Assembly (NCBI GenBank): GCA_027452165.1
Contig: DAIDGX010000005.1
Location: forward strand, 1 to 64,000
Origin: Vulcanimicrobiota bacterium
GTDB lineage: Bacteria; Vulcanimicrobiota; Vulcanimicrobiia; Vulcanimicrobiales; Vulcanimicrobiaceae
Reading direction: 5' to 3'
Length of the DNA stretch: 64,000 bases
Shown here: positions 1 to 64,000 of the stretch, one piece after another
Numbering within the stretch: position 1 is the stretch's first letter
Layout of the letters: every line of letters starts with the position of its first letter
The notes under the pieces: model-generated
Databases searched by the model: none
The model's input: the letters and a program-made list of their open reading frames with translations, nothing else
Told to the model about the DNA's origin: nothing
Position numbers and translations under genes: made by a program

Positions 1-1
1 C

Positions 2-154
2 TACACGTCGATGCTCAAGCACTACGGCATCGTGGCCTTGCCCTGCCGGCCGTACGCTCCGGACCTGAAAGGGAAGGTGGAATCGGCGGTCGGGCATACG
101 CAGAGCACCGCGCTCAAAGGCCGTACGTTCGAGAACATCGAGCTTCGCATGTAA
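2..154 (+). pseudogene. IS21-family transposase (IstA) C-terminal fragment
   Basis: Reading frame 2 encodes 50 residues matching the late catalytic part of IstA transposases: a HYG motif, then P-x-RPY-AP-DLKGKVE, then a VG-x-TQ-x-TALKGRTF block. In a full IstA roughly 100-200 further residues would follow, but here the frame ends in an in-frame TAA nine residues after KGRTF, exactly where tRNA-like sequence begins. The left side runs off the window. This is a remnant, not an active gene: the 3' end has been replaced by the adjacent RNA-gene sequence and no IstB ATPase gene follows. Related IS21 debris lies at 49271-49598. Confidence 0.8.
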
Positions 155-188
155 GGGGTCAGGAGTTCGAGTCTCCTCATCTCCACCA
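155..188 (+). other. 3' end of a tmRNA- or tRNA-like gene; probable integration (att) site
   Basis: The segment has a complete T-arm (AGGAG stem, TTCGAGT loop, CTCCT stem) followed by CATCTCC, an A discriminator and an encoded CCA, i.e. the 3' acceptor strand of a tRNA-like molecule. No 5' half, D-arm or anticodon arm lies upstream; transposase remnant sits there instead. The inferred 5' acceptor partner would be GGAGATG. An A discriminator with this acceptor end fits tmRNA (ssrA), a common integrase target; serine tRNAs share the 5' GGAGA but normally carry G as discriminator. A truncated RNA 3' end next to mobile DNA is what an att duplication looks like. Confidence 0.6.
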
Positions 189-195
189 ATTGGAA

Positions 196-225
196 ACGCC
201 TGAGAAATCAGGCGTTTTTTGTTTT
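196..225 (+). terminator. Rho-independent terminator after the tRNA-like 3' end
   Basis: A perfect 8-bp stem (ACGCCTGA / TCAGGCGT) with a GAAA tetraloop runs straight into a T-rich tract. Its position eight bases after the encoded CCA is where an RNA gene would end. This supports the view that the preceding segment is a genuine RNA-gene 3' end left in place. Confidence 0.85.
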
Positions 226-240
226 GCGTGGTTTGACCCC

Positions 241-780
241 TTATTTTTTCAGGTGGCCTAAACGTTGCGGATCGGTCGGCCCAACTCGCAAGAGACTGTA
301 TATTAGGAGCAGCGCAACGCCGGACGTGATGCAAAAGTCGCCCACGTTGAACGTAGCACTCCAAATCTGCGGGGCACGGTAAATATCGACGAAATCTATC
401 ACATAGCCATAGTGCAGCCGGTCAACGATGTTTCCAAGTGCGCCGCCCGCGATGATACCGATGGCGGCGCAGACGAGCCGTGAGCGAGTAGCAGCCTCGC
501 GGAAGGCCCAGCAGAAAACGACTAATACGGTGCACGCCAGCACGACAAGCAGCGGTTTGTTGCTGCCGAACATGCCGAAGGCTCCGTGCGTGTTGTGAAT
601 CAACGAAAACCGGAGCCAGTCAGGTATCAGGACTATCTGGCCGCACCGCGGGCTGCAGCGTGCATCGAAGTGGATGCTATTGGTAATCCACCCCTTCGAC
701 CACTGGTCGAGCGCAAAGGCAACGATCGCGGCCAGAGCGATCAGCACGCTTGCGTTAGTTCGGGGCCGAGGCAGATTCAT
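241..780 (-). CDS. lspA: Lipoprotein signal peptidase (signal peptidase II)
   Basis: This 179-residue inner-membrane aspartyl protease removes signal peptides from diacylglyceryl-modified prolipoproteins. Four hydrophobic segments are visible (about 10-27, 77-93, 103-117, 148-165). The catalytic aspartates sit in the family motifs GNIVDR (D120) and FNVGD (D148, where FNVAD is usual). An upstream in-frame extension exists, but the ATG of MNLPRPRT is chosen because it starts just before the first membrane segment and gives the normal family length. The gene runs toward the terminator at 196-225. It has many candidate clients here, since several proteins in the window carry lipoboxes. Confidence 0.95.
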   Translation of the reverse strand: MNLPRPRTNASVLIALAAIVAFALDQWSKGWITNSIHFDARCSPRCGQIVLIPDWLRFSLIHNTHGAFGMFGSNKPLLVVLACTVLVVFCWAFREAATRSRLVCAAIGIIAGGALGNIVDRLHYGYVIDFVDIYRAPQIWSATFNVGDFCITSGVALLLIYSLLRVGPTDPQRLGHLKK

Positions 781-837
781 GAAGCCGCCTTCTAAAGTTG
801 GGACCGTGTTCCTTGAGCGAATGCGGGACACGATGGC

Positions 838-975
838 TCAAAGCAGGTCTCGTAACTGCTCAACCGTTAGACCAGTCGCATGAGGCACGGTCACCGAATA
901 GCCACCGGGCTCGGGTGTGAGAATCACCGTATAGTCGCGTACAATGGGCGCCACGCGTCCCCGCCATTCGTACAC
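838..975 (-). pseudogene. HicB/HicA chimeric remnant (45-codon ORF)
   Basis: A short ORF begins with a GTG that overlaps the TAG stop of the upstream ArsR gene (TAGTG) and ends in TGA. Its first half (YTVILTPEPGGYSVTVP) reads like the N-terminus of a HicB antitoxin; its last residues (ATGLTVEQLRDLL) read like the C-terminus of a HicA toxin (typically QAGLTVEE...LL). Both families have a TVP motif, so a deletion between the two TVP-coding stretches of a hicAB pair could have produced the fusion. It lacks the dsRBD core and catalytic His of HicA and the DNA-binding part of HicB, so no toxin-antitoxin function is expected. An alternative GTG start at 954 gives 38 residues. Confidence 0.45.
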
Positions 976-1322
976 TAACCCGCGTCGATCCGCGTGCATG
1001 CGGCAACGTGCTCGGCGTTCGCGTTCACGAGCTCACGCACGAGTCCGATCATCGTGCGAACCTGCGGATTGCTGACGGAATAGTACGTCCACTTGCCGCG
1101 GCTCTCCGAGGTAACGAGACCGCACCAGCGCAAGCACGCGATGTGATTTGATACGTTGCTCTGCGCGATGCGAAGGTGCTTGGTGAGTTCGGTCACCGTG
1201 AGCGGCCCTTCCATCAGCACATCGATGATCCGCAGGCGCGTCGGATCGCCGAGCGCCCGGAAATATTTGGCAGCAAGCTCCGTCGCCACCGCATCCGCCT
1301 CGCTATCATATTGACGAAACAT
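975..1322 (-). CDS. ArsR/SmtB-family metal sensor, CmtR-like
   Basis: A 115-residue winged-helix repressor with the family core ALGDPTRLRI and recognition-helix segment SNVSNH. Cys63 and Cys67 (ACLRWC) plus Cys109 near the C-terminus reproduce the Cys57/Cys61/Cys102 arrangement of mycobacterial CmtR, which binds Cd and Pb. Given the divergent merA operon, this is probably the mercury-responsive repressor: ArsR-type regulators replace MerR in actinobacterial mer operons. The ATG at 1322 is chosen; an ATG at 1340 and a TTG at 1358 are also in frame but would overlap the divergent gene, and none has a convincing ribosome site. Translation from 1322 would overlap the proposed operator. Confidence 0.85.
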   Translation of the reverse strand: MFRQYDSEADAVATELAAKYFRALGDPTRLRIIDVLMEGPLTVTELTKHLRIAQSNVSNHIACLRWCGLVTSESRGKWTYYSVSNPQVRTMIGLVRELVNANAEHVAACTRIDAG

Positions 1323-1329
1323 GATATGA
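1306..1329. promoter_or_regulatory. Candidate ArsR-type operator between regulator and mer operon
   Basis: An inverted repeat TCATAT - 12 bp - ATATGA is centred at about 1317, between the regulator and the divergent mer genes. It is AT-rich against a GC-rich background, and dyads of this size are typical ArsR/SmtB operators. It overlaps the regulator's preferred start codon, so binding could block both directions. No footprint or second copy supports it. Confidence 0.45.
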
Positions 1330-1349
1330 CGATATACCATGAGGCGGTC

Positions 1350-1877
1350 ATGGGTCAAGCTTTTCGCGGCATCAGCCTCACGTTTACGGGCTCCCGACGG
1401 GGGCGCGCGTACGCTATCACGCTGGGGCTCGGAAGCGTGATAACGGCCTTTTACCTCGTGATGCTACCCTCGTCGGCCGTCGGCGGCTTTTCGCTCATCG
1501 CGCTACACTACCTCACCCCGCCGCTGGCCCTTGCAGCTGCTGCGCTCGGGTACGGCTTCGCCCTCGCTCTTGCGCTCAACGAAGGCGCACTCACGCAACG
1601 TAGCCGTGCCGCGGGAGCTGTCGGCATCGGCGGCTTGCTCGCCGCCGTCCTTCCGGGAAGCCTGTGCTGTACGTCGGTTATCCCGTCGCTTCTGGCTGCC
1701 CTCGGAGCATCGGTACCAACCGTTCTCGGCACGACGGGAAAGATCGCCTCGATCTTTGCCGTGTACGAGAACGTATTCATCGCGGCTTCGCTTGCAGGCG
1801 TTGGCCTATCGATCGTTCTCGCCGCTCGCACCTGTGCCACGAGTTGCACCATTCCTCCCCACCAGAAAGGTACGTGA
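1350..1877 (+). CDS. Four-helix membrane protein of the mer operon (MerT-like role)
   Basis: This 175-residue protein has four hydrophobic segments (about 20-42, 47-77, 88-121, 137-159). A vicinal pair Cys106-Cys107 (GSLCCTSV) lies inside the third and a CATSC pair (Cys162, Cys166) sits in the short tail. Paired cysteines in and beside a membrane helix are how MerT, MerC and MerF hand Hg(II) to MerA; this protein is not a clear member of any of those families. The start at 1350 has a GAGG site five bases upstream. Its TGA overlaps the next ATG (TGATG), so translation is coupled. Function in mercury uptake is inferred from the cysteines and operon. Confidence 0.7.
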   Translation: MGQAFRGISLTFTGSRRGRAYAITLGLGSVITAFYLVMLPSSAVGGFSLIALHYLTPPLALAAAALGYGFALALALNEGALTQRSRAAGAVGIGGLLAAVLPGSLCCTSVIPSLLAALGASVPTVLGTTGKIASIFAVYENVFIAASLAGVGLSIVLAARTCATSCTIPPHQKGT

Positions 1878-2407
1878 TGAAAGTTCTTCGATCGATCGCG
1901 GTCATAGCAACGCTGCTCCTCGTGGGCACGCTCTCGCCTGCGCGCGCAGCGGAGCCACCCGCGGTGGGACATCCTGTTCCGGCATTCACGTATCATCTGC
2001 TCGGCGGCAGCCGGCTCTCACCGGGAACGCTACGGGGGCACCCATACGTGCTGTGGATGGTTGCCACGTGGTGCTCATCGTGCGAAACGGGAAGCAACGT
2101 CGTCGCTTCGCATATCGCATTTTTGCGCGCGCATGGCGTGCGGGTCGTCGAGATGCAACTTGCCAACGATTTGGGGCAACCTGGTCCGGGGCTGGCGTCG
2201 TTTCAAAAAGCAGTCGGCGCGAGCGCAAAATCACCAAATTGGTATTGGGGTGAACTCACGGAGGCGCAAACGGCCGCACTCGATCCCAAAGGCGACATGG
2301 ACGTGTACTATCTCGTGGACGCACACGGGAAGATCGTCGCCACGAGCGGCAACCCGGCCGTCACCTGGGACGCAATCGAACGCTTTGCGACGGCGCAACA
2401 CGCATGA
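1877..2407 (+). CDS. Secreted thioredoxin-like (TlpA/redoxin) protein of the mer operon
   Basis: A 176-residue protein with a signal peptide (hydrophobic to about residue 20, PARAAE cleavage region) and a redoxin fold. The active-site motif WCSSC is at residues 65-69, followed by a beta strand and a LASFQKA helix. It overlaps its neighbours on both sides (TGATG, then ATGA), so it is a fixed part of the operon. A periplasmic dithiol protein here could carry Hg(II), as MerP does with its own Cys pair, or keep transporter cysteines reduced. No HMA-type MerP is present. The role is inferred; the fold is clear. Confidence 0.75.
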   Translation: MKVLRSIAVIATLLLVGTLSPARAAEPPAVGHPVPAFTYHLLGGSRLSPGTLRGHPYVLWMVATWCSSCETGSNVVASHIAFLRAHGVRVVEMQLANDLGQPGPGLASFQKAVGASAKSPNWYWGELTEAQTAALDPKGDMDVYYLVDAHGKIVATSGNPAVTWDAIERFATAQHA

Positions 2408-3843
2408 GCGATTGTTGCGCGCCCTCCGCCGTCGCGATCGGCGATAAGGCGCCGGACGTTGCGATCGTCGGAGCGGGCTCGGCCGGCTTTGCCGCGGCGA
2501 TCCGAGCGGCCGAGCTTGGCGCACACGCCGTGCTGATCGGGCACGGCGCAATTGGTGGAACGTGCGTAAACATCGGCTGCGTTCCTTCAAAAGCGTTGAT
2601 CCGCGCCGCCGAGGCGCTGCACCAGGCGCGCGTCGCATCGCGCTTTGCCGGCATCCACGCTTGGGCCGATCTCGTTGATTGGAACGCGACCGTCGCCCAA
2701 AAGGACGAACTCGTCGATGCGCTGCAGCACGCCAAGTACAGAGATCTTCTGCCCGAATACGAGAACGTCACATATCTCGAGGGCCAAGCACGCGTGCTGC
2801 CGGAGGGTATTGCCGTCAACGGTACCGTGCTCACGCCACGCAAGACCATTATCACGACCGGAGCATCACCCGCGATTCCTTCGATTCCCGGACTCGACGC
2901 CATACCATACCTCACGAGCACGACCGCGCTTGAATTGACCGAACTTCCGGCATCGCTCATGGTAATTGGGGGCGGCGTCATCGGTTGCGAGCTCGGTCAG
3001 ATGTTCGCACGCGCAGGCGTGAAGGTCACGATCGTTTGCCGCACCCGGTTGCTCCCGCAGGCCGAGCCTGAAATCAGCGCAGCGCTCGAAGGATACCTTC
3101 GCGATGAAGGCCTCGACATACGGTGCGGCGCTCGATATCGCGCGATCCGCTTTGATGGCGATAACATTGTGCTCGATCTCGACGGGCTTGACGAATCACT
3201 GCAGACCGTGACGGCCAAGCGTGTTCTCGTCGCCACCGGTCGGCAGCCAAACACCAGCGGCCTCGATCTTGAGAGCGCTGGCATTGCGTTGACGCCAAAC
3301 GGCGGAATCAAGGTGGACGACCATCTGCGCACGACCCGTGTCGGGACGTATGCTGCCGGCGACGTTACCGGTCGCGACATGTTCGTGTACATGGCTGCGT
3401 ACAGCGCAAAAATCGCCGCCGAGAACGCGTTACTCGGGGACAGCCGGCGCTATGACGCGTCCTCGATGCCCGAAGTCGTCTTTACCGATCCGCATGTCGC
3501 AACCGTCGGACTCACGGAATCGCAAGCTCGCGAACGTGGGGTCGAGGTACAAACCGCGATCGTGCCGCTCGATCAGGTACCACGTGCGCTCGCGGCTCGC
3601 GATACACGCGGCCTCATCAAACTCGTTGCCGAACGAACGAGCTTGCGGCTTCTCGGAGCGCACATGCTCGCGCCGGAAGCGGGAGACAGCATTCAAACCG
3701 CGGTGCTTGCGATCAAACACGGGCTCACCGTAAACGACCTCGCGGAAACGCTCTTCCCATACCTCACGACGGTGGAGGGTCTAAAATTGGCAGCGCTAGG
3801 TTTTAGCAAGGATGTATCAAAGCTGTCCTGTTGCGCAAGCTGA
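2404..3843 (+). CDS. merA: Mercuric reductase
   Basis: A 479-residue pyridine nucleotide-disulfide oxidoreductase that reduces Hg(II) to volatile Hg(0) with NADPH. FAD binding is shown by VGAGSAG near the N-terminus, the redox pair is Cys54-Cys59 in GGTCVNIGC, and the NAD(P) site is GGGVIGCE. The C-terminal vicinal pair Cys476-Cys477 (KLSCCAS) separates MerA from lipoamide dehydrogenase, which ends differently. The N-terminal HMA (NmerA) domain is missing; a short CC (Cys4-Cys5) is the only N-terminal thiol pair. ATG overlaps the previous stop (ATGA). It is the last gene of the mer operon. Confidence 0.93.
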   Translation: MSDCCAPSAVAIGDKAPDVAIVGAGSAGFAAAIRAAELGAHAVLIGHGAIGGTCVNIGCVPSKALIRAAEALHQARVASRFAGIHAWADLVDWNATVAQKDELVDALQHAKYRDLLPEYENVTYLEGQARVLPEGIAVNGTVLTPRKTIITTGASPAIPSIPGLDAIPYLTSTTALELTELPASLMVIGGGVIGCELGQMFARAGVKVTIVCRTRLLPQAEPEISAALEGYLRDEGLDIRCGARYRAIRFDGDNIVLDLDGLDESLQTVTAKRVLVATGRQPNTSGLDLESAGIALTPNGGIKVDDHLRTTRVGTYAAGDVTGRDMFVYMAAYSAKIAAENALLGDSRRYDASSMPEVVFTDPHVATVGLTESQARERGVEVQTAIVPLDQVPRALAARDTRGLIKLVAERTSLRLLGAHMLAPEAGDSIQTAVLAIKHGLTVNDLAETLFPYLTTVEGLKLAALGFSKDVSKLSCCAS

Positions 3844-3865
3844 AAGCCGAGGTTCGGACGAATAG

Positions 3866-5017
3866 ATGCGGGTTCACATCAACACGGCGGCGACGCTACG
3901 CCTATGCGCACTCGCCGTTGTTTCACTGGTTGCTTGTTCCACGTCGCCGATGCGTGCCGACGTCACGACCTACGGATCGGCACATCTGCGCCCAACGACC
4001 CCACTGGCATCTGCATCCGGAACGGTCTGGTACGCCAACGCGAACGCTACATCCATCATCCCGTTCCAGACAGCGACGCACACCTTTGCAAAGCCACTCC
4101 CGAACCCAACCGCGATCCCAGGATTCGGCTACGCAGCGCCGCCAAACACGCACGCGCAGTTGGCACTCGCGCCGCGTGCGCTTGCGCAAGGAACGGGCAG
4201 AACGCTCTGGGGCGTCGGAACCGCAGAGATGCGCTCGGGATTTTCCGGGTACGCATCGACATACGCAATCGTAGAATACGATCGCGCCGGATCATCGCGT
4301 GCATTTCCCATTCCGGACGGTTACGTTCCCGGATATCTCACGGTCGAGAGCCCCAACGGCAAGCCGTGGTCGATGATTTGGACCGATCGCGGCACCACCG
4401 CCGCAGTGGTACAACTTCACGCAAACGGGACGGTTACACCGAAGTTCACCGTTGCGCGCTCTGCACTACCGCGTCAGTATCGCCTCCGCTATGCGCGGTT
4501 CGGGAAGGCCGGAATCGTTTGGTTGCTCGGCAATAGATTTCCCCACCCACAGATTACACGCTGGGTCCTTGGCTCGCGCAACCCGACGCGCATCGCTTTG
4601 CCGGTCGATGGCTACCTTCGATGCGAAGCCTTCACCACAAGCCCCGATGGTTCGGCTTGGGTCATCGGCAAGGCAGTAACCGCAGCCGGCCGGGGGTCAA
4701 CGTACTTCTACCGGATCTCCCCGGCCGGCGCGGTTAGGCGGTTCGCGCTGGACGTGCCGAACGAGCAAACCTCGTGCCCAGCAACGATCTTCGCGGCGCA
4801 TGGATCCCTCTGGGGGGTATCGATCGTCAGCAACGGCCCAGGCGTCGGTACGGCATATTTGCTTCGCGTCGATGCATCGGGTAAGGTCGCGCAAACGGAG
4901 ATCGCGGGGCCGCGCGGTTCGATCGCACAGATCGGTCCCTCAATCCCTGGTCGCGGCGACGAAGCGTATATGAGCAGTTTCTCCGGAGATCTTCCAGTAC
5001 TCCACTATACGCCGTAG
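3866..5017 (+). CDS. Secreted lipoprotein, probable beta-propeller of unknown function
   Basis: A 383-residue protein starting with a lipoprotein signal: basic MRVHINTAATLR, a hydrophobic stretch and a lipobox LVAC at about residue 24. The body is a series of about 45-residue units with W-containing strands (GTVWYANAN, GRTLWGVGT, KAGIVWLLGN, GSAWVIGK, GSLWGVSI), the pattern of virginiamycin B lyase-like or NHL-type propellers. I do not recognise a catalytic signature. It begins 22 bp after merA with no strong ribosome site, so it may be transcribed with the mer operon but nothing ties it to mercury. Confidence 0.7.
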   Translation: MRVHINTAATLRLCALAVVSLVACSTSPMRADVTTYGSAHLRPTTPLASASGTVWYANANATSIIPFQTATHTFAKPLPNPTAIPGFGYAAPPNTHAQLALAPRALAQGTGRTLWGVGTAEMRSGFSGYASTYAIVEYDRAGSSRAFPIPDGYVPGYLTVESPNGKPWSMIWTDRGTTAAVVQLHANGTVTPKFTVARSALPRQYRLRYARFGKAGIVWLLGNRFPHPQITRWVLGSRNPTRIALPVDGYLRCEAFTTSPDGSAWVIGKAVTAAGRGSTYFYRISPAGAVRRFALDVPNEQTSCPATIFAAHGSLWGVSIVSNGPGVGTAYLLRVDASGKVAQTEIAGPRGSIAQIGPSIPGRGDEAYMSSFSGDLPVLHYTP

Positions 5018-5042
5018 TCGCACGTCGATTCCACACAGCCGC

Positions 5043-5504
5043 TTAGCGGTTGTTGATACATCGATTCCCAGGTTGCTCGACGATGTCGTCGCGATCCCAA
5101 TAGAAGTGATTGCCGCCACTATTGCGCAGCACGACCCGGCCATAGCCGTAGGGGTCGCCCGTCTTCCCGGGAGCAGCGGCCATATTGCATAGGCGCGGAA
5201 TGACCTGAATCGTCGTATCCGCAATCTGCGACATCTGACCGTTCACGGTCTTCTTCACCTCGGCACGAACGTAATAGATCGAGCCCGCCGCATAGCAGCA
5301 GTTGTTCCAATAGTCGGTTTGATGCGCTTGCAGCCAGCCTGAACCCATCTGATGACGGAACGCATTGTACACCGTAATCCAAACTTGGTACTGCGTTGGA
5401 TTGTACGTAACCAGTCGTCCGTTAGCCGGATTATAAGCACTGCTCGAGAGCGTAGCACCTGCCACGAACAGCGTGAAGGCGAGAACTACGTAGATTTTCC
5501 TCAT
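5043..5504 (-). CDS. Small secreted protein of unknown function
   Basis: A 153-residue protein with a clean Sec signal (MRKIYVVLAFTLFVAGATLSSSA). The mature part contains a YNPTQYQVWITVYN strand, a CC pair in WNNCCYAAGS, and further cysteines (RLCNM, NRCINN) that could form disulfides. The start is fixed by GGAGG seven bases upstream of the ATG. It converges on the propeller lipoprotein gene and is divergent from the desaturase. No family recognised. Confidence 0.75.
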   Translation of the reverse strand: MRKIYVVLAFTLFVAGATLSSSAYNPANGRLVTYNPTQYQVWITVYNAFRHQMGSGWLQAHQTDYWNNCCYAAGSIYYVRAEVKKTVNGQMSQIADTTIQVIPRLCNMAAAPGKTGDPYGYGRVVLRNSGGNHFYWDRDDIVEQPGNRCINNR

Positions 5505-5747
5505 CGCGAACCTCCGCCGGTCGCCCGCCGGCGACCCGAACATGGTAGGCACAACGTTACCGAACAAGCGAGGGTTCCCTCCCCTACACAGGCCCGCCGG
5601 GTGAAACGCTGAATAGTTATATCTGACGAGCAACCCGCGATCGTCGATTACACGGCGATTTCCGCTCCCCGACTGGGCGCTTCTCGGCATTATTTCGCCC
5701 CACAGCGAGTACCAACATCGTCAAACCGCGTCCAGGAGTCGCCGCCT

Positions 5748-6611
5748 ATGTCCAGCCAGCCATTTCTCACGAACGCCGAGCGCGCGCGCGCCACGATCAA
5801 CCGTCTGGGTCTCGTAGCCATTCACATCGGCGCGCTCGCGGCGTTCCTCCCCGCGATGTTTGAATGGAGCGCGGTGCTCGTCGCGTTTGCGGTTCTCTAC
5901 GTCACCGGCGGCCTCGGAATCGCGCTATGCTATCACCGCGCGTTGACACATCGCGCCTTACGGTTGCGCAAACCACTTGAGTACACGCTCGCGATCTTCG
6001 GCGCGTTGGCGCTGCAGGGCGACCCGATCCGCTGGGTGGGGACCCATCGTAAGCACCACGCGCACTCCGATGTCGAAGGCGATCCTCACGGCCGCAACGT
6101 CGGGTTTCGTTGGGCCCACATCCGTTGGCTCTATAGGCCGAATACCGCAATGCCGCAAGCCGGCGAATTGCGACGCTACGCGCCCGACCTCCACGCGCAG
6201 CCATTCTATCGCGCACTGCAGTACAGCCACGGCGCACTCCAACTTGTCCTTGGCCTTGCGCTCTTCGCCACTGGCGGCTGGTCGTGGGTCGTGTGGGGCA
6301 TCTTCGTGCGTCTCGTGGTCAGCTATCACGCCACATGGCTCGTCAACAGTGCCGCCCACCATGTCGGCTATCGCACCTACCGCACGCACGATCTCTCGAC
6401 GAACTGCTGGTGGGTCGCGCTCATTTCATGGGGCGAGGGATGGCACAACAACCATCACGCCTTCCCCTATTCGGCCCGCCACGGTTTGCGCTGGTTCGAG
6501 TTCGACCCTACGTGGTGGAACGTACGGCTGCTTGCGTTCGTACGGTTAGCCGACCGCGTTAAACTTCCACCGCCGAAAGCGCGCGCGGCAGTCGCACCGC
6601 AGAGCCCGTAA
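5748..6611 (+). CDS. Acyl-CoA / fatty acid desaturase (delta-9 type)
   Basis: A 287-residue di-iron membrane desaturase that introduces a double bond into acyl chains. All three histidine boxes are present: HRALTH (H63-H68), HRKHH (100-104) and HNNHH (233-237). Hydrophobic pairs lie at about 22-60 and 165-200, and the GWHNNHHAFP ... ARHGLRWFEFD region is typical of stearoyl-CoA desaturase-like enzymes. AGGAG lies about ten bases upstream of the ATG. The likely role is membrane-fluidity adjustment. The electron donor is not encoded nearby. Confidence 0.92.
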   Translation: MSSQPFLTNAERARATINRLGLVAIHIGALAAFLPAMFEWSAVLVAFAVLYVTGGLGIALCYHRALTHRALRLRKPLEYTLAIFGALALQGDPIRWVGTHRKHHAHSDVEGDPHGRNVGFRWAHIRWLYRPNTAMPQAGELRRYAPDLHAQPFYRALQYSHGALQLVLGLALFATGGWSWVVWGIFVRLVVSYHATWLVNSAAHHVGYRTYRTHDLSTNCWWVALISWGEGWHNNHHAFPYSARHGLRWFEFDPTWWNVRLLAFVRLADRVKLPPPKARAAVAPQSP

Positions 6612-6655
6612 CATGGCGACATCTCCTTAAGATAGCCTGTGCGCTTCGCCCGCAG

Positions 6656-7417
6656 ATGGGCTCCGTGTACGCGTGCAGTGCGCCGAACGGAACCGGTCAA
6701 AGCACGACCGGACCATGGATCAACAGCGCCACGAACACGTGGGATGGCAGCACCGACGCCAATGCCAAGATCGCGGTGCAAGGCAGCAATGCGTTCAGCG
6801 GACAGTTCACTGAGGCATCCGATGGAACGACGCGCACGATCAGCGGCAACGCCGAGCCGATAAGCCCCGTGACCGCCGGCACCTTCCCGATCGCCCTGAC
6901 CGATCCGGCGCACCAATACGATGCCAACCCGAACTCCATCGCCGCGCATACGTTCAGCTTCTCCGTTCCCGCGAATCCTACGGCGGCAGCGCAACCAAGT
7001 TGCACCTCTGGCGGCCCGATCGGCGTTGCGATGGATGGCGTGATGATCTACAACGCCTTTGACGCACAGGGAAACGATGCGGTCGCGCGCGAGGTGCAAG
7101 ATTCGTGCCACGGACATCCCGACGTCTCCGATGTGTATCACTACCATGGGTGGCTGCAAGCATGCGTCACCGACACCGGCTCGTCCACGCAGAACTCCGG
7201 GCTGCTCGGCTACGCAAGCGATGGCTACGGCATCTATGGACCGTGGTATAACGGTAAAATTCTCACCAGCGCCGACTTGGACGAATGTCACGGGACGACG
7301 AGTGCGGTGATGTGGGACGGCAAACTGACCACCATCTACCACTACGTCTCGACCTACGACTTCCCGTACACGGTCGCGTGCTTCCACGGCACACCGGTCT
7401 CCATACCCGTCCCGTAA
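6656..7417 (+). CDS. YHYH-domain protein, probably missing its N-terminus
   Basis: A 253-residue protein with the YHYH-domain hallmarks: IYNAFDA, a Cys in VQDSCHGHP, the YHYH motif and a GYGIYGP segment. Family members are normally exported and carry about 30-60 more N-terminal residues before the GxVYxC block; here the only usable ATG lies one residue before that block, and no signal peptide is encoded. The frame stays open upstream into the desaturase gene without a start codon, suggesting a small deletion or frameshift removed the 5' end. Function of the domain is poorly known. It may be a pseudogene. Confidence 0.7.
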   Translation: MGSVYACSAPNGTGQSTTGPWINSATNTWDGSTDANAKIAVQGSNAFSGQFTEASDGTTRTISGNAEPISPVTAGTFPIALTDPAHQYDANPNSIAAHTFSFSVPANPTAAAQPSCTSGGPIGVAMDGVMIYNAFDAQGNDAVAREVQDSCHGHPDVSDVYHYHGWLQACVTDTGSSTQNSGLLGYASDGYGIYGPWYNGKILTSADLDECHGTTSAVMWDGKLTTIYHYVSTYDFPYTVACFHGTPVSIPVP

Positions 7418-7500
7418 GCCCGTACGCGAGCGCACGCCGGCTCGCGTGCCCTTCGCTGGTTCTTCTCAAACGCGTGCGCCCGGCTTGTTACCATCGGGGG

Positions 7501-8505
7501 GTGAGAGCGAGCGTCGGCGTGTTAGCTCTGGCATTTTGTGCCGGCTGCGCGAGCACGCCCCCCTATCGGGGAGTCCACTTTGGCGACGTGATGGGTCCGC
7601 CATCCGTCGCCAAAGCGGGTATGACTGCCTTTGCGGCCGACCGCCTCGATCAGATCGCCGGCCCCTTCAACCAGATCTCGTGCGCAAAATGCCACGGCGT
7701 CCCAAGCCTGGGTGGCACGCAGCCCGATTGGAGCGACTTCGTCATGCGCACGAAGGTCGCGGGGCATCTACAGCCCTACCCGCGCTACCACGTCGTGCAC
7801 GGCATGGTACGGCCGCGCCCGCTGCCGCCGTGGTACTTCTTGCGGCGACCGCAACCGCTCTACGGCATCGGACTGCTGCAAGCGGTACCCGCATCGGAAC
7901 TACGCCGCATCGCCGCCGCCGAACCGGCGAAACACCGCGGACGCCTTGCGGTGTTGCCCGACGGTACCATCGGCCGGTTCGGCTGGAAAGGCGACGTCCC
8001 GACGGTGCTACGGTTCGTCGCAGCCGCATTTGCCGGCGAAACGGGTGTGCCGCATGCGAAGGATATCCCGGCGGTTGCCGATTTTATCACCCGGCTCGCG
8101 CCGCCGCCGGGCGACCGCAGCCCAACCGATCGCGCCGGCCGTTCGCTCTTCGGGCAGATCGGATGCGCCGATTGTCACCGCCCATCGCTACGCATCGGGA
8201 GCTTCGCGCCCATGCCCGCGCTCGATGGGAGCCGCATCGATCCCTATACCGACGAGCTTTTGCACGATATGGGGCCCGCCGAAGCCGACGTACCGCAGGG
8301 CGCCGCGCGCGCGTCGGAGTTCATTACCGCACCGCTCTGGGGCGTCACGCGCATCGGACCGCCCTACATGCACGACGGCCGCGCGATGTCCTTACAGCAA
8401 GCGATCGAATCGCATGGTGGCCAAGCCGCCGACACCGTTCGCGCGTATCGCGCGCTCACGGCCACGCAGCGCGCAGCGCTGCTACGTTTCTTGCAATCGC
8501 TGTAA
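7501..8505 (+). CDS. Di-heme c-type cytochrome lipoprotein (DUF1111-like di-heme oxidoreductase)
   Basis: A 334-residue protein with two heme c sites, CAKCH (61-65) and CADCH (222-226), and a lipobox at about Cys16 (LALAFCAGC). After the second site come family elements IGxFAPMPALDG, LHDMG and an APLWGVTR-IGPPYMHDGR block close to the end. Family members are periplasmic di-heme proteins, some called thiol oxidoreductases. The GTG start follows a G-rich stretch and is chosen because it begins the signal peptide. It sits just before a CuA-type cupredoxin, so an electron-transfer link is plausible. Confidence 0.85.
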   Translation: MRASVGVLALAFCAGCASTPPYRGVHFGDVMGPPSVAKAGMTAFAADRLDQIAGPFNQISCAKCHGVPSLGGTQPDWSDFVMRTKVAGHLQPYPRYHVVHGMVRPRPLPPWYFLRRPQPLYGIGLLQAVPASELRRIAAAEPAKHRGRLAVLPDGTIGRFGWKGDVPTVLRFVAAAFAGETGVPHAKDIPAVADFITRLAPPPGDRSPTDRAGRSLFGQIGCADCHRPSLRIGSFAPMPALDGSRIDPYTDELLHDMGPAEADVPQGAARASEFITAPLWGVTRIGPPYMHDGRAMSLQQAIESHGGQAADTVRAYRALTATQRAALLRFLQSL

Positions 8506-8606
8506 ACGTACCCCCCGGACCTCTACTTAGGTCGCAACTCAACTTCATACTCAAAAGTTCTCGGGACGTTCACACCGCGTTCAAGGCCCGCGATTATGCT
8601 GTGCAC

Positions 8607-8972
8607 ATGAAACGCTTTCTTGCAATCGCCACCGTATGTGCCCTCACCCTCCTGTTCGGCGCCTCGTCGATTCCGGCATCGGCATCGGACGCACCGCAAG
8701 TCTTCACCATCAACGCCTCGGCTACGACGCTCTTCACGCCCGATCAGATCACGGTTCACGCGGGGCAACCCGTCGAACTCAAGTTGGTCGGAAAAGACGG
8801 CGTGCATGAGATCGCTTCGAGCGAACTCGGCATCCCGAGCACGCTGATCACTCCGGGAAGCACAAAGACCGTTACGTTCACGCCGGCCAAAGCGGGCACG
8901 TACACGCTGCATTGCCTGATTCCGTGCGGACCGGGCCACACCAAGATGGCGATCACGATCAAAGTTATCTAA
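8607..8972 (+). CDS. Secreted cupredoxin with a CuA-type site
   Basis: A 121-residue exported protein with a signal peptide to about residue 27 and one cupredoxin domain. The metal site matches the binuclear CuA centre of cytochrome oxidase subunit II: His67, then Cys103-x3-Cys107-x3-His111-x2-Met114 (CLIPCGPGHTKM). No transmembrane helices or oxidase subunits are encoded nearby, so it looks like a soluble CuA domain. It lies 101 bp after the di-heme cytochrome gene and is followed by a strong terminator. It may pass electrons to or from that cytochrome; single-copper (type 1) binding is less likely because two cysteines are present. Confidence 0.82.
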   Translation: MKRFLAIATVCALTLLFGASSIPASASDAPQVFTINASATTLFTPDQITVHAGQPVELKLVGKDGVHEIASSELGIPSTLITPGSTKTVTFTPAKAGTYTLHCLIPCGPGHTKMAITIKVI

Positions 8973-9010
8973 TCCAACGACCTCCACAATAGTCGCATCA
9001 CCTCAGAAAA

Positions 9011-9043
9011 AACGAGGCGGCAACAGCCGCCTCGTTTTCTTTT
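9011..9043 (+). terminator. Rho-independent terminator (bidirectional)
   Basis: An 11-bp perfect stem (AACGAGGCGGC / GCCGCCTCGTT) with an AACA loop is followed by TTTTCTTTT and preceded by an A-run. It can therefore stop both the cupredoxin transcript and the converging metalloprotease transcript. Confidence 0.92.
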
Positions 9044-9100
9044 CGCACCTTCGCAACATCTCGCGAGCGGCTTATTGGTAGCCAAGCGCGCTCCTCCGTG

Positions 9101-11572
9101 CTACTTCACGTGCATCGCAACCTTGATCTCCCGCACGAGTGCGCCGAGGTGCGCCTCGCTGACGGCATCGTGCGGAGCCGACATCGCTGATGATGCATCG
9201 CGCGCGATGCGCAGCAAAGCGCTTTGCGCAAGGGCTTGCGCATCCGACGGCGTTCCGGCCAACGGCTTCGTCGCAAGCGTCACCAAACGCGACACGTACG
9301 ACGCCTGGAGGTTGCGCGAGATCAGCGGAATCGAGCGCATGCGGATGTTCGCGAAGATTCCATCGTGCAACCAATTGAAGAGATCGGCCATGCTCATCGT
9401 CGGCACCGTCGCTTCCAACGGATTATCGTCGATGCGTTGCAGAACGAGCGGTTTGAACAGATAGTTCACTGCCGACATCTGCTCGGCGTTGATCTCCTCA
9501 GCAAACGGGAAATCGTGACGTTTGGGCGGATCGTACGCCCATAACGGCAGGTTCCCGTAGCCGTCCCAACTGGTGTAACTGTAGCCCGACCACTCCGAAT
9601 AGCGGAGGCGATCGAGGGTCGTTGCCGGGACATCGAGCGCGTTTGGATTGAAGAGATCTGCGTCGAGCATCTTCATCGCGCGCTGTTCGGTGGCAAGTGG
9701 CACCGGAACGATCGGCGGCTGTGCGCCGGGATCGCCTGCGTGTGCCCACGACAGGTACTGACCGCCCAGGTAATGGGCCGATACCGTCGCGCAGTGCTCG
9801 TACGAGCCCACCATCCGCGCGAAGATCATGCGCTCTTCGTCGAAGGCGTGACCCGGCCGGGGCCAATAACGATTGAGCGCCGCGATCTGCGTGCGATACA
9901 TCTGCATCTGCACGCCGCACCACGCAAGCGGATCGTTCGTTAACATCCCCGTCTCCACGCGCGGGTCGGCTGCGTGGCCGCTCGCGTAATCCACGTCCTC
10001 ATCCGAGGCATAGCGCGTCCACGGGTTCGACCAGCCTTCGGCCCACTTTCGCAACGTTGGGACCTCTTGCTCGGGCGTCTTCGCGCCCGGGATGTTGGCG
10101 TATCCCCACTTAATCGCGTAATAGTCGTATGGACCGATCGTCGTCTGGAAATATTCCCCTTGTTTATAGGGTTGCGGCCAAAGGTTGAGTGGAGCATACT
10201 CCATCACGCTCGAGGCCACACCGTGCGCGCGCGTGAACGACATGCTCTGCAACTCCGCCGCGGTGTAAGCTTCATGGCCGATGAAGTTGTGTTGCATGCC
10301 GAGGTTATGTCCCATCTCGTGCACGATTGCCGCAAAGATCGCGTCGTGCATGAATTGCGCCGGAACCGGATCGGTGGTGCGACCATAACGAACCGGATCG
10401 ACCATATATTTCCAGGTCAGGCGCGGCCCCATTCCCTCGACCGCCGAGACCAATATCCCCGTGCGAATCTCTTCGCCCGTCATCGGGTTGAAGAGCGTCT
10501 GCGAATCGGCGCCGAAACTCGGATACGTTTCGTTCAACCACCGAATTACGTTGTAACGGAAGTCGTCCGGATCCCAGTTGGGATCGTTCGGCTGGTCGCG
10601 CACTTGTAGCGCATCCAGAATGCCGATCCGCTTGAAAGCCTTATTCCATTCGAGCACGGCATCGCGGATCGCTGGACGATACTCTTTGGGAACCGAGTTG
10701 TCGATGTAAAGCACCATCGGGTGACGCGCTTTTGATGGGTGGTTGGGATCGGCTGGATCGAAGTTCCAGCGCACGATATACGGCAGCTGACGCACCTCGC
10801 GCGTATCGGTAGAGAAATCGATGTAGATGTCGTCGTAAAGACCTATACGATCGTCCATCAAACGCGGCCGATAGTCGTCTTTCGGCAGTTGCACAAAGTT
10901 ATATACCACGCGAATCTGCACGCGACGCGCGTCGGGCGCGGCATCGAATTTATGCTTTTCGCTCGTGTTCCATGTCTGCGAGACCGTGATCACGTCATTC
11001 TCCGGGAATGCCTTCACGTGATCGAAGAACGAGAGCGCCGGGTCCAAGCGATATGTTTTTCCGGCCGGCGAATCGGCGAGAATGTTGTGCACGTCGAGGT
11101 TGTCGCCAAGCAGCGACGAGAGATTGAAAATCACGTGCCCGTTACTCGAGTCCTCGGCGACAATCTTTCCAATTCCGACGACCGAATCCGGGAAACTCCC
11201 TGCATCGGCCACGAGCGCCGACGCGCTGTTTCCCGGATGCGCATACCAATTGCGCCAAATCATCACGATCTCGTTACCGCGCCGCTCGAAACGTAACACC
11301 TGCGTGGGGAGATAGTCGGTGTCACCCCACCAAAGCGGCCCTTGTCCAATGCCGTTGCCCGGCACAATAGTCTCGAGAAAATCGGTGTCGAGCTGGTTGG
11401 GCGCCAGTTCCATGTAGGTGCCGTCGCCCTTCTGCCAGATCGGGAAAAGACCGCGGTGAACCGTGGCGGAAGCGGTGAACGACGCGTAGGTATCTGCGGC
11501 GCGGGCATGGCCGGCTGCCGCTCCAAAGCACAGTGCTGCACCAAGCGCAGCGGTAAGGATCGTGCGTTTCAT
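9101..11572 (-). CDS. Secreted zinc-dependent metalloprotease (DUF4953/DUF5117-type)
   Basis: An 823-residue exported protease with a signal peptide ending near GHARAAD. The zinc site HEMGHNLGMQH (about residue 418) is the metzincin consensus HExxHxxGxxH, and SVMEY about 35 residues later is the Met-turn. The N-terminal half carries the FFDHVKAFPEN and RWNFDPADPN blocks seen in the large DUF5117/DUF4953 family. The ATG at 11572 starts the signal peptide. The gene is transcribed toward the shared terminator at 9011-9043. Substrate unknown. Confidence 0.9.
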   Translation of the reverse strand: MKRTILTAALGAALCFGAAAGHARAADTYASFTASATVHRGLFPIWQKGDGTYMELAPNQLDTDFLETIVPGNGIGQGPLWWGDTDYLPTQVLRFERRGNEIVMIWRNWYAHPGNSASALVADAGSFPDSVVGIGKIVAEDSSNGHVIFNLSSLLGDNLDVHNILADSPAGKTYRLDPALSFFDHVKAFPENDVITVSQTWNTSEKHKFDAAPDARRVQIRVVYNFVQLPKDDYRPRLMDDRIGLYDDIYIDFSTDTREVRQLPYIVRWNFDPADPNHPSKARHPMVLYIDNSVPKEYRPAIRDAVLEWNKAFKRIGILDALQVRDQPNDPNWDPDDFRYNVIRWLNETYPSFGADSQTLFNPMTGEEIRTGILVSAVEGMGPRLTWKYMVDPVRYGRTTDPVPAQFMHDAIFAAIVHEMGHNLGMQHNFIGHEAYTAAELQSMSFTRAHGVASSVMEYAPLNLWPQPYKQGEYFQTTIGPYDYYAIKWGYANIPGAKTPEQEVPTLRKWAEGWSNPWTRYASDEDVDYASGHAADPRVETGMLTNDPLAWCGVQMQMYRTQIAALNRYWPRPGHAFDEERMIFARMVGSYEHCATVSAHYLGGQYLSWAHAGDPGAQPPIVPVPLATEQRAMKMLDADLFNPNALDVPATTLDRLRYSEWSGYSYTSWDGYGNLPLWAYDPPKRHDFPFAEEINAEQMSAVNYLFKPLVLQRIDDNPLEATVPTMSMADLFNWLHDGIFANIRMRSIPLISRNLQASYVSRLVTLATKPLAGTPSDAQALAQSALLRIARDASSAMSAPHDAVSEAHLGALVREIKVAMHVK

Positions 11573-11657
11573 CCAGCAAGCGTTCGCCGGGTTTTCGGGC
11601 CGCTCTTGCATTGTATCGACGGGAACCGAGCGCCCGGCGGCGTATGGCGGTCTCTCA

Positions 11658-12911
11658 ATGAAGATTGGGGATATCATCGGCGGCTTCGAACGCCCGTTCT
11701 GGATCGCGAACTTCAGCGAGATCTTCGAGCGCCTTTCGTACTACGCCGTCTTTTCGACACTCGCACTCTACCTCAACCAGACTCTGCATTTCCCGAATGC
11801 CGAGGCAGCGAGCCTGAGCGGCCTCTTCGGCGGAGCCGTGTGGGTGATGGCGATCTTCGGCGGGGCGCTCGCCGATCGCATCGGGTTCCGGCGCGCGCTC
11901 TCGTCGGCCTATTTCATCCTCACGCTTGCGTACTTCATGGTCGGCTCGATCGGCGCGCCGTGGCTCGCACCGGTGCGCTCGGTCGTGCCGCTCGGTCTCC
12001 TCGCGGGCTTGATCCTCTTTCTACCCGCGCTCGGCGTGGCGCTCGTGAAGCCGTCGGTCGTCGGTACCACCGCACGCTCGTCGCGCGAAAACGTGCGCTC
12101 GATCGGATACTCGATCTATTACACGATGGTGAACATCGGCAGCACCGCGGGGCCGCTCGTTGCAGGATGGCTGCATGCCCATTTGCCGCCGCAGGACGTG
12201 TTCATGGTCGCCGCGCTCGGCGTCTTCGCCATGTTCTTCGTCGTGCTCGCATTCTTTCGCGAGCCGCGCGCCGACGCCAAAGCCGCAGCCACGTCATCCG
12301 GCACGACGTTGCGTAACTTCGGGACCGTGGTCAAGAATTGGCGTTTTCTGCTCTTCCTCGTAATCTTCTCCGGATATTGGATCGTCTATTGGCAACAGTT
12401 CCTCATCCTGCCGCTCTACCTGCACAATTTCGTTGATCCGAACGCCCCCACGGCGCAGATTCTCAGCATCGATCCCCTTATGGTGATCCTGCTTACGGTC
12501 GCGATCAACGCGTTGACGCGGCGCATTCCATCGTTCGCCGCGCTCACCCTCGGAACGCTGATCACGTCGGTGAGCTGGCTTGCGCTCGTCGTGCATCCGA
12601 GCGTGCCGATGGCCGTCGTTGCGCTCGTCGTTCTCGCGATCGGCGAGATCGTGCAATCGCCCCGTTACTACGAGTACGTCTCGCGCTTGGCGCCGCCCGG
12701 CCAGCAAGGTACGTATATGGGGTTCGCGTTCTTGCCGATCGGCATCGGTTCGCTCGTCGGCGGCGTCTTCGGCGGCACGCTGCTCGCTCGCTTCGCGCAC
12801 GATCCTGCGACCGTCTGGCTCGTCGTCGTTGCGACCGGCATCGTCACGACGCTGCTGCTCTTCCTCTACGATCGAGTGTTGAAACCGGCAAACGCTGCAC
12901 CCGGGTTGTGA
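11658..12911 (+). CDS. POT/PTR-family proton-dependent peptide transporter
   Basis: A 417-residue major facilitator with about 12 hydrophobic segments. FSEIFERLSYYAVFSTLALYL near the N-terminus carries the ExxER-type motif that couples proton binding in POT transporters, and the GxxADRxGxRR loop follows the second helix. It likely imports di/tripeptides or related solutes. It is divergent from the metalloprotease (85 bp apart), so an extracellular-protein-breakdown plus peptide-uptake pairing is possible. A small secreted-protein gene follows immediately. Confidence 0.85.
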   Translation: MKIGDIIGGFERPFWIANFSEIFERLSYYAVFSTLALYLNQTLHFPNAEAASLSGLFGGAVWVMAIFGGALADRIGFRRALSSAYFILTLAYFMVGSIGAPWLAPVRSVVPLGLLAGLILFLPALGVALVKPSVVGTTARSSRENVRSIGYSIYYTMVNIGSTAGPLVAGWLHAHLPPQDVFMVAALGVFAMFFVVLAFFREPRADAKAAATSSGTTLRNFGTVVKNWRFLLFLVIFSGYWIVYWQQFLILPLYLHNFVDPNAPTAQILSIDPLMVILLTVAINALTRRIPSFAALTLGTLITSVSWLALVVHPSVPMAVVALVVLAIGEIVQSPRYYEYVSRLAPPGQQGTYMGFAFLPIGIGSLVGGVFGGTLLARFAHDPATVWLVVVATGIVTTLLLFLYDRVLKPANAAPGL

Positions 12912-12916
12912 TTACT

Positions 12917-13354
12917 ATGAAACGTCTCCAGCATCGCATCGGGGCGTTGCTGCTGGCCGCCGTGGCGCTCGGCGCGCTCGCCGGCCGTGCCGACGCCATC
13001 AGCGAAAACGCCATCGTCCGCAACGTTCCCTACGTCATCGCCTTCAAGCCGATGTATTCGGGCACCGTCCCCTTCACCGGCGTGATGAAGCTAACGTTCA
13101 ACAACGGCATCGTAAGCGGAACGTATACCGACGATTCGATCAAGCCCGGGGGTCCCTTCGCCAATCGGCGCAACGTGTACGTCAGCGGGGGCATCAGCGG
13201 CCAGCGCATCGATTTTACGATCGGACCGATCGGATTCCACGGTATCTTCTACGGGAACACGATTGCCGGAAGCGCCATCATCCGAGGACGGATATACGAG
13301 TTCGAAGCCCAACGCGGCATGCCCGGCCACAAGATGACCGATAGGCCGACGTAG
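12917..13354 (+). CDS. Small secreted protein of unknown function
   Basis: A 145-residue protein with a Sec signal (MKRLQHRIGALLLAAVALGALAGRADA) and a beta-rich mature part with repeated glycine strands (YSGTVPFTGVMKLTF, NNGIVSGTY, GFHGIFYGNTIAGSA). This alternation resembles small lipocalin-like or barrel-like secreted proteins, but no family is recognised. A GTG at 12908 overlapping the transporter stop is also in frame. It is probably co-transcribed with the transporter and converges end to end with the Gre-factor gene. Confidence 0.7.
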   Translation: MKRLQHRIGALLLAAVALGALAGRADAISENAIVRNVPYVIAFKPMYSGTVPFTGVMKLTFNNGIVSGTYTDDSIKPGGPFANRRNVYVSGGISGQRIDFTIGPIGFHGIFYGNTIAGSAIIRGRIYEFEAQRGMPGHKMTDRPT

Positions 13355-13792
13355 TTAGAAACGTCGAATCTCTTCGATCGTGTAGGTGATGGAGCCGGCG
13401 GGGCGCGCAACGGCGACGCGATCGCCGACGCGGTGATCGGTAACCGCCTTGGCGATTGGCGACTGCCAACTGATCGTGCCGCTTGCGGGTTCGGCTTCGT
13501 CCTCACCGACGATGCGCACGGTGAGCTGCGCGCCTTTAGCATCACGCAGCACCACGGTCGCTCCAAACTCCACAACACCGCGGGTATGTGAAGTTGGCTC
13601 GACCACGATGGCGCTCGCAAGGCGCTCGGTGTAGTAGCGCGCGGCGCGCTCATCGCCGTCCGCCTCAGCGTACGCGAGCGCCTCGCGGAGCAACCTTTGC
13701 CCGCGAGGCGTCACGTAGTTCGGCGCGTCGCTGACCGGCCGTGCGAGCAGCGGTTCGGGGCCCTCGTGCTCCTTGACGAAGGCTCGACTCAT
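13355..13792 (-). CDS. GreA/GreB-family elongation factor, GreB-like
   Basis: A 145-residue protein starting MSRAFVKE, as in many GreB-type factors. A short N-terminal helical part (about 32-62) is followed by the C-terminal FKBP-like domain (GATVVLRDAKG, VGEDEAEP, ISWQSPIAKA, HRVGDRVAV). Gre factors enter the RNA polymerase secondary channel and stimulate transcript cleavage. The coiled coil here is shorter and lacks an obvious DE pair at its tip, so it may be a regulatory Gre-like paralogue. Its ATG overlaps the DUF302 gene stop (ATGA), implying one operon. Confidence 0.8.
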   Translation of the reverse strand: MSRAFVKEHEGPEPLLARPVSDAPNYVTPRGQRLLREALAYAEADGDERAARYYTERLASAIVVEPTSHTRGVVEFGATVVLRDAKGAQLTVRIVGEDEAEPASGTISWQSPIAKAVTDHRVGDRVAVARPAGSITYTIEEIRRF

Positions 13793-14187
13793 ACCCGAGC
13801 GGTGTCGATCGCTGCAAGGGCGTCGCGCATCCGCTTGTTCACGTCTGCGGCGACCGGATGCAATTGTGCGTTCCCGGTGACGCCGAGCATCGCCTCGGCG
13901 TCGATGGCCATCACCTCGGTGTGGTCGCCGCGCTTGGCGACCACCACGTTACAGGGCAGCAGCAAGCCGAGTTCCGGCTCATGCTGGAGTGCCTGATAGG
14001 CGAGTTGTGGATTGCAAGCCCCGAGAATGACGTAGGACTCCATCTCGGCGCCGATCTTCTCACGCATGGTCTTGGCGACGTCGATCTCGCAGAGCACGCC
14101 GAAGCCCTGCTCTTTGAGCGCCGCCTTCGCGCGTTCAACGGCCTCATCGAACGAAAGCGCAGTGGAAATGCTCGTCCCGTACTTCAT
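13789..14187 (-). CDS. DUF302-domain protein
   Basis: A 132-residue cytoplasmic protein with the DUF302 pattern: SFDEAVERAKAALKEQGFGVL, EIDVAKTMREKIG, YVILGACNPQLAYQAL and LLLPCNVVV. The conserved Cys residues (ACNP, PCNV) are kept. GGAG is well placed before the ATG. The biochemical role of DUF302 is unknown. The gene is downstream of the Hsp20 gene and overlaps the Gre-factor gene, suggesting a small stress operon. Confidence 0.88.
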   Translation of the reverse strand: MKYGTSISTALSFDEAVERAKAALKEQGFGVLCEIDVAKTMREKIGAEMESYVILGACNPQLAYQALQHEPELGLLLPCNVVVAKRGDHTEVMAIDAEAMLGVTGNAQLHPVAADVNKRMRDALAAIDTARV

Positions 14188-14248
14188 GCCTCTTCTCTCC
14201 TTCGCTCTGCTAGAACACTCCGGCGCCGCCGTAAGGTTACCTGCGTGG

Positions 14249-14677
14249 CTATTTGGCCGCAACCGCGATCTTCCGATTGGCAATCGGTTTCATCGGGCTG
14301 GCCGTTACGGTCAACAGGCCGTTCTCCACCTTTGCCGCGACCGAGGCCGGGTCGATCTCCTGCGGCAGGGCCATGGAGCGTACGAACGACCCGCGCCGTA
14401 TCTCGCGACGGTGGTAGTTCACGTCGTCTTCGGTCATTTTCTGCTCGTGGGTGCCGCTTACGGTGATGATGCCGTTATTGGCTTCCACCTCGATCTCGTC
14501 ACTCCGATACCCCGGGACGGCAAGCTCTGCATAAAACGTACCGTTCCTTTCGTACAAATCGAGCGCAGGTAACGCTGGAAATTCGATCGCGAACGGTTGG
14601 TTCCAATCGCTCCAGAAGCGGTCGAATACCGTGTCGATGTCGCTGCGCACCGCAGTGCGGATGCTCGGTGATGTCAT
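14249..14677 (-). CDS. Small heat-shock protein (Hsp20, alpha-crystallin domain)
   Basis: A 142-residue ATP-independent holdase. The alpha-crystallin domain runs from about residue 36 (LPALDLYERNG) to 128, with YAELAVPGY, ITVSG and the conserved VENGLLTVT strand. A GAGGAG site lies directly upstream of the ATG. The C-terminal tail (KPIANRKIAVAAK) lacks a clean IxI motif but has IAV. It is first in a run with the DUF302 and Gre-like genes. Confidence 0.92.
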   Translation of the reverse strand: MTSPSIRTAVRSDIDTVFDRFWSDWNQPFAIEFPALPALDLYERNGTFYAELAVPGYRSDEIEVEANNGIITVSGTHEQKMTEDDVNYHRREIRRGSFVRSMALPQEIDPASVAAKVENGLLTVTASPMKPIANRKIAVAAK

Positions 14678-14763
14678 GTTCTTCTCCTCGTTCAGATGAC
14701 GGTCCCGGCGCATCTTAGCGTATTGCGACAGCATGAGTATCGAAGGAAGACGGCACGAAGAAC

Positions 14764-16101
14764 TTACGTCGCGACGCGAATCTCTTCGAGCATTTCGTGT
14801 TTCGTCTCGGGAACCGCACGCGCAACGAAAACGATCGTCACCACGCATAGCGTCGCGTACACCGCAAAGGTGAGCGGGCGGCCGAGTCGCTCGATCATCG
14901 TTAAAAAGAATTGCGACACGAAAAAATTCGCAGCCCAGTTCGCAAGCGTGCACAAGCTCATGCCGAGCCCGCGTGCCTGAAGCGGAAATATCTCCGAAAT
15001 GAGCAACCAGACGATCGGTCCAAGACTGTATGCAAACGACCCGACGTACATCATCGTCGCCACAAGCGCGATTGCCGCAAGCGCTCCATGCAGGTTCGGT
15101 TGTGAAAAAGCAAACGCGAGAGCGGCAAGTGATATTCCCATTCCGGCGCATCCCGCGTAGAGCAGTGGCTTGCGCCCAACGCCATCGACGAAGAAAATCG
15201 CGACCAATGTCAAGAGCACGTTCACGACGCCGACCGCGGCCGTCGCAAGGATCGATGCCTCGTTCGATCCGATCCCGGCCATTTGAAAGATGCGCGGCCC
15301 GTAATAGATAACGGTGTTGATGCCTGTTACCTGTTGTAAGAACGCAAGCGCCACGCCGACGAAGAGTGCGGCTCGCGCGGTAGGCGACGCAAGCGCGGCG
15401 AATCCGCCCTTCTTTACCGCTAAGCTTGCGACGATCGATCGTTCCTCGTCATCAATCTGTGCGCCGCCTGCAATGTTCCGCAATTCGTCACGCGCATCAT
15501 CGACGCGACCGATCTTGAAAAGGAATCTCGGGCTCTCCGGCAAGAGCGTCATCCCCACGATAAGGATGAGCGACGGAACAACGGCAAGGCCAAGCATCCA
15601 GCGCCACGCGCCTGACGCCGCAAGCGCGTAGTCAAGCAGAAACGCTGCGAGGATCCCGATCGTGATCGCGAACTGGTAGAGCGAAACGAGCGCGCCGCGC
15701 ACGTTTGGTGGAGCAACTTCCGAGATATAAAGCGGCGCCACGACCGAACTGAAGCCAATCGCTATCCCGACGATCGAACGCGCCACGAGCAAGACAACGA
15801 TCGAGGGTGCAAACGCCGAGAGCAGCGCTCCCGCTCCGAAGATCACGCCCGCGGCAAGTAGCGTCATTCGGCGTCCGATACGATCGGCAAGCGTACCGGC
15901 GACCGCCGACCCGGCGATCGCTCCGAGCAGCACGATGCTCACCGTAAACGCTTGTAGGGCGGTCGAGAGCCCAAAATCGCGCGTCACGAAAAGCACCGCG
16001 CCAGAGATGACGCCGGTGTCGTAGCCGAAGAGGAGGCCGCCGAGCGCGGCTACGGAGGCTACCAAGAAAACAAACGGTCTCACGACGAGCGCATTTGTCA
16101 C
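14764..16101 (-). CDS. Sugar-porter-family MFS transporter
   Basis: A 445-residue protein with 12 hydrophobic segments and sugar-porter signatures: GGLLFGYDTGVISGA in helix 1, DRIGRR between helices 2 and 3, PESPRFL before the central loop, QQVTGINTVIYY in helix 7, and PETKHEMLEEI at the end. It probably moves a sugar or polyol with H+. No ATG precedes helix 1; the GTG at 16101 gives the usual family length, and longer in-frame extensions would run into the divergent hydrolase gene. Confidence 0.9.
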   Translation of the reverse strand: MTNALVVRPFVFLVASVAALGGLLFGYDTGVISGAVLFVTRDFGLSTALQAFTVSIVLLGAIAGSAVAGTLADRIGRRMTLLAAGVIFGAGALLSAFAPSIVVLLVARSIVGIAIGFSSVVAPLYISEVAPPNVRGALVSLYQFAITIGILAAFLLDYALAASGAWRWMLGLAVVPSLILIVGMTLLPESPRFLFKIGRVDDARDELRNIAGGAQIDDEERSIVASLAVKKGGFAALASPTARAALFVGVALAFLQQVTGINTVIYYGPRIFQMAGIGSNEASILATAAVGVVNVLLTLVAIFFVDGVGRKPLLYAGCAGMGISLAALAFAFSQPNLHGALAAIALVATMMYVGSFAYSLGPIVWLLISEIFPLQARGLGMSLCTLANWAANFFVSQFFLTMIERLGRPLTFAVYATLCVVTIVFVARAVPETKHEMLEEIRVAT

Positions 16102-16122
16102 CTCGCGCCGAATGACCCGCCG

Positions 16123-16944
16123 ATGGGTTTGGAATCCGCGGCCGCATACGCGGCCAAACACGCACCACATGCATTGCTCGTGGCGCACGGCGAGCGAGTC
16201 CTCTACGAGGCATACGATGACGGCTACGATGCGCAGCGTCCCCACGCGCTCTATTCGGGAACGAAAAGCTTTTGGGGTATAGCCGCACTTGCCGCAGAGC
16301 GTGAGGGCCTGATCGATCTCGACGAGCCGATCGCGGCTAAACTCCCGGCCTGCGCGAACGATGCGCGCTCGGGCGTCACGCCCCGGATGCTGCTTCAGAT
16401 GATCGCCGGATACGGCTTCGGTGGCCTCGGCAACACGGTCCCCACCTATGAACGCGCGCTCGATATCATGCTCAAAGAGGCGCCCGGGAGCACGTTTACC
16501 TATGGTGGGATACCTCTCCAGGTGTTTGGCGCGTATTTTGCGCGCGCGCTCGCCCACCGCGACCTCACGCCGCACGCGTATCTTGCGCAGACGATCCTTG
16601 TGCCGGCTCGCGTCGAGATCGGCACGTGGCGCACGCTCAAGGACGGCGCGCATCCGCTGCCGACCGGGGCGGCGCTTACCGCTCGCGCGTGGCTCGCATA
16701 CGGCCGCTTCGTCATGCGCCATCGGGATGCATACGCCGAGGCGTTCATCGGCTCGAAGCCCAACCCGCGATACGGTCTATGCTGGTGGCTCGGTGCGGCG
16801 GGCGCGCCGAACGATTGCGTTTACGCCAGCGGTTCGGGCGGGCAGGCGATGTACCTCGTGCCGTCAGCGGACCTCGTCATCGTGCATTTCGGGGCAAGCG
16901 CCTCATTTAAGCACGAGACGTTTCTCAAACGCTACTTCGACTGA
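16123..16944 (+). CDS. Serine hydrolase, beta-lactamase/class C-like fold
   Basis: A 273-residue protein with the SxxK motif SGTK at about residue 45 (ALYSGTKSFWG), the first catalytic motif of class C beta-lactamases, DD-peptidases and related esterases, followed by AALAAEREGLIDLDEPI. Later GLCWWLG and ASGSGGQAMYLVP correspond to the C-terminal part with the HxG-like strand. No signal peptide is present, so it is probably cytoplasmic. It is shorter than classic class C enzymes. It is divergent from the sugar transporter by 21 bp and its 3' end overlaps the HD gene by 20 bp. Confidence 0.8.
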   Translation: MGLESAAAYAAKHAPHALLVAHGERVLYEAYDDGYDAQRPHALYSGTKSFWGIAALAAEREGLIDLDEPIAAKLPACANDARSGVTPRMLLQMIAGYGFGGLGNTVPTYERALDIMLKEAPGSTFTYGGIPLQVFGAYFARALAHRDLTPHAYLAQTILVPARVEIGTWRTLKDGAHPLPTGAALTARAWLAYGRFVMRHRDAYAEAFIGSKPNPRYGLCWWLGAAGAPNDCVYASGSGGQAMYLVPSADLVIVHFGASASFKHETFLKRYFD

Positions 16945-18070
16945 TCGCAGCGACGAACGCATCGTTGCCGCGGGTAAGCGCGTGGTAGAGCGCGATCTCC
17001 GAACGCTCGCTGCAGACACGCAAGCGCCACCAGTTGAGCGCAGTTTCGTTCGCTGCATCGACGCCGAAATGCGAGGCCACTCGCGCAAGGTGCGGGCGAA
17101 CCTCATGCGTGGCATGGATCGCGAGCACGTAATCGTGATCGCTCAGGTGATTGACGAAAGCCTCGATCGGAGCGTACGCGGCAAGCGCGTATCCATCGAC
17201 GGTGCGCTTCACTAATCCGTACTCCACGGGATCGACACCCGCGATCATCGCGGCGGCGCGACACCATGTCACCACCTTCGCCTGATCGCCGAGCGAGGGC
17301 GCCGCATGTGCTGAGAGCAGCACGGTTACAAAACGCGCATCCAGGCCGCGCACGATCGCTTCGGCACCCGAGAGGCAATGATGCCCACCCGTTGCGCCGA
17401 TCGGAAGTTCGTCCAAGAACGTCCCGTCGTCGCGATATTGAAAAACGACCGTCTTCATGATGTCGTGATAAAGCGCCGCGCCGATCGCTAGATCGCGATC
17501 GACCTCCGGCCGCCCACCGAAATACTGCACGTCATACGTTCGGGCGAACTGCTCGCCCATGCGCGCGTTGAAGAGCTCATGTGCGCACAGGCCGCCGGGA
17601 TAGCTATGATGTCCGTTCGTGTCCGAACCCGGCGCGCTCCAAAACGGCTGCGCGATCCCGTGTGCTCCCACCGGCGGAAAGATTCCATCGACCGGTGCGT
17701 CGGCCGCGATGAACCCCGCGCGCGCAAGCGCGTCCCGCAACTCGGCGCGCGATTGCGCGCTCGGATAGCGTCGCATGTAGGTTGGTTCCGGATGTTCGAG
17801 CAGCGCCGTCACGTTCTCGCGCAGGGCTTGGTCGCCAATCGACGCGGCGAGCGCGCGAATGTCGGCATAGAGCCGTGCGATGAACGGCGATGATGCAGCG
17901 ATGCGTGCCGCACGCGTATTTGGAGCCGAGAGGCCGCCCGGAACCCGCAGACTCGCTACCGTTTCATGCGCATCGGCGGCTTCGGGGAGCAGAGGGAGTC
18001 CCGCAATGCTCGCCGCGCCCAGAAAAGCGGTGCGCGAGAGGAGCGCCGCACGAGTCAAACTAACGCACAT
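16925..18070 (-). CDS. Exported HD-superfamily metal-dependent hydrolase
   Basis: A 381-residue protein with a signal-like N-terminus (SLTRAALLSRTAFLGAASIAG) and an HD-type centre: HHSYPGGLCAHE, then ALYHDIMKTVVF, then GGHHCLSG, giving the His, His-Asp and additional His ligands of HD phosphohydrolases. Export of an HD protein is uncommon. The ATG at 18070 is chosen over an upstream TTG. A strong 14-bp inverted repeat lies just upstream. It overlaps the hydrolase gene tail to tail. Substrate unknown. Confidence 0.75.
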   Translation of the reverse strand: MCVSLTRAALLSRTAFLGAASIAGLPLLPEAADAHETVASLRVPGGLSAPNTRAARIAASSPFIARLYADIRALAASIGDQALRENVTALLEHPEPTYMRRYPSAQSRAELRDALARAGFIAADAPVDGIFPPVGAHGIAQPFWSAPGSDTNGHHSYPGGLCAHELFNARMGEQFARTYDVQYFGGRPEVDRDLAIGAALYHDIMKTVVFQYRDDGTFLDELPIGATGGHHCLSGAEAIVRGLDARFVTVLLSAHAAPSLGDQAKVVTWCRAAAMIAGVDPVEYGLVKRTVDGYALAAYAPIEAFVNHLSDHDYVLAIHATHEVRPHLARVASHFGVDAANETALNWWRLRVCSERSEIALYHALTRGNDAFVAAISRSSV

Positions 18071-18082
18071 GCCGCACACGTT

Positions 18083-18115
18083 CAACGCGCGCCGGATGGA
18101 CTCCGGCGCGCGTTG
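18083..18115 (-). repeat. Perfect 14-bp inverted repeat upstream of the HD gene
   Basis: CAACGCGCGCCGGA and its exact complement are separated by five bases. On the minus strand the hairpin would form 13 bases before the HD gene's start codon and 28 bases after the sortilin-like gene's stop. There is no T-tract, so it is not a classic terminator; it could stabilise the upstream mRNA end or hold back translation of the HD gene. Confidence 0.6.
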
Positions 18116-18142
18116 CTGTGTACGCGATGGGCCAGCGAGGCG

Positions 18143-21100
18143 TTACGGCGCGACGGCGTGGACGCCCGCGATCGGTTTGCCCCCCGCGTGCTGCAGTTCA
18201 TCCGACAGCACCGCGAGCCGCTTCACGAAGGCGTTGTACCGCGCGAACGCTGCCTCGTACGCGACGTCGAAGCGCGACGCGTAGTCTAGCTGCGCCGCGG
18301 TCGGAGCGAGTTGAACACCGAACCCCGCACGCGGCAACGACTCACGAAGCGATCCCGGACGCTGAATCGAGTCCTCGTCGTTGTGGTAGTCCGCAGTGAA
18401 CGACGAGAAGATCGCTTGCACGCGCGTACGCGCGTCTGCAACCTTCGCAGCCAGCGCGGCGTTGCGTGGTTTGGCTGACGCAAGCGATCGGCGCATTGCA
18501 TCGATGTTGTTCAGCACGGTGTCGATCTGCCCGTACGCGCGGTCGTATTTCTTGGCAAAGTCGTACCCCGCTTGATACTGCGCCTGCGTCCAGCTATCGC
18601 GTGGGTCTGGTTTCACCTCGAAGCGCCGTTCGAAGGTTTTGCCGTCGATCGTCATGCGCACCGCATAGGTTCCGGGAACGACTGCCGGGCCGATATGCGG
18701 GCCGCGGTAAGATTTGCGCGCCGCGCCCATCCAGAGCACCGGGCCGTCTTCGTGGAGGTCCCATACAAAGCGGTTGATGCCCGCCGCGTTTGGAATGCGC
18801 GAGACGTTCTTGCCCTTTACTTTATGGGTGCCTTTGATCGTACGGATCACCTTGCCATTCGCATCGAGAATCTGCGCCATCGGCGCGCCCTTTTGCGGCT
18901 TTGCCTGATAAAAATCGATGATCGCACCATTCGGCGGGTTCATCGCCGCAAAGTTCGCATACGTACCGTAATCCTCGTTCGAGTGATCGTGATACATGTA
19001 GGTCGTGCGCGGAGCGAAGAGCATCGCGCCCGCTTTCTGCGCGGCGGGAAGCTGTTGCAGCGATGCGATGTCGTCGAGAATCCAAGCATCGCGCCCGTGC
19101 GTGCCGATCACGAGGTCGTCGAACGTGGGTTGGATGCGAATATCGCGTACTGACACCTGCGGCAGGTTCATACGAAAATCGTGCCAGCGGTCGCCGCCGT
19201 CGTACGATATCCACAAACCATTCTCGGTACCCGCATACACGAGCTGCGGATTATGGATGTCGGGTCGAATCGTGCGCACGTACTGATCGCGCGGCAGGCC
19301 GTTCACGATCTTTTTCCAGGTCTTCCCATAGTCGTGGGTGACGAACGCGTACGGAGCATAATCCCCCATACGGTGATCGTCGGCCGAGACGTACGCGGTG
19401 CCGGCTTCGAGCGGCGATGGCGCGGTGGTCTCGATACGAGCATACCTCGGCGTGCCGGGCGGCGTCACATTGTGCCACCGCGCACCGCCGTCACGCGTCA
19501 TCTGCACCAAGCCGTCGTCGGTTCCGACCCAAATCTCGCCTTTGTCCAGTTGCGATCCTTCGATGTAGAGAATCGTATCGGAGTATTCCGCGCCTGAGAC
19601 GTCTTTGGCAAGCGGGCCACCCGAAGGTTGCTGGTGTGATTTAATATTTCGGGTGAGATCGGGGCTTATCACCGTCCAATGTTCGCCGCGATCGGTCGAT
19701 TGGAAAACAACGTCGGCACCATACCAGCCGATGTGGCCATCCCAGGGTGCAAACGCAATCGGTGAGTCCCAATTGAACCGGTACTTCGCCTTGCTCAGGT
19801 CGAACGGGCCAAGAAAGCTTCCTGGGAAGGCGTCATACGGACGCACGAAGCGGCTCTCTTCGGAACTGCGATTGAAGATCACGATAACGCCGTTCTCGAG
19901 ATCTGCCCAGATGTAGTTCGGGTCGGTCGGGTCCGGCACAGCCCACATGCCGTCGCCGCCGACCACATTCTGCCAATGGCGATTCATGATGCCGTCGGAA
20001 TCGAGCGAGTTCGACGGACCACAGAAGCCGTTGTTGTCTTGCAGCGCCGCGCAGACTTGATATGGATTTTGGTTCGAGAGTCCGACGTGGTAGATCTGTC
20101 CGATCGTAAGATTCTGCGCGAACGACCAGTGCTTGCCGCCGTCAAGGGTTAGGGCGTAACCGCCGTCCTCTCCCGTCATCATCCGCGTCGGATCGTTTGG
20201 GTCGATCCACATGGCGTGATAGTCCACGTGGACGTCCTTGGCAATCTCTTTGAAGGTCTTTCCGCCGTCCTTGCTCTGCGCGAGCATCTCCGAGACCGCG
20301 TACACGATATTGTCGTTCTTTGGATCAACGTTGATGTGCGTGAAGTAGAATGGGCGTTGATCGACGAGGGTGTTGTCGCTCATCATCTTCCAGTGCGTGC
20401 CCGCGTCGTCGGAACGCCACAGGATGCCGCCCTTGGCCTCGATGATTGCATACACGCGTTTGGGATCGCTCGGCGCAACGGCAAGACCGATGCGTCCCAT
20501 ATACCCGGTGGGCAAGCCGTTCCCGGAGAGCTTCGCCCAGGTCTTGCCGCCGTCAATCGATTTATAGAGCCCGTCATCGGGGCCGCCGCTCGTGAACGTC
20601 CACGGCTTGCGACGAAATTGCCACATGCCTGCGTACACGACATTTGGATTCTGTGGGTCCATCGCGAGATCGCTCGCGCCGCTGCTCGGACCGACGTAGA
20701 GTGACTTCGTAAACGTCTTTCCGCCATCGAACGTCACGTACACACCGCGTTTGCTCGAATCTTTGAACGGATCGCCGAACGCAGCGACGACGACATGCTG
20801 CGGATTTTTGGGGTCGATGGCGATGCGCGAGATACTCCACACGCCCGCGAGGCCGACGCGCTTCCAATGCTTGGCGCCATCGGTCGTTTTGTAGAGTCCG
20901 TCGCCATAACTTACGTTGTTGCGCGGGTTGGCTTCGCCGGTGCCGGCCCAGACGACGTCTTGATTGGTTGGATCGATAGCAACGGCGCCGATCGCCGAGA
21001 CCGGCTCTCCGTCGAATACTGGCGACCATGTCGCGGCGCCGTTGTCGGTCTTCCATACGCCGCCGCCAGCGGTCCCGATGTAGTAGAGTTTGGGGTTCTG

Positions 21101-21259
21101 CGGCGTACCCGCCACGGAGGCGACGCGTCCGCCCGCGATCGCGGGGCCGATGACCCGCCAATGAAGATGTGCATAGGGTGCCTGTGCTGCCGACGCCGCT
21201 GCGGGCGCGAGCAGCGTGGTTGCTGCGACCGCAGCAACCACGCGCGTACGTAGATTCAA
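18143..21259 (-). CDS. Secreted sortilin/VPS10-type beta-propeller protein (paralogue 2)
   Basis: A 1038-residue exported protein. After a signal peptide (VVAAVAATTLLAPAAASAA) it has many BNR/Asp-box units (for example DGGKTFTKSL, DGAKHWKRVG, DAGTHWKMM, DRGEHWTVI, DGGDRWHDF), arranged as two sortilin-like propellers, and ends in a helical segment (about 880-1030). The start is a TTG preceded by GGAGG ten bases upstream; no ATG is near. It lies 28 bp after paralogue 1 and aligns with it throughout. Bacterial members are annotated as glycosyl hydrolases, but no catalytic acid is identifiable here; ligand binding is equally likely. Confidence 0.88.
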   Translation of the reverse strand: MNLRTRVVAAVAATTLLAPAAASAAQAPYAHLHWRVIGPAIAGGRVASVAGTPQNPKLYYIGTAGGGVWKTDNGAATWSPVFDGEPVSAIGAVAIDPTNQDVVWAGTGEANPRNNVSYGDGLYKTTDGAKHWKRVGLAGVWSISRIAIDPKNPQHVVVAAFGDPFKDSSKRGVYVTFDGGKTFTKSLYVGPSSGASDLAMDPQNPNVVYAGMWQFRRKPWTFTSGGPDDGLYKSIDGGKTWAKLSGNGLPTGYMGRIGLAVAPSDPKRVYAIIEAKGGILWRSDDAGTHWKMMSDNTLVDQRPFYFTHINVDPKNDNIVYAVSEMLAQSKDGGKTFKEIAKDVHVDYHAMWIDPNDPTRMMTGEDGGYALTLDGGKHWSFAQNLTIGQIYHVGLSNQNPYQVCAALQDNNGFCGPSNSLDSDGIMNRHWQNVVGGDGMWAVPDPTDPNYIWADLENGVIVIFNRSSEESRFVRPYDAFPGSFLGPFDLSKAKYRFNWDSPIAFAPWDGHIGWYGADVVFQSTDRGEHWTVISPDLTRNIKSHQQPSGGPLAKDVSGAEYSDTILYIEGSQLDKGEIWVGTDDGLVQMTRDGGARWHNVTPPGTPRYARIETTAPSPLEAGTAYVSADDHRMGDYAPYAFVTHDYGKTWKKIVNGLPRDQYVRTIRPDIHNPQLVYAGTENGLWISYDGGDRWHDFRMNLPQVSVRDIRIQPTFDDLVIGTHGRDAWILDDIASLQQLPAAQKAGAMLFAPRTTYMYHDHSNEDYGTYANFAAMNPPNGAIIDFYQAKPQKGAPMAQILDANGKVIRTIKGTHKVKGKNVSRIPNAAGINRFVWDLHEDGPVLWMGAARKSYRGPHIGPAVVPGTYAVRMTIDGKTFERRFEVKPDPRDSWTQAQYQAGYDFAKKYDRAYGQIDTVLNNIDAMRRSLASAKPRNAALAAKVADARTRVQAIFSSFTADYHNDEDSIQRPGSLRESLPRAGFGVQLAPTAAQLDYASRFDVAYEAAFARYNAFVKRLAVLSDELQHAGGKPIAGVHAVAP

Positions 21260-21287
21260 CGTTTCTAGCCCTCCACGGCGATGACGT

Positions 21288-24200
21288 CTAGTGAATCGGT
21301 GCGATCGTAACCGGTTTTTCTCCCAAGGCTTTGAGTTCGGCATTCAATCGCGGCATCTGTTGCCCAACGAAGCCGGTGTATCGCGCACGTGCGCTACGAT
21401 ACTCGGCGCCGATGCGGCTCACGAAGCTATCCATCGCCGGCGTCACCACGCCGCCACCCATGAAGAGCACCTGCTCGAGATCCTCGCGCAGCGCGCCCGG
21501 GCGTTCGATCGAGTCTTCGTCGTTGTGGTAGTTCGCCGTGAGCAGGTTGAACACCGAATCGCGGGCGCTCGCGATCGCCGCAAGTTTGCTCTGCGCATCG
21601 GTGTTTCCGGCCTTCTTCGCGGTCATGGTTGCTGTATCGATGCTCTTCTTCACCGCATCGAGGTTATTCAGCATCTCATCGACCTGGCTGAACATCTCTT
21701 GTCCTTGCGATGCCACGGTGAAGGCATGTTCGAGTTGAGCTTGGGTCACGAGCGTACCCGGCGAGGCCTTTACCACGAAGCGCTGCAGCATCACGTGCGA
21801 TCCGAGCGTTAAACGCGCGGTATAGACACCCGGTACGACGATCGGCCCGTCGTTCGATCCTTGGTAGCGCTTGCGTGCGGCTCCCGTCCATTTTACCGGA
21901 CCGGCGATCGTCCAGTTCCAAATGAAGCGGTTGATGCCAACCTTGTTCGGCACGTAGGGAACTTGCTTTTTGCCGACCTTGTGCATGCCTTGATAGGTAC
22001 GAATTACGCGACCGTGACCGTCGAGAATCTCGAGCTTCGGTGCGATCTTCTGCTTGGCGTTCTGGTAGTAGGTTACGATCACGCCCTGCGGCGGATTGCT
22101 GGCCGCATAGTTCGTAAGGGTACCTTCGTCGTCTTCACGTTCGTTGTACTGGTATGACGTACGGATCGGGAAGAGGTACGTTCCCGCCTTGATCGCCTGC
22201 GGCAGTTCTTGCACTGCGGTCATATCGTCCATGATATAGATCGAACGCCCGTGCGTCGCGATGACGAGATCGTCGAACTGCGGCTGCATGCGAATGTCGT
22301 GAACCGAGACGGTCGGCAGATTGTCCTTGAACGGTTCCCACTTGGCGCCGCCGTTGAACGAAATCCAGAAGCCCTCTTCGGTGCCGAGATAGACGATGTT
22401 CTTATTGCGAATATCAGCACCCACCGAACGCGCCCATTCCGCTTTCGGCAAGCCATTGGTAATCAGCGTCCAGTGTTTGCCGAAATCGTGCGTGACGTAC
22501 ACATACGGTGCATTATCGCCGGTGTAGTGACCGTCGTTGATCGCGTACGCGGTTCCATCGACGAGCGGCGAGGGTGAGATCGAGGCAAAGCGGCCGTACT
22601 TCGGCGCGCCGGCCGGCGTAACGTTCTTCCAGTGTTTGCCGCCATCGAGCGTCAGTTGAATCAAACCGTCGTCGGTACCGACCCAGATCTCGCCCTTGTG
22701 CAGTTTCGACCCCTCGATGTCGAGGATCGTGTCGCTCTCTTCCGCGCCGGAGACGTCGTGCGTGACTGGGCCGCCGGAGGGCGCCTGATGCGCTTTGATA
22801 TTGCGCGTGAGGTCTGGACTGATCACCGTCCAATGCAGACCACGATCGGTCGATTGGAACACGACGTTGGCGCCGATCCAAGCCATGTGCGCGTCCCACG
22901 GCGCAAATGCGATCGGCGTCTCCCAGTTGAAGCGCACCTTCGCGAGCCGGTTGTCGAAGGCTTCCGCCGCGTCTTGCAGATAGGGCTGCACGTCCCAGCT
23001 ATCTTTGGTCACGCGATTGATGACGGTGACAGCGCCGTTTTCGGAATCGGCCCAGATAAAATTCGGATCCGCGGGATCGGGAACAGTCCATTCGCCGTCG
23101 CCGCCCGTCACCGCGATCCACGCTTTGTTTTGGATGCCCGATGGGTCTTGGGTATTATTTGGGGCGCACCAGCCGTTATTGTCTTGGAGACCGCCGCAGA
23201 CCCAGTACGGATTCTCGTTATCGAGGCCGACGCGATAGACCTGACCGATCGGCAGGTTCGCCGAGAAGAACCAGTTCTTGCCGCCGTCAACGGTCAGCGC
23301 ATAGCCGCCATCTTCGCCGGTGATGATGCGCGACGGATCGTTCGGCGCGATCCAGATGGCGTGATAATCGACATGCACTTGCGTTGCGATCGCTTTGAAT
23401 TTTTTGCCGCCGTCGGTGGATTTCGAGAGCATCTCGGAAACGCCGTACACGACATCGGGATTTTTCGGATCGACGGCGATGTGCGAGAAATAGAACGGAC
23501 GCTGATCGACGAGCGTGTTGTCGGAGACCATCGTCCACTTTGCCCCGGCATCATCGCTGCGCCACAAGATCCCTTGGCGCGATTCGATCAGGGCGTAGAC
23601 GCGATTGCCATCGCTCGGAGCGACAGCAAGGCCGATCCGGCCGATGGTGTCCGTCGGCAAGCCGTTACCGCTGAGTTTCGTCCAGGTTGCGCCGCCATCG
23701 GTCGATTTATAGAGACCGTCTTGCGGACCACCACTCCTGAACGTCCACGGACGCCGCTGAAATTGCCAGATCCCCGCGTACACGACGTTCGGATGCGTAG
23801 GATCCATGGCAAGATCCGACGCGCCGGCCTGTGGGCCGGTATAGAGCGTCTTACGCCAGGTTTTGCCGCCATCTTCGGTGACGTACACGCCACGATGGAT
23901 GGAGTCGTTGAAGAGATCGCCCAGCGCACCGACGATGACGTGATTGTGATTGGTGGGATCGACGAGGATGCGCGAGATTTGCTTCGTCGCGTCAAGCCCC
24001 ACGTTCGTCCACGTCTTGCCGCCGTCGGTCGATTTATAGACGCCGTCGCCATAGCTCACGTCGTTGCGCGGATTGGTCTCGCCCGTTCCGACCCAGATCG
24101 TCTTGTTGTCCGTCGGATCGATCGCGACCGCGCCGATCGAAGCGACCGGTTGCTTTGCAAAGATCGGCGTCCACGTCTGTCCGCCGTTCTCGGTCTTCCA

Positions 24201-24461
24201 CACGCCGCCACCGGCCGAACCGATCACGTAGAGGTTCGGATCGGTCGCCGAACCGGCCACGGCAGCGACACGGCCCCCAACCGCGGCCGGACCGATCTCG
24301 CGCCACTTCATGTTGGCGTAGGGCGGGGCCGGGGTCGGCGTCGGGGTCGGCGCGGCATTCGGTTTCGCAGCGGCCTTCGCAGCTGCGGCCGACGCCGGAA
24401 GCGTAAACGATGCAAGGCCGGCAGCGCAGAGCAGCGCCGCAGCGGCAAGACGGAATTTCAA
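21288..24461 (-). CDS. Secreted sortilin/VPS10-type beta-propeller protein (paralogue 1)
   Basis: A 1057-residue exported protein collinear with the next gene. A signal peptide is followed by an Ala/Pro/Thr linker (TPTPTPAPP), the opening block MKWREIGPAAVGGRVAAVAG, repeated Asp-box units (NGGQTWTPIF, DGGKTWTNVG, DAGAKWTMVS, DRGLHWTVIS) and a C-terminal helical part containing DSIERPGALREDLEQ. The start is TTG with GAGGAG upstream, as in its paralogue. The two genes form a tandem duplication, probably one transcript. The ligand or substrate is unknown. Confidence 0.88.
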   Translation of the reverse strand: MKFRLAAAALLCAAGLASFTLPASAAAAKAAAKPNAAPTPTPTPAPPYANMKWREIGPAAVGGRVAAVAGSATDPNLYVIGSAGGGVWKTENGGQTWTPIFAKQPVASIGAVAIDPTDNKTIWVGTGETNPRNDVSYGDGVYKSTDGGKTWTNVGLDATKQISRILVDPTNHNHVIVGALGDLFNDSIHRGVYVTEDGGKTWRKTLYTGPQAGASDLAMDPTHPNVVYAGIWQFQRRPWTFRSGGPQDGLYKSTDGGATWTKLSGNGLPTDTIGRIGLAVAPSDGNRVYALIESRQGILWRSDDAGAKWTMVSDNTLVDQRPFYFSHIAVDPKNPDVVYGVSEMLSKSTDGGKKFKAIATQVHVDYHAIWIAPNDPSRIITGEDGGYALTVDGGKNWFFSANLPIGQVYRVGLDNENPYWVCGGLQDNNGWCAPNNTQDPSGIQNKAWIAVTGGDGEWTVPDPADPNFIWADSENGAVTVINRVTKDSWDVQPYLQDAAEAFDNRLAKVRFNWETPIAFAPWDAHMAWIGANVVFQSTDRGLHWTVISPDLTRNIKAHQAPSGGPVTHDVSGAEESDTILDIEGSKLHKGEIWVGTDDGLIQLTLDGGKHWKNVTPAGAPKYGRFASISPSPLVDGTAYAINDGHYTGDNAPYVYVTHDFGKHWTLITNGLPKAEWARSVGADIRNKNIVYLGTEEGFWISFNGGAKWEPFKDNLPTVSVHDIRMQPQFDDLVIATHGRSIYIMDDMTAVQELPQAIKAGTYLFPIRTSYQYNEREDDEGTLTNYAASNPPQGVIVTYYQNAKQKIAPKLEILDGHGRVIRTYQGMHKVGKKQVPYVPNKVGINRFIWNWTIAGPVKWTGAARKRYQGSNDGPIVVPGVYTARLTLGSHVMLQRFVVKASPGTLVTQAQLEHAFTVASQGQEMFSQVDEMLNNLDAVKKSIDTATMTAKKAGNTDAQSKLAAIASARDSVFNLLTANYHNDEDSIERPGALREDLEQVLFMGGGVVTPAMDSFVSRIGAEYRSARARYTGFVGQQMPRLNAELKALGEKPVTIAPIH

Positions 24462-24502
24462 CAGACCACTCCTCGGATATAGAATGCTTGGCCCGTCGAG
24501 GT

Positions 24503-24538
24503 CCGCATCCGGCGCAGCAAAGTCCTGCGCCGGTGCGG
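24503..24538 (-). terminator. GC-rich hairpin between the PYP-like and sortilin-like genes
   Basis: CCGCATCCGGCGCAG pairs with CTGCGCCGGTGCGG (one bulge) around a seven-base loop, between the stop of the PYP-like gene and the start of sortilin paralogue 1. On the minus strand only a mixed, not T-rich, tract follows, so it is a weak or attenuating terminator at best. Confidence 0.45.
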
Positions 24539-24558
24539 TCAAAGATTTCTCAAGGGCG

Positions 24559-24939
24559 CTAACCGCCCAGGCGCGTCACCAACACGTCGATCTCGTTGCG
24601 TCCGGCTTTGCGAATGAACGTGATGTGCACGCGCTGCGGCCCCCACGAGAACTTGAAGACGTAGTCGAAATTCACCACGCCGAAATTCTTCTGGGTCAAT
24701 TCCGTGAAGCGCCCTTGGAAGTCGGGGTTGGCCGTGCACGGCGCGACCTCTTTAAAGAAGTCCTTGCCAAGTTGCGAGCGCTGATCGAGACGGGCCATCT
24801 CCGCCTCCATCTTGTTGTAGCGGCGAATCTTGCCGTCTAAATCCAAGGTGATGACCCCGACCGGCAGTTGGTCGAGTTCGGCCTCGCCCATCGCTTCGAT
24901 TCGTTCTTCGATGTTTCCGAGGCTGGCGTGATCGCTCAT
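24559..24939 (-). CDS. Photoactive yellow protein (PYP)-like PAS protein
   Basis: A 126-residue protein aligning end to end with PYP of Halorhodospira. The chromophore cysteine lies in FFKEVAPCT (Cys68, PYP Cys69), and Tyr41 and Glu45 (YNKME) match Tyr42 and Glu46, which hydrogen-bond p-coumaric acid. Thr50 and Arg52 of PYP are replaced by Ala and Leu. PYPs are soluble blue-light sensors; the chromophore needs tyrosine ammonia-lyase and a CoA ligase, neither seen here. It is 57 bp downstream of the FluC gene. A light-insensitive PAS role cannot be excluded, but retention of all three key residues argues for chromophore binding. Confidence 0.85.
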   Translation of the reverse strand: MSDHASLGNIEERIEAMGEAELDQLPVGVITLDLDGKIRRYNKMEAEMARLDQRSQLGKDFFKEVAPCTANPDFQGRFTELTQKNFGVVNFDYVFKFSWGPQRVHITFIRKAGRNEIDVLVTRLGG

Positions 24940-24996
24940 GGTTCCTCCCTAAACACGTCCGGGTTGTACGAGTGGTACGAACACCACCCCGCGTGA

Positions 24997-25401
24997 TTAG
25001 GGTTGCAGCGCGCGGACGGCGATGACCCCGAGAAATGCGCCGAGGAAGCCGAAGACCACGCTGCCGGTGCCGTAGAGGAGCGCGAGCGGCATCGCCCCGT
25101 CGGCGACCAGGGTCACCATATCGAGCGAAAAGGTCGAGAACGTCGTAAACCCACCGAGCACGCCCGTCATCAGAAAGATGCGCGTTAGTTGCGACATGCC
25201 GATTGCGCGCGTCTGCGAGAGCTCAAAGACCGCGCCGATGATCAAGCTTCCGGTCACGTTGATGAGCAGCGTTGCGCCCCACGAATACCCGGCTCCGGCG
25301 CGCTGGGTCACGAGCAGCGTGACCAGGTAGCGCACGATCGACCCAATCCCGCCGCCGAGCAGAATCGCACCGAGGGTTCGCCAGTCCAGAGCGGTACTCA
25401 C
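24997..25401 (-). CDS. crcB: Fluoride ion channel FluC (CrcB)
   Basis: A 134-residue four-helix protein exporting cytoplasmic fluoride as a dual-topology homodimer. Signatures include GGGIGSIVRY, the helix-2 Asn in LINVTGSL and the phenylalanine-box motif GGFTTFSTFS in helix 3. Its GTG start overlaps the DUF190 stop (GTGA), so the two are translated together. A single gene of full length implies a homodimer rather than a paired heterodimer. Confidence 0.94.
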   Translation of the reverse strand: MSTALDWRTLGAILLGGGIGSIVRYLVTLLVTQRAGAGYSWGATLLINVTGSLIIGAVFELSQTRAIGMSQLTRIFLMTGVLGGFTTFSTFSLDMVTLVADGAMPLALLYGTGSVVFGFLGAFLGVIAVRALQP

Positions 25402-25742
25402 GCGCGAGGCGAGCCATGCAGGTAGCGGATCACCTCGACCGTTTCGAGCGTGATCAGGCCATCGGTCACAACCTCGTCGAGCGCCGGAATAAAGGCGCGA
25501 ATCTTCTCCTCGGTATCGACGATCTCGATCAAAACCGGCAGGTCGGTCGAGAGGTCGAAGACCCGCGCCGCATGCACGACCGAACGTCCGCCGAAGCCCT
25601 CGATGCCCTTGAAGACCGTCGCTCCGCTCAAACCGGCCGCCCGTGCCCGCTCCACGATCGCCGTGTAGAGCGGCTGAGCGCCGACGCGGTCACTCTCGCC
25701 GACGAAGATGCGCAACAGTTTCCCGGTGCCCTCGAGCTTCAC
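25398..25742 (-). CDS. DUF190-family protein
   Basis: A 114-residue protein with the DUF190 pattern: KLLRIFVGESDR, LYTAIVERARAAGLSGATVFKGIEGFG near the middle, then LSTDLPVLIEIVDTEEKI and GLITLETVEVIRY. The fold resembles PII-like or ferredoxin-like trimeric proteins, and genes of this family commonly sit next to crcB, hinting at regulation of fluoride efflux. The GTG start overlaps the upstream small gene's stop (GTGA), and its own stop overlaps crcB. Confidence 0.88.
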   Translation of the reverse strand: MKLEGTGKLLRIFVGESDRVGAQPLYTAIVERARAAGLSGATVFKGIEGFGGRSVVHAARVFDLSTDLPVLIEIVDTEEKIRAFIPALDEVVTDGLITLETVEVIRYLHGSPRA

Positions 25743-25906
25743 TGCTGGTGCGCCGCGCGATTCATGGCTTCGTAGCGCGGAACGTTCACGTGCTCGGCGT
25801 ACCACTGCGAGACGGCGATCCCGGCGATCAGCACGACGAAGAAGGCGATCATGCCGACCCCCCAGGCTCGGCGGGCGCGGGGCGACATCGTGGCAAAGCG
25901 GCTCAT
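25739..25906 (-). CDS. Small single-pass membrane protein upstream of DUF190-crcB
   Basis: A 55-residue protein: a basic cytoplasmic N-terminus (MSRFATMSPRARRAWG), one transmembrane segment (GMIAFFVVLIAGIAVS) and a 20-residue tail with NVPRYEAMN. A G-rich ribosome site precedes the ATG, and its TGA overlaps the DUF190 GTG, which is strong evidence that it is real and co-translated. No family recognised. It may be an accessory subunit or regulator of the fluoride channel. Confidence 0.75.
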   Translation of the reverse strand: MSRFATMSPRARRAWGVGMIAFFVVLIAGIAVSQWYAEHVNVPRYEAMNRAAHQQ

Positions 25907-25999
25907 GGTGCCCCCTTTCGCGTGGCCGGCGCACGGTTCCGGCCCCGGAAGGATGCGCCTGCCGGGAAAGCCCGGCCGGCGCTGGAACTGCCACCCCCC

Positions 26000-26647
26000 A
26001 TGTGCCGAAGCCGTGCCCCGCTTCTCGCGGGACTATGCCTCACGCTGTGGGTCTGCCTTCCGATCGCTACGCGAGCCGCCGTACGCACCATTCCCGCAAC
26101 GCCGCTCGCGATCCGCACCTACGCTCATGTGTTGCGCCGCTTCAATCCGCAGCTGCCGTCATGGCAGAGCGAGGATCTTGCGCGCCATCTGCTCTCCTCG
26201 GCCTCGAAGTGGAAGATCGATACGAACATGCTCGCGGCGATCGTCACGGTCGAGTCGAGCTGGCACACGCATGCCCTCTCGAGCGCGGGTGCGATCGGCC
26301 TTGGGCAGTTGATGCCGGGCACCGCCGCGACGCTCGGTGTCGATCCACACAACCCGGCGCAAAATCTAGCCGGCGCCGCCAAGTACCTGCGCGGTCTGCT
26401 CGAGACGTTCGGCTCGAATCCGCACCGGTACGAACTCACCTTCGCCGCATACAATGCGGGCCCCAAGGCCGTGGAGCGCTACGGCGGCGTGCCGCCGTAC
26501 TACGAAACGCAGCGCTACGTGGTCAAAGTGCTACGCGCATGGAACGAACTCAACCATACCGTGCGCCTTCCCAAACGCGCGCTCGAGTTCGCGGAGCTTC
26601 CGCACAGCCCCGACATCGACTACTGGTTGCGCGACGAGCCGCGTTAG
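26000..26647 (+). CDS. Lytic transglycosylase (SLT domain)
   Basis: A 215-residue exported muramidase-like enzyme. A signal peptide (LLAGLCLTLWVCLPIATRAA) leads to an SLT domain with the catalytic glutamate in VTVESSW, then AIGLGQLMPGTAATLG and LTFAAYNAGPKAVERYGGVPPY. It cleaves peptidoglycan glycan strands to 1,6-anhydromuropeptides. The ATG at 26000 starts the signal. The 90-bp leader before it is GC-rich and strongly self-complementary (for example GCCGGG-AAAG-CCCGGC at about 25973-25988). Confidence 0.9.
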   Translation: MCRSRAPLLAGLCLTLWVCLPIATRAAVRTIPATPLAIRTYAHVLRRFNPQLPSWQSEDLARHLLSSASKWKIDTNMLAAIVTVESSWHTHALSSAGAIGLGQLMPGTAATLGVDPHNPAQNLAGAAKYLRGLLETFGSNPHRYELTFAAYNAGPKAVERYGGVPPYYETQRYVVKVLRAWNELNHTVRLPKRALEFAELPHSPDIDYWLRDEPR

Positions 26648-26687
26648 CGCGGCGCCACGCCGAGCTGCCCGAGATAGGCGCGCTGGA

Positions 26688-27158
26688 TCAGCGTCCGCGC
26701 AAGATCGACGCGGCGGCATCCGCAAGCGAATGCGTCGCGTCGATTTTTATGCCGGTCGCGCCGGCGTTGCGAGCAGCCTCCACGTCGCTCTCCTTGTCGC
26801 CCACGACGGCGATGCACGCGGGATCGATGTTCCAATCGCGAGCCGCGTCCAGCACGAGCTTAGGCTTAGGCTTACGGCATTCGCACGCGTCGTCCGGCGC
26901 GTGCTCGCAGATGTACCATCCGTCGAACGGGCCCAGCAGCGCATCGACCCGCGCGTTGACCATCCGCATCTGCTCGAGCGAGATCAGCCCGCGGCCTACG
27001 CCGCTTTGGTTCGTGAGCACGCCCACGCGCACACCTGCGGCGCGCAGGCGATCGAGCGTCGCGCGCGCGTCGCGCACGGGCACCACCCGCTCGGGATCGC
27101 CGTTATAGGGTACGTCTTCGACGAGCGTGCCGTCGCGATCGAAGAGTACTGAGCAAAT

Positions 27159-27170
<12 letters not shown>
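26688..27170 (-). CDS. HAD-IIIA phosphatase, GmhB-like
   Basis: A 160-residue phosphatase with HAD motif I FDRDGTL, motif II TNQSG, the zinc loop C-x-H-x6-C-x-C (CEHAPDDACEC) and motif III/IV KPKP...GDKESDV. This matches GmhB, which dephosphorylates D-glycero-manno-heptose 1,7-bisphosphate, though histidinol-phosphatase domains are close relatives. The only practical start is the TTG two bases after the thiC stop, lying inside a repeat-like motif; no good ribosome site is seen, so translation is probably coupled to thiC. Confidence 0.8.
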
Positions 27171-28969
<1,799 letters not shown>

Positions 28970-29122
28970 AATGCTGCCTGGACTACGACACGCGACGGCC
29001 CGGATACTTGTTGACGCGGGTCGCACGAGCACCGGACGCAGGTACCCTAAGCAGCCAATCGAACGCCCACAGCAGAGCTTGAGAAGCCCGTTGCTTTTCG
29101 CCGATGCGAGGGATTCCTTAGT

Positions 29123-30112
29123 ATGAAACGCCTGGCCGCTACGCTCCTCACCTTGCTCATGGCCGCCGCTCCGATCGTCGCCTCCCCGGCCGGATCGAAC
29201 AAGCTGCTCCAGAACCTCAAGGGCCGCGTCACCTACGGCGCGGGTGCGCCGAGCAAAGCTCTGCCACACGACGCGCAGATCGCGCTCAACGATAGCGATT
29301 TTGCCGCCACCGGTCCGAACTCCGAGGCAACGATCACGCTACCCGACAGCTCGAAAGTTACCATGGCCTCGAACAGCAACGTGCAGTTGGTCTCGTTTGA
29401 CCAGACCGGCATCGCAACCGCCAGATTCGTCGTGATCGGCAAAGTGCGCTTTGCGGTCGAACATCCGGCCGGTGCACGCGCCAACTACACGTTCCAGACG
29501 AGCACGGGACAGATCGCCGTGCGCGGCACCGTCGGCGACATCTTTGCGAACACGAACGGCCTGCAAGTCAACGTGTATGAGCTCTCCAACCCCAAGCTGC
29601 CGGTTCGGGTGAGGTTGAACAACGGCCAAGTCTTCACGCTCTCCGCGGGGCAATCGCTCGTCGCGACCGCGATCGCGGGCGCCATCACCGCATCGGTCAG
29701 CGGCCTCTCCCAATCGCTCTTCACGCCGTTTAGCGAGCTCGGCGCGCCCGCGAACGCAAGCTCACTCGGTATCAGCGCGACCAGCAGCGCGGCCGCCTCG
29801 AGCGCTGCCGCGACGACCGCAGCAGCGGGTGGCACGGCGAGCGTCTCGGCGGCCGCCGCCGCGGCGGTCGTCGGCGGCGCCGCCGCCGCAACGACGGTGA
29901 TCTCGAACTCGAACGCAACGCCGAGTAAGACGCAACCCGCACCGCAGCCAAGCACGACCTCGGTGCCCATCACCGTGCAGAACCTGCCCGCATCCCCAGC
30001 ACCGCCGCCGCCCGGCCCGCCGGCGCCGAATCCACCGCTCCCCGGACCGCCGCATGGCCAGGGTCCGCCGCGACCGCACATCCCGGGTGGACGCCCCTCC
30101 CCGCGCCCCTGA
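29123..30112 (+). CDS. Secreted FecR-domain protein with Ala- and Pro-rich tail
   Basis: A 329-residue exported protein. After the signal peptide comes a FecR domain (about 30-180): LKGRVTYG, GPNSEATITLPDSSKVTMASNSNVQL, GKVRFAV, TSTGQIAVRGT and LNNGQVFTLSAGQ. The second half is low complexity: an Ala/Ser stretch (about 225-265) that could span a membrane or act as a linker, then a proline-rich end (PPPPGPPAPNPPLPGPP). GAGGG lies upstream of the ATG. FecR domains outside iron signalling often bind cell-surface polymers; the role here is unknown. Confidence 0.85.
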   Translation: MKRLAATLLTLLMAAAPIVASPAGSNKLLQNLKGRVTYGAGAPSKALPHDAQIALNDSDFAATGPNSEATITLPDSSKVTMASNSNVQLVSFDQTGIATARFVVIGKVRFAVEHPAGARANYTFQTSTGQIAVRGTVGDIFANTNGLQVNVYELSNPKLPVRVRLNNGQVFTLSAGQSLVATAIAGAITASVSGLSQSLFTPFSELGAPANASSLGISATSSAAASSAAATTAAAGGTASVSAAAAAAVVGGAAAATTVISNSNATPSKTQPAPQPSTTSVPITVQNLPASPAPPPPGPPAPNPPLPGPPHGQGPPRPHIPGGRPSPRP

Positions 30113-30574
30113 TACCGGCGTAGCGCAAGGCGGTGACGTCTCGAGTCGCAAGTTAGAGACGTCTCGCTGCTTCTTTCGTGTCTATTGCCAACGGCGATAG
30201 ACCTCATCGTACGGGCCACTTGCGCGTACGAGGCCGTTTCATACCATCATGCGATGTTCGCGTGGGTTCGTTAGGCGACGTAAGGTGGCAATCGATGCAG
30301 CGATCGATCTCACGTGCGTCAACCCCGTCATGCACCGGGACCTTTTGACCATCGCGGCCCGAAGGTGACGTAATCGCAATTGCGCAACGGTATGCATCGT
30401 TGAGATCATCACGCCTAGCGGTGGTCTCATGCCCGAGGTGTGGGCGAGCACGTACGATGGCGGTGGCTTTGTGCCACGCTATTGCCACGTCCATATCCGG
30501 TGCTTGCAGATCGTTCAAGAACGGAGTTTTTTGTTGTTCCTCAAGAGATATCTCTGCGCGGCCGTGGCGATCGC

Positions 30575-30928
30575 ATGATAGTACCCATCACGGTCTTTCA
30601 CACCATGAAGGAAAATGTCGCGTGCGACAATTCTTGGGTAACGGGCTCCGTTGTCGTCGCCCAGGACGGCAAGGCACGGTATATCAGATCTATAGCAGAA
30701 CTAGTTGACCGAGCCGGCAATGTCGTCGGATGGGTATATCTTGCAGACGACTACGGAACCAATCGGGCAGAATACGTTCAAGTCGCTCCCCGTATATCCG
30801 ATCTCGAGGCAACGGAGCTAGGCCTTCACGGCAAACCCTCTGGGGGAACCCCAGCCCTGCTGCTTCGTCGGCCGCTTCCGCGAACTCTCACCGTGCGCGC
30901 CTGCTCGGCAAACACACGACCAAACTAG
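30575..30928 (+). CDS. Hypothetical protein, uncertain
   Basis: An open frame of 117 residues with plausible protein-like content (SWVTGSVVVAQDGKARYI, RAGNVVGWVYLADDYGTN) but codon use less GC-rich at third positions than its neighbours. It can be extended to a start at 30440. No domain recognised. Between 30113 and 30574 nothing else is supported; minus-strand frames there look like noise. The unusual composition may mean recent acquisition or decay. Confidence 0.35.
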   Translation: MIVPITVFHTMKENVACDNSWVTGSVVVAQDGKARYIRSIAELVDRAGNVVGWVYLADDYGTNRAEYVQVAPRISDLEATELGLHGKPSGGTPALLLRRPLPRTLTVRACSANTRPN

Positions 30929-30958
30929 CGAGCTTTTGATCGAACAATCCAAACGCAA

Positions 30959-30987
30959 GGGCCCTAGGCCGAGTCGGCGTAGGGCCC
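30959..30987 (+). terminator. Strong hairpin ahead of the pyruvate dehydrogenase genes
   Basis: GGGCCCTA pairs perfectly with TAGGGCCC, and the 13-base interior contains a smaller GCCG/CGGC stem. It stands about 90 bases before aceE. The following bases are C/T-mixed, not a T-run, so it could be a terminator for the upstream frame or a leader structure for aceE. Confidence 0.5.
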
Positions 30988-31077
30988 CTCCCGTTGCGGA
31001 TTTTTGGATCGCTCCGAAATGCGAATTGGATCGATCCTTCAGCAAGGGAATCGCCCACGAGCGGGAAGTGAGGGCGC

Positions 31078-33735
31078 ATGATCACGCACGATCCCGATCC
31101 ACAAGAGACCCAAGAATGGCTCGATGCCATGCGCGCCGTCGTCGCCGTCGAAGGCCCCGATCGCGCACGCGCGTTGCTCGAGGAACTCGTCGCCGAAGCG
31201 CGCAACGCCGGCGCACACGTCTCGCTCGGCTTCGAAACGCCCTACGTCAATACGATACCGCTCGACGAGCAACCGGTGATGCCCGGCGATCCGGAACTCG
31301 AAGCACGTTTGCGGCATTACACGCGCTGGAACGCGATGGCGATGGTCGTGCGCGCAAACAAAGAGTCGTCCGAACTCGGAGGGCACGTCGCGTCGTACGC
31401 ATCGGCGGCTACGCTCTACGACGTCGGCTTCAATCACTTTTTCCGCGCGCCGTCCGCCGATTTCGACGGCGATCTGGTGTACTTTCAAGGGCATAGCTCA
31501 CCAGGCTTCTACGCACGCGCGTTTCTCGAAGGGCGTATCTCGGAAGAGCAACTGGAACGGTTCCGGCGTGAAGTCGATGGCGGTGGGCTGCCGTCGTATC
31601 CGCATCCCTGGTTGATGCCGGATTTCTGGCAATTCCCAACGGTTTCGATGGGCCTCGGTCCGCTGATGTCGATCTATCAAGCGCACTTCATGCGCTATAT
31701 TCACGACCGCGGGCTCAAAGACGCAAGCGGGCGCAAGGTTTGGGCATTTCTCGGAGACGGTGAAACCGACGAACCCGAAACACTCGGCGCGATTTCGCTC
31801 GCGGGCCGCGAAAAACTCGACAACCTCATCTGGGTGGTCAACTGCAACCTGCAGCGGCTCGACGGTCCGGTGCGCGGCAACGGCAAGATCATCCAAGAGC
31901 TCGAGCGCGTCTTTCGCGGGGCCGGATGGAACGTGCTCAAAGTGATTTGGGGCAGCAAATGGGATCAATTGCTGCGCAAAGACACAACCGGGCGCCTCGT
32001 GCAACTCATGAACGAAACGGTCGATGGCGATTATCAAACGTTCAAATCACGCAACGGCAAGTACGTGCGGGACGAGTTTTTCGGCCGGTATCCCGAGACA
32101 GCGGCCCTCGTCGCCGACTGGACCGACGACGAGATTTGGGATCTGCAACGCGGCGGACATGACCCGCTGAAGGTCTATGCCGCCTATCACCAGGCGGTCA
32201 ATCACATCGGCGCGCCGACGGTGATCTTGGCGAAAACGATCAAGGGATACGGCATGGGCGATGCGGGTGAGGCCCGCAACATCGCGCACCAAGCAAAGAA
32301 GATGGACATCGATTCGATGCGCCAGTTCCGCGACCGCTTTCTGATACCGGTCAGTGACGCCGAGATCGAGAACGTGCCGTTCTGCCGGCCGCCCGACGAC
32401 AGCCCGGAGATGCGCTATCTGCGCGAACGGGTCAAGGAGCACGGTTCCTTGCCGCAGCGGCGTCAAAAATCGGAGACGCTCGCCGTACCAGAACTCTCCG
32501 CGTTCGAAGCGCAATTTCAGAGTACCGGCGATCGCGAAATTTCGACCACGATGGCGTTCGTGCGTATCCTCAATACCATCGTGCGCGACAGCGTGGTCGG
32601 CCCCCGCGTCGTCCCGATCGTCGCCGACGAATCGCGGACGTTCGGCATGGAAGGCATGTTCCGCCAACTCGGCATCTACTCGTCGGTCGGGCAACTCTAC
32701 CACCCGCAAGACGCCGAGCAACTGATGTGGTACCGCGAGGACAAACACGGACAGATTCTGCAAGAAGGCATCAACGAAGCTGGCGCCCTCTCGTCGTTCA
32801 TCGCCGCAGGGACGTCCTACTCGAACCACAACCTGCCGATGGTTCCGTTTTACATCTTCTACTCGATGTTCGGGTTTCAACGGATCGGCGATCTCGCGTG
32901 GGCGGCCGGCGACTCGCGCACGCGTGGCTTCTTGCTCGGCGGCACGTCGGGTCGCACCACGCTCAATGGCGAGGGCCTGCAGCACGAAGATGGGCAGAGC
33001 CAAGTCATCGCTTCGTTCATCCCCAACTGCCGCAGCTTCGACCCCACCTTCGGCTACGAGGTGGCGGTCATCGTTCAAGACGGTTTGCGCCGCATGCTCA
33101 CCGAGCAAGAGGACGTGTACTACTACATCACCCTGCTCAACGAGAACTACGCGCATCCGGAGATGCCTGCCGGCGCGGCACCCGGCATCCTGCGCGGCAT
33201 GTATCTGTTGCGCGATGGCGGCGCGGCCAAAAAAGCACCGCGCGTGCAATTGATGGGAAGCGGCGCGATTCTGCGTGAGGTGATCGCCGCAAGCGACCTG
33301 CTTGCCCAAGACTGGAAGGTACAGAGCGACATCTGGAGCGTGACGAGCTTCAACGAGCTGGCGCGCGACGGCGCGGCGGTGGCCCGCGAGAACTTGCTGC
33401 ACCCCGAACGCGAGCGCACACTGAGCTTCGCCGAACAGGCGCTCGCGGACCGTCAGGGCCCCGCCGTCGCCGCGACGGATTACGTACGTCTGTATGCCGA
33501 TGCGATTCGCCCCTATTTGGGACGCCGTCGCTACGTCACGCTCGGTACCGACGGCTTCGGACGCAGCGATTATCGGCGCAAGCTGCGCGAGTTTTTCGAA
33601 GTGAATCGGTACTGGGTCACGATCGCCGCGTTGAACGCACTCGCGGACGAAGGCACGATCGAGCGCTCGCGTGTCGCCGAGGCGATCGCGAAGTACGGCA
33701 TCGATTCCGCCAAACCCAACCCTCTTGGCGTCTAA
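31078..33735 (+). CDS. aceE: Pyruvate dehydrogenase E1 component, homodimeric type
   Basis: An 885-residue thiamine-diphosphate enzyme that decarboxylates pyruvate and transfers acetyl to E2 lipoyl groups. Length and order match single-chain E1: substrate-binding H in ASYASAATLYDVGFNHFFR, the ThDP/Mg motif GDGETDEPE ... NLIWVVNCNLQRLDGPVRGN, and transketolase-like central segment (SRTFGMEGMFRQLGIYSS). GAGGG precedes the ATG. It is followed after 19 bp by aceF. No E3 gene is linked, so E3 must come from elsewhere; MerA in this window is not a substitute. Confidence 0.97.
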   Translation: MITHDPDPQETQEWLDAMRAVVAVEGPDRARALLEELVAEARNAGAHVSLGFETPYVNTIPLDEQPVMPGDPELEARLRHYTRWNAMAMVVRANKESSELGGHVASYASAATLYDVGFNHFFRAPSADFDGDLVYFQGHSSPGFYARAFLEGRISEEQLERFRREVDGGGLPSYPHPWLMPDFWQFPTVSMGLGPLMSIYQAHFMRYIHDRGLKDASGRKVWAFLGDGETDEPETLGAISLAGREKLDNLIWVVNCNLQRLDGPVRGNGKIIQELERVFRGAGWNVLKVIWGSKWDQLLRKDTTGRLVQLMNETVDGDYQTFKSRNGKYVRDEFFGRYPETAALVADWTDDEIWDLQRGGHDPLKVYAAYHQAVNHIGAPTVILAKTIKGYGMGDAGEARNIAHQAKKMDIDSMRQFRDRFLIPVSDAEIENVPFCRPPDDSPEMRYLRERVKEHGSLPQRRQKSETLAVPELSAFEAQFQSTGDREISTTMAFVRILNTIVRDSVVGPRVVPIVADESRTFGMEGMFRQLGIYSSVGQLYHPQDAEQLMWYREDKHGQILQEGINEAGALSSFIAAGTSYSNHNLPMVPFYIFYSMFGFQRIGDLAWAAGDSRTRGFLLGGTSGRTTLNGEGLQHEDGQSQVIASFIPNCRSFDPTFGYEVAVIVQDGLRRMLTEQEDVYYYITLLNENYAHPEMPAGAAPGILRGMYLLRDGGAAKKAPRVQLMGSGAILREVIAASDLLAQDWKVQSDIWSVTSFNELARDGAAVARENLLHPERERTLSFAEQALADRQGPAVAATDYVRLYADAIRPYLGRRRYVTLGTDGFGRSDYRRKLREFFEVNRYWVTIAALNALADEGTIERSRVAEAIAKYGIDSAKPNPLGV

Positions 33736-33754
33736 GCGACGGTAGGTACACGAG

Positions 33755-35341
33755 TTGAGCAGCACGATCGAAGTCAAAGTTCCCGACATTGGTGATTTCA
33801 AGAACATCCCGGTAATCGAAGTTCTGGTCAAACCGGGCGATCGCATCAAAAAGAACGATCCGCTCGTCACGCTCGAGAGCGAGAAGGCGACGATGGAGGT
33901 GCCCGCCGAGCGCGATGGCGTGGTGCAAGAGCTCCACGTGAAGGTCGGTGATAAGGTCTCAGAGGGGACGGTTATCCTCGCGCTCGCGAGTGATGCCGCT
34001 GCTCCCGCTGCGCAAACGCCGCCGGCCGCGCCGCCGCAAGCTGCGCCGGCACAAGCTGCGACGGCGCCAGCGCTCCTCGAATTGCGCGTTCCCGACATCG
34101 GTGACTTCAAGAACATTCCGGTGATCGACGTTCTCGTGAAGCCGGGCGACGAGGTGACGCGCGATGCGCCGCTCGTCACGCTCGAGAGCGAGAAGGCCTC
34201 GATGGACGTGCCCGCCACGAGCGCTGGGCGCATCAAGGAGGTGCGCGTCAAGCTCGGCGATCGTGTCTCCGAAGGTAGCGTGATCGCAACGATGGAGCCC
34301 TCCGAGATGCTCGTGGCGACCAAGGAGCCAACGCACGCCCCACAAGCGGAGGCGCGCGCCACGCCACCCCCTTCGAGCGGTGCAGACGTCGCGGCTTCGA
34401 GCGATTCGCGCGTCGCGACGAACGTCGCGCGGGTCGTCCACGCCTCGCCTGCGATCCGACGGCTCGCACGCGAGCTCGGTGTTGATCTCCGTGCGGTGAA
34501 CGGGACGGGACCGCACGGCCGCGTACGCCGCGAGGACGTGCACGGTTTCGTCAAAGCCGCCCTCGCGCAGGGTGGCGCAGCGCCCGGGGCGGGCGCGACG
34601 AATAGTGCCGGGCTTCCACCTTGGCCGCGGATCGACTTCGCGCAGTTCGGCGCGATCGAGCGCACGCCGCTTCCGCGCATCAAGAAATTCTCGGGCCCGA
34701 ACCTGCATCGTAATTGGCTTCAGATTCCGCACATCACGAACTACGACGAAGCCGATATCACGGAACTCGAAGCGTTCCGCACGACGGTCAACGCCGAGCA
34801 GGGCAAAAGTGGCGGCGTAAAACTGACGATGCTCGCATTTCTGATCAAAGCAGTCGTTGCCGCGCTCCAGAAATTCCCAGAGTTCAACAGCTCGCTCGAT
34901 GGCGACGATCTCGTGTACAAACGCTACTACAACATCGGTTTTGCTGCCGATACCCCGAATGGACTCGTCGTCCCGGTGCTCAAGGGGGCCGACACCAAAG
35001 GGCTGCTCGAAATCGCGCGCGATACCGCCGAGCTTGCCGCCAAGGCTCGCGACGGGAAGCTCGGCATCGCCGACATGCAGGGCGGCACGTTTACGATCTC
35101 GTCGATCGGTGGTATCGGCGGCACCCAGTTCACCCAGATCGTGAACGCCCCCGAGGTCGCGATCCTGGGCGCGACGCGCGCCGCGATGAAGCCGATGTGG
35201 GACGGAACGGCGTTCGTTCCACGGCTGATGCTACCGATCAGCGTCAGCTACGATCACCGCGTGATCGACGGGGCTGGCGCCGCGCGCTTTCTCGTGCTGA
35301 TGGCACGCCTGCTGGGGGACTTCAAGCGGGTTTTGCTGTAA
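33755..35341 (+). CDS. aceF: Dihydrolipoamide acetyltransferase E2, two lipoyl domains
   Basis: A 528-residue PDH core subunit. Two lipoyl domains (about 1-78 and 110-188) each have the lipoylated lysine in a DK-like site: LESEKATMEVP and LESEKASMDVP. Ala/Pro-rich linkers follow, then the E1/E3-binding domain (about 230-265, ASPAIRRLARELGVDL...GRVRREDV) and the catalytic domain with SYDHRVIDGA near the end. The start is TTG, 19 bases after aceE. The linker pattern resembles gammaproteobacterial AceF. Confidence 0.96.
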   Translation: MSSTIEVKVPDIGDFKNIPVIEVLVKPGDRIKKNDPLVTLESEKATMEVPAERDGVVQELHVKVGDKVSEGTVILALASDAAAPAAQTPPAAPPQAAPAQAATAPALLELRVPDIGDFKNIPVIDVLVKPGDEVTRDAPLVTLESEKASMDVPATSAGRIKEVRVKLGDRVSEGSVIATMEPSEMLVATKEPTHAPQAEARATPPPSSGADVAASSDSRVATNVARVVHASPAIRRLARELGVDLRAVNGTGPHGRVRREDVHGFVKAALAQGGAAPGAGATNSAGLPPWPRIDFAQFGAIERTPLPRIKKFSGPNLHRNWLQIPHITNYDEADITELEAFRTTVNAEQGKSGGVKLTMLAFLIKAVVAALQKFPEFNSSLDGDDLVYKRYYNIGFAADTPNGLVVPVLKGADTKGLLEIARDTAELAAKARDGKLGIADMQGGTFTISSIGGIGGTQFTQIVNAPEVAILGATRAAMKPMWDGTAFVPRLMLPISVSYDHRVIDGAGAARFLVLMARLLGDFKRVLL

Positions 35342-35351
35342 CGCGCTCTGC

Positions 35352-36389
35352 ATGAGCCGCGACGACGGCATCCGCTTCCTCACCGAGCGCATCAACGAGG
35401 TCGAACGGGAACGCGACGAATTGCTCGGCAAGAGCCAGCAACTCGTTGCGCTGCAGCGCACCTTCGTTGATATCGTCGCGTCTTCGGACGAGCGCTCGCT
35501 TATCGCAACCGCCCTGCGCGGCGCGTGGCTCGGACTCGGTTGTACGCGCGCACTCTGGTTTCAGATCGACGCGCCCACCGAGATCTCCGCGCTCGTGGAG
35601 ATCGATGGCGAAGGGGTCGTCGAATCCGAGTATGGCGGTACGCTGCCGCCGGCATCCTCGCTCGTGCGAATCGCGTGCGGCGACAGCGATGCCGCTACCG
35701 GCTGGGCAACCGACTTCGACGCCCCGCTCTTCGACACGCGACGCCGGTACGCCGCGGCCGCGGTGCGCCCGAGCGTCGGCTCAGCTTACATTCTCTACGT
35801 GGACGGGTCCAACGATCGCAGCGCCTCGACCTGGATCGCATCGTCGCTGCGCGAGCTTGCAACCCATGCTGCCTTTGCTCTCGAACGGCAGCGCCTCGGC
35901 GCCGAACTCGAACGCCTGGCCATGCACGATCCGCTGACCGGCCTATTCAATCGACGCGCGCTGATCGAACGCTTGCGCAGCGAACTGGCGCTGCAACGCC
36001 GCACGCTCGAACCACTGGCGTTTGCAATGATCGACGTCGATGACTTCAAGCAGATCAACGATTCGCGCGGGCATGCAGGCGGCGATGAGGCGCTCGTCTC
36101 CGTCGCCGATGCGCTGCGAGCGAACACACGCGAAATCGACGTACCCGCTCGCTTTGCTGGTGATGAGTTCGCGCTCATCATGCCGCGCACCGATGTCGCC
36201 TCGATTGCCGCGGTCATGTCCCGCATCTACGCCACCTTAGAGCGACACGGCCTACGCTGCTCGACCGGCATCGCATTTTCCCGCTCGGCCGATGAGATCG
36301 AACCGCTGCTCGCGCGAGCAGATGAAGCGCTCTATCAAGCCAAGGCAGCGGGGAAGAACGCCTACCGAATCGCGTCGGAGGATTCGTAA
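35352..36389 (+). CDS. GAF-like sensor diguanylate cyclase with AGDEF variant
   Basis: A 345-residue cytoplasmic protein: an N-terminal coiled coil (about 5-35), a GAF-like domain (about 40-185), and a GGDEF domain (about 195-340) with LTGLFNRRAL, MIDVDDFKQIND and AGHAGGDEAL preceding the active loop. The signature reads RFAGDEF instead of RYGGDEF; the first Gly to Ala change is seen in some active cyclases. The inhibitory I-site RxxD (REID) is kept five residues before it. It starts 10 bp after aceF, so c-di-GMP production might follow PDH expression. Its 3' end overlaps the WYL gene. Confidence 0.88.
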   Translation: MSRDDGIRFLTERINEVERERDELLGKSQQLVALQRTFVDIVASSDERSLIATALRGAWLGLGCTRALWFQIDAPTEISALVEIDGEGVVESEYGGTLPPASSLVRIACGDSDAATGWATDFDAPLFDTRRRYAAAAVRPSVGSAYILYVDGSNDRSASTWIASSLRELATHAAFALERQRLGAELERLAMHDPLTGLFNRRALIERLRSELALQRRTLEPLAFAMIDVDDFKQINDSRGHAGGDEALVSVADALRANTREIDVPARFAGDEFALIMPRTDVASIAAVMSRIYATLERHGLRCSTGIAFSRSADEIEPLLARADEALYQAKAAGKNAYRIASEDS

Positions 36390-37315
36390 CGCTCCAGTAA
36401 ATGCCTTGCGTGCGCGACGACCGCATCACGAAGCGCGAGCGGCTCGACGAGCTCGACCGATTCATTCCAGAGCACCAGATGTCCGACCGCCGCGCGTTCG
36501 CTCGCAAAATGCACCACCACGAGCGACGGTTCGTTCGGGTCGGGATGTTCCATCGGCCAATATCCGTTGATCGAATCGAGCGCAGCCGGTGATACGCGCA
36601 ATGTCACGCTGAAGCGTTCGACGCTGCTTCGCACCGATGCCGCGCTCTCTTGCCAGTATGCATCCAAATCAAATGCAGGGTCGCGTTCGAAGCGCTCGTT
36701 GCGCTCGGCAACGTGACGAATGCGATCCACCCGGAAGCTGCGATACCCCTGCGGCGTACGCGCGATCAGATACCACACACCGGCCTTCGAAACGAGACCG
36801 TACGGCTCGATCATCCGCGTGCTCGAGGCTCCCGTTCGATCTTCGTATCCCAGATCGAGCGCGCGATCGTCCCAGACCGCGCGGCGCAAGAGTGCAAGCT
36901 GCTCGACCGGTGGATCGGACTGATTCCATCGTCGCTGGTCGATGTGAATGCGGCCACGCGCTTTCTCGGCAGCGCGACGTTGCACGTCGGAGAATCCACC
37001 ACGCAGTTTCTCGAGCGCGCGATCCATGTTTGCCCCAAGGCCAAGATCGCTCAAAATCGCTGTTCCGGAGATGAAGAGCGCGCGTATCTCATCTTCCCCA
37101 AAATGCAAGAGCGCTTTGCGGTAGCCTTCGGCAAGCGCAATGCCGCCCTCAGCCCCGCGCTCCGAATAGACGGGGATTCCCGAAGCGGAAAGCGCATCGA
37201 CGTCGCGGTAAATCGTCCGTTCGCTCACCTCGAGCCGCGCAGCGAGCTCGCGAGCTGTTCGGCGCGGCGCCGATTGCAGCATGAGCAACAACGAGACGAG
37301 GCGATCGGCTTTCAC
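36362..37315 (-). CDS. HTH/WYL-domain transcriptional regulator (YafY-type)
   Basis: A 317-residue regulator with an N-terminal HTH (RTARELAARLEVSERTIYRDVDAL) and a WYL domain around 140-225 (IEPYGLVSKAGVWYLIA, YRSFRVDRI), plus a WCX-like C-terminus. WYL domains bind nucleic acids or nucleotides and regulate varied genes. The GTG start overlaps the stop of the upstream TMEM175-type gene (GTGA). It is last in a long minus-strand run and may be its regulator. Confidence 0.9.
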   Translation of the reverse strand: MKADRLVSLLLMLQSAPRRTARELAARLEVSERTIYRDVDALSASGIPVYSERGAEGGIALAEGYRKALLHFGEDEIRALFISGTAILSDLGLGANMDRALEKLRGGFSDVQRRAAEKARGRIHIDQRRWNQSDPPVEQLALLRRAVWDDRALDLGYEDRTGASSTRMIEPYGLVSKAGVWYLIARTPQGYRSFRVDRIRHVAERNERFERDPAFDLDAYWQESAASVRSSVERFSVTLRVSPAALDSINGYWPMEHPDPNEPSLVVVHFASERAAVGHLVLWNESVELVEPLALRDAVVAHARHLLERYESSDAIR

Positions 37316-37941
37316 AGGGCACGAACGCGCGGGTAGCCGAGGCTACGTGCGACACCCCCTCCGGCCACGAATGAGAGCGGGATCGCCGCGCTTACCGCAA
37401 AGATCGAAAACACGTCGCCGAAGGCCCAGGCACCGAGCGCGTCGAGCAGGAGCATTACCACGCCCGCGCTCGCATTGACGATCGCCGCGCGTTCGGCTGC
37501 GCGCACCTTCTCCGGGTCGCCAGCGTGCGCGGAATCACGCGAGCAGACCCAAGCCAGAACGGCCCAAACGATAAAGTTCGTCGCAAGTGCAACGTAATAC
37601 AAGCGCATGCCAACTGCAGCGTCGTGGAGCGACGTCGGCCGATTTATCACCTCAGCCAAGTATGCAAGCAACACGATCGAGCCGAGCAATACGAAATTCA
37701 AAAAGATCGCGGCACGCGTCGGCACGAAAACACTTCGAAAGAGCCTATGATGGTTCCACCACAGCACGCATACAAGCGAAAACGTCCATAGAAACGCCGC
37801 GAACCATCCCGGGTTTTTCACCAAGTCGTCCACGTGCTGGGGAACGACGAGCGAGAGGCCAACCTGGGCAAGCGACAGGCCGATCACCACATCCGAGAAC
37901 GCCTCGATGCGATGGGCGTCACGCTCGCGCGCCTCGAGCAT
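37312..37941 (-). CDS. TMEM175-family cation channel (DUF1211), copy 2
   Basis: A 209-residue membrane protein with six hydrophobic segments, one repeat of the bacterial TMEM175 type. Helix 1 has the pore-lining signature RIEAFSDVVIGL (family R-x3-FSD). Bacterial TMEM175 proteins form tetrameric K+ channels. The ATG at 37941 follows the ACT gene by four bases and is chosen because the extension upstream does not resemble the family. Its stop overlaps the WYL gene. Confidence 0.85.
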   Translation of the reverse strand: MLEARERDAHRIEAFSDVVIGLSLAQVGLSLVVPQHVDDLVKNPGWFAAFLWTFSLVCVLWWNHHRLFRSVFVPTRAAIFLNFVLLGSIVLLAYLAEVINRPTSLHDAAVGMRLYYVALATNFIVWAVLAWVCSRDSAHAGDPEKVRAAERAAIVNASAGVVMLLLDALGAWAFGDVFSIFAVSAAIPLSFVAGGGVARSLGYPRVRAL

Positions 37942-37945
37942 CGTC

Positions 37946-38335
37946 TTACACCGCGGCCTCGCCGAGCATGCGGCGCGCGCGCTCGTTGTCGTCGGTTGAA
38001 ATTGCAACAAGCGCAAACCCGCCTTCACGGCGCACGTGATGGAGCGACCGAATGTTCACGTGCTCGTCGGCAAGCCGGCGCGAGAGATGCGCAAGTGCTC
38101 CCGGGCGATCCTCGATGCGGGCGAGCAGCACATCGTCGGTCACCGCGTGGTATCCGGCGTCGGTCAACACTTCGAGGACGCGATCGTCGTGCTCCACGTC
38201 CATACGTACGACGGCGCCGTCATCATGGGTCTCGGCAACGATCTGTTCGATGCTGATGCCTTTAGCCGCGAGCACCTCGGTAAGCTCGGCAAGCAAGCCC
38301 TGACGATTTGGCACGATCACGCGAATGCTGCGCAT
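37946..38335 (-). CDS. Tandem ACT-domain protein
   Basis: A 129-residue protein made of two ACT domains: MRSIRVIVPNRQGLLAEL...GISIEQIV and ARIEDRPGALAHLSRRLADEHVNI. ACT pairs bind small ligands, most often amino acids, and regulate enzymes. It lies two bases after the histidine decarboxylase stop with a GGAG site reading through that junction. Given this context, histidine or histamine is the natural candidate ligand, an inference. Confidence 0.88.
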   Translation of the reverse strand: MRSIRVIVPNRQGLLAELTEVLAAKGISIEQIVAETHDDGAVVRMDVEHDDRVLEVLTDAGYHAVTDDVLLARIEDRPGALAHLSRRLADEHVNIRSLHHVRREGGFALVAISTDDNERARRMLGEAAV

Positions 38336-38337
38336 GG

Positions 38338-39462
38338 TCACACTCCCTGAGCCGCACGTTCGGCGGCAATATCGGCGATAAAGGCGTCGAGTTGCTCGCA
38401 GGTGACGTTTGGCAGCACGAGCACGTGCGAGATCGTTCCCGCGGTGGCGAGTTGCCATTTCGCGCGGATCGCGTCGCTCACCCGCGGAAGCACAACCGTG
38501 ATCGCACTCGGGTTACGCCAGGCGTCGATACCGATCGCGCGCAAGCCCTCCACGAGATACGCGGCGCACGCAAGCGAGCGCGCGAGGCGCTCGCGAATAC
38601 CGCTGATACCGAGTTCGCGTAGCCGGTACCACAGCATGAGCGGAGAGAAACCGTTTCGCGATCCGCTGATCGTCGTATCAAGCGATCCGATGTAATCGAC
38701 CGCGCGCGCGATACGCTGCACGTTGTGCTTGCGCGCGATCACTACCCCACACGGAATCGGTGCTCCGAGAAATTTATGCCCGCTAACCGAGACCGAATCG
38801 GCTCCGTCCGCAAAATCGAACGCGGGCCGCGGTTCCAGAAAACTCGCATACGCGCCCGAGAGCGCTGCATCTGAATGAATGTAACGCTGGCGAATCGCGA
38901 GATCGTCCATGATCTGCGCGATTTTTGCAATGTCGTCGCGCGCCTCGGTCATCGTGGTTCCGATATTCGCGAAGATGATCGGCGGCACGTCACGATGGAT
39001 TTTCAATGTTTCGCGCAGATCTTCGTAATCGATCTCTCCGCTCGCCTGGGAGCGGATCATAATGTGGCGCATTCCCAAAAAGTGCAAATTTTTTGCAACG
39101 CTATAGTGCGTCTGCTCGGAGTAATACACCATGCCGCTGGGCATGAGCTCTCGTGCTAAATAAAGTCCGTAAAGGTTTCCCTCGGTCCCGCCGTTCGTAA
39201 CATAACCCCACCAGTCGTCATGCGGCGCGCGAAAGAGCTCGGCAAAGAATGCCACGACCTCGCGCTCGCACTCGCGCGTTTCAACGCGGTAGGTCGCGTC
39301 CGCAAACGGGTCCCCCACGTTATTGATGGGGAAGCGCAGAAAGCGCTCGAGCGCCGAGTAATCGAAGTCCTTCGCGGCCGGGTACCCGAGCGACCGTTCG
39401 TTGGCGTCGAGCATGCGCTCGAAGAGCGTGTCGAGTAGCGCGCGCGCATCCTGCGTTATCAT
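38338..39462 (-). CDS. hdc: PLP-dependent histidine decarboxylase
   Basis: A 374-residue group II decarboxylase, close in length and sequence to the Morganella-type enzyme that turns histidine into histamine and CO2 while consuming a proton. Matching blocks: NERSLGYPAAKDFDYSALERF, WGYVTNGGTEGN, HYSVAKN, FANIGTTMTEARDDI, HSDAALSG, and SGHKFLGAPIPCG with the PLP lysine. GAGGA precedes the ATG within the end of the upstream channel gene. No antiporter (HdcP-like) gene is nearby. The product could also be the amine of another amino acid, but the block pattern is specific to HDC. Confidence 0.9.
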   Translation of the reverse strand: MITQDARALLDTLFERMLDANERSLGYPAAKDFDYSALERFLRFPINNVGDPFADATYRVETRECEREVVAFFAELFRAPHDDWWGYVTNGGTEGNLYGLYLARELMPSGMVYYSEQTHYSVAKNLHFLGMRHIMIRSQASGEIDYEDLRETLKIHRDVPPIIFANIGTTMTEARDDIAKIAQIMDDLAIRQRYIHSDAALSGAYASFLEPRPAFDFADGADSVSVSGHKFLGAPIPCGVVIARKHNVQRIARAVDYIGSLDTTISGSRNGFSPLMLWYRLRELGISGIRERLARSLACAAYLVEGLRAIGIDAWRNPSAITVVLPRVSDAIRAKWQLATAGTISHVLVLPNVTCEQLDAFIADIAAERAAQGV

Positions 39463-39469
39463 CGTGTCC

Positions 39470-40156
39470 TCATGCTCGCGCGGGTCGTTCCCACGAGCGT
39501 TTTTCCAGCACCGCTGAAGCTATGCGCCCAACAATAGATCCCACGACGACGCCGAGCGCGATGCCGAGCGGTACGGTTGCTATGTGCGTGGACCCGAGCG
39601 CTTCGACGTTGGCAAATGCGTGGGTAAAGGGTGACGCGAACGCGCCGAGCAGCGCCCCGCCAACGATGCACAACGAGCGGACCGAGAGCGCCCAGCCTCT
39701 CATACGTTGCTTCGCCGATAAGTACGCATCGCGCGTCAACAGTCCAACGATCCGTAGCACCGCGAGCAAGCCGTAGGTGAGCGCGAACAATACGAAATAC
39801 GATCGTGCCATGGCGGCCTGATCTACCGGCATCTGCCCCTGGCGCAGCACGAGCTGGAGCGAAAAGACGAACAAGCCAAGCGATGCCAACGCTGCGAAAT
39901 TCAGCAATATCGATAGCGGCGACGGAGTGAAATAGACGCGAAATATCTCCGAGTGCGACCACCAAAACCGCGCGACGAGCGCAAATGTCATCAGGTAGCC
40001 GACGATCCCAACCGGGTCGGTAAAGAACGAGGCCGGCTTCGCCGGAATTACGAGCGTAAGCGCCGTCTGGGCAAGTGCAAAGCCGATGACGATGTCGGAG
40101 AACGATTCGAGGCGACGCACGACATGTTCGCTCCGTTCGTCGCGCGTCGCCTCCAT
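39470..40156 (-). CDS. TMEM175-family cation channel (DUF1211), copy 1
   Basis: A 228-residue membrane protein with about six hydrophobic segments and the helix-1 signature RLESFSDIVIGFALAQ. It is a diverged paralogue of the channel at 37312-37941. It starts seven bases after the aconitase stop and ends seven bases before the decarboxylase start. Two different copies could form a heteromeric channel, or each work alone. Confidence 0.85.
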   Translation of the reverse strand: MEATRDERSEHVVRRLESFSDIVIGFALAQTALTLVIPAKPASFFTDPVGIVGYLMTFALVARFWWSHSEIFRVYFTPSPLSILLNFAALASLGLFVFSLQLVLRQGQMPVDQAAMARSYFVLFALTYGLLAVLRIVGLLTRDAYLSAKQRMRGWALSVRSLCIVGGALLGAFASPFTHAFANVEALGSTHIATVPLGIALGVVVGSIVGRIASAVLEKRSWERPARA

Positions 40157-40163
40157 CGTCGAT

Positions 40164-42908
40164 CTAGCCCTGCGTGCGCAGCGAGCGCAGGACGTACTGC
40201 AGGATACCGCCGTGACGGTAGTACTCCGCCTCGTCCGGCGTATCGATGCGCACGAGCGCTTTGAACTGCAAGAATTTACCGGTTTTCGGATCGGTCGCCT
40301 TGACGTGCGCGTGCATGCGGGGGGTGATGCCGGCCGCGATGCCGGTGATCTCGATGACCTCTTCGCCCGTCAATCCGAACGTCGAACGATCCGCACCGTC
40401 GATGAACTGCAGCGGCAGGATTCCCATACCGATGAGGTTGCTGCGATGGATGCGTTCGAACGATTCCGCGATCACCGCCTTGATTCCGAGCAGATACGGT
40501 CCTTTCGCCGCCCAATCGCGCGACGAACCCGATCCGTACTCTTTGCCCGCGATAACCACGAGTGGCGTTCCGTCAGCCCGATATTTCACCGACGCATCGA
40601 AGATCGACATCTGTTCGTTCGTGGGAAGATAGCGGGTAACGCCACCCTCGACTCCCGGAACCATCAGGTTCTTCAAGCGCACGTTTGCGAAGGTGCCGCG
40701 CATCATGACCTCGTGGTTGCCGCGGCGCGCTCCGTAGGAGTTAAAGTCCTTCGGCTCGATACCGCGATCCATTAGATACTTCGCTGCGGGCGAGCTCTTC
40801 GCGATGTTACCGGCCGGGGAGATGTGATCGGTGGTAATCGAGTCGCCAAAGACCGCGAGCACGCGCGCGTTTGCGATATCGGCAAGCGGCGCCGGCTCGG
40901 CGGGCATGTTGTCGAAATACGGGGGACGTTTGACGTACTCCGACGCCGGGTCCCATGCGTACCGCTCGCTTGGCGGCGCATCGAGCTTCGCCCAACTGCT
41001 ATCACCTGCGAAAACGTCGGAGTACCGGGTCTTGAACATATCGTCGGTAACGCAGGCCGTAACGGTCCGCGCGATCTCGTCGTTCGACGGCCAGATATCT
41101 TTCAAGAAGACGGGCTTGCCGTCGCGATCCTCACCCAAAGGTTCGCTTGTGAGATCGACATCCATGCGCCCGGCGAGCGCGTATGCTACGACCAGCGGTG
41201 GCGACGCGAGGTAGTTCGCGCGCACTTGCGGATGGATGCGTCCTTCGAAGTTACGGTTACCCGAGAGCACTGCCGCGACGATCAAATCCTGTTCGGCGAT
41301 CGTCTCGGCAACATCGGCCGGCAGCGGACCGGAGTTGCCGATACACGTGGTGCAGCCATACCCAACGATGTTGAAGCCGAGTTCGTCGAGAGAACGCTGA
41401 AGATCGGCCTTCGCAAGGTAGTCCTTGACGACTTTCGATCCCGGTGCAAGCGAGGTCTTTACCCAGGGCTTGGTCTTCAAGCCGCGTGCGAGCGCGTTGC
41501 GCGCGAGTAGGCCCGCGCCGATCAACACCGAGGGGTTCGAGGTGTTCGTGCAACTCGTGATCGAAGCGATCACGACCGCCCCGTCGGCCACATCCTTTTC
41601 GGTGAGGGCCACGTTCGAGGCTCCGCCACCTTCGTTTTCGAACCGCGCGACCGCGCCGTTCTTGGCACCGCGGGCCGCCATCCACTCTTGCATCGCCGTG
41701 TTGAAGGACGATTTCACCGCACCCAAGCTCACGCGGTCCTGCGGACGACGCGGACCCGCGAGGTTCGGTTCGACCTCACCCAGATCGAGATGCACGACAT
41801 CGGTGTACTCGGCGTCGGGCATGTCGTCGGTACGGAAAAGCCCCTGCGCCTTCGCATACGCTTCGACCAAGGCCACGTGATCGGCCGAACGGCCGGTGAG
41901 TCGCAGATATTCGAGCGTCCGATCGTCGATCGGGAAGATCGCACACGTCGAACCGAACTCCGGCGACATGTTTCCGATCGTCGTGCGATCCGCAACCGGG
42001 AGCGCCGCAAGCCCCTTGCCGAAAAACTCGACGAACTTACCGACGACGCCCTTTTTACGCAGCACTTCGGTGATCTTGAGCACGAGGTCCGTCGCCGTGA
42101 CGCCTTCGCGCAGCTTGCCGTCGAGCCGGAACCCAATCACTTCGGGAATCAGCATCGTGACCGGTTGACCGAGCATCGCCGCCTCGGCTTCGATACCACC
42201 GACACCCCATGCGAGCACGCCCAGACCGTTAACCATCGTGGTATGCGAATCGGTACCGACCGCCGTATCGGGATACGCGGTCGCACTCTTCTCGTCAAAG
42301 GCAACGCCGGCACCGCCAGCGCCGAAAACGACGCGCGCTAAATATTCGATGTTGACTTGGTGAACGATGCCGGTGTCCGGCGGGACCGCGCGGAAGCCGT
42401 CGAGCGCCGCCTGTCCCCACTTCAAGAAGGCGTAGCGTTCGCGGTTGCGCTCGAATTCCAGATCGGCGTTTTTCTGAAACGCGTCGTTCGAGCCGAAGTA
42501 GTCGATCTGCACCGAGTGATCGATCACGAGCTCGACCGGCTGCAGCGGATTGATCTTCTTCGGATCGCCGCCCATCGACGCCATCGCGTCGCGCATCACC
42601 GCGAGATCGACCACGCAGGGTACGCCGGTAAAATCTTGGAGGAGTACGCGCGCCGGCCGGAAGGCGATCTCTTTGTCCGATGCGGCGTGCGGATCCCAAC
42701 GCGCGAGCGCTTCGATATCGGCTTTAACGACCGAGCGTCCGTCTTCGAAACGCAACAGATTCTCGAGGAGAATCTTCAAACTGTAGGGTAGCCGGCCGAG
42801 TTTGGTGAGGCCGGCGCGCTCGATGCTATCGAGGCGAAAATAGGTGTAGGAGCGGTCGCCGACGCGCAGCGTATCGACCGCATTGAAGCTATTCGCGTGC
42901 TGATTCAT
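40164..42908 (-). CDS. acnA: Aconitate hydratase A
   Basis: A 914-residue [4Fe-4S] TCA-cycle enzyme interconverting citrate and isocitrate. Cluster ligands lie in [11 protein letters not shown] and [12 protein letters not shown]. The N-terminal [20 protein letters not shown], the HSVQID segment and the C-terminal swivel domain ([33 protein letters not shown]) are all intact. The ATG overlaps the RNase D stop (ATGA). AcnA-type enzymes are often stress-stable forms, and apo-aconitase can bind RNA. Confidence 0.97.
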
Positions 42909-44089
42909 GGCGTTAAGCGTATTTTGGGATCGCCGTCGGCGTAGCCTTCGATTCGCAGCGCCTCCTCGCCCGACAAAAGTCGCCACAGCGGCTCGGCGAC
43001 GAGCCCAAGGCGCCAGGACGAGAGTTCGAGCGCGTCCTCCAGCGCTTCGCGCGAGGCGGGGACCTCACGGGCGACCCGCTCCAGGCTCGCCCGCGGGACT
43101 AGCAGGCTCTGCGGCAGCTCGTTCGCGCGCGCCAGTTCGCCTACCACCACGCCCATCAGCGATGCGAGCGTGTCCCGGCTCGCACCCAGCGGCCGCTCGG
43201 GACGGTGCGGCAACTCGTCCTCGGGGATCTCTTCACCGCGTGCCACCGCCTCCAAGATCGCGCGGCCGAGCGATTTGCGCGCACCTGGCTCGAGCCGCCG
43301 CAACTGGTCGAGTTCTTCCATGCGCTTGGGACGCAGCGTCGCGAGTCCCGCGACCACGTCGTCCGGGATGATGTACTTCAGCGGGAGATCGCGCTCGCGC
43401 GCCATGCGGTCGCGTAGCTTCACGATCTCGCTCAGAACACCGAGTTCGCGACGATTCATTCGCATCGCACCCGGCACGCGCAAGTATGCTCGCCGCTCGT
43501 TCATACGAAAGCGTTCGATATCACCCAATTGCGCGCACTCCTCGAGCGCCCACGTGAGGCGCCCCGCGCTCTCCAAACGTTGCACGAGTTTGTCGTACAT
43601 CGGCAGCAAATGCGCCACGTCGTCCACAAGATACTCGATCTGGCGCGCGGTAAACGGTCGCGTCGACCAATCGCTAACCGTTTGCGATTTCGCAAGCTTC
43701 ACGCGTTCCAGATCGCGTACGAGATCCGCAAGCGACACCTGCATGCCGTACCCGAGAAACGCCGCCGCGACCTGCGTATCGAAAATGCTCGGCGGTACAC
43801 GCTCGTACCGGTCCGCAAAAATTTTGAGATCCGAGGAGAGCGCGTGACCGACCACGACTGTCGCAGCGAGCGCGTCGAGCAACGGGCGCAGATCGGGGAG
43901 CGCGAGCGGATCGACGATCACGGCACCGTCATCGAACGCGAGTTGCACCACCATCAAGCGCGGCGAATAGCTACGCTCGGTGTGGAACTCCGTGTCGAGC
44001 GCGACGCGTTCGCTACGCGCAACGCGTTCGCACAGCGCGACGAGCGCGTCATGGTCGGCAATCATCGGGATCGAATCGTTCGCGTTCAC
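42905..44089 (-). CDS. rnd: Ribonuclease D (DEDD 3'-exonuclease with HRDC domains)
   Basis: A 394-residue exoribonuclease trimming tRNA and other small RNA 3' ends. The DEDD residues occur in [21 protein letters not shown] and [10 protein letters not shown](L). Two HRDC-like helical regions follow (about 205-285 and 310-385). The GTG start overlaps the upstream TVP38 gene stop (GTGA), and its own stop overlaps acnA. Confidence 0.93.
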
Positions 44090-44721
44090 GGTGTCGGTGT
44101 CGCTTTCGGTCGGCGGTGGAAGTGGAAGTGCGGGTGATGCTGCTCCCAGTACACATGGGCACGATACTCGTAGCGATGAACGATCACCGTCACGCGATCG
44201 CCGAAGATCGAGAGCACCGTGCAGATCGGGACCGCGATTGCACACATCGTCCAGACATGCACCCAGACGGGCACGCGGAAGGTCGCGGCGCTCGCGGTCG
44301 CCACGGTGCCGCCAAACCCTGGAATCACCCGTACGGCTAGAAGAAAGCCCGGCGAGCCGACGGGAAAGCGCTTCACCCAATGCGGCAGGCGGTCGAGGTA
44401 GGCATCCAGGTCCAGCATGCGCGAGGCGTGGCTGTTGATCCAATACCCCAGAAGCGCGGCAAAAACGAGGCCGATCGCATCGACCACCGATCCCCAGAAG
44501 GGGCCAAAGAGCGCGCCGTTCATGATCGCGAGGGCGTCCGTCACCGAAAACGGTGCCGAGGCGACCACGGCAAAGACGCCGATCGCGAGCGGGTAGGCGA
44601 GGAGCCCGATCGAGCGGATCTCGGTTTCGACGGCGGGCTGGAAGCGGATGACGAGCGCCGCGAGCGTAAATGACGCAGCAAGCAAGGCAAGCGCCCCGAG
44701 CTTTTTTACGGTCGGTTTCAA
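44086..44721 (-). CDS. TVP38/TMEM64 (DedA-superfamily) membrane protein
   Basis: A 211-residue protein with about five hydrophobic segments and the VTT-domain pattern: GPFWGSVVDAIGLVFAALLGYW and RVIPGFGGTVATASAATFRV. DedA/VTT proteins act in lipid (undecaprenyl-phosphate) transport. The tail is histidine-rich (HHPHFHFH), possibly metal-binding. The TTG start is the only suitable one before helix 1 and lacks a good ribosome site; it is head-to-head with the VKOR-like gene. Confidence 0.82.
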   Translation of the reverse strand: MKPTVKKLGALALLAASFTLAALVIRFQPAVETEIRSIGLLAYPLAIGVFAVVASAPFSVTDALAIMNGALFGPFWGSVVDAIGLVFAALLGYWINSHASRMLDLDAYLDRLPHWVKRFPVGSPGFLLAVRVIPGFGGTVATASAATFRVPVWVHVWTMCAIAVPICTVLSIFGDRVTVIVHRYEYRAHVYWEQHHPHFHFHRRPKATPTP

Positions 44722-44727
44722 GCGGAG

Positions 44728-45132
44728 GTGGGTAGGACGCTGCGGGTAGTCATCACGGTGCTCTGCGGAGTTGGTCTCTACGCCTCGCTTTTCATGCTTC
44801 GCAAGGCCAGACGGGCCGAGCGAGGTGAGCTGGCCGAGCCGAGCGTGGTCCAAACCCCGCGAGCCAAGCTCGTGGGCGGCATCCCGAACGCGGCCATCGG
44901 CGCGCTCTACTACCCGGTGCTCGCGCTCGGCATCTGGATCGCCCGGACCCCTGCCGAGGTCGCCGTGCTCGTGGCCGCGTCTGTGCTGGCCGCGGCGGTT
45001 TCGGTGCTGCTCGCCTATTCGCTGCTCTACGTCACGCGTATGGCCTGCGCATATTGCTGGACGTCGCACGCGATCAACTGGACGCTCGCCACCCTCCTTA
45101 TCGCGTTATTCAAAATATCATATTGGCAGTAG
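44728..45132 (+). CDS. VKOR-like thiol-oxidoreductase membrane protein
   Basis: A 134-residue protein with four hydrophobic segments and an active-site-like CxxC (MACAYCWTSHAINW) in the last helix, as in vitamin K epoxide reductase homologues that reoxidise periplasmic DsbA-like proteins. The second, loop cysteine pair of bacterial VKORs is absent, so electron relay may be incomplete. The GTG at 44728 is the first in-frame start; a GTG at 44758 is possible. Confidence 0.65.
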   Translation: MGRTLRVVITVLCGVGLYASLFMLRKARRAERGELAEPSVVQTPRAKLVGGIPNAAIGALYYPVLALGIWIARTPAEVAVLVAASVLAAAVSVLLAYSLLYVTRMACAYCWTSHAINWTLATLLIALFKISYWQ

Positions 45133-45257
45133 CGCCGCTCTCTGCTATCATCCTCGTCTCCGGTCCGGGACGCAGAACGTATTGCGCTCTCCGTCGGGGT
45201 GTTACGACGGTCGCGCCGGCTCGAGCTCTGCGCGAAAACGATCGGCAGAAACCATGA

Positions 45258-45284
45258 GGGCCGCGCGAGTGCGCGGCCCTTCTG
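45258..45284 (+). terminator. GC-rich terminator hairpin
   Basis: A 9-bp perfect stem (GGGCCGCGC / GCGCGGCCC) with a GAGT loop is followed by TTCTGCTT. It lies between the VKOR-like gene and a converging secreted-protein gene and most likely ends the former's transcript. Confidence 0.65.
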
Positions 45285-45307
45285 CTTGGTCGCCGTTGCC
45301 GAACGCG

Positions 45308-45913
45308 TTAGCTCTGCGCGAGCCCGTACACCGACGCGAGATCGTGCATAGCCTGGTTGAGCACCGCATGATAGTCGGCATCGGCCGCGATGCCGTACTT
45401 GGCATCGATGTCCTTCATCACCTGAACGTGGATGCCGTGCGAAACCGCGCGATCGAGCATCACCTCGACGTTGAAGCCGTTACCGGTCTGCCCAGCGCCC
45501 CAAAGGGCCGCCGCTAGCGCTTTGCCGTTCTTGGGGTTTGGGTTCGGCGTTGAGGGAAGCGCGATGTGCTTCGCGGTGACGATCTTCAGCGTGTCGGCGA
45601 CGATGAAGTTGAACACCTTGACGAAGTTCCCGATCTTCTGTTTGCCGAATTTCTTGGTGAGCGAGGCGAGTTCGGCTTGCGTCTTGTCGCCCGCGAGCGT
45701 TTTCACGAGCGTAACGGTCTGGAAGTTCTTGGGACCGCCGCCCGCCATCACCATCGAGAGCGTCACCGCAAGCGCGGGCGCTCCGGTATAGACGCCCGGG
45801 CCCGAGAAACGCGAAGCCTGGTCGGTGACGTTGGGCAACAGTTTGGCCGAAGCGCTCGCCGCCGATGCGACGATGAGCGACGCGCATGCAAGCGCGGTAA
45901 GAACACGGTTCAT
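45308..45913 (-). CDS. Secreted protein of unknown function
   Basis: A 201-residue protein with a Sec signal (MNRVLTALACASLIVASAASASA). The mature part has a long Gly/Ser strand segment (PALAVTLSMVMAGGGPKNFQTVTLVKTLAG), a helical, Lys-rich centre (KKFGKQKIGNFVKVFNFIVADTLK) and a C-terminal helical part. GGAGG lies 11 bases before the ATG. No domain recognised. Confidence 0.78.
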   Translation of the reverse strand: MNRVLTALACASLIVASAASASAKLLPNVTDQASRFSGPGVYTGAPALAVTLSMVMAGGGPKNFQTVTLVKTLAGDKTQAELASLTKKFGKQKIGNFVKVFNFIVADTLKIVTAKHIALPSTPNPNPKNGKALAAALWGAGQTGNGFNVEVMLDRAVSHGIHVQVMKDIDAKYGIAADADYHAVLNQAMHDLASVYGLAQS

Positions 45914-45985
45914 AGTAGTGCGAATCCTCCTGTGCCCCAACAAACGGAGAACCCGCGCGTTTGGATTGCTTGCCGATTGCGTGAG

Positions 45986-46414
45986 TTAGGGCAGGGCCTG
46001 AAACATCGCGCGGAACTTCGGATCGTCGGTCGGCTCTTCGGTCAAAAACGCGACCACTATCTCGAAGGCAACCGGAATGGCGGTGGCCCGGAGGCTGAGC
46101 GCGAGCACGTTCGCGTCGTTCCACCGCCGGGCTCCCGCCGCCGTCTCCGCATCGCCGCAAAGCGCGGCGCGCACGCCTGGTACCTTATTCGCCGCGATGC
46201 TCGCACCGGTGCCCGTCCAGCAGCAGACGATGCCCCGTGCACACGAACCGTTGGCCACCGCGAGCGCCGCCGCACGCGAGCCCGCAGCCCAGTCGTCGTC
46301 ACGCTCGTCGCGTAACGCGCCGAAGGGCACGACCTCGTGTCCGTCGTCGCGCAAACGCTGCACGAGCGCAAGCGGCAGCGCTGCGGCTTCGTCACTGGCA
46401 AGCGCGATCTTCAT
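45986..46414 (-). CDS. rpiB: RpiB/LacA/LacB-family sugar-phosphate isomerase
   Basis: A 142-residue isomerase, probably converting ribose 5-phosphate and ribulose 5-phosphate. The family core reads GIVCCWTGTGASIAANKVPGVRAAL, with the catalytic-site Cys (second of CC) followed by Trp instead of the usual Gly, then WNDANVLALSLR. The N-terminus MKIALASDEAA is typical. An allose- or galactose-6-phosphate substrate cannot be excluded. Confidence 0.85.
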   Translation of the reverse strand: MKIALASDEAAALPLALVQRLRDDGHEVVPFGALRDERDDDWAAGSRAAALAVANGSCARGIVCCWTGTGASIAANKVPGVRAALCGDAETAAGARRWNDANVLALSLRATAIPVAFEIVVAFLTEEPTDDPKFRAMFQALP

Positions 46415-46426
46415 GCGCGAGCGATT

Positions 46427-46825
46427 CTAGAGGATCGTGATCTCGTCCGCTTCGATCGAGCCGTCGGGCTGCACGCGTCCGCGTACATCGACCTGTTGCC
46501 CGGGCGCAAGCGTCGCGCCGCGCGGGTTGATGATGGTGCCTTGGTGTAAATGGATCTGCTTGTACGTTTGCAACGGCATCTCGATTTGCAGATCGAAACG
46601 GCGAAAGAACGTCACCGTTCCGCGGACGTGATTTGGGTTGACACCGAAGGGCGCGATAACGTCGCCCGTCACCTTTTGGATCAGCGATTCGAGCGCCCCG
46701 CCGATCCCGGGCGGTACGCTCGGCAACGCGAGCGGCGCCGCCGTCGGCGAGGGGGAGGGCGAGGGTGCCGGATCGGCGGCAAGCAACAGGACGGCCGCGG
46801 CGAGGGTGGTAAGACGCGCGTTCAT
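46427..46825 (-). CDS. Small exported DUF5666-like protein
   Basis: A 132-residue protein with a signal peptide and a Pro/Ser/Thr linker (DPAPSPSPSPTAAP). The C-terminal half has an OB-like strand pattern, RGTVTFF ... APGQQVDVRGRVQPDGSIEADEI, which resembles DUF5666. No ribosome site is clear. It is divergent from the NUDIX gene with 18 bp between starts. Confidence 0.65.
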   Translation of the reverse strand: MNARLTTLAAAVLLLAADPAPSPSPSPTAAPLALPSVPPGIGGALESLIQKVTGDVIAPFGVNPNHVRGTVTFFRRFDLQIEMPLQTYKQIHLHQGTIINPRGATLAPGQQVDVRGRVQPDGSIEADEITIL

Positions 46826-46843
46826 ACTGTAGGAGAACGCAGC

Positions 46844-47527
46844 GTGTACCACCCAGAGTTCCCACGAATCCGCCTCGCCTCCACCGTCATGCTCGTGCGC
46901 GACGCGCACCCCGGCACGATCGAGGTCTTCATGCTGCGCCGCAGCGCCCGCAGCGCCTTTGCGCCCGACGCATTCGTCTTTCCCGGCGGCACCGTGGATC
47001 CACGCGATTACACCGCTCCCGCGGTGTGGAACGGCGAACGCATCGCGCGCGAGTTCCGCGCGGTCGTGCCCGCCCTCTTGCCTTCGAGCGAGCCGGCGGT
47101 CGGCGCGTTCGACGCCTCGGCCTTGGTGCACGCGGCCGTGCGCGAGTTGCGCGAGGAGGCAAGCGTCGGACTCGATCCCACCGAGATGCTGCTCTACTCG
47201 CATTGGATTACGCCGCCGACCGAGCTGCGCCGCTACAACACGCACTTCTTTATCGCCCGCGCGCCGGACGCGCAACCCGGCATGGCCGATACGATCGAGA
47301 CGCACGACGAGCGTTGGATCGAACCCGCGCGCGCGCTCGCCGAACACGCGGCCGGTCGCATGCACCTGGTCTATCCGACGATCAAGCATCTCGAACGCCT
47401 GGCCGCCCACGCGAGCGTCGATGACGCGCTTGCGTTTGCTCGACGCAAGCCGGTGCTCACCATCATGCCCGATCGCGCACCGTCGGAGGGCTTCGTGATG
47501 CCGGTCGAACTCGAGGAACGCTGGTGA
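46844..47527 (+). CDS. NUDIX hydrolase
   Basis: A 227-residue NUDT7/8/19-like enzyme. The NUDIX box is present as FPGGTVDP followed, after an insertion of about 45 residues, by VRELREEASVGL with the catalytic REXXEE glutamates. Such proteins cleave nucleoside diphosphate-linked substrates, including CoA. AGGAG lies eight bases before the GTG start. The stop overlaps the next GTG (GTGA), so the pair is translated together. Confidence 0.86.
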   Translation: MYHPEFPRIRLASTVMLVRDAHPGTIEVFMLRRSARSAFAPDAFVFPGGTVDPRDYTAPAVWNGERIAREFRAVVPALLPSSEPAVGAFDASALVHAAVRELREEASVGLDPTEMLLYSHWITPPTELRRYNTHFFIARAPDAQPGMADTIETHDERWIEPARALAEHAAGRMHLVYPTIKHLERLAAHASVDDALAFARRKPVLTIMPDRAPSEGFVMPVELEERW

Positions 47528-48441
47528 GCCGTATCGCGCTCGTACGCGCGCCGAATCCGTCGGCGATGACGCTCTCGGGAACCAACTCCTACGTGATCGA
47601 CGCGGGCGGCGGCGAAGCCGTGGTGATCGACCCCGGTCCGGCGATCGATCGTCACCTCGACGCGCTCGTCGCGAACGCCGCGCAACGCGGGTTACGCATC
47701 ACGACCGTACTCCTGACGCACGGGCATCCCGATCACGCTCCCGGCGCCGCGCCACTACGCGCGCGTACCGGCGCCCGCGTGCTCGCGCATCCGTTTTCCG
47801 ACGTACCGCGCAATGACGACGTGCAACTCGAAGCGGATCTATGCATCGGTGACATTGCGCTTCGCATCATCGATGCGCCGGGGCACACCTTCGAGCACAT
47901 CGCCATCTACGATCCGGGCGAACGCGCACTCTTCACGGGCGATGTCATTCTTGGCGAGGGTACGGTAGTGATTGCGCCGCCGGGCGGCGCCATGCGCCCC
48001 TATCAAGCAACGCTCCGACGCTTTCGCGATGAGTTCAGCGACGCGCAGCGCATCTATGGCGGGCACGGCCCCATCGTCGAAGACGCGCAAGCGAAGATCG
48101 CCGAGTACATCGCGCATCGTGAAGCGCGGCAGCATGAATTGCTGCGGGCGCTCGCGCTTGGACCGAAGACGATTCCGGAACTCGTACTCGCCATCTACGG
48201 CGAAACGCGCCCGATCCTGTGGCCTGCCATGGCTCGCCAGATGCTCGCCTACCTTATCGCCCTCACGCACGAAGGTGTGGTGGAAGCGCGTGGGCTTCCG
48301 CGCGCGATGACCGACGAAGAGACCGCGATCTTAAACCCCGCCTGGGAATCGATCGTAGGCGCCGAGCACGCCCCACTGGTCGAAGCCGAACTCGGCGCGA
48401 TGCTCAAACTCGACACCCTTTACGAGTACCGCCTCGATTGA
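47524..48441 (+). CDS. Metallo-beta-lactamase-fold hydrolase (LACTB2/glyoxalase II-like)
   Basis: A 305-residue enzyme with the dinuclear zinc motif THGHPDHAPG, a further His in APGHTFEHI, Asp in FTGDVILG and His in YGGHGP. The winged-helix C-terminal domain (about 215-270) is typical of the LACTB2-like branch, which acts as a hydrolase or RNase. Its extreme 3' end runs into an IS3 fragment: the final codons (…EYRLD) overlap the first transposase-like codons, so the native C-terminus may have been altered. Confidence 0.9.
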   Translation: MSRIALVRAPNPSAMTLSGTNSYVIDAGGGEAVVIDPGPAIDRHLDALVANAAQRGLRITTVLLTHGHPDHAPGAAPLRARTGARVLAHPFSDVPRNDDVQLEADLCIGDIALRIIDAPGHTFEHIAIYDPGERALFTGDVILGEGTVVIAPPGGAMRPYQATLRRFRDEFSDAQRIYGGHGPIVEDAQAKIAEYIAHREARQHELLRALALGPKTIPELVLAIYGETRPILWPAMARQMLAYLIALTHEGVVEARGLPRAMTDEETAILNPAWESIVGAEHAPLVEAELGAMLKLDTLYEYRLD

Positions 48442-48664
48442 ATCGTTTAACGCCCGCGTCCGCGATGAGCTCCTCAACGTGCAGTACTTTCGAAGGCTCC
48501 CGGAGATCCGAACTGCGGCCGATACCTGGCTCGTAGATCACAACGAGGTTCGCCCGCATTCGTCGCTAAAGTACCTCACGCCCGCGGAGTTTGCCGCGGC
48601 GCAACATCAGCTCACCCCACAATTGCTGATGGACAAGATTCCGGGGCTCAGACCCTTCCCGTAG
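48437..48664 (+). pseudogene. IS3-family transposase (OrfB) C-terminal fragment
   Basis: One frame reads IESFNARVRDELLN, then DTWLVDHNEVRPHSSLKYLTPAEFAA, the end of the IS3 OrfB integrase core with the catalytic-Glu helix and the N-x-xRPHSSL signature. The start of the gene is missing, and the match begins within the last codons of the metallo-hydrolase gene, so this is a deletion/insertion scar. It ends at a TAG at 48662. Confidence 0.85.
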
Positions 48665-48679
48665 TCGCCATTCCGTGGC

Positions 48680-48997
48680 TCAAGGTCCAGTAAACCCGGC
48701 GTGCGGCGCGATAAGGGCTCCGAGCAGCGTCTGGCCAGCGCAGAGCACGATAAAGAGCCAAATAGGTCGATAGGACGGCATTCGCCAGCGTGAGATCGCC
48801 CCAACCGCCGCCACGAACGCCAGTTCAGCCAAAAAAATCGGTGGTCCCGCTAATATAAGGCCGCTAAGCGCCCATACGGGTATCATTGAAAAGCAGGATG
48901 GTTCTAGCGAGCCACACCACGATCTGTACGCAAGCCCGATAACAAGAAATTCAGTCCAAATGAGCGCAATTATCAGAGCCTGGAGGAACTTTCGCAT
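48680..48997 (-). CDS. Small membrane protein of unknown function
   Basis: A 105-residue protein with three hydrophobic segments (about 5-24, 40-68, 79-99) and two cysteines (SWCGSLEPSC) in the first loop. It is more AT-rich than the flanking genome and lies between IS3 and IS21 remnants. It may be an orphan immunity protein or cargo gene of a mobile element; no family recognised. Confidence 0.5.
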   Translation of the reverse strand: MRKFLQALIIALIWTEFLVIGLAYRSWCGSLEPSCFSMIPVWALSGLILAGPPIFLAELAFVAAVGAISRWRMPSYRPIWLFIVLCAGQTLLGALIAPHAGFTGP

Positions 48998-49012
48998 CGT
49001 ATTCAGTCTTCC

Positions 49013-49282
49013 TTAACGCGGTTTCGGCGCCGCAAGCGGTTTTGGCCCTGTTGCGGGAACAGGTTCATTCAAACCGGGAACCCATAATGTGCCAAAGGCG
49101 CCAGAAATACTTGCGCCGCCCCCGTTTGCTGCCCCAGCCGCAGCGCTATTGCTATTTTGCGAAATTCCCAGATATGGCACCGCATTTTTATTGATGCCAT
49201 TCGCTGCCTTTAAAATGCCCGCTTCGCTCACGCCGCCGTTTTTTATCGTGCAGATTCCAGCACACACAGCTTCGGCGCGCAC
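49013..49282 (-). CDS. Orphan fragment downstream of IS21 remnant, uncertain
   Basis: An 89-codon frame continuing the IS21 reading frame after its stop. The opening residues resemble the IstA EAFVR block; the rest (GGVSEAGILKAANGINKNAV, NSNSAAAGAANGGGASISG, WVPGLNEPVPATG) is unrelated, Gly/Ala/Asn-rich and Pro-ended. This looks like a piece of a secreted or RHS-type C-terminus brought in by rearrangement. The GTG start may be artificial. Confidence 0.35.
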   Translation of the reverse strand: MRAEAVCAGICTIKNGGVSEAGILKAANGINKNAVPYLGISQNSNSAAAGAANGGGASISGAFGTLWVPGLNEPVPATGPKPLAAPKPR

Positions 49283-49598
49283 GAACGCTTCTCATGGCAC
49301 CAGGAGTTTTCGACGCTTAGCGACGAAATTCCGTAGCGCACTTTCGCTGATCGAAAGCGATGCATCGTTACGATCGCGCAGTACGTCCCCGATCCGCTTG
49401 GCGGTAATCTTCGGCGTCGATCCAAGCAGAGCGACGATTACCTCGCACCTTGCGCGCGTAGTGCGGCGCCGTTGGAGCGGCGTTCTCCTTGGCGTACTTT
49501 CGCACCGTGTTGGGCGAGAGCCGCAGTTCGCGCGCTACCCGTTTGATAAGCTCGCCGTCGCCTGCGACGCGTCGCCGAATGACCTCCCATTGATCCAT
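49271..49598 (-). pseudogene. IS21-family transposase (IstA) N-terminal fragment, frameshifted
   Basis: The ATG at 49598 (AAGGAG site upstream) begins DQWEVIRRRVAGDGELIKRVAREL, an IstA N-terminus with an HTH ending in LSPNTVRKY. After KVRG the match shifts frame into VIVALLGSTPKITAKRIGDVL, continues to ALRNFVAKRRK, and then meets an in-frame TGA before EAFVR. At least one frameshift and one stop make it non-functional. No istB is found. Confidence 0.82.
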
Positions 49599-49740
49599 AG
49601 AAACCACTCCTTTGGGCACCCTCTCGATGGCGTTTGGTTCCGTGCAAACCGTCATTCGAGAGGGGGGGCCTCGTTTAGTTGGAAGGGTTCAAATTTCGGG
49701 AGCACAGGGGTTCAAAAGCTCGCGACCGTTACAAAGCGCA

Positions 49741-49868
49741 CGAGTGCGTGTCGAACCGTCCTGCTCAACGCCTGGGAGGCGCATCCCGAACGCTTCGTAC
49801 ACGGCGCGCCGGAGCCGCCGGCGATCCAATCCGTCGTCTACATCAACCGGCCGGAGGCAGCCGCGTAG
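49741..49868 (+). pseudogene. IS3-family transposase C-terminal fragment (second copy)
   Basis: The last 40 codons read AHPERFVHGAPEPPAIQSVVYINRP, matching the C-terminal HPERFV...PPxLP...WIN motif of IS3-group OrfB proteins. Nothing recognisable of the same gene precedes it. It lies on the opposite strand to the IS21 fragment and is a different subgroup from the fragment at 48437. The 50 bases after it hold nothing recognisable. Confidence 0.7.
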
Positions 49869-49918
49869 GTTTTTCAATTTCCCGTGGCCTCAAACCCATT
49901 GACACATTCCGGTTCGGA

Positions 49919-50626
49919 CTATCCGCATAGACGAAAAAACGCTCGAAACAAGTTGCTCGCCGGCTTACAAAACGGCGCGGCCATGTTATAGCGAATTTTC
50001 ACTCCCGCAACACGATCTCTCTGCGAGATTATCCACATCACTTGGTTCTTCTTCGTACTGATCGCAAGGGTTCTTGGCCCAAGCCAATGGACTTTAGGAA
50101 CCTCCACCCAAGACCCCCAATCTGGGATGTAGTTAAGCGCGAGGTCGTGGATGCTCGGCGGACTCTTTGTGTTATGTTGCACAAATACAAAATTATCCTG
50201 GCTTCCGTCGTACGTTCCGGTACATCCAATAACGCGAACGGTAGCGACGTATCGACCTCCCGGGCTTGGAATCTTCCATTGATTCACGCTGCACGGAGGA
50301 ACCCCGGCGGCCGGCGGACTGAGCGGATCCTGAACAAGGCCTTGAATATCCCAAAAAAGATTTGGAGAAACGACCAAAACGACGGCCAACGCTGCGATAC
50401 TGCATGCGACGGAGACAAGCTTCAACAGTATGCTTCGCTTTGATGTGCTTTTGCGCTTCCAAAGGCGAGCCGCAATGAAGTATAGCACGACGCCTATAAA
50501 AATTGCGCCATCCGGAGTAAACGCGGGCCATACCACGGCAAGCCCCAAATCAATTGCAATCCATCCTAACGGGAAAATCGCAATTGCCATCATGCGACGC
50601 CGCACGATATTTTTTTCAAGCTTCAT
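49919..50626 (-). CDS. Membrane protein downstream of RHS gene; candidate immunity protein
   Basis: A 235-residue protein with three hydrophobic segments in its first 100 residues (about 12-30, 36-53, 65-87) and a periplasmic-looking C-terminal domain containing VRVIGCTGTYDGSQDNFVF and DWGSWVEVPKVHWLGPR. Its AGGGG ribosome site overlaps the RHS stop, seven bases before the ATG at 50626, so it is coupled to the RHS gene. It is clearly AT-richer than the region around it. Position, small size and atypical composition are what polymorphic-toxin immunity genes show. No family recognised. Confidence 0.6.
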   Translation of the reverse strand: MKLEKNIVRRRMMAIAIFPLGWIAIDLGLAVVWPAFTPDGAIFIGVVLYFIAARLWKRKSTSKRSILLKLVSVACSIAALAVVLVVSPNLFWDIQGLVQDPLSPPAAGVPPCSVNQWKIPSPGGRYVATVRVIGCTGTYDGSQDNFVFVQHNTKSPPSIHDLALNYIPDWGSWVEVPKVHWLGPRTLAISTKKNQVMWIISQRDRVAGVKIRYNMAAPFCKPASNLFRAFFRLCG

Positions 50627-50635
50627 AAACATCCC

Positions 50636-53600
50636 CTAAAACATTGAGGACGGGCAATGATGCAATGCCCATTGCATCCCCTTCGCGACGTTTTCGGCAT
50701 CGACTTTGTAAAGTTTCGTATGTGCGCCACCCCTAAAGAGGTTTTTCGTCCCATCCTCATATTTCAGGTAAGAGTACACGAACGTATCGAGCTCCGATTG
50801 CGGGTATTTCGCTGTTGCCCCGAGCACGCCGATGCCAAAATTAGACTCAGTTCTGTATGCGCGGCCCTTTAGCTGATAATTCAGCGCGCCGTGGTGGGAT
50901 TCCAACATATAAAGCGTGATGAGACCAAGGGCGGTGTTGCTTCCGATTATTCTTATAAGTACACCGTCGCGCGCGTTGGTTGACAACGACGACCCGGGAA
51001 GCATGGGGAACCATGTTGGGTCGGGGCCGCAGAAGTTTCGGCGCCTTTGAGTCCGTGGGTGGACATGCAGCGTTGCGATGGTACGGAGACTTTGACCTGG
51101 CCCGGAAACTTCGAAGTTGATCAGCAGGGCCGGATCCAGGTAATCCGCCCAAGGATCCCACGGATACTGAGCCGGCTCTCGGTAGATGGTCGAAGGCGTC
51201 TGCGTTGGCTGGCAGTCATTCTTCCCAGCGGCAGAATCAAATTGCATCGATTCGCCTGGCGGGCACTGTCCGCTCGCTACGTCAAACGGCGTCAAGTTCC
51301 GCGTTCCTGTAGCGAGTGTTCCCAGCCCGCCTACTTGTGTGCCCGAACTCGAAATGACGGCCGTCGAGTATGGGCTAAAGCCGCCCACCGTTTGCGGGGT
51401 CATCCACTGACCTGTTGTGGGATTGACCGGCCGCGTACCCTCGAAGGTATATGGCCCGAGCACGAAGCCGCCGGAGCCGTCAGCGTAAATGCCGTAACCA
51501 CCTGGCGCCACCGCACCGCCAACGTTAGGGTCCGAGCCCACGTTCGGGTAGTAGCTTGCCGTTGGGCCGGCGATCTCGTTCACCGAGGAACCCGCTGCAT
51601 TGTGCTGGCTAGAAAGCGCGCCCGTTGGGCCGTAGTCGTTTACGCCTAATCCACAACTCCAGTCCTCACCTGTCGCGCATAGGGTTCCAAACGTAGCGAG
51701 GTTCTCGATGTTCTCTTGCAGCAGTTTTCCATTTCCATCGCTTGTAAATAAAAGCTTGTCCCCAAGCCAGTGCATGGACATCGTAGTTCCGGGCAGTCCG
51801 CCGACCATCCCAAAGTTCTGGTCGGTGTACACGCGCGGTTGCCCTGAGGCTCCATACGCGTAGCTGAACATGCCGCCGATTCCTAGCATTTGATTGGCGG
51901 CGTCATAACTGACGGGGTTGCTGCTAAGGCTTGGCGGGCTACCGTAATTGCCACCGGGCTCGCAGTCGGCGTACCGGCCGTCTGCGTCGTAGCCGCAAAT
52001 CCCGTTTTCGCCCGTCACGGTCAGCGCATTACTGATCAGTGATGCTCCCGTTTTGGGGTCGACGTCCCCTCCAAGCGAGGTTCCATATTCGTAGCTTATC
52101 GCGGCCGTCGTCGTTCCCGAGGCGTCAGTGCCCGACTCTTTGGCCAACTCTCCGCGGACATTATAGCTAAACGCAACGCTCGTAACATCCGTCGCCGTCG
52201 GCGAATAGCCTTGCATTCCCACGTTTGCACTGCTCATCGCACCTTCGGCGTCGTGCGTCATGTTTGAGTATATCAGCCCGGAAGGCATCGTTAACGAGTT
52301 CATTTCACCGAATGCGTTGTACGTAACAGTCTCTGGCTCTAAGGTTCGCGCCGAAACCGATGCATTTGCCGCGATCGTACGACCGGAGAAAGGATCCGTT
52401 TCGGAGATTGGCCTACCGGCTGAGCTGTAAGCCCAGGTAAAGGCTCCCGTAAAGAAATTCCCGGTGAGCGACTCCCGCAACCCGTCGGAACGATAGGTGT
52501 AATCCATCGTTTGCGTATTTGGGAACGCAACCGCCGAAATACTCATCGAGCTGCGCAGGCCATTCGGGTAATACGTCATCGCCACCGACTCGGGCGACGT
52601 GCCTCCGGGGACCAGACCTTCTTGATACGCCGTCACGTCGCCAGTCGCGTTGTACGCATACATATCTGTTCCATCGACAGACGACGCGATTGCGGTCACT
52701 CGACCATCCGGATCGTATTCATACGACTCACTCGGCGTACCATCGCTATAGCTCACCGATGCGAGTTCACCATCTGCGGTATAGGTTGGAGTCGTCGTCA
52801 CTCCCATCGGGTCGGTACCCGCCGTCAGGAAGCCGTTCTCGCCACCTTGATCGTAGGTCTCATGCCACGTTTGTAATGCACCAAATGGTTGATACGCATA
52901 TTTTTCGATCGTTCGATTGAGCGTGTCATAGGCGGCACCGGCGACGTCGATCCACGTGCATGGGCTACCTCCAATCTCGCATCGCTGGGTCTTAAAAAGG
53001 TTGCCGTGCGCCAAAAAGCCCGCTGCCGTGCCTATTTGAAGTCCGTAGCCATCTTGCGTCAAGTCGTACAAAAAGCGCTTACGGCTCGGTACGCCGTTGT
53101 CGACCGTCCTATCTGACGGCTGCTCGCTTTCAACCAGACGGTCGTCGCCGTCGTACCAGAAGGCGCTCGTTCCGCCCGTGCACGATGCAGTTGTAGTGCA
53201 CCCATAATGAGTAATCTCGCTGATCGTATTTCCGTCCGCATCGTACGCAAACGTTGTCGCGTCCTGGTCAGGAGCGTATCCTGGATTACACTGACCCGCG
53301 GTGCCACCTCCGACGAGCGCTCGCTCCGACGGGCTTTCTGTCGCACTCATGCTGCCATCTGGATTATACCAGGCGCAGATTGTCGGGTTCCCCGGGTCCG
53401 AGTCACTAGCCGCTACGCGCCTATTCATTGCGTCATACGAAAACGCAGCTGTACCTTCTCCGTTGCTATAGCTAACAATATTGCCGGTTGCCGAATAGGT
53501 TATCGACTCGCTCGATGTCACCGTTTGGCTCGTCCCGTTAGCGGTAGACTCATTGATAGGCGCGCCTGTGATAGACGTAGGAAGGCCAAAATCGCCGTCT

Positions 53601-55759
53601 TCCTGAGCGGCATTGTAGCCGATTGCCCTCGTATAGCCAAGAGCGGACTTGGTCTCAACGAGGTATCCGTATGGCTCTGCGGCATCCGAATAGTCGTATT
53701 GATGGGTCGAAAACGCACCTGTTCCGCTGGTCGGACATGCCGTCGCTCCCGTTTGCCAAATATATTCAGGATCGCACGACGACAGGAGGTTGTTGTATTG
53801 ATCGTAGGCATAACGCGCGATAGGGCGCCCAAGGCTGCCGTTTGCGGTCACCCATGGCCCTTCCGACCAAATCGTGTTGCCGTTGGCGTCGTAGCCGTAA
53901 TCGGTTTCGGCGGGTTGATTGGTATGCGGATCGATATTGGGTCCGGCCGCCGAGATCAGATCGTTATTCGCATCCCATCCGGCGCTCGTGATCAACCACT
54001 GCGAACCCGTCCAGTGCGACGTTTTCGTCACCCGGAACGCAGAATCGTAGTCCCATCCGGCCGCGTGCCCGTCGCTATCACTTAGGCTGGTTTGCCCGGA
54101 GTTGTATGCGATGTTGATCGTCTTTAGGACGCCGGCGTTATTCGTGTTGTTGATCATCGCCGGTTGCAGCAGCGTGTTCGTCCCATCGTTCGGAATAAAA
54201 TTCCAATAGCCGATGTATTGAATGCTGGTCGGCGCCGTAGCAACCGACGAGCCGTAGTGAAAGCCAACGTAGGCGCCGCCGGAACCCGTGGCATCCGGGC
54301 CGCCCCAGCTCATCGTCCAACGCGGGCTATCGGCCCACTGCATCACGTGGTTGCCCGCGTATGCGTAGCGGTGGTGGATATGCGTATCGTCGCCACAGGT
54401 CGCCACAGGATTCACGGAGTGGTCAATCGAGCCGTTTCCCGGTGTACAGACATCCGTCAGGTCACCGGTTGCATCGTAGGCATAGTGAACGATTTGGCCA
54501 TCGGGGCGTACGATATCAAGAAGCTCCGTATACGCCCCAAATTTCGCGAAATTTAAGGTTAGCGACTGGCCGTCGCTATGGCTGGCAACGATCTGTGTCA
54601 CGTTCTGAACGTTGCTAGAATCGCCATTCTGCCACGAATACGTGAAGGCGATGTGATTGTTGTGATTGCGAGCGATGATCTCACTCAGACGGCCTGCGTA
54701 GCCCCACGTTGACGCGGTGATGCAGTCCCCCATCGTCGGGCGCCAGAAGTAGTAAATCGTTCCCGTCTTTTTCGTCCAGTAATAGCCGCATCCACCGTCG
54801 GATGCAAGGGACGTCCCCTGCATGCCCGGCGGGGGCGTCCATCCACCGCTGCCGTTGGCCGTATAGTCGTACCGCGCGCCGTCGATGTCGTACACACTCA
54901 TCACGTTCTGCGCAGCGTTGTACGCTAGATGCGCATCAAACGTATTCGTCCAGCCGTTACCGAAAAGACTCGGCGTTGCACCGTCACTACCCGCAGCGTC
55001 GTGATCGCTTGCCGAGTTGTAGGTACGCCGGAAGGCAAGGTCGATGCCGCGCTCGGCGATATCCACGTCGGTCTCCTGCACGAGCAAATTGCCCGTGCCC
55101 ACGTTGAGCATCCATGAACCGGCCCCAGGAATCGTACCCGTTTCATACGTCCACCACCGATTGATACCGGTCGTGGCCATTGGCAGCGTGCCCGTGGGTG
55201 CCACGGTTGCAACCGGCGTCGGCGTCACCACGATGGGCGGCGCGGTCGGCACGGGCGTTGCCGTTGGCGCGAGGGTCGGGTGAGGAGTTGGCGGCGGGGG
55301 GATCGTCCGAAACGGCGGACGCGGCGTGGGAAAGCGCACGTACATCGCGTTGGCCACGTTCGTAACGGGCGCGCCATGTCGCTCCGCCAGCGGATCACGA
55401 TGCGGTACACCGATCGCGTTCGGCGATCGCATGCCAAAGTCGAGTTTGCGCATGCCGTATAGGAAACGTGGCATCAGCGTGTTCGTGCGAAGCGTCGCTT
55501 GCCTCGTGACCGTCGCCATGCCCCGCTGCGGGATCTGTGGTGCCGGTGCGTGCATCTCATCGTACAAACTTGCGCGCCCCATGAGCAGCGCAAAGATCCA
55601 TGTCTGCTCGATCGCGCCAACGACCGGCGTCATGACGCTGTCAAGCCCCGTAGCAAGGGTAGCAGCCTCCGTTGGGCCGTTTTTTGCTATCGGTGCGGCC
55701 ATTGCAGACGATTGCAAGAACATGAGCGTGACGATGACGAGAGCGATGATACGACGCAT
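50636..55759 (-). CDS. Sec-exported RHS/YD-repeat protein with variable C-terminal tip
   Basis: A 1707-residue protein: signal peptide (ALVIVTLMFLQSSAMAAP), a Pro/Thr-rich linker (about 150-195), a DUF6531-like opening with NLLVQETDVDIAERGIDLAFRRTYNS, then more than 25 YD repeats (YDATGDLTDV, YDANGNTIWS, YDAMNRRVAA, YDADGNTISE, YDPDGRVTAI). The shell ends near GTRPVNPTTGQWMTP, equivalent to the usual GRFLxPD. The last 170 residues differ: ALNYQLKGRAYRTESNFGIG, GATAKYPQSELDTFVYSYL, then NVAKGMQWALHHC, faintly like type-44 polymorphic toxins. It lies 21 bp after a secretin gene. Confidence 0.85.
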   Translation of the reverse strand: MRRIIALVIVTLMFLQSSAMAAPIAKNGPTEAATLATGLDSVMTPVVGAIEQTWIFALLMGRASLYDEMHAPAPQIPQRGMATVTRQATLRTNTLMPRFLYGMRKLDFGMRSPNAIGVPHRDPLAERHGAPVTNVANAMYVRFPTPRPPFRTIPPPPTPHPTLAPTATPVPTAPPIVVTPTPVATVAPTGTLPMATTGINRWWTYETGTIPGAGSWMLNVGTGNLLVQETDVDIAERGIDLAFRRTYNSASDHDAAGSDGATPSLFGNGWTNTFDAHLAYNAAQNVMSVYDIDGARYDYTANGSGGWTPPPGMQGTSLASDGGCGYYWTKKTGTIYYFWRPTMGDCITASTWGYAGRLSEIIARNHNNHIAFTYSWQNGDSSNVQNVTQIVASHSDGQSLTLNFAKFGAYTELLDIVRPDGQIVHYAYDATGDLTDVCTPGNGSIDHSVNPVATCGDDTHIHHRYAYAGNHVMQWADSPRWTMSWGGPDATGSGGAYVGFHYGSSVATAPTSIQYIGYWNFIPNDGTNTLLQPAMINNTNNAGVLKTINIAYNSGQTSLSDSDGHAAGWDYDSAFRVTKTSHWTGSQWLITSAGWDANNDLISAAGPNIDPHTNQPAETDYGYDANGNTIWSEGPWVTANGSLGRPIARYAYDQYNNLLSSCDPEYIWQTGATACPTSGTGAFSTHQYDYSDAAEPYGYLVETKSALGYTRAIGYNAAQEDGDFGLPTSITGAPINESTANGTSQTVTSSESITYSATGNIVSYSNGEGTAAFSYDAMNRRVAASDSDPGNPTICAWYNPDGSMSATESPSERALVGGGTAGQCNPGYAPDQDATTFAYDADGNTISEITHYGCTTTASCTGGTSAFWYDGDDRLVESEQPSDRTVDNGVPSRKRFLYDLTQDGYGLQIGTAAGFLAHGNLFKTQRCEIGGSPCTWIDVAGAAYDTLNRTIEKYAYQPFGALQTWHETYDQGGENGFLTAGTDPMGVTTTPTYTADGELASVSYSDGTPSESYEYDPDGRVTAIASSVDGTDMYAYNATGDVTAYQEGLVPGGTSPESVAMTYYPNGLRSSMSISAVAFPNTQTMDYTYRSDGLRESLTGNFFTGAFTWAYSSAGRPISETDPFSGRTIAANASVSARTLEPETVTYNAFGEMNSLTMPSGLIYSNMTHDAEGAMSSANVGMQGYSPTATDVTSVAFSYNVRGELAKESGTDASGTTTAAISYEYGTSLGGDVDPKTGASLISNALTVTGENGICGYDADGRYADCEPGGNYGSPPSLSSNPVSYDAANQMLGIGGMFSYAYGASGQPRVYTDQNFGMVGGLPGTTMSMHWLGDKLLFTSDGNGKLLQENIENLATFGTLCATGEDWSCGLGVNDYGPTGALSSQHNAAGSSVNEIAGPTASYYPNVGSDPNVGGAVAPGGYGIYADGSGGFVLGPYTFEGTRPVNPTTGQWMTPQTVGGFSPYSTAVISSSGTQVGGLGTLATGTRNLTPFDVASGQCPPGESMQFDSAAGKNDCQPTQTPSTIYREPAQYPWDPWADYLDPALLINFEVSGPGQSLRTIATLHVHPRTQRRRNFCGPDPTWFPMLPGSSLSTNARDGVLIRIIGSNTALGLITLYMLESHHGALNYQLKGRAYRTESNFGIGVLGATAKYPQSELDTFVYSYLKYEDGTKNLFRGGAHTKLYKVDAENVAKGMQWALHHCPSSMF

Positions 55760-55780
55760 GAAGTGCTTTCCACCCGTGGG

Positions 55781-58165
55781 TTAGTGATGTAAGGGATTGA
55801 CCGGTATTTGGATCGATGCGGCGACGCCGTCCGCACGAAAGGCGGAAAGCGTCAAAAACGTGGTTTGCTGAGCACTGCTCAGCGAAAGCTGCGACGACGA
55901 AAATGTCAGCGCCCATTTCCCAGGGCTGACCGCTCGCGCCGCCACGGCGCGACCGAGCGTACCGATCGTTACGCGCGTGACGTTGGTCGTGGTCACCGTG
56001 TCGAGCGTCATCGGCGCGCCCGGCGTGAAGACGGTCGGCTGCAAGCGCGCGTAGAAAATCTGCGGCGAGTCCTGCGGCCCAGCATAGTTGTTCTGCGGCG
56101 CCGTGCCGTACTCGAAAGCGTTCGATGCGGCGAAGGCCGAGGGCGTGGGCTCGGGTAGCGGCGTCGTGAACGGCCGCGGCGTGTAGAGCACCGGCGCGGG
56201 AAGCGGCGTCGATGGCAGTGGCGTTGGGCGCATCGTTGCAAGCATCGCATCGGGGGGCAACGTCGGCAGAGGCGCCGCCGTTGGGAGACCCATCGTCGCG
56301 TCCGGCGGCGGTGCGCTCTGGCCCGGCTTCAAGATGTGCGGCGTCACCACGATCACAAGCTCGTTGCGCGTGATGTTCACGTTATTGTCGCGAAAGAGCC
56401 CGCCGATCAACGGAAGTTGCCCGAGAATCGGAATCACCGATGCGCTCTGCTGATCGGCCTCTTGGATCAAGCCGCCGATCACGAGCGTTTGATTGTTGTG
56501 CAGACTTACCGTCGTCTGCGTGTCGCGCGTGGCAATCTGTGGCACACCGCTCGAACTGATACCCTCGAGGCTATTCACCACCGGATGCAGCGACACGATC
56601 ACGTTGTTCTCGGCACTCACTTCCGGCGTGATGTCCAGCGTGACACCGGTATTGAACGTTTGAATCTGTTGCGTGACCGGCGTCCCTACCCCGCCGCCCG
56701 TGGTCGTCAGGATCGCAAGCGTATCGCCGGCGCGAATCGTTGCCGTGTGGCCTGAGAGCGTCGCGATGCGCGGGTCGGCAAGCACCCGCCCATGGCCCTT
56801 TTGGATTAACAGATTCAACTGCGCCGTCAGCGAAAGCGCCGTACGCGTAAGCGGTTGCAATCGCCCGATACGCCCAGGAAGACCCGATGGATCGGGCGTC
56901 GGTTGAATCTCGCTGTACGTCGTGCTCAACACCGCGTTGGGCATCTCGATGCCAACGTTCTTGGCGTCGTTCTCGTCGATTTCAAGCACCTCGGTGTCGA
57001 GCACCACCTGCGGCGGCGTGACGTCGAGCTGCTTGATAAGATTCTTCGCCAGCCGAATACTCTCGGGATCGCCTGCCAAGATGATCTCATCGGAGTTCGC
57101 CGGCACCGTGACGTGCAGTGATGGCGCCATCTGCCCAAGCGCCTGCGTCACCGCCGTCGCGATATCTTGTGCCGTCGTCGAAGGTGCGCTGTTCTGCCCC
57201 GGAATCGCCGCCTGAAGATGCACCACCTCAACGTTGCCCGCGCCATAGGCCGTTCCACCCGACGCTCCAGCGCCTCCGGCGCCTTGTACGGCGGCTCCAT
57301 CGAGTTGCGCGATGGCCGCGGCAATGCGTTCGTGCTGCGCTGCCGTTGCGTACACCGAAATAGCGTTCAAATCAGTATCTACGGTGACCGTGACATCCGG
57401 ATAGGTACGCTTGATCAAGTCCGCGACCGACGCCGCATCCACGCTCTTCGGGCGATAGATGTCCGTATATCGCGAACCAAACGGCGGCACGTCCAGACGG
57501 GCGGCAAGCGCTTTCGCCTGCGCAACCGCGCTCGGATCGCCACTGATGAGCAGCGATGATCCCGATACGTCGATATGGGCGTCACGCACTTCGTGGGCAA
57601 CCGCGCGGGCAAGCGCGCGGGGAACCGCGCGCTCCACGCGCACCGTCTCCACTGGCGCGGCCGTCGCGGGAGCCACACTCGGAGGCGTCGCGTCGAGCGA
57701 TGAGATCAGCGATTTGATCTGCGTTGCATCTTCCGGTATCGCGCGCAGCAAAATGCTATTCTTGCTCGCTACCCGCATCGTCGCGCGCGGAAACAGCGGC
57801 GCTATGCGATCAATCACGACTTGCGGCTTCGCAACTTGCAGCGATACGATCTCCGTCGTCGGCGTGGTCGGGTTCTTTACGTCAATCCCTTGCACCACAC
57901 TACGAATCGAATCAACGTCGTTGGGGTTGCCCAGCACCACAATCGCGTTCGCATGGGTATCCACACGAACGCGCACGTGCGGATAGAGCTGATGCACGAT
58001 CGCCGACGCACGGCTCGCTGAGATAACATTGACCTGGATGACCGCGGCGACCGGTGATGGCTTGGGTAGCGGCGCAGCACCAAACGCGCCGCTGGGAATG
58101 ATCCCAACGGCGCATGCGACACCCATAACGACGGCAAGCAGCCGCGATAACGGCCGCTCGCGCAT
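55781..58165 (-). CDS. Secretin (GspD/PilQ superfamily) with C-terminal extension
   Basis: A 794-residue outer-membrane pore protein. After a signal peptide come about five N-domain repeats, each ending in a V-x-Q/K-x-LD-type helix (near residues 85, 155, 220, 285, 380), then the secretin domain (about 390-610) closed by VPILGQLPLIGGLFR...ELVIVVTPHIL. A Pro/Thr linker and an extra Ig-like domain of about 90 residues (TVFTPGAPMTLDTVTTTNV) follow, which ordinary secretins lack. No ATPase, pseudopilin or pilotin gene is nearby. The ATG at 58165 starts the signal peptide; a GTG at 58183 is possible. Confidence 0.9.
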   Translation of the reverse strand: MRERPLSRLLAVVMGVACAVGIIPSGAFGAAPLPKPSPVAAVIQVNVISASRASAIVHQLYPHVRVRVDTHANAIVVLGNPNDVDSIRSVVQGIDVKNPTTPTTEIVSLQVAKPQVVIDRIAPLFPRATMRVASKNSILLRAIPEDATQIKSLISSLDATPPSVAPATAAPVETVRVERAVPRALARAVAHEVRDAHIDVSGSSLLISGDPSAVAQAKALAARLDVPPFGSRYTDIYRPKSVDAASVADLIKRTYPDVTVTVDTDLNAISVYATAAQHERIAAAIAQLDGAAVQGAGGAGASGGTAYGAGNVEVVHLQAAIPGQNSAPSTTAQDIATAVTQALGQMAPSLHVTVPANSDEIILAGDPESIRLAKNLIKQLDVTPPQVVLDTEVLEIDENDAKNVGIEMPNAVLSTTYSEIQPTPDPSGLPGRIGRLQPLTRTALSLTAQLNLLIQKGHGRVLADPRIATLSGHTATIRAGDTLAILTTTGGGVGTPVTQQIQTFNTGVTLDITPEVSAENNVIVSLHPVVNSLEGISSSGVPQIATRDTQTTVSLHNNQTLVIGGLIQEADQQSASVIPILGQLPLIGGLFRDNNVNITRNELVIVVTPHILKPGQSAPPPDATMGLPTAAPLPTLPPDAMLATMRPTPLPSTPLPAPVLYTPRPFTTPLPEPTPSAFAASNAFEYGTAPQNNYAGPQDSPQIFYARLQPTVFTPGAPMTLDTVTTTNVTRVTIGTLGRAVAARAVSPGKWALTFSSSQLSLSSAQQTTFLTLSAFRADGVAASIQIPVNPLHH

Positions 58166-58686
58166 GACATCACTTGCCCACACGATTGCGGCCGCTCGAT
58201 TGAGACACGCGCCTTGTGGATACCTGCCCCATCATGCGAAAAAGGCGCGCCCTTGATCCATGCGAACTACGACTTTTACGCGAGTTGTCAATGCGCTAGT
58301 ATTTTCGCTGACATCTTTTGCGTATATTTTGCAGTTCGTACGGGCTATATGCGCTCACCTTATTTCGCTGACGGCACATCACCGTGAGCGAGCGGACCGC
58401 ATTGTTCAGCTCTCGACCGTCCTTGTCGCGCGGCAGCACCGCCACACCCGGCACCTTCGGCGTCCAGGTCGTGGAGAGAAAATCGTCGGCTTCGATCCCG
58501 GCGTTTGCGTGAACCCATATGTACCATTAGACGATGTGAACGTCATGGCGCTGGCGTCCCCAGTGGATCGTCTGCGAGCTCACGCGACCCGCAAGCGAGC
58601 TCGGCACCTTGGGAAAAGAATGCAACCCTTTTGCAAAGCGCGCGGTGCTTTACACTTGGTACCGCACACGAAACACGAAGTTCCTC
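58166..58686. other. Intergenic region with no supported gene
   Basis: About 520 bases between the secretin start and the oxidoreductase stop. Frames on both strands are short or biased by shadow codons; an unstarted minus-strand frame (about 58312-58530) has protein-like stretches (FLSTTWTPKVPG, AVLPRDKDGREL) and may be a decayed gene. The section 58260-58370 is AT-richer and probably contains the secretin promoter. Confidence 0.4.
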
Positions 58687-59649
58687 TTATGGGATCGTGA
58701 GGACGATTTTTCCGAATTGCTCGGATTGAGCCATCTGCGCGATCGCGTCGTTCACGGCATCCATCGCGTACACGCGATCGACGGCGGGGTGAATCTCGTG
58801 AAGGTTGACGAGGTCGAGCATGCCGCGAAAATCAGCCGGGCTTCCCATCGACGTTCCGCGGATGTCGAGATGATTCCAAAATAGCGGGAAAATGCGAAAG
58901 GTCGAATCGAGTCGCGTTCCACCGTAGATCACGACGCGTCCGCCGGGGCGCAACACACCAAGGACCTTGCCGAGTGTATCGCCGCCCGATGAATCGACCA
59001 CAATATCCACTTCGCCACGCTTGAGCGCTTTGTGCCAGTCCGGATTAGCACCATAATTGATCGTCACGTCGGCGCCGAGCGCGCGCGCGCGTTCGAGCTT
59101 TACGTCGCTCCCGGAGGTGACGATCGCGCGCGCCCCGAGCGCCTTTGCAAAGAGCAACGCAAAGGTCTGCACGCCGCCGCCGATGCCGGGAATCAAGATG
59201 GTCTCTCCCGCGCGTAGGTCGCCACGCGTAACCACGGCGCGATACGCCGTCAGTCCCGCGAGCGGCAACGCCGCGGCTTCTTCCAGCGTCAGGTGTGCGG
59301 GCTTTGCGTACACGTTATCGCGCGGCACGACCACATATTGCGCAAAGGTGCCGTCGCGGGGCATCCCAAGGATCGATGCCTGCGGCGACCATACGCGCGG
59401 ATCATCGCCCCATTCGAGCATCGGATCGATCACGACCGCGCGCCCGTCCTCGGTTTCACCGGCACCGTCGGAGCCGAGCGTGCGCGGCAGATCGATACCC
59501 GGATAGAGCCCTTGCGTGATGAACACGTCGCGCCGGTTGAAGGCTGCCGCGCGCACGCGCACGCGCGTTTCATCCGCACCGGGAATCGGCGTCTCCACCT
59601 CCTCCACGCGTAGCGGCTCTCCAACAGCATGTAAACGAACGGCTTTCAT
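58687..59649 (-). CDS. Zinc-independent quinone oxidoreductase-like MDR protein
   Basis: A 320-residue medium-chain reductase. The N-terminal GroES-like part (FNRRDVFITQGLYPGIDLPRTLGSDGAG) and a Rossmann NADPH site (GIGGGVQTFALLFAKALGA) are clear. The zinc ligands of true alcohol dehydrogenases are not conserved, so quinone or enoyl reductase activity is most likely. MKAVRLHAVG is the usual family start. It begins 28 bp after the TonB-dependent receptor. Confidence 0.87.
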   Translation of the reverse strand: MKAVRLHAVGEPLRVEEVETPIPGADETRVRVRAAAFNRRDVFITQGLYPGIDLPRTLGSDGAGETEDGRAVVIDPMLEWGDDPRVWSPQASILGMPRDGTFAQYVVVPRDNVYAKPAHLTLEEAAALPLAGLTAYRAVVTRGDLRAGETILIPGIGGGVQTFALLFAKALGARAIVTSGSDVKLERARALGADVTINYGANPDWHKALKRGEVDIVVDSSGGDTLGKVLGVLRPGGRVVIYGGTRLDSTFRIFPLFWNHLDIRGTSMGSPADFRGMLDLVNLHEIHPAVDRVYAMDAVNDAIAQMAQSEQFGKIVLTIP

Positions 59650-59677
59650 GCCGCGAGCCATTCGCGAGGCGCGCGCG

Positions 59678-61957
59678 TTACTCCCGGAACGTAAAGAGCA
59701 TCCGATACGTCGGCGGCGATGCTGGAAGCAGATCGGTGGGAATCGCGCCACCGACGCCCGCGTACGGAACGCCGCCGCCGAAGAGCCGGTAACGCTGCAC
59801 GCCCGCACCAAAGATATTCGTCCCCGTCAACGTGACGTCGAGTTCCGGGTCAACCTTTAGCCCAACGGCCGCATCGATGAGCGCAAGCGGCCCTTGATGG
59901 TATTCGTTGTTCTTTCCGCGGAACACGGCGCCAACCGACGCGTGCCACGCACTCGGCGTCCAATCCACCTGCAACGAGCCCTGCTGCTGCGGTATATCCA
60001 TGAACTGCTCGCCATTGACGAGCGAACTACCCGATGTCGGATTTGCGACGCTGGCCCCAAGGTTCTCCGGAAAGGCAACGTTGAGCCCATAATCCGCCGT
60101 CAGGAAAAGGTGCGCGTGGACGATCGCTTGCGCGTAACGTACCTCGGAACCCTCATAGACGGCATTGCCGATGTTGATCGGATACGAAAAGCAGGCGGCG
60201 TTGACCGCCGGAGGCGTGTTGGTCGGCCCCGTGCACACGCCGCCTGTCGCAATCTGATACGGGTAGTAGTTCTCGATCGGATTACGCAAATTCGTGCGAT
60301 AGAGCGAGACGTCGAGCGTGCCGTCATTCGCAATCCGGCGCGACAAGCCGAGTTCGTACTCGGTTGCGTGCTCCGGACCTTCGTTCGGGTTCCCTTGCCC
60401 TAGATAGACGCCATAGGCATCCTGTACGAGTTGCGACGTGGGAAAGACGTAGCGCTCGATTAGCAGCGGAGCCCGGAAGCCCGTTCCGACCGAGAAGCGT
60501 AACGCGGTCTGCGGCGAGAGGTTGTAGATCGCCCCGATACGCCCATCCAGATTCGAGCCGAAACTCGTATAGCGCGAACCGTATACCCCGCCGAGCAGTT
60601 GCAATTCTTTCGTTGCTTGGAAGCTGCCACGCGCGTAATACTGCGAAATCGTTTGGCCGATGAGCGGCACGTGCCCGGAGGGATCGACGAACGCGAGCGA
60701 TTCGTAACGCGAGAGCGCTCCGACGGCATACTCCGAGCGGTCGAACGTCCGCTCCCAAGAGAGCGAACCCGAGGTGCGTTTATCTTGGTGCGTGACGTCG
60801 TACGGCGTCACCGCGCCACCGGAAAGACCAAAGGAATCATTACTCGTTGACGCGGTTGCAACGAGCTCTCCCGCGCCAAGGGGCATGCGTCCGTGGACGA
60901 GATATGCGCGCAACGTCTGCGCGATGCCCTGCGGTCCGGGGCCGATAAAGGTTCCAAACGTCTTCGAACCGGGATTCTCGTCGATGCCGTTGACCAAACT
61001 GCTCGTATCGCGCGCGTCGCCGAGCACGAAGTAGCGCGCCGAGACGTCGGAGCGCTGCGAGAAGGCGTACGTGAGATTGCCGAGCAGCGAACGCGACGCG
61101 ATCGACGAGCCGAGAAAGGTCGGCGTTCCGCTGACGTCGCGAAGCTCGTTCACGTTGCCGATCTCGTGCTGATTGTCGAGCGCGAACGCGTAGCCGAGAT
61201 GCCCCTTGGTCCCCGTTGTGTTCAGCCACTGCTCCGACGTGCCATACGAACCCGCGCTCGACTGGAACGCGAGATGTCGCGCGAGCGTTGGGCGAAGCGA
61301 CACGAGGTTCACCGCACCGCCGATCGTGTTGCTCCCCTCGCTATCCTGCGGCCCGAGGCCCTCGGTCACATCGACGGCGCTAAACGCAGCGACGGGAAGG
61401 CGCGAGATATCGACGTCGCCGGTATTGCCATCATTGAGCAGTTGCCCGTCGAGCGCGAGCAACGTCTCGGACGGATCGGGACCACGCAGCGCCACCGTCG
61501 CAATCGACGCGTCGCCGCCGCCGTCCGGACGCGCGAACGTCACAGAGGGAATATCGAAGAGCGCTTGCGCAACGAGCGATTGCCCAAGCCGGTTCATATC
61601 CGCACGCGTGATCGCAACCGACGGGATCGTTCCACGCAGCGGCGCGAGGCGGCCGTTGACGCGAACCTCGCCGATCGTACGGAGCACCGGCGCATCGAGC
61701 GGCTCCAGCGCAAAATCGAGCGATGCGTCGTGCTCGATCGTAACGTCAACCGAGACGGGCGCATACCCCGTCGCGACGGCGTCGATTTGATAGTCGCCGG
61801 GCGGAGCTTGCGTGCGCACGTTCCCGTGCGCGTCTGACACGAGCGCGCGCTGCAGCGGCCCCCGCAACACCACACGTGCGCCGGCGAGCGGAGCCCCCGA
61901 AGCGGCATGGACGTGACCGGTCACGAGACAACACAGAGCAAGCAGCACAGCATTCAT
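59678..61957 (-). CDS. TonB-dependent outer-membrane receptor
   Basis: A 759-residue receptor. After the signal peptide an N-terminal carboxypeptidase-regulatory-like fold (about 20-90, GAPLAGARVVLRGP...GDYQIDAVATGYAPV) precedes the plug (about 100-215: PSVAITRADMNRLGQSLVAQAL, VALRGPDPSETLLALDGQLLND, EGSNTIGGAVNLVSLRP), then a 22-strand barrel with DYGLNVAFPENLG and a terminal RMLFTFRE (final aromatic-rich). It imports a siderophore, vitamin or sugar chelate; the substrate is unclear. No TonB/ExbBD nearby. Confidence 0.9.
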   Translation of the reverse strand: MNAVLLALCCLVTGHVHAASGAPLAGARVVLRGPLQRALVSDAHGNVRTQAPPGDYQIDAVATGYAPVSVDVTIEHDASLDFALEPLDAPVLRTIGEVRVNGRLAPLRGTIPSVAITRADMNRLGQSLVAQALFDIPSVTFARPDGGGDASIATVALRGPDPSETLLALDGQLLNDGNTGDVDISRLPVAAFSAVDVTEGLGPQDSEGSNTIGGAVNLVSLRPTLARHLAFQSSAGSYGTSEQWLNTTGTKGHLGYAFALDNQHEIGNVNELRDVSGTPTFLGSSIASRSLLGNLTYAFSQRSDVSARYFVLGDARDTSSLVNGIDENPGSKTFGTFIGPGPQGIAQTLRAYLVHGRMPLGAGELVATASTSNDSFGLSGGAVTPYDVTHQDKRTSGSLSWERTFDRSEYAVGALSRYESLAFVDPSGHVPLIGQTISQYYARGSFQATKELQLLGGVYGSRYTSFGSNLDGRIGAIYNLSPQTALRFSVGTGFRAPLLIERYVFPTSQLVQDAYGVYLGQGNPNEGPEHATEYELGLSRRIANDGTLDVSLYRTNLRNPIENYYPYQIATGGVCTGPTNTPPAVNAACFSYPINIGNAVYEGSEVRYAQAIVHAHLFLTADYGLNVAFPENLGASVANPTSGSSLVNGEQFMDIPQQQGSLQVDWTPSAWHASVGAVFRGKNNEYHQGPLALIDAAVGLKVDPELDVTLTGTNIFGAGVQRYRLFGGGVPYAGVGGAIPTDLLPASPPTYRMLFTFRE

Positions 61958-62020
61958 CGTGCATACAATGCGGCAGGCTCGCTGAGAGGACCCTGAGAAT
62001 CCGCGCGGTAATCGCCCCGC

Positions 62021-62275
62021 ATGGCAAAACGCGCCGGCCTCGTCAAAGCCGTCTTCAAGGGCATCGCCCGCACCCAAGAGAGCTTCTCGGTCGAGATCGG
62101 CCCGCTGCGCGCGCGCGGCATCCCGGCCATTTTGGTGGCCGTCACGGGCGTCGTGGTCGCGGGTGGCGTCGCCTCGATGCTGGCCAAGGGCGCCGCGCGC
62201 CTGCCCGAGAGCCTGCGCGAGGCACGAGCGCTTGCGGAGACCTTACGCGGTGACCGTCCGCGGCTAAACCCGTAG
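62021..62275 (+). CDS. Small membrane protein of unknown function
   Basis: An 84-residue protein with one hydrophobic segment (GIPAILVAVTGVVVAGGVASML) between charged ends. It is divergent from the TonB-dependent receptor and ends nine bases before bolA, so it is probably in the bolA-grxD operon. No family recognised. Confidence 0.65.
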   Translation: MAKRAGLVKAVFKGIARTQESFSVEIGPLRARGIPAILVAVTGVVVAGGVASMLAKGAARLPESLREARALAETLRGDRPRLNP

Positions 62276-62284
62276 AATACGGGT

Positions 62285-62521
62285 ATGATCGACAACGAGT
62301 CCCTGGTCTCGCTCATTCGCACCGGCATCCCCGACGCCGACGTGACCGTGTACGACCGCACCGGCACGATGGACCACTTCAATCTCACGGTGCGTTCTCA
62401 CGCGTTTGCCGGCAAGACGCTGATCGAGCAGCACCAGTTGGTGTACGGCACGCTGCGCGCCGCGCTCAAAGACGGACGCGTGCACGCCGTCGAACTCAAA
62501 ACCATCGTCAGCGAAAGCTAG
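62285..62521 (+). CDS. bolA: BolA-family protein
   Basis: A 78-residue protein with the class II KH-like BolA fold: DADVTVYDRTGTMDHFNLTVRS and the HRLVY-equivalent LIEQHQLVYGTLRAAL. The conserved His in this block binds Fe-S clusters with monothiol glutaredoxin. The neighbouring grxD gene, seven bases downstream, makes a BolA-Grx complex very likely; it stores or traffics [2Fe-2S] clusters. Confidence 0.92.
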   Translation: MIDNESLVSLIRTGIPDADVTVYDRTGTMDHFNLTVRSHAFAGKTLIEQHQLVYGTLRAALKDGRVHAVELKTIVSES

Positions 62522-62528
62522 GAGACCT

Positions 62529-62885
62529 ATGTCGGAGCAACTCAAAGCCCAGATCGATGCGGAGATCGCCGCGAACACCATCCTCGTGTACGGCAAGGGC
62601 ACGAAGGCGATGCCGCGCTGCGGCTTCACGCTCGAAACGATCGAGTTCTTCAACTACTTTGGCTATCCGTTCGAAGTGATCGATGTGCTCGAGAACATGG
62701 AGAAGCGCGAAGTGCTCGCCGAGATGACCAATTGGCCAACGCTGCCGAAGGTCTTCATCAACGGAAAGTTTTACGGCGATACCGATATTCTCGGGCCGAT
62801 GGCGCAGAACGGCGAGTTACAAACAGTACTGAAAGAGGCCTTCGGGTACGAACCCCAGCAGAAAACCACGATCAACCTGCACTGA
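62529..62885 (+). CDS. grxD: Monothiol glutaredoxin (Grx4-type)
   Basis: A 118-residue glutaredoxin with active site RCGFT (usual CGFS, conservative S to T), then WPTLPKVFINGKFYGDTDIL with the cis-Pro and GG-equivalent motifs. Grx4-type proteins bind [2Fe-2S] with glutathione and BolA. AGGAG precedes the ATG. It is translationally close to bolA and the sulfurtransferase. Confidence 0.94.
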   Translation: MSEQLKAQIDAEIAANTILVYGKGTKAMPRCGFTLETIEFFNYFGYPFEVIDVLENMEKREVLAEMTNWPTLPKVFINGKFYGDTDILGPMAQNGELQTVLKEAFGYEPQQKTTINLH

Positions 62886-62886
62886 C

Positions 62887-63735
62887 GTGGCGTACACGAC
62901 GATCATCGACGCGGCCACGCTCGCGTCTCACCTCGACGATCCGGCCTTTGTCATCATCGATTGCCGCCATGCGCTTGCCGATTTCGCGGCGGGACGGCGC
63001 ATGTACGACGAGGCGCATCTGCCGGGCGCGTTTTTCGCCGACGTCGAGCACGATCTCTCGGGCAGCAAAACCGGGACGAATGGACGCCATCCGCTGCCCA
63101 ACCCCGACGTCTTCGCGGCCTTTTTGCGCACGCTCGGCGTGTCGGAGCAGACGCAGATTGTTGCCTATGATGCGGGAGCCGACATGTTTGCCGCACGACT
63201 GTGGATGCTCTGCCGATGGATCGGCCACGATTCGGTAGCGGTGCTCGACGGCGGCATCACCGCATGGACCGCCGCGGGACGCCCGACGACGGCGGCGGCC
63301 ACGCCGCCGCGCCCTGCCGGAACGCAGCAGGCGCACGTTCGCACCGATCTCGTCGTCGACGCAGCGTTCGTGCTCGCGCACCTCGGCGACGAGCGCGTGC
63401 ACGTGATCGACGCGCGCGGCGCCGATCGCTTCGCGGGCCAAAACGAAACGATCGATCCCGTCGCCGGTCACATTCCCGGCGCCGTGAACCTCCCGTTCAA
63501 GGGCAATTACGGCGACGACTTGCGCATCAAAACAGCTGGCGAGTTGCGCACGCGTTTCGAGCCGATCGGCGACGGGCACACGATCGTGCACCAGTGTGGA
63601 TCGGGTGTCTCCGCGTGTGCGAACCTGCTCGCGATGGAACATGCCGGGATACGCGGGTCGCGCATCTATGCCGGCTCGTGGAGCGAGTGGATCGCCGACC
63701 CGTCACGCCCGGTGGTGACGCCGCCGCACGGCTAA
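62887..63735 (+). CDS. Two-domain sulfurtransferase (rhodanese/3-mercaptopyruvate type)
   Basis: A 282-residue protein with an inactive N-terminal rhodanese domain (YDAGADMF where Cys is expected) and an active C-terminal one (HQCGSGVSACANLLAMEHAG, with catalytic Cys in CGSGVSA). It moves sulfane sulfur from thiosulfate or 3-mercaptopyruvate. The GTG start is two bases after the grxD stop. Together with BolA and Grx it suggests sulfur or Fe-S handling. Confidence 0.91.
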   Translation: MAYTTIIDAATLASHLDDPAFVIIDCRHALADFAAGRRMYDEAHLPGAFFADVEHDLSGSKTGTNGRHPLPNPDVFAAFLRTLGVSEQTQIVAYDAGADMFAARLWMLCRWIGHDSVAVLDGGITAWTAAGRPTTAAATPPRPAGTQQAHVRTDLVVDAAFVLAHLGDERVHVIDARGADRFAGQNETIDPVAGHIPGAVNLPFKGNYGDDLRIKTAGELRTRFEPIGDGHTIVHQCGSGVSACANLLAMEHAGIRGSRIYAGSWSEWIADPSRPVVTPPHG

Positions 63736-64000
63736 GACGCCGAGCACGAGGATCGCCATCGCAAGCCCAAGGGCTCCGGCCGCGATGCGATCGCGCACCA
63801 TCGTTCCCGCACATGCGGCAAACGCTGCACCCGATGTACTCTGCGCGCACCACGCGATGCGCCAGTCTCCCGGGCCAATGTCGTGAACGCGGCCCGACCA
63901 CGCATCGTATGCCGCCATCCATCGCGCACGCGTGGCTTGGTCACGCGCGATCGCGCCGTGCAACGCTCGCACGCTTGCCACATCGAACGCGCGTGCGCCG
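63703..64000 (-). CDS. Hypothetical membrane-anchored protein, partial (runs off window)
   Basis: The frame is open to the window edge, so the start is missing. Visible part: about 98 residues with WMAAYDAWSG, a Cys pair (AWCAQSTSGAAFAACAG) and a C-terminal transmembrane segment (ALGLAMAILVLGVLAV) ending in a basic RRRHH tail. Its end overlaps the sulfurtransferase gene tail to tail. No family recognised. Confidence 0.5.
   Translation of the reverse strand, partial: GARAFDVASVRALHGAIARDQATRARWMAAYDAWSGRVHDIGPGDWRIAWCAQSTSGAAFAACAGTMVRDRIAAGALGLAMAILVLGVLAVRRRHHRA

What the first reader, a model, noticed from the sequence alone, without database searches (positions are those of the whole stretch)
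49919..58165. Secretin - RHS - membrane protein locus: possible secretin-dependent RHS export system
A secretin with no other T2SS or T4P genes nearby lies 21 bp upstream of a Sec-exported RHS protein. Both have Pro/Thr-rich linkers, and the secretin has an additional C-terminal Ig-like domain that could dock the RHS cage. Known RHS toxins use T6SS, Tc or wall-anchored routes; a two-step Sec plus dedicated secretin route would be new.
Basis: partly seen in the sequence, partly recalled or inferred. Interest (0 to 1): 0.78.

Follow-up and report, generated by a model that had tools for sequence, protein, structure and literature searches.

The report
Dedicated secretin paired with RHS toxins
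In a little-studied bacterial phylum (Candidatus Eremiobacterota), genes for a large caged RHS toxin sit again and again next to a gene for one particular outer-membrane channel (a secretin), with no matching secretion machine encoded beside it, which suggests a dedicated export route for a class of toxins whose way out of two-membraned cells is unknown.

Summary
A secretin (55781-58183, -) lies 21 bp upstream of a signal-peptide-bearing RHS protein (50636-55759, -), followed 3 bp later by a membrane protein (49919-50632, -). The pairing is not a local accident. This secretin belongs to a subfamily found only in Ca. Eremiobacterota; 29 RHS-secretin pairs turned up in 21 genomes of 12 genera and two families, tandem and divergent. 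Within one family, 25 of 52 subfamily loci lie within 6 kb of an RHS (DUF6531) gene, against 0 of 95 other secretins (p = 4e-14). Secretins 80-95% identical carry RHS cores only 25-53% identical with unrelated C-termini: a fixed channel with exchangeable cargo. The membrane protein is best read as immunity: a 63%-identical orphan copy elsewhere in the genome still follows a remnant of the same toxin end. No T6SS sheath or GspC was found in 99 family genomes. The other trans-envelope motor is a type IV pilus here but a Tad system in another carrier, so no common motor is visible. Export through the secretin is inferred, not shown; docking by the Ig-like domain is untested. Verdict: a new secretin-RHS arrangement, strongly supported as a linkage, moderately as an export system.

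The parts
55781..58183 (-). secretin of an RHS-associated subfamily (800 aa; probable start ATG at 58165)
   Evidence: PF00263 5.6e-41 and 3x PF03958; about 50 relatives of 40-67% identity in the family, often beside RHS; nearest solved folds GspD/PilQ/InvG
57026..58051 (-). five N1-like beta-alpha-beta ring domains (residues 45-386), no N0 domain
   Evidence: AlphaFold2 secondary structure; N0 profile finds none
56330..57010 (-). secretin (outer-membrane barrel) domain, residues 392-618
   Evidence: Pfam PF00263 459-619, AlphaFold
56117..56329 (-). Pro-rich linker, residues 619-689
   Evidence: sequence; low pLDDT; conserved in the subfamily
55784..56116 (-). C-terminal Ig-like beta domain, residues 690-800
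   Evidence: pLDDT mostly 77-96, all-beta; conserved in most of the subfamily, with or without RHS
50636..55759 (-). RHS polymorphic toxin, 1707 aa
   Evidence: DUF6531 and RHS_repeat; signal peptide by inspection; relatives share the core and differ at the C-terminus
55694..55759 (-). signal peptide of the RHS protein (by inspection, about residues 1-22)
   Evidence: comparable N-terminal signal-peptide-like stretches in the RHS relatives, linked or not
55538..55555 (-). MHAPxP motif in the RHS N-terminal region
   Evidence: present in RHS paired with secretins lacking N0, absent in RHS paired with N0-bearing secretins
55184..55327 (-). Pro/Thr-rich linker before the RHS core
   Evidence: sequence
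51380..55105 (-). RHS core (YD-repeat shell); its end (TGQWMTPQ) lacks the PDxYxG...DPSG ending of relatives
50639..51379 (-). variable C-terminal region, predicted toxin, no known family
   Evidence: only short or weak matches elsewhere in the phylum; no Pfam match
49919..50632 (-). predicted immunity protein (N-terminal hydrophobic helices plus soluble part)
   Evidence: 63%-identical intact orphan copy on G000:C3 follows a 43-aa remnant of the same toxin end, cut by an IS3-like transposase; hydropathy

Best explanation
This is a polymorphic-toxin locus in which an RHS toxin, its outer-membrane channel and its immunity protein are encoded together. Proposed mechanism: (1) the RHS protein crosses the inner membrane by Sec (signal peptide seen in the sequence); (2) its YD repeats fold in the periplasm into a shell enclosing the variable C-terminal toxin (inferred from the family); (3) the adjacent secretin, with a long stack of periplasmic ring domains, accepts this protein and passes or displays it across the outer membrane (inferred from conserved linkage); (4) the membrane protein protects the producer (supported by an orphan toxin-remnant/immunity copy). 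The channel stays the same while the cargo is exchanged. No T2SS-type inner-membrane partner accompanies it.
For: Linkage: 29 pairs in 21 genomes, 12 genera, two families. Within 6 kb of DUF6531: 25/52 subfamily loci against 0/95 other secretins, p=4e-14. Genome co-occurrence 24/10/8/57, p=7e-9. Both tandem and divergent order, even between the window's secretin and its closest relative L049 (67% identical). Two RHS loci scored as unlinked keep secretin C-terminal remnants. Fixed channel, variable cargo: L107/L108 secretins 95%, RHS cores 39%; L083/L084 91% and 35%. C-termini include an HNH nuclease and weak CHAP/NlpC and M91 effector-protein matches. No T6SS sheath, no GspC. Accessory envelope genes directly downstream of the secretin in some loci: SLT lytic transglycosylase (L069, L072, L073) and a cupredoxin-like lipoprotein (about ten loci). 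Immunity.
Against: No export was measured. Ten subfamily secretins with ample flanks have no RHS neighbour: one clade lies by secA, another near a large subtilase. Half of the DUF6531 sites are not near this secretin, and a few RHS-bearing genomes lack it. An energy source is not identified. Whether a folded RHS shell fits the channel was not computed.
Confidence: 0.62

Rival explanations
1. T2SS-like use in trans: the RHS secretin borrows the inner-membrane motor and pseudopilus of a type IV pilus or Tad system encoded elsewhere.
For: This genome has a T4P-type cluster with PilB/PilT on contig C21. Secretins of other systems need such motors (established knowledge). Some RHS-linked secretins retain an N0 domain.
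Against: The motor differs between carriers: only PilB/PilT in this genome, only a Tad-type ATPase in G069, 98% complete. Each of these clusters has its own secretin. The window's secretin lacks N0, the usual platform contact. GspC absent in 99 genomes.
Confidence: 0.25
2. Surface display or gate: the secretin anchors or gates the RHS protein at the outer membrane until contact, rather than secreting it freely (a variant of the best explanation).
For: Sec-type Rhs proteins of myxobacteria are thought to sit on the surface and deliver toxins CDI-like, route unknown (PMC10433427). Extra C-terminal Ig-like domain and Pro-rich linkers.
Against: No binding evidence; the Ig-like domain is also present in RHS-less members.
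Confidence: 0.3
3. Co-location without function: RHS genes and this secretin simply share hypervariable islands.
For: Transposase remnants and a transposase-cut copy nearby; some RHS and secretin genes are unlinked.
Against: 0 of 95 other secretins show it; immediate adjacency kept in 12 genera with orientation changes; secretin sequence conserved while cargo changes.
Confidence: 0.1
4. The secretin is a relic of a filamentous phage (pIV-like).
For: PHROG 1012 (M13 protein IV) matches the barrel, 8e-49.
Against: All secretins share that domain; no phage gene recognised among the neighbours; clades that span genera; closer to GspD.
Confidence: 0.02

Closest known systems
T2SS secretin GspD
   Same: ring domains plus secretin barrel; best NCBIfam match (200 bits) and among the best PDB matches
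   Different: below the NCBIfam cut-off of 351; five N1-like domains, no N0 in the window's protein, Pro-rich linker plus Ig-like domain at the C-terminus; no gsp operon, no GspC in the family
T6SS-delivered Rhs toxins (PAAR-Rhs, Tse15 type)
   Same: RHS core with a variable C-terminal toxin and downstream immunity gene
   Different: signal peptide and DUF6531 at the N-terminus; no T6SS sheath gene in 99 genomes
Sec-type Rhs of Myxococcus (Rhs4/5), WapA, teneurin-like proteins
   Same: large signal-peptide-bearing RHS/YD toxins with polymorphic C-termini (PMC10433427, PMC13018210)
   Different: no dedicated outer-membrane channel is described for these; here a secretin gene is adjacent
Two-partner secretion / CDI (CdiB-CdiA), from own knowledge
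   Same: works-like analogy: dedicated outer-membrane protein next to a large Sec-exported toxin and its immunity gene
   Different: channel is a multimeric secretin, not an Omp85 barrel; cargo is a folded RHS shell, not a beta-helix filament

Membership tests
Secretin superfamily (PF00263) | C-terminal secretin barrel domain preceded by N domains | tested here: met
   (140 bits vs cut-off 27.5)
T2SS GspD (TIGR02517 equivalog) | score above the curated cut-off | tested here: not met
   200 vs 351 bits
T2SS | N0 domain and GspC partner | tested here: not met
   no N0 in the window's protein; no T2SSC in 99 family genomes; some RHS-linked relatives do have N0
T2SS / T4P secretin | encoded with ATPase, platform and pilins | tested here: not met
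   neighbourhoods read; own-genome ATPases on another contig
RHS/YD polymorphic toxin | YD-repeat core with DUF6531 | tested here: met
RHS/YD polymorphic toxin | variable C-terminal domain followed by an immunity gene | tested here: met
   C-termini differ; immunity copy beside a toxin remnant; toxicity not tested
RHS/YD polymorphic toxin | conserved core end with aspartates of the DPxG...DPxG type | tested here: not met
   relatives keep PDxYxG...DPSG; the window has TPQTVGG and no DPSG. A feature of most but not all RHS toxins, so the filing rests on the core and DUF6531
T6SS effector | T6SS present in the genome | tested here: not met
   VipB absent in 99 genomes
Dedicated RHS exporter | secretin required for RHS export | not testable with these tools
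   needs a deletion experiment

The most novel reading that the evidence does not exclude
A two-step secretion system without its own motor: Sec plus a single free-standing secretin exports a folded, toxin-filled RHS shell, with different RHS toxins swapped in behind the same channel. To my knowledge it would be the first secretin acting without a T2SS, T3SS, T4P, Tad or phage assembly motor.
Probability: 0.3. Interest if true: 0.88.

Novelty: new variant of a known kind. Interest (0 to 1): 0.72.

Why it matters
[quoted passage not shown] This locus offers a concrete candidate, one channel gene next to the toxin gene, that can be tested by a single deletion. If the channel works without an ATPase it would also change the view of what secretins need.

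Tried and rejected
Filamentous-phage origin (PHROG pIV match only, no phage genes recognised nearby). T6SS delivery (no sheath gene in 99 genomes). The Ig-like domain as a specific RHS dock: it is present in RHS-less members too. Covariation of N0 loss in the secretin with the MHAP motif in the RHS: complete in the pairs scored, but it needs only one change on the tree, so it is not independent evidence. Tree correlation of secretin and RHS core (Mantel r 0.48, p 1e-4) does not separate co-evolution from shared ancestry. Toxin identity: no family found and only short or weak matches to the window's toxin end. The lipoprotein structure model is low-confidence (mean pLDDT 51); its cupredoxin resemblance is weak. 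Literature searches found no RHS-secretin system.

Full report
What is there. On the minus strand three genes are packed together: a secretin (55781-58183), an RHS protein (50636-55759) after 21 bp, and a small membrane protein (49919-50632) after 3 bp. Pfam confirms Secretin with Secretin_N domains in the first, and DUF6531 with RHS repeats in the second; the third has no match. The assembly is 2.6 Mb in 27 contigs; related loci in public records are mostly titled Candidatus Eremiobacterota.

Anatomy of the secretin. AlphaFold2 on 25 aligned sequences (mean pLDDT 70) shows five N1-like ring domains (45-386), the barrel domain (392-618), a disordered Pro-rich linker and a confident C-terminal beta domain (690-800). 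A profile for N0, the domain by which GspD and PilQ contact their inner-membrane platforms (established knowledge), finds none in this protein but finds one in other members. The best solved relatives are GspD, PilQ and InvG; the GspD equivalog model scores far below its cut-off.

Linkage. A search of 99 genomes of the same family gave about 50 relatives of 40-67% identity, often several per genome. Reading their surroundings, together with two loci of G114, gave 25 near-complete secretins with an RHS gene within 2.5 kb, 10 clearly without and 9 cut by contig ends; four more linked pairs are partial or split sequences (L089, L095, L104, L105), 29 in all. They cover 21 genomes, 12 genera and two families (G114 is outside the window's family). 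Most are divergent, six are tandem. Control: 25 of 52 subfamily loci lie within 6 kb of a DUF6531 gene, 0 of 95 other secretins do (Fisher p=4e-14). Presence in genomes is also associated (24 both, 10 secretin only, 8 RHS only, 57 neither; p=7e-9). These counts treat related genomes as independent, so the p-values overstate; the spread over genera and the orientation changes are the stronger argument. Two RHS loci counted as unlinked (L112, L124) contain C-terminal remnants of such a secretin. A scan of 84,980 species found this subfamily in Eremiobacterota; the other hits were remote secretins of Bordetella and Omnitrophota at 26-33% identity. One assembly is titled Rhodospirillales in its record (L147, L160) but is placed in the same family here (G065).

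Channel constant, cargo variable. Secretin pairs at 80-95% identity carry RHS cores at 25-53% identity, and the last 150 residues are largely unrelated. C-termini include an HNH nuclease and weak CHAP/NlpC and Peptidase_M91 (effector protein) matches. This is the pattern of polymorphic toxins behind a common exporter.

The membrane protein. Searching the window's toxin end in the phylum found a 43-residue remnant (about 60% identical) elsewhere in the same genome. It is followed by an intact ORF 63% identical to the membrane protein over 229 residues, and cut on its other side by an IS3-like transposase. Loss of the toxin with retention of its neighbour is typical of immunity genes. Function remains predicted.

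Which motor. No T6SS sheath gene and no GspC were found in 99 genomes. In this genome the only T2SSE-type ATPases are PilB and PilT in a pilus cluster with its own secretin. In G069 (98% complete) the only strong match is the ATPase of a Tad cluster, which also has its own secretin-like gene; G012 has a similar Tad cluster. So carriers do not share a motor. Draft genomes may miss genes, and one search used a strict threshold.

Accessory genes. In three g32 loci an SLT lytic transglycosylase follows the secretin (L069, L072, L073; Pfam match tested on L073). In about ten loci of several genera a lipoprotein follows it, with a weak cupredoxin-like fold. TPR proteins, one shown to carry a LuxR-type domain, are near five loci. 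None of these is next to the window's pair.

Exceptions. A clade beside secA (L053, L054, L057) and a clade near a large subtilase (L061, L075-L077) lack RHS. The subfamily may therefore serve other large exported proteins too, or RHS encoded elsewhere.

Interpretation. The most economical account is a Sec-plus-dedicated-secretin route for RHS toxins, with an adjacent immunity gene. Steps shown: genes, domains, linkage, signal peptides by inspection, variable ends, immunity-like orphan. Steps inferred: periplasmic folding, passage through or display at the secretin, energy source, toxicity. A review describes surface-located Sec-type Rhs in myxobacteria without naming a route (PMC10433427), and teneurin-like toxins lack obvious delivery machinery (PMC13018210). 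My searches of open-access papers found no RHS-secretin system; subscription literature was not covered.

Noticed in passing
G000:C3:about 107430-108290 (L172:772-1629): Orphan immunity-like gene next to a 43-aa remnant of the window's RHS toxin end, cut by an IS3-like transposase, with a second transposase beyond.
   Followed up: yes
L061, L075, L076, L077: RHS-less members of the secretin subfamily lie near a conserved cluster of a large subtilase-like protein (1522-1634 aa) and small exported proteins; another possible secretin-cargo pairing.
   Followed up: partly
L053, L054, L057: A clade of the secretin with N0 domain sits beside secA in g37 genomes, without RHS.
   Followed up: partly
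window 51380-51420: The window's RHS core end lacks the aspartates (PDxYxG...DPSG) kept in its relatives, so self-cleavage of the toxin end may be lost here.
   Followed up: partly
window 49368-49655 (-): Short ORF with a helix-turn-helix resembling transposase N-termini (weak matches) right after the immunity gene, suggesting insertion-sequence debris.
   Followed up: partly
L079, L080, L081, L083, L084, L085, L107, L108, L138, L147: Lipoprotein of about 200 aa with an invariant His and weak cupredoxin-like fold directly downstream of the secretin; related lipoproteins are common in family f3.
   Followed up: partly
L089:4822-7562: Secretin gene split into two overlapping ORFs (apparent frameshift) beside an RHS gene.
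   Followed up: no
L094:7191-8543: ORF in which RHS-like repeat sequence runs in frame into secretin N domains; a rearranged or chimeric locus.
   Followed up: no
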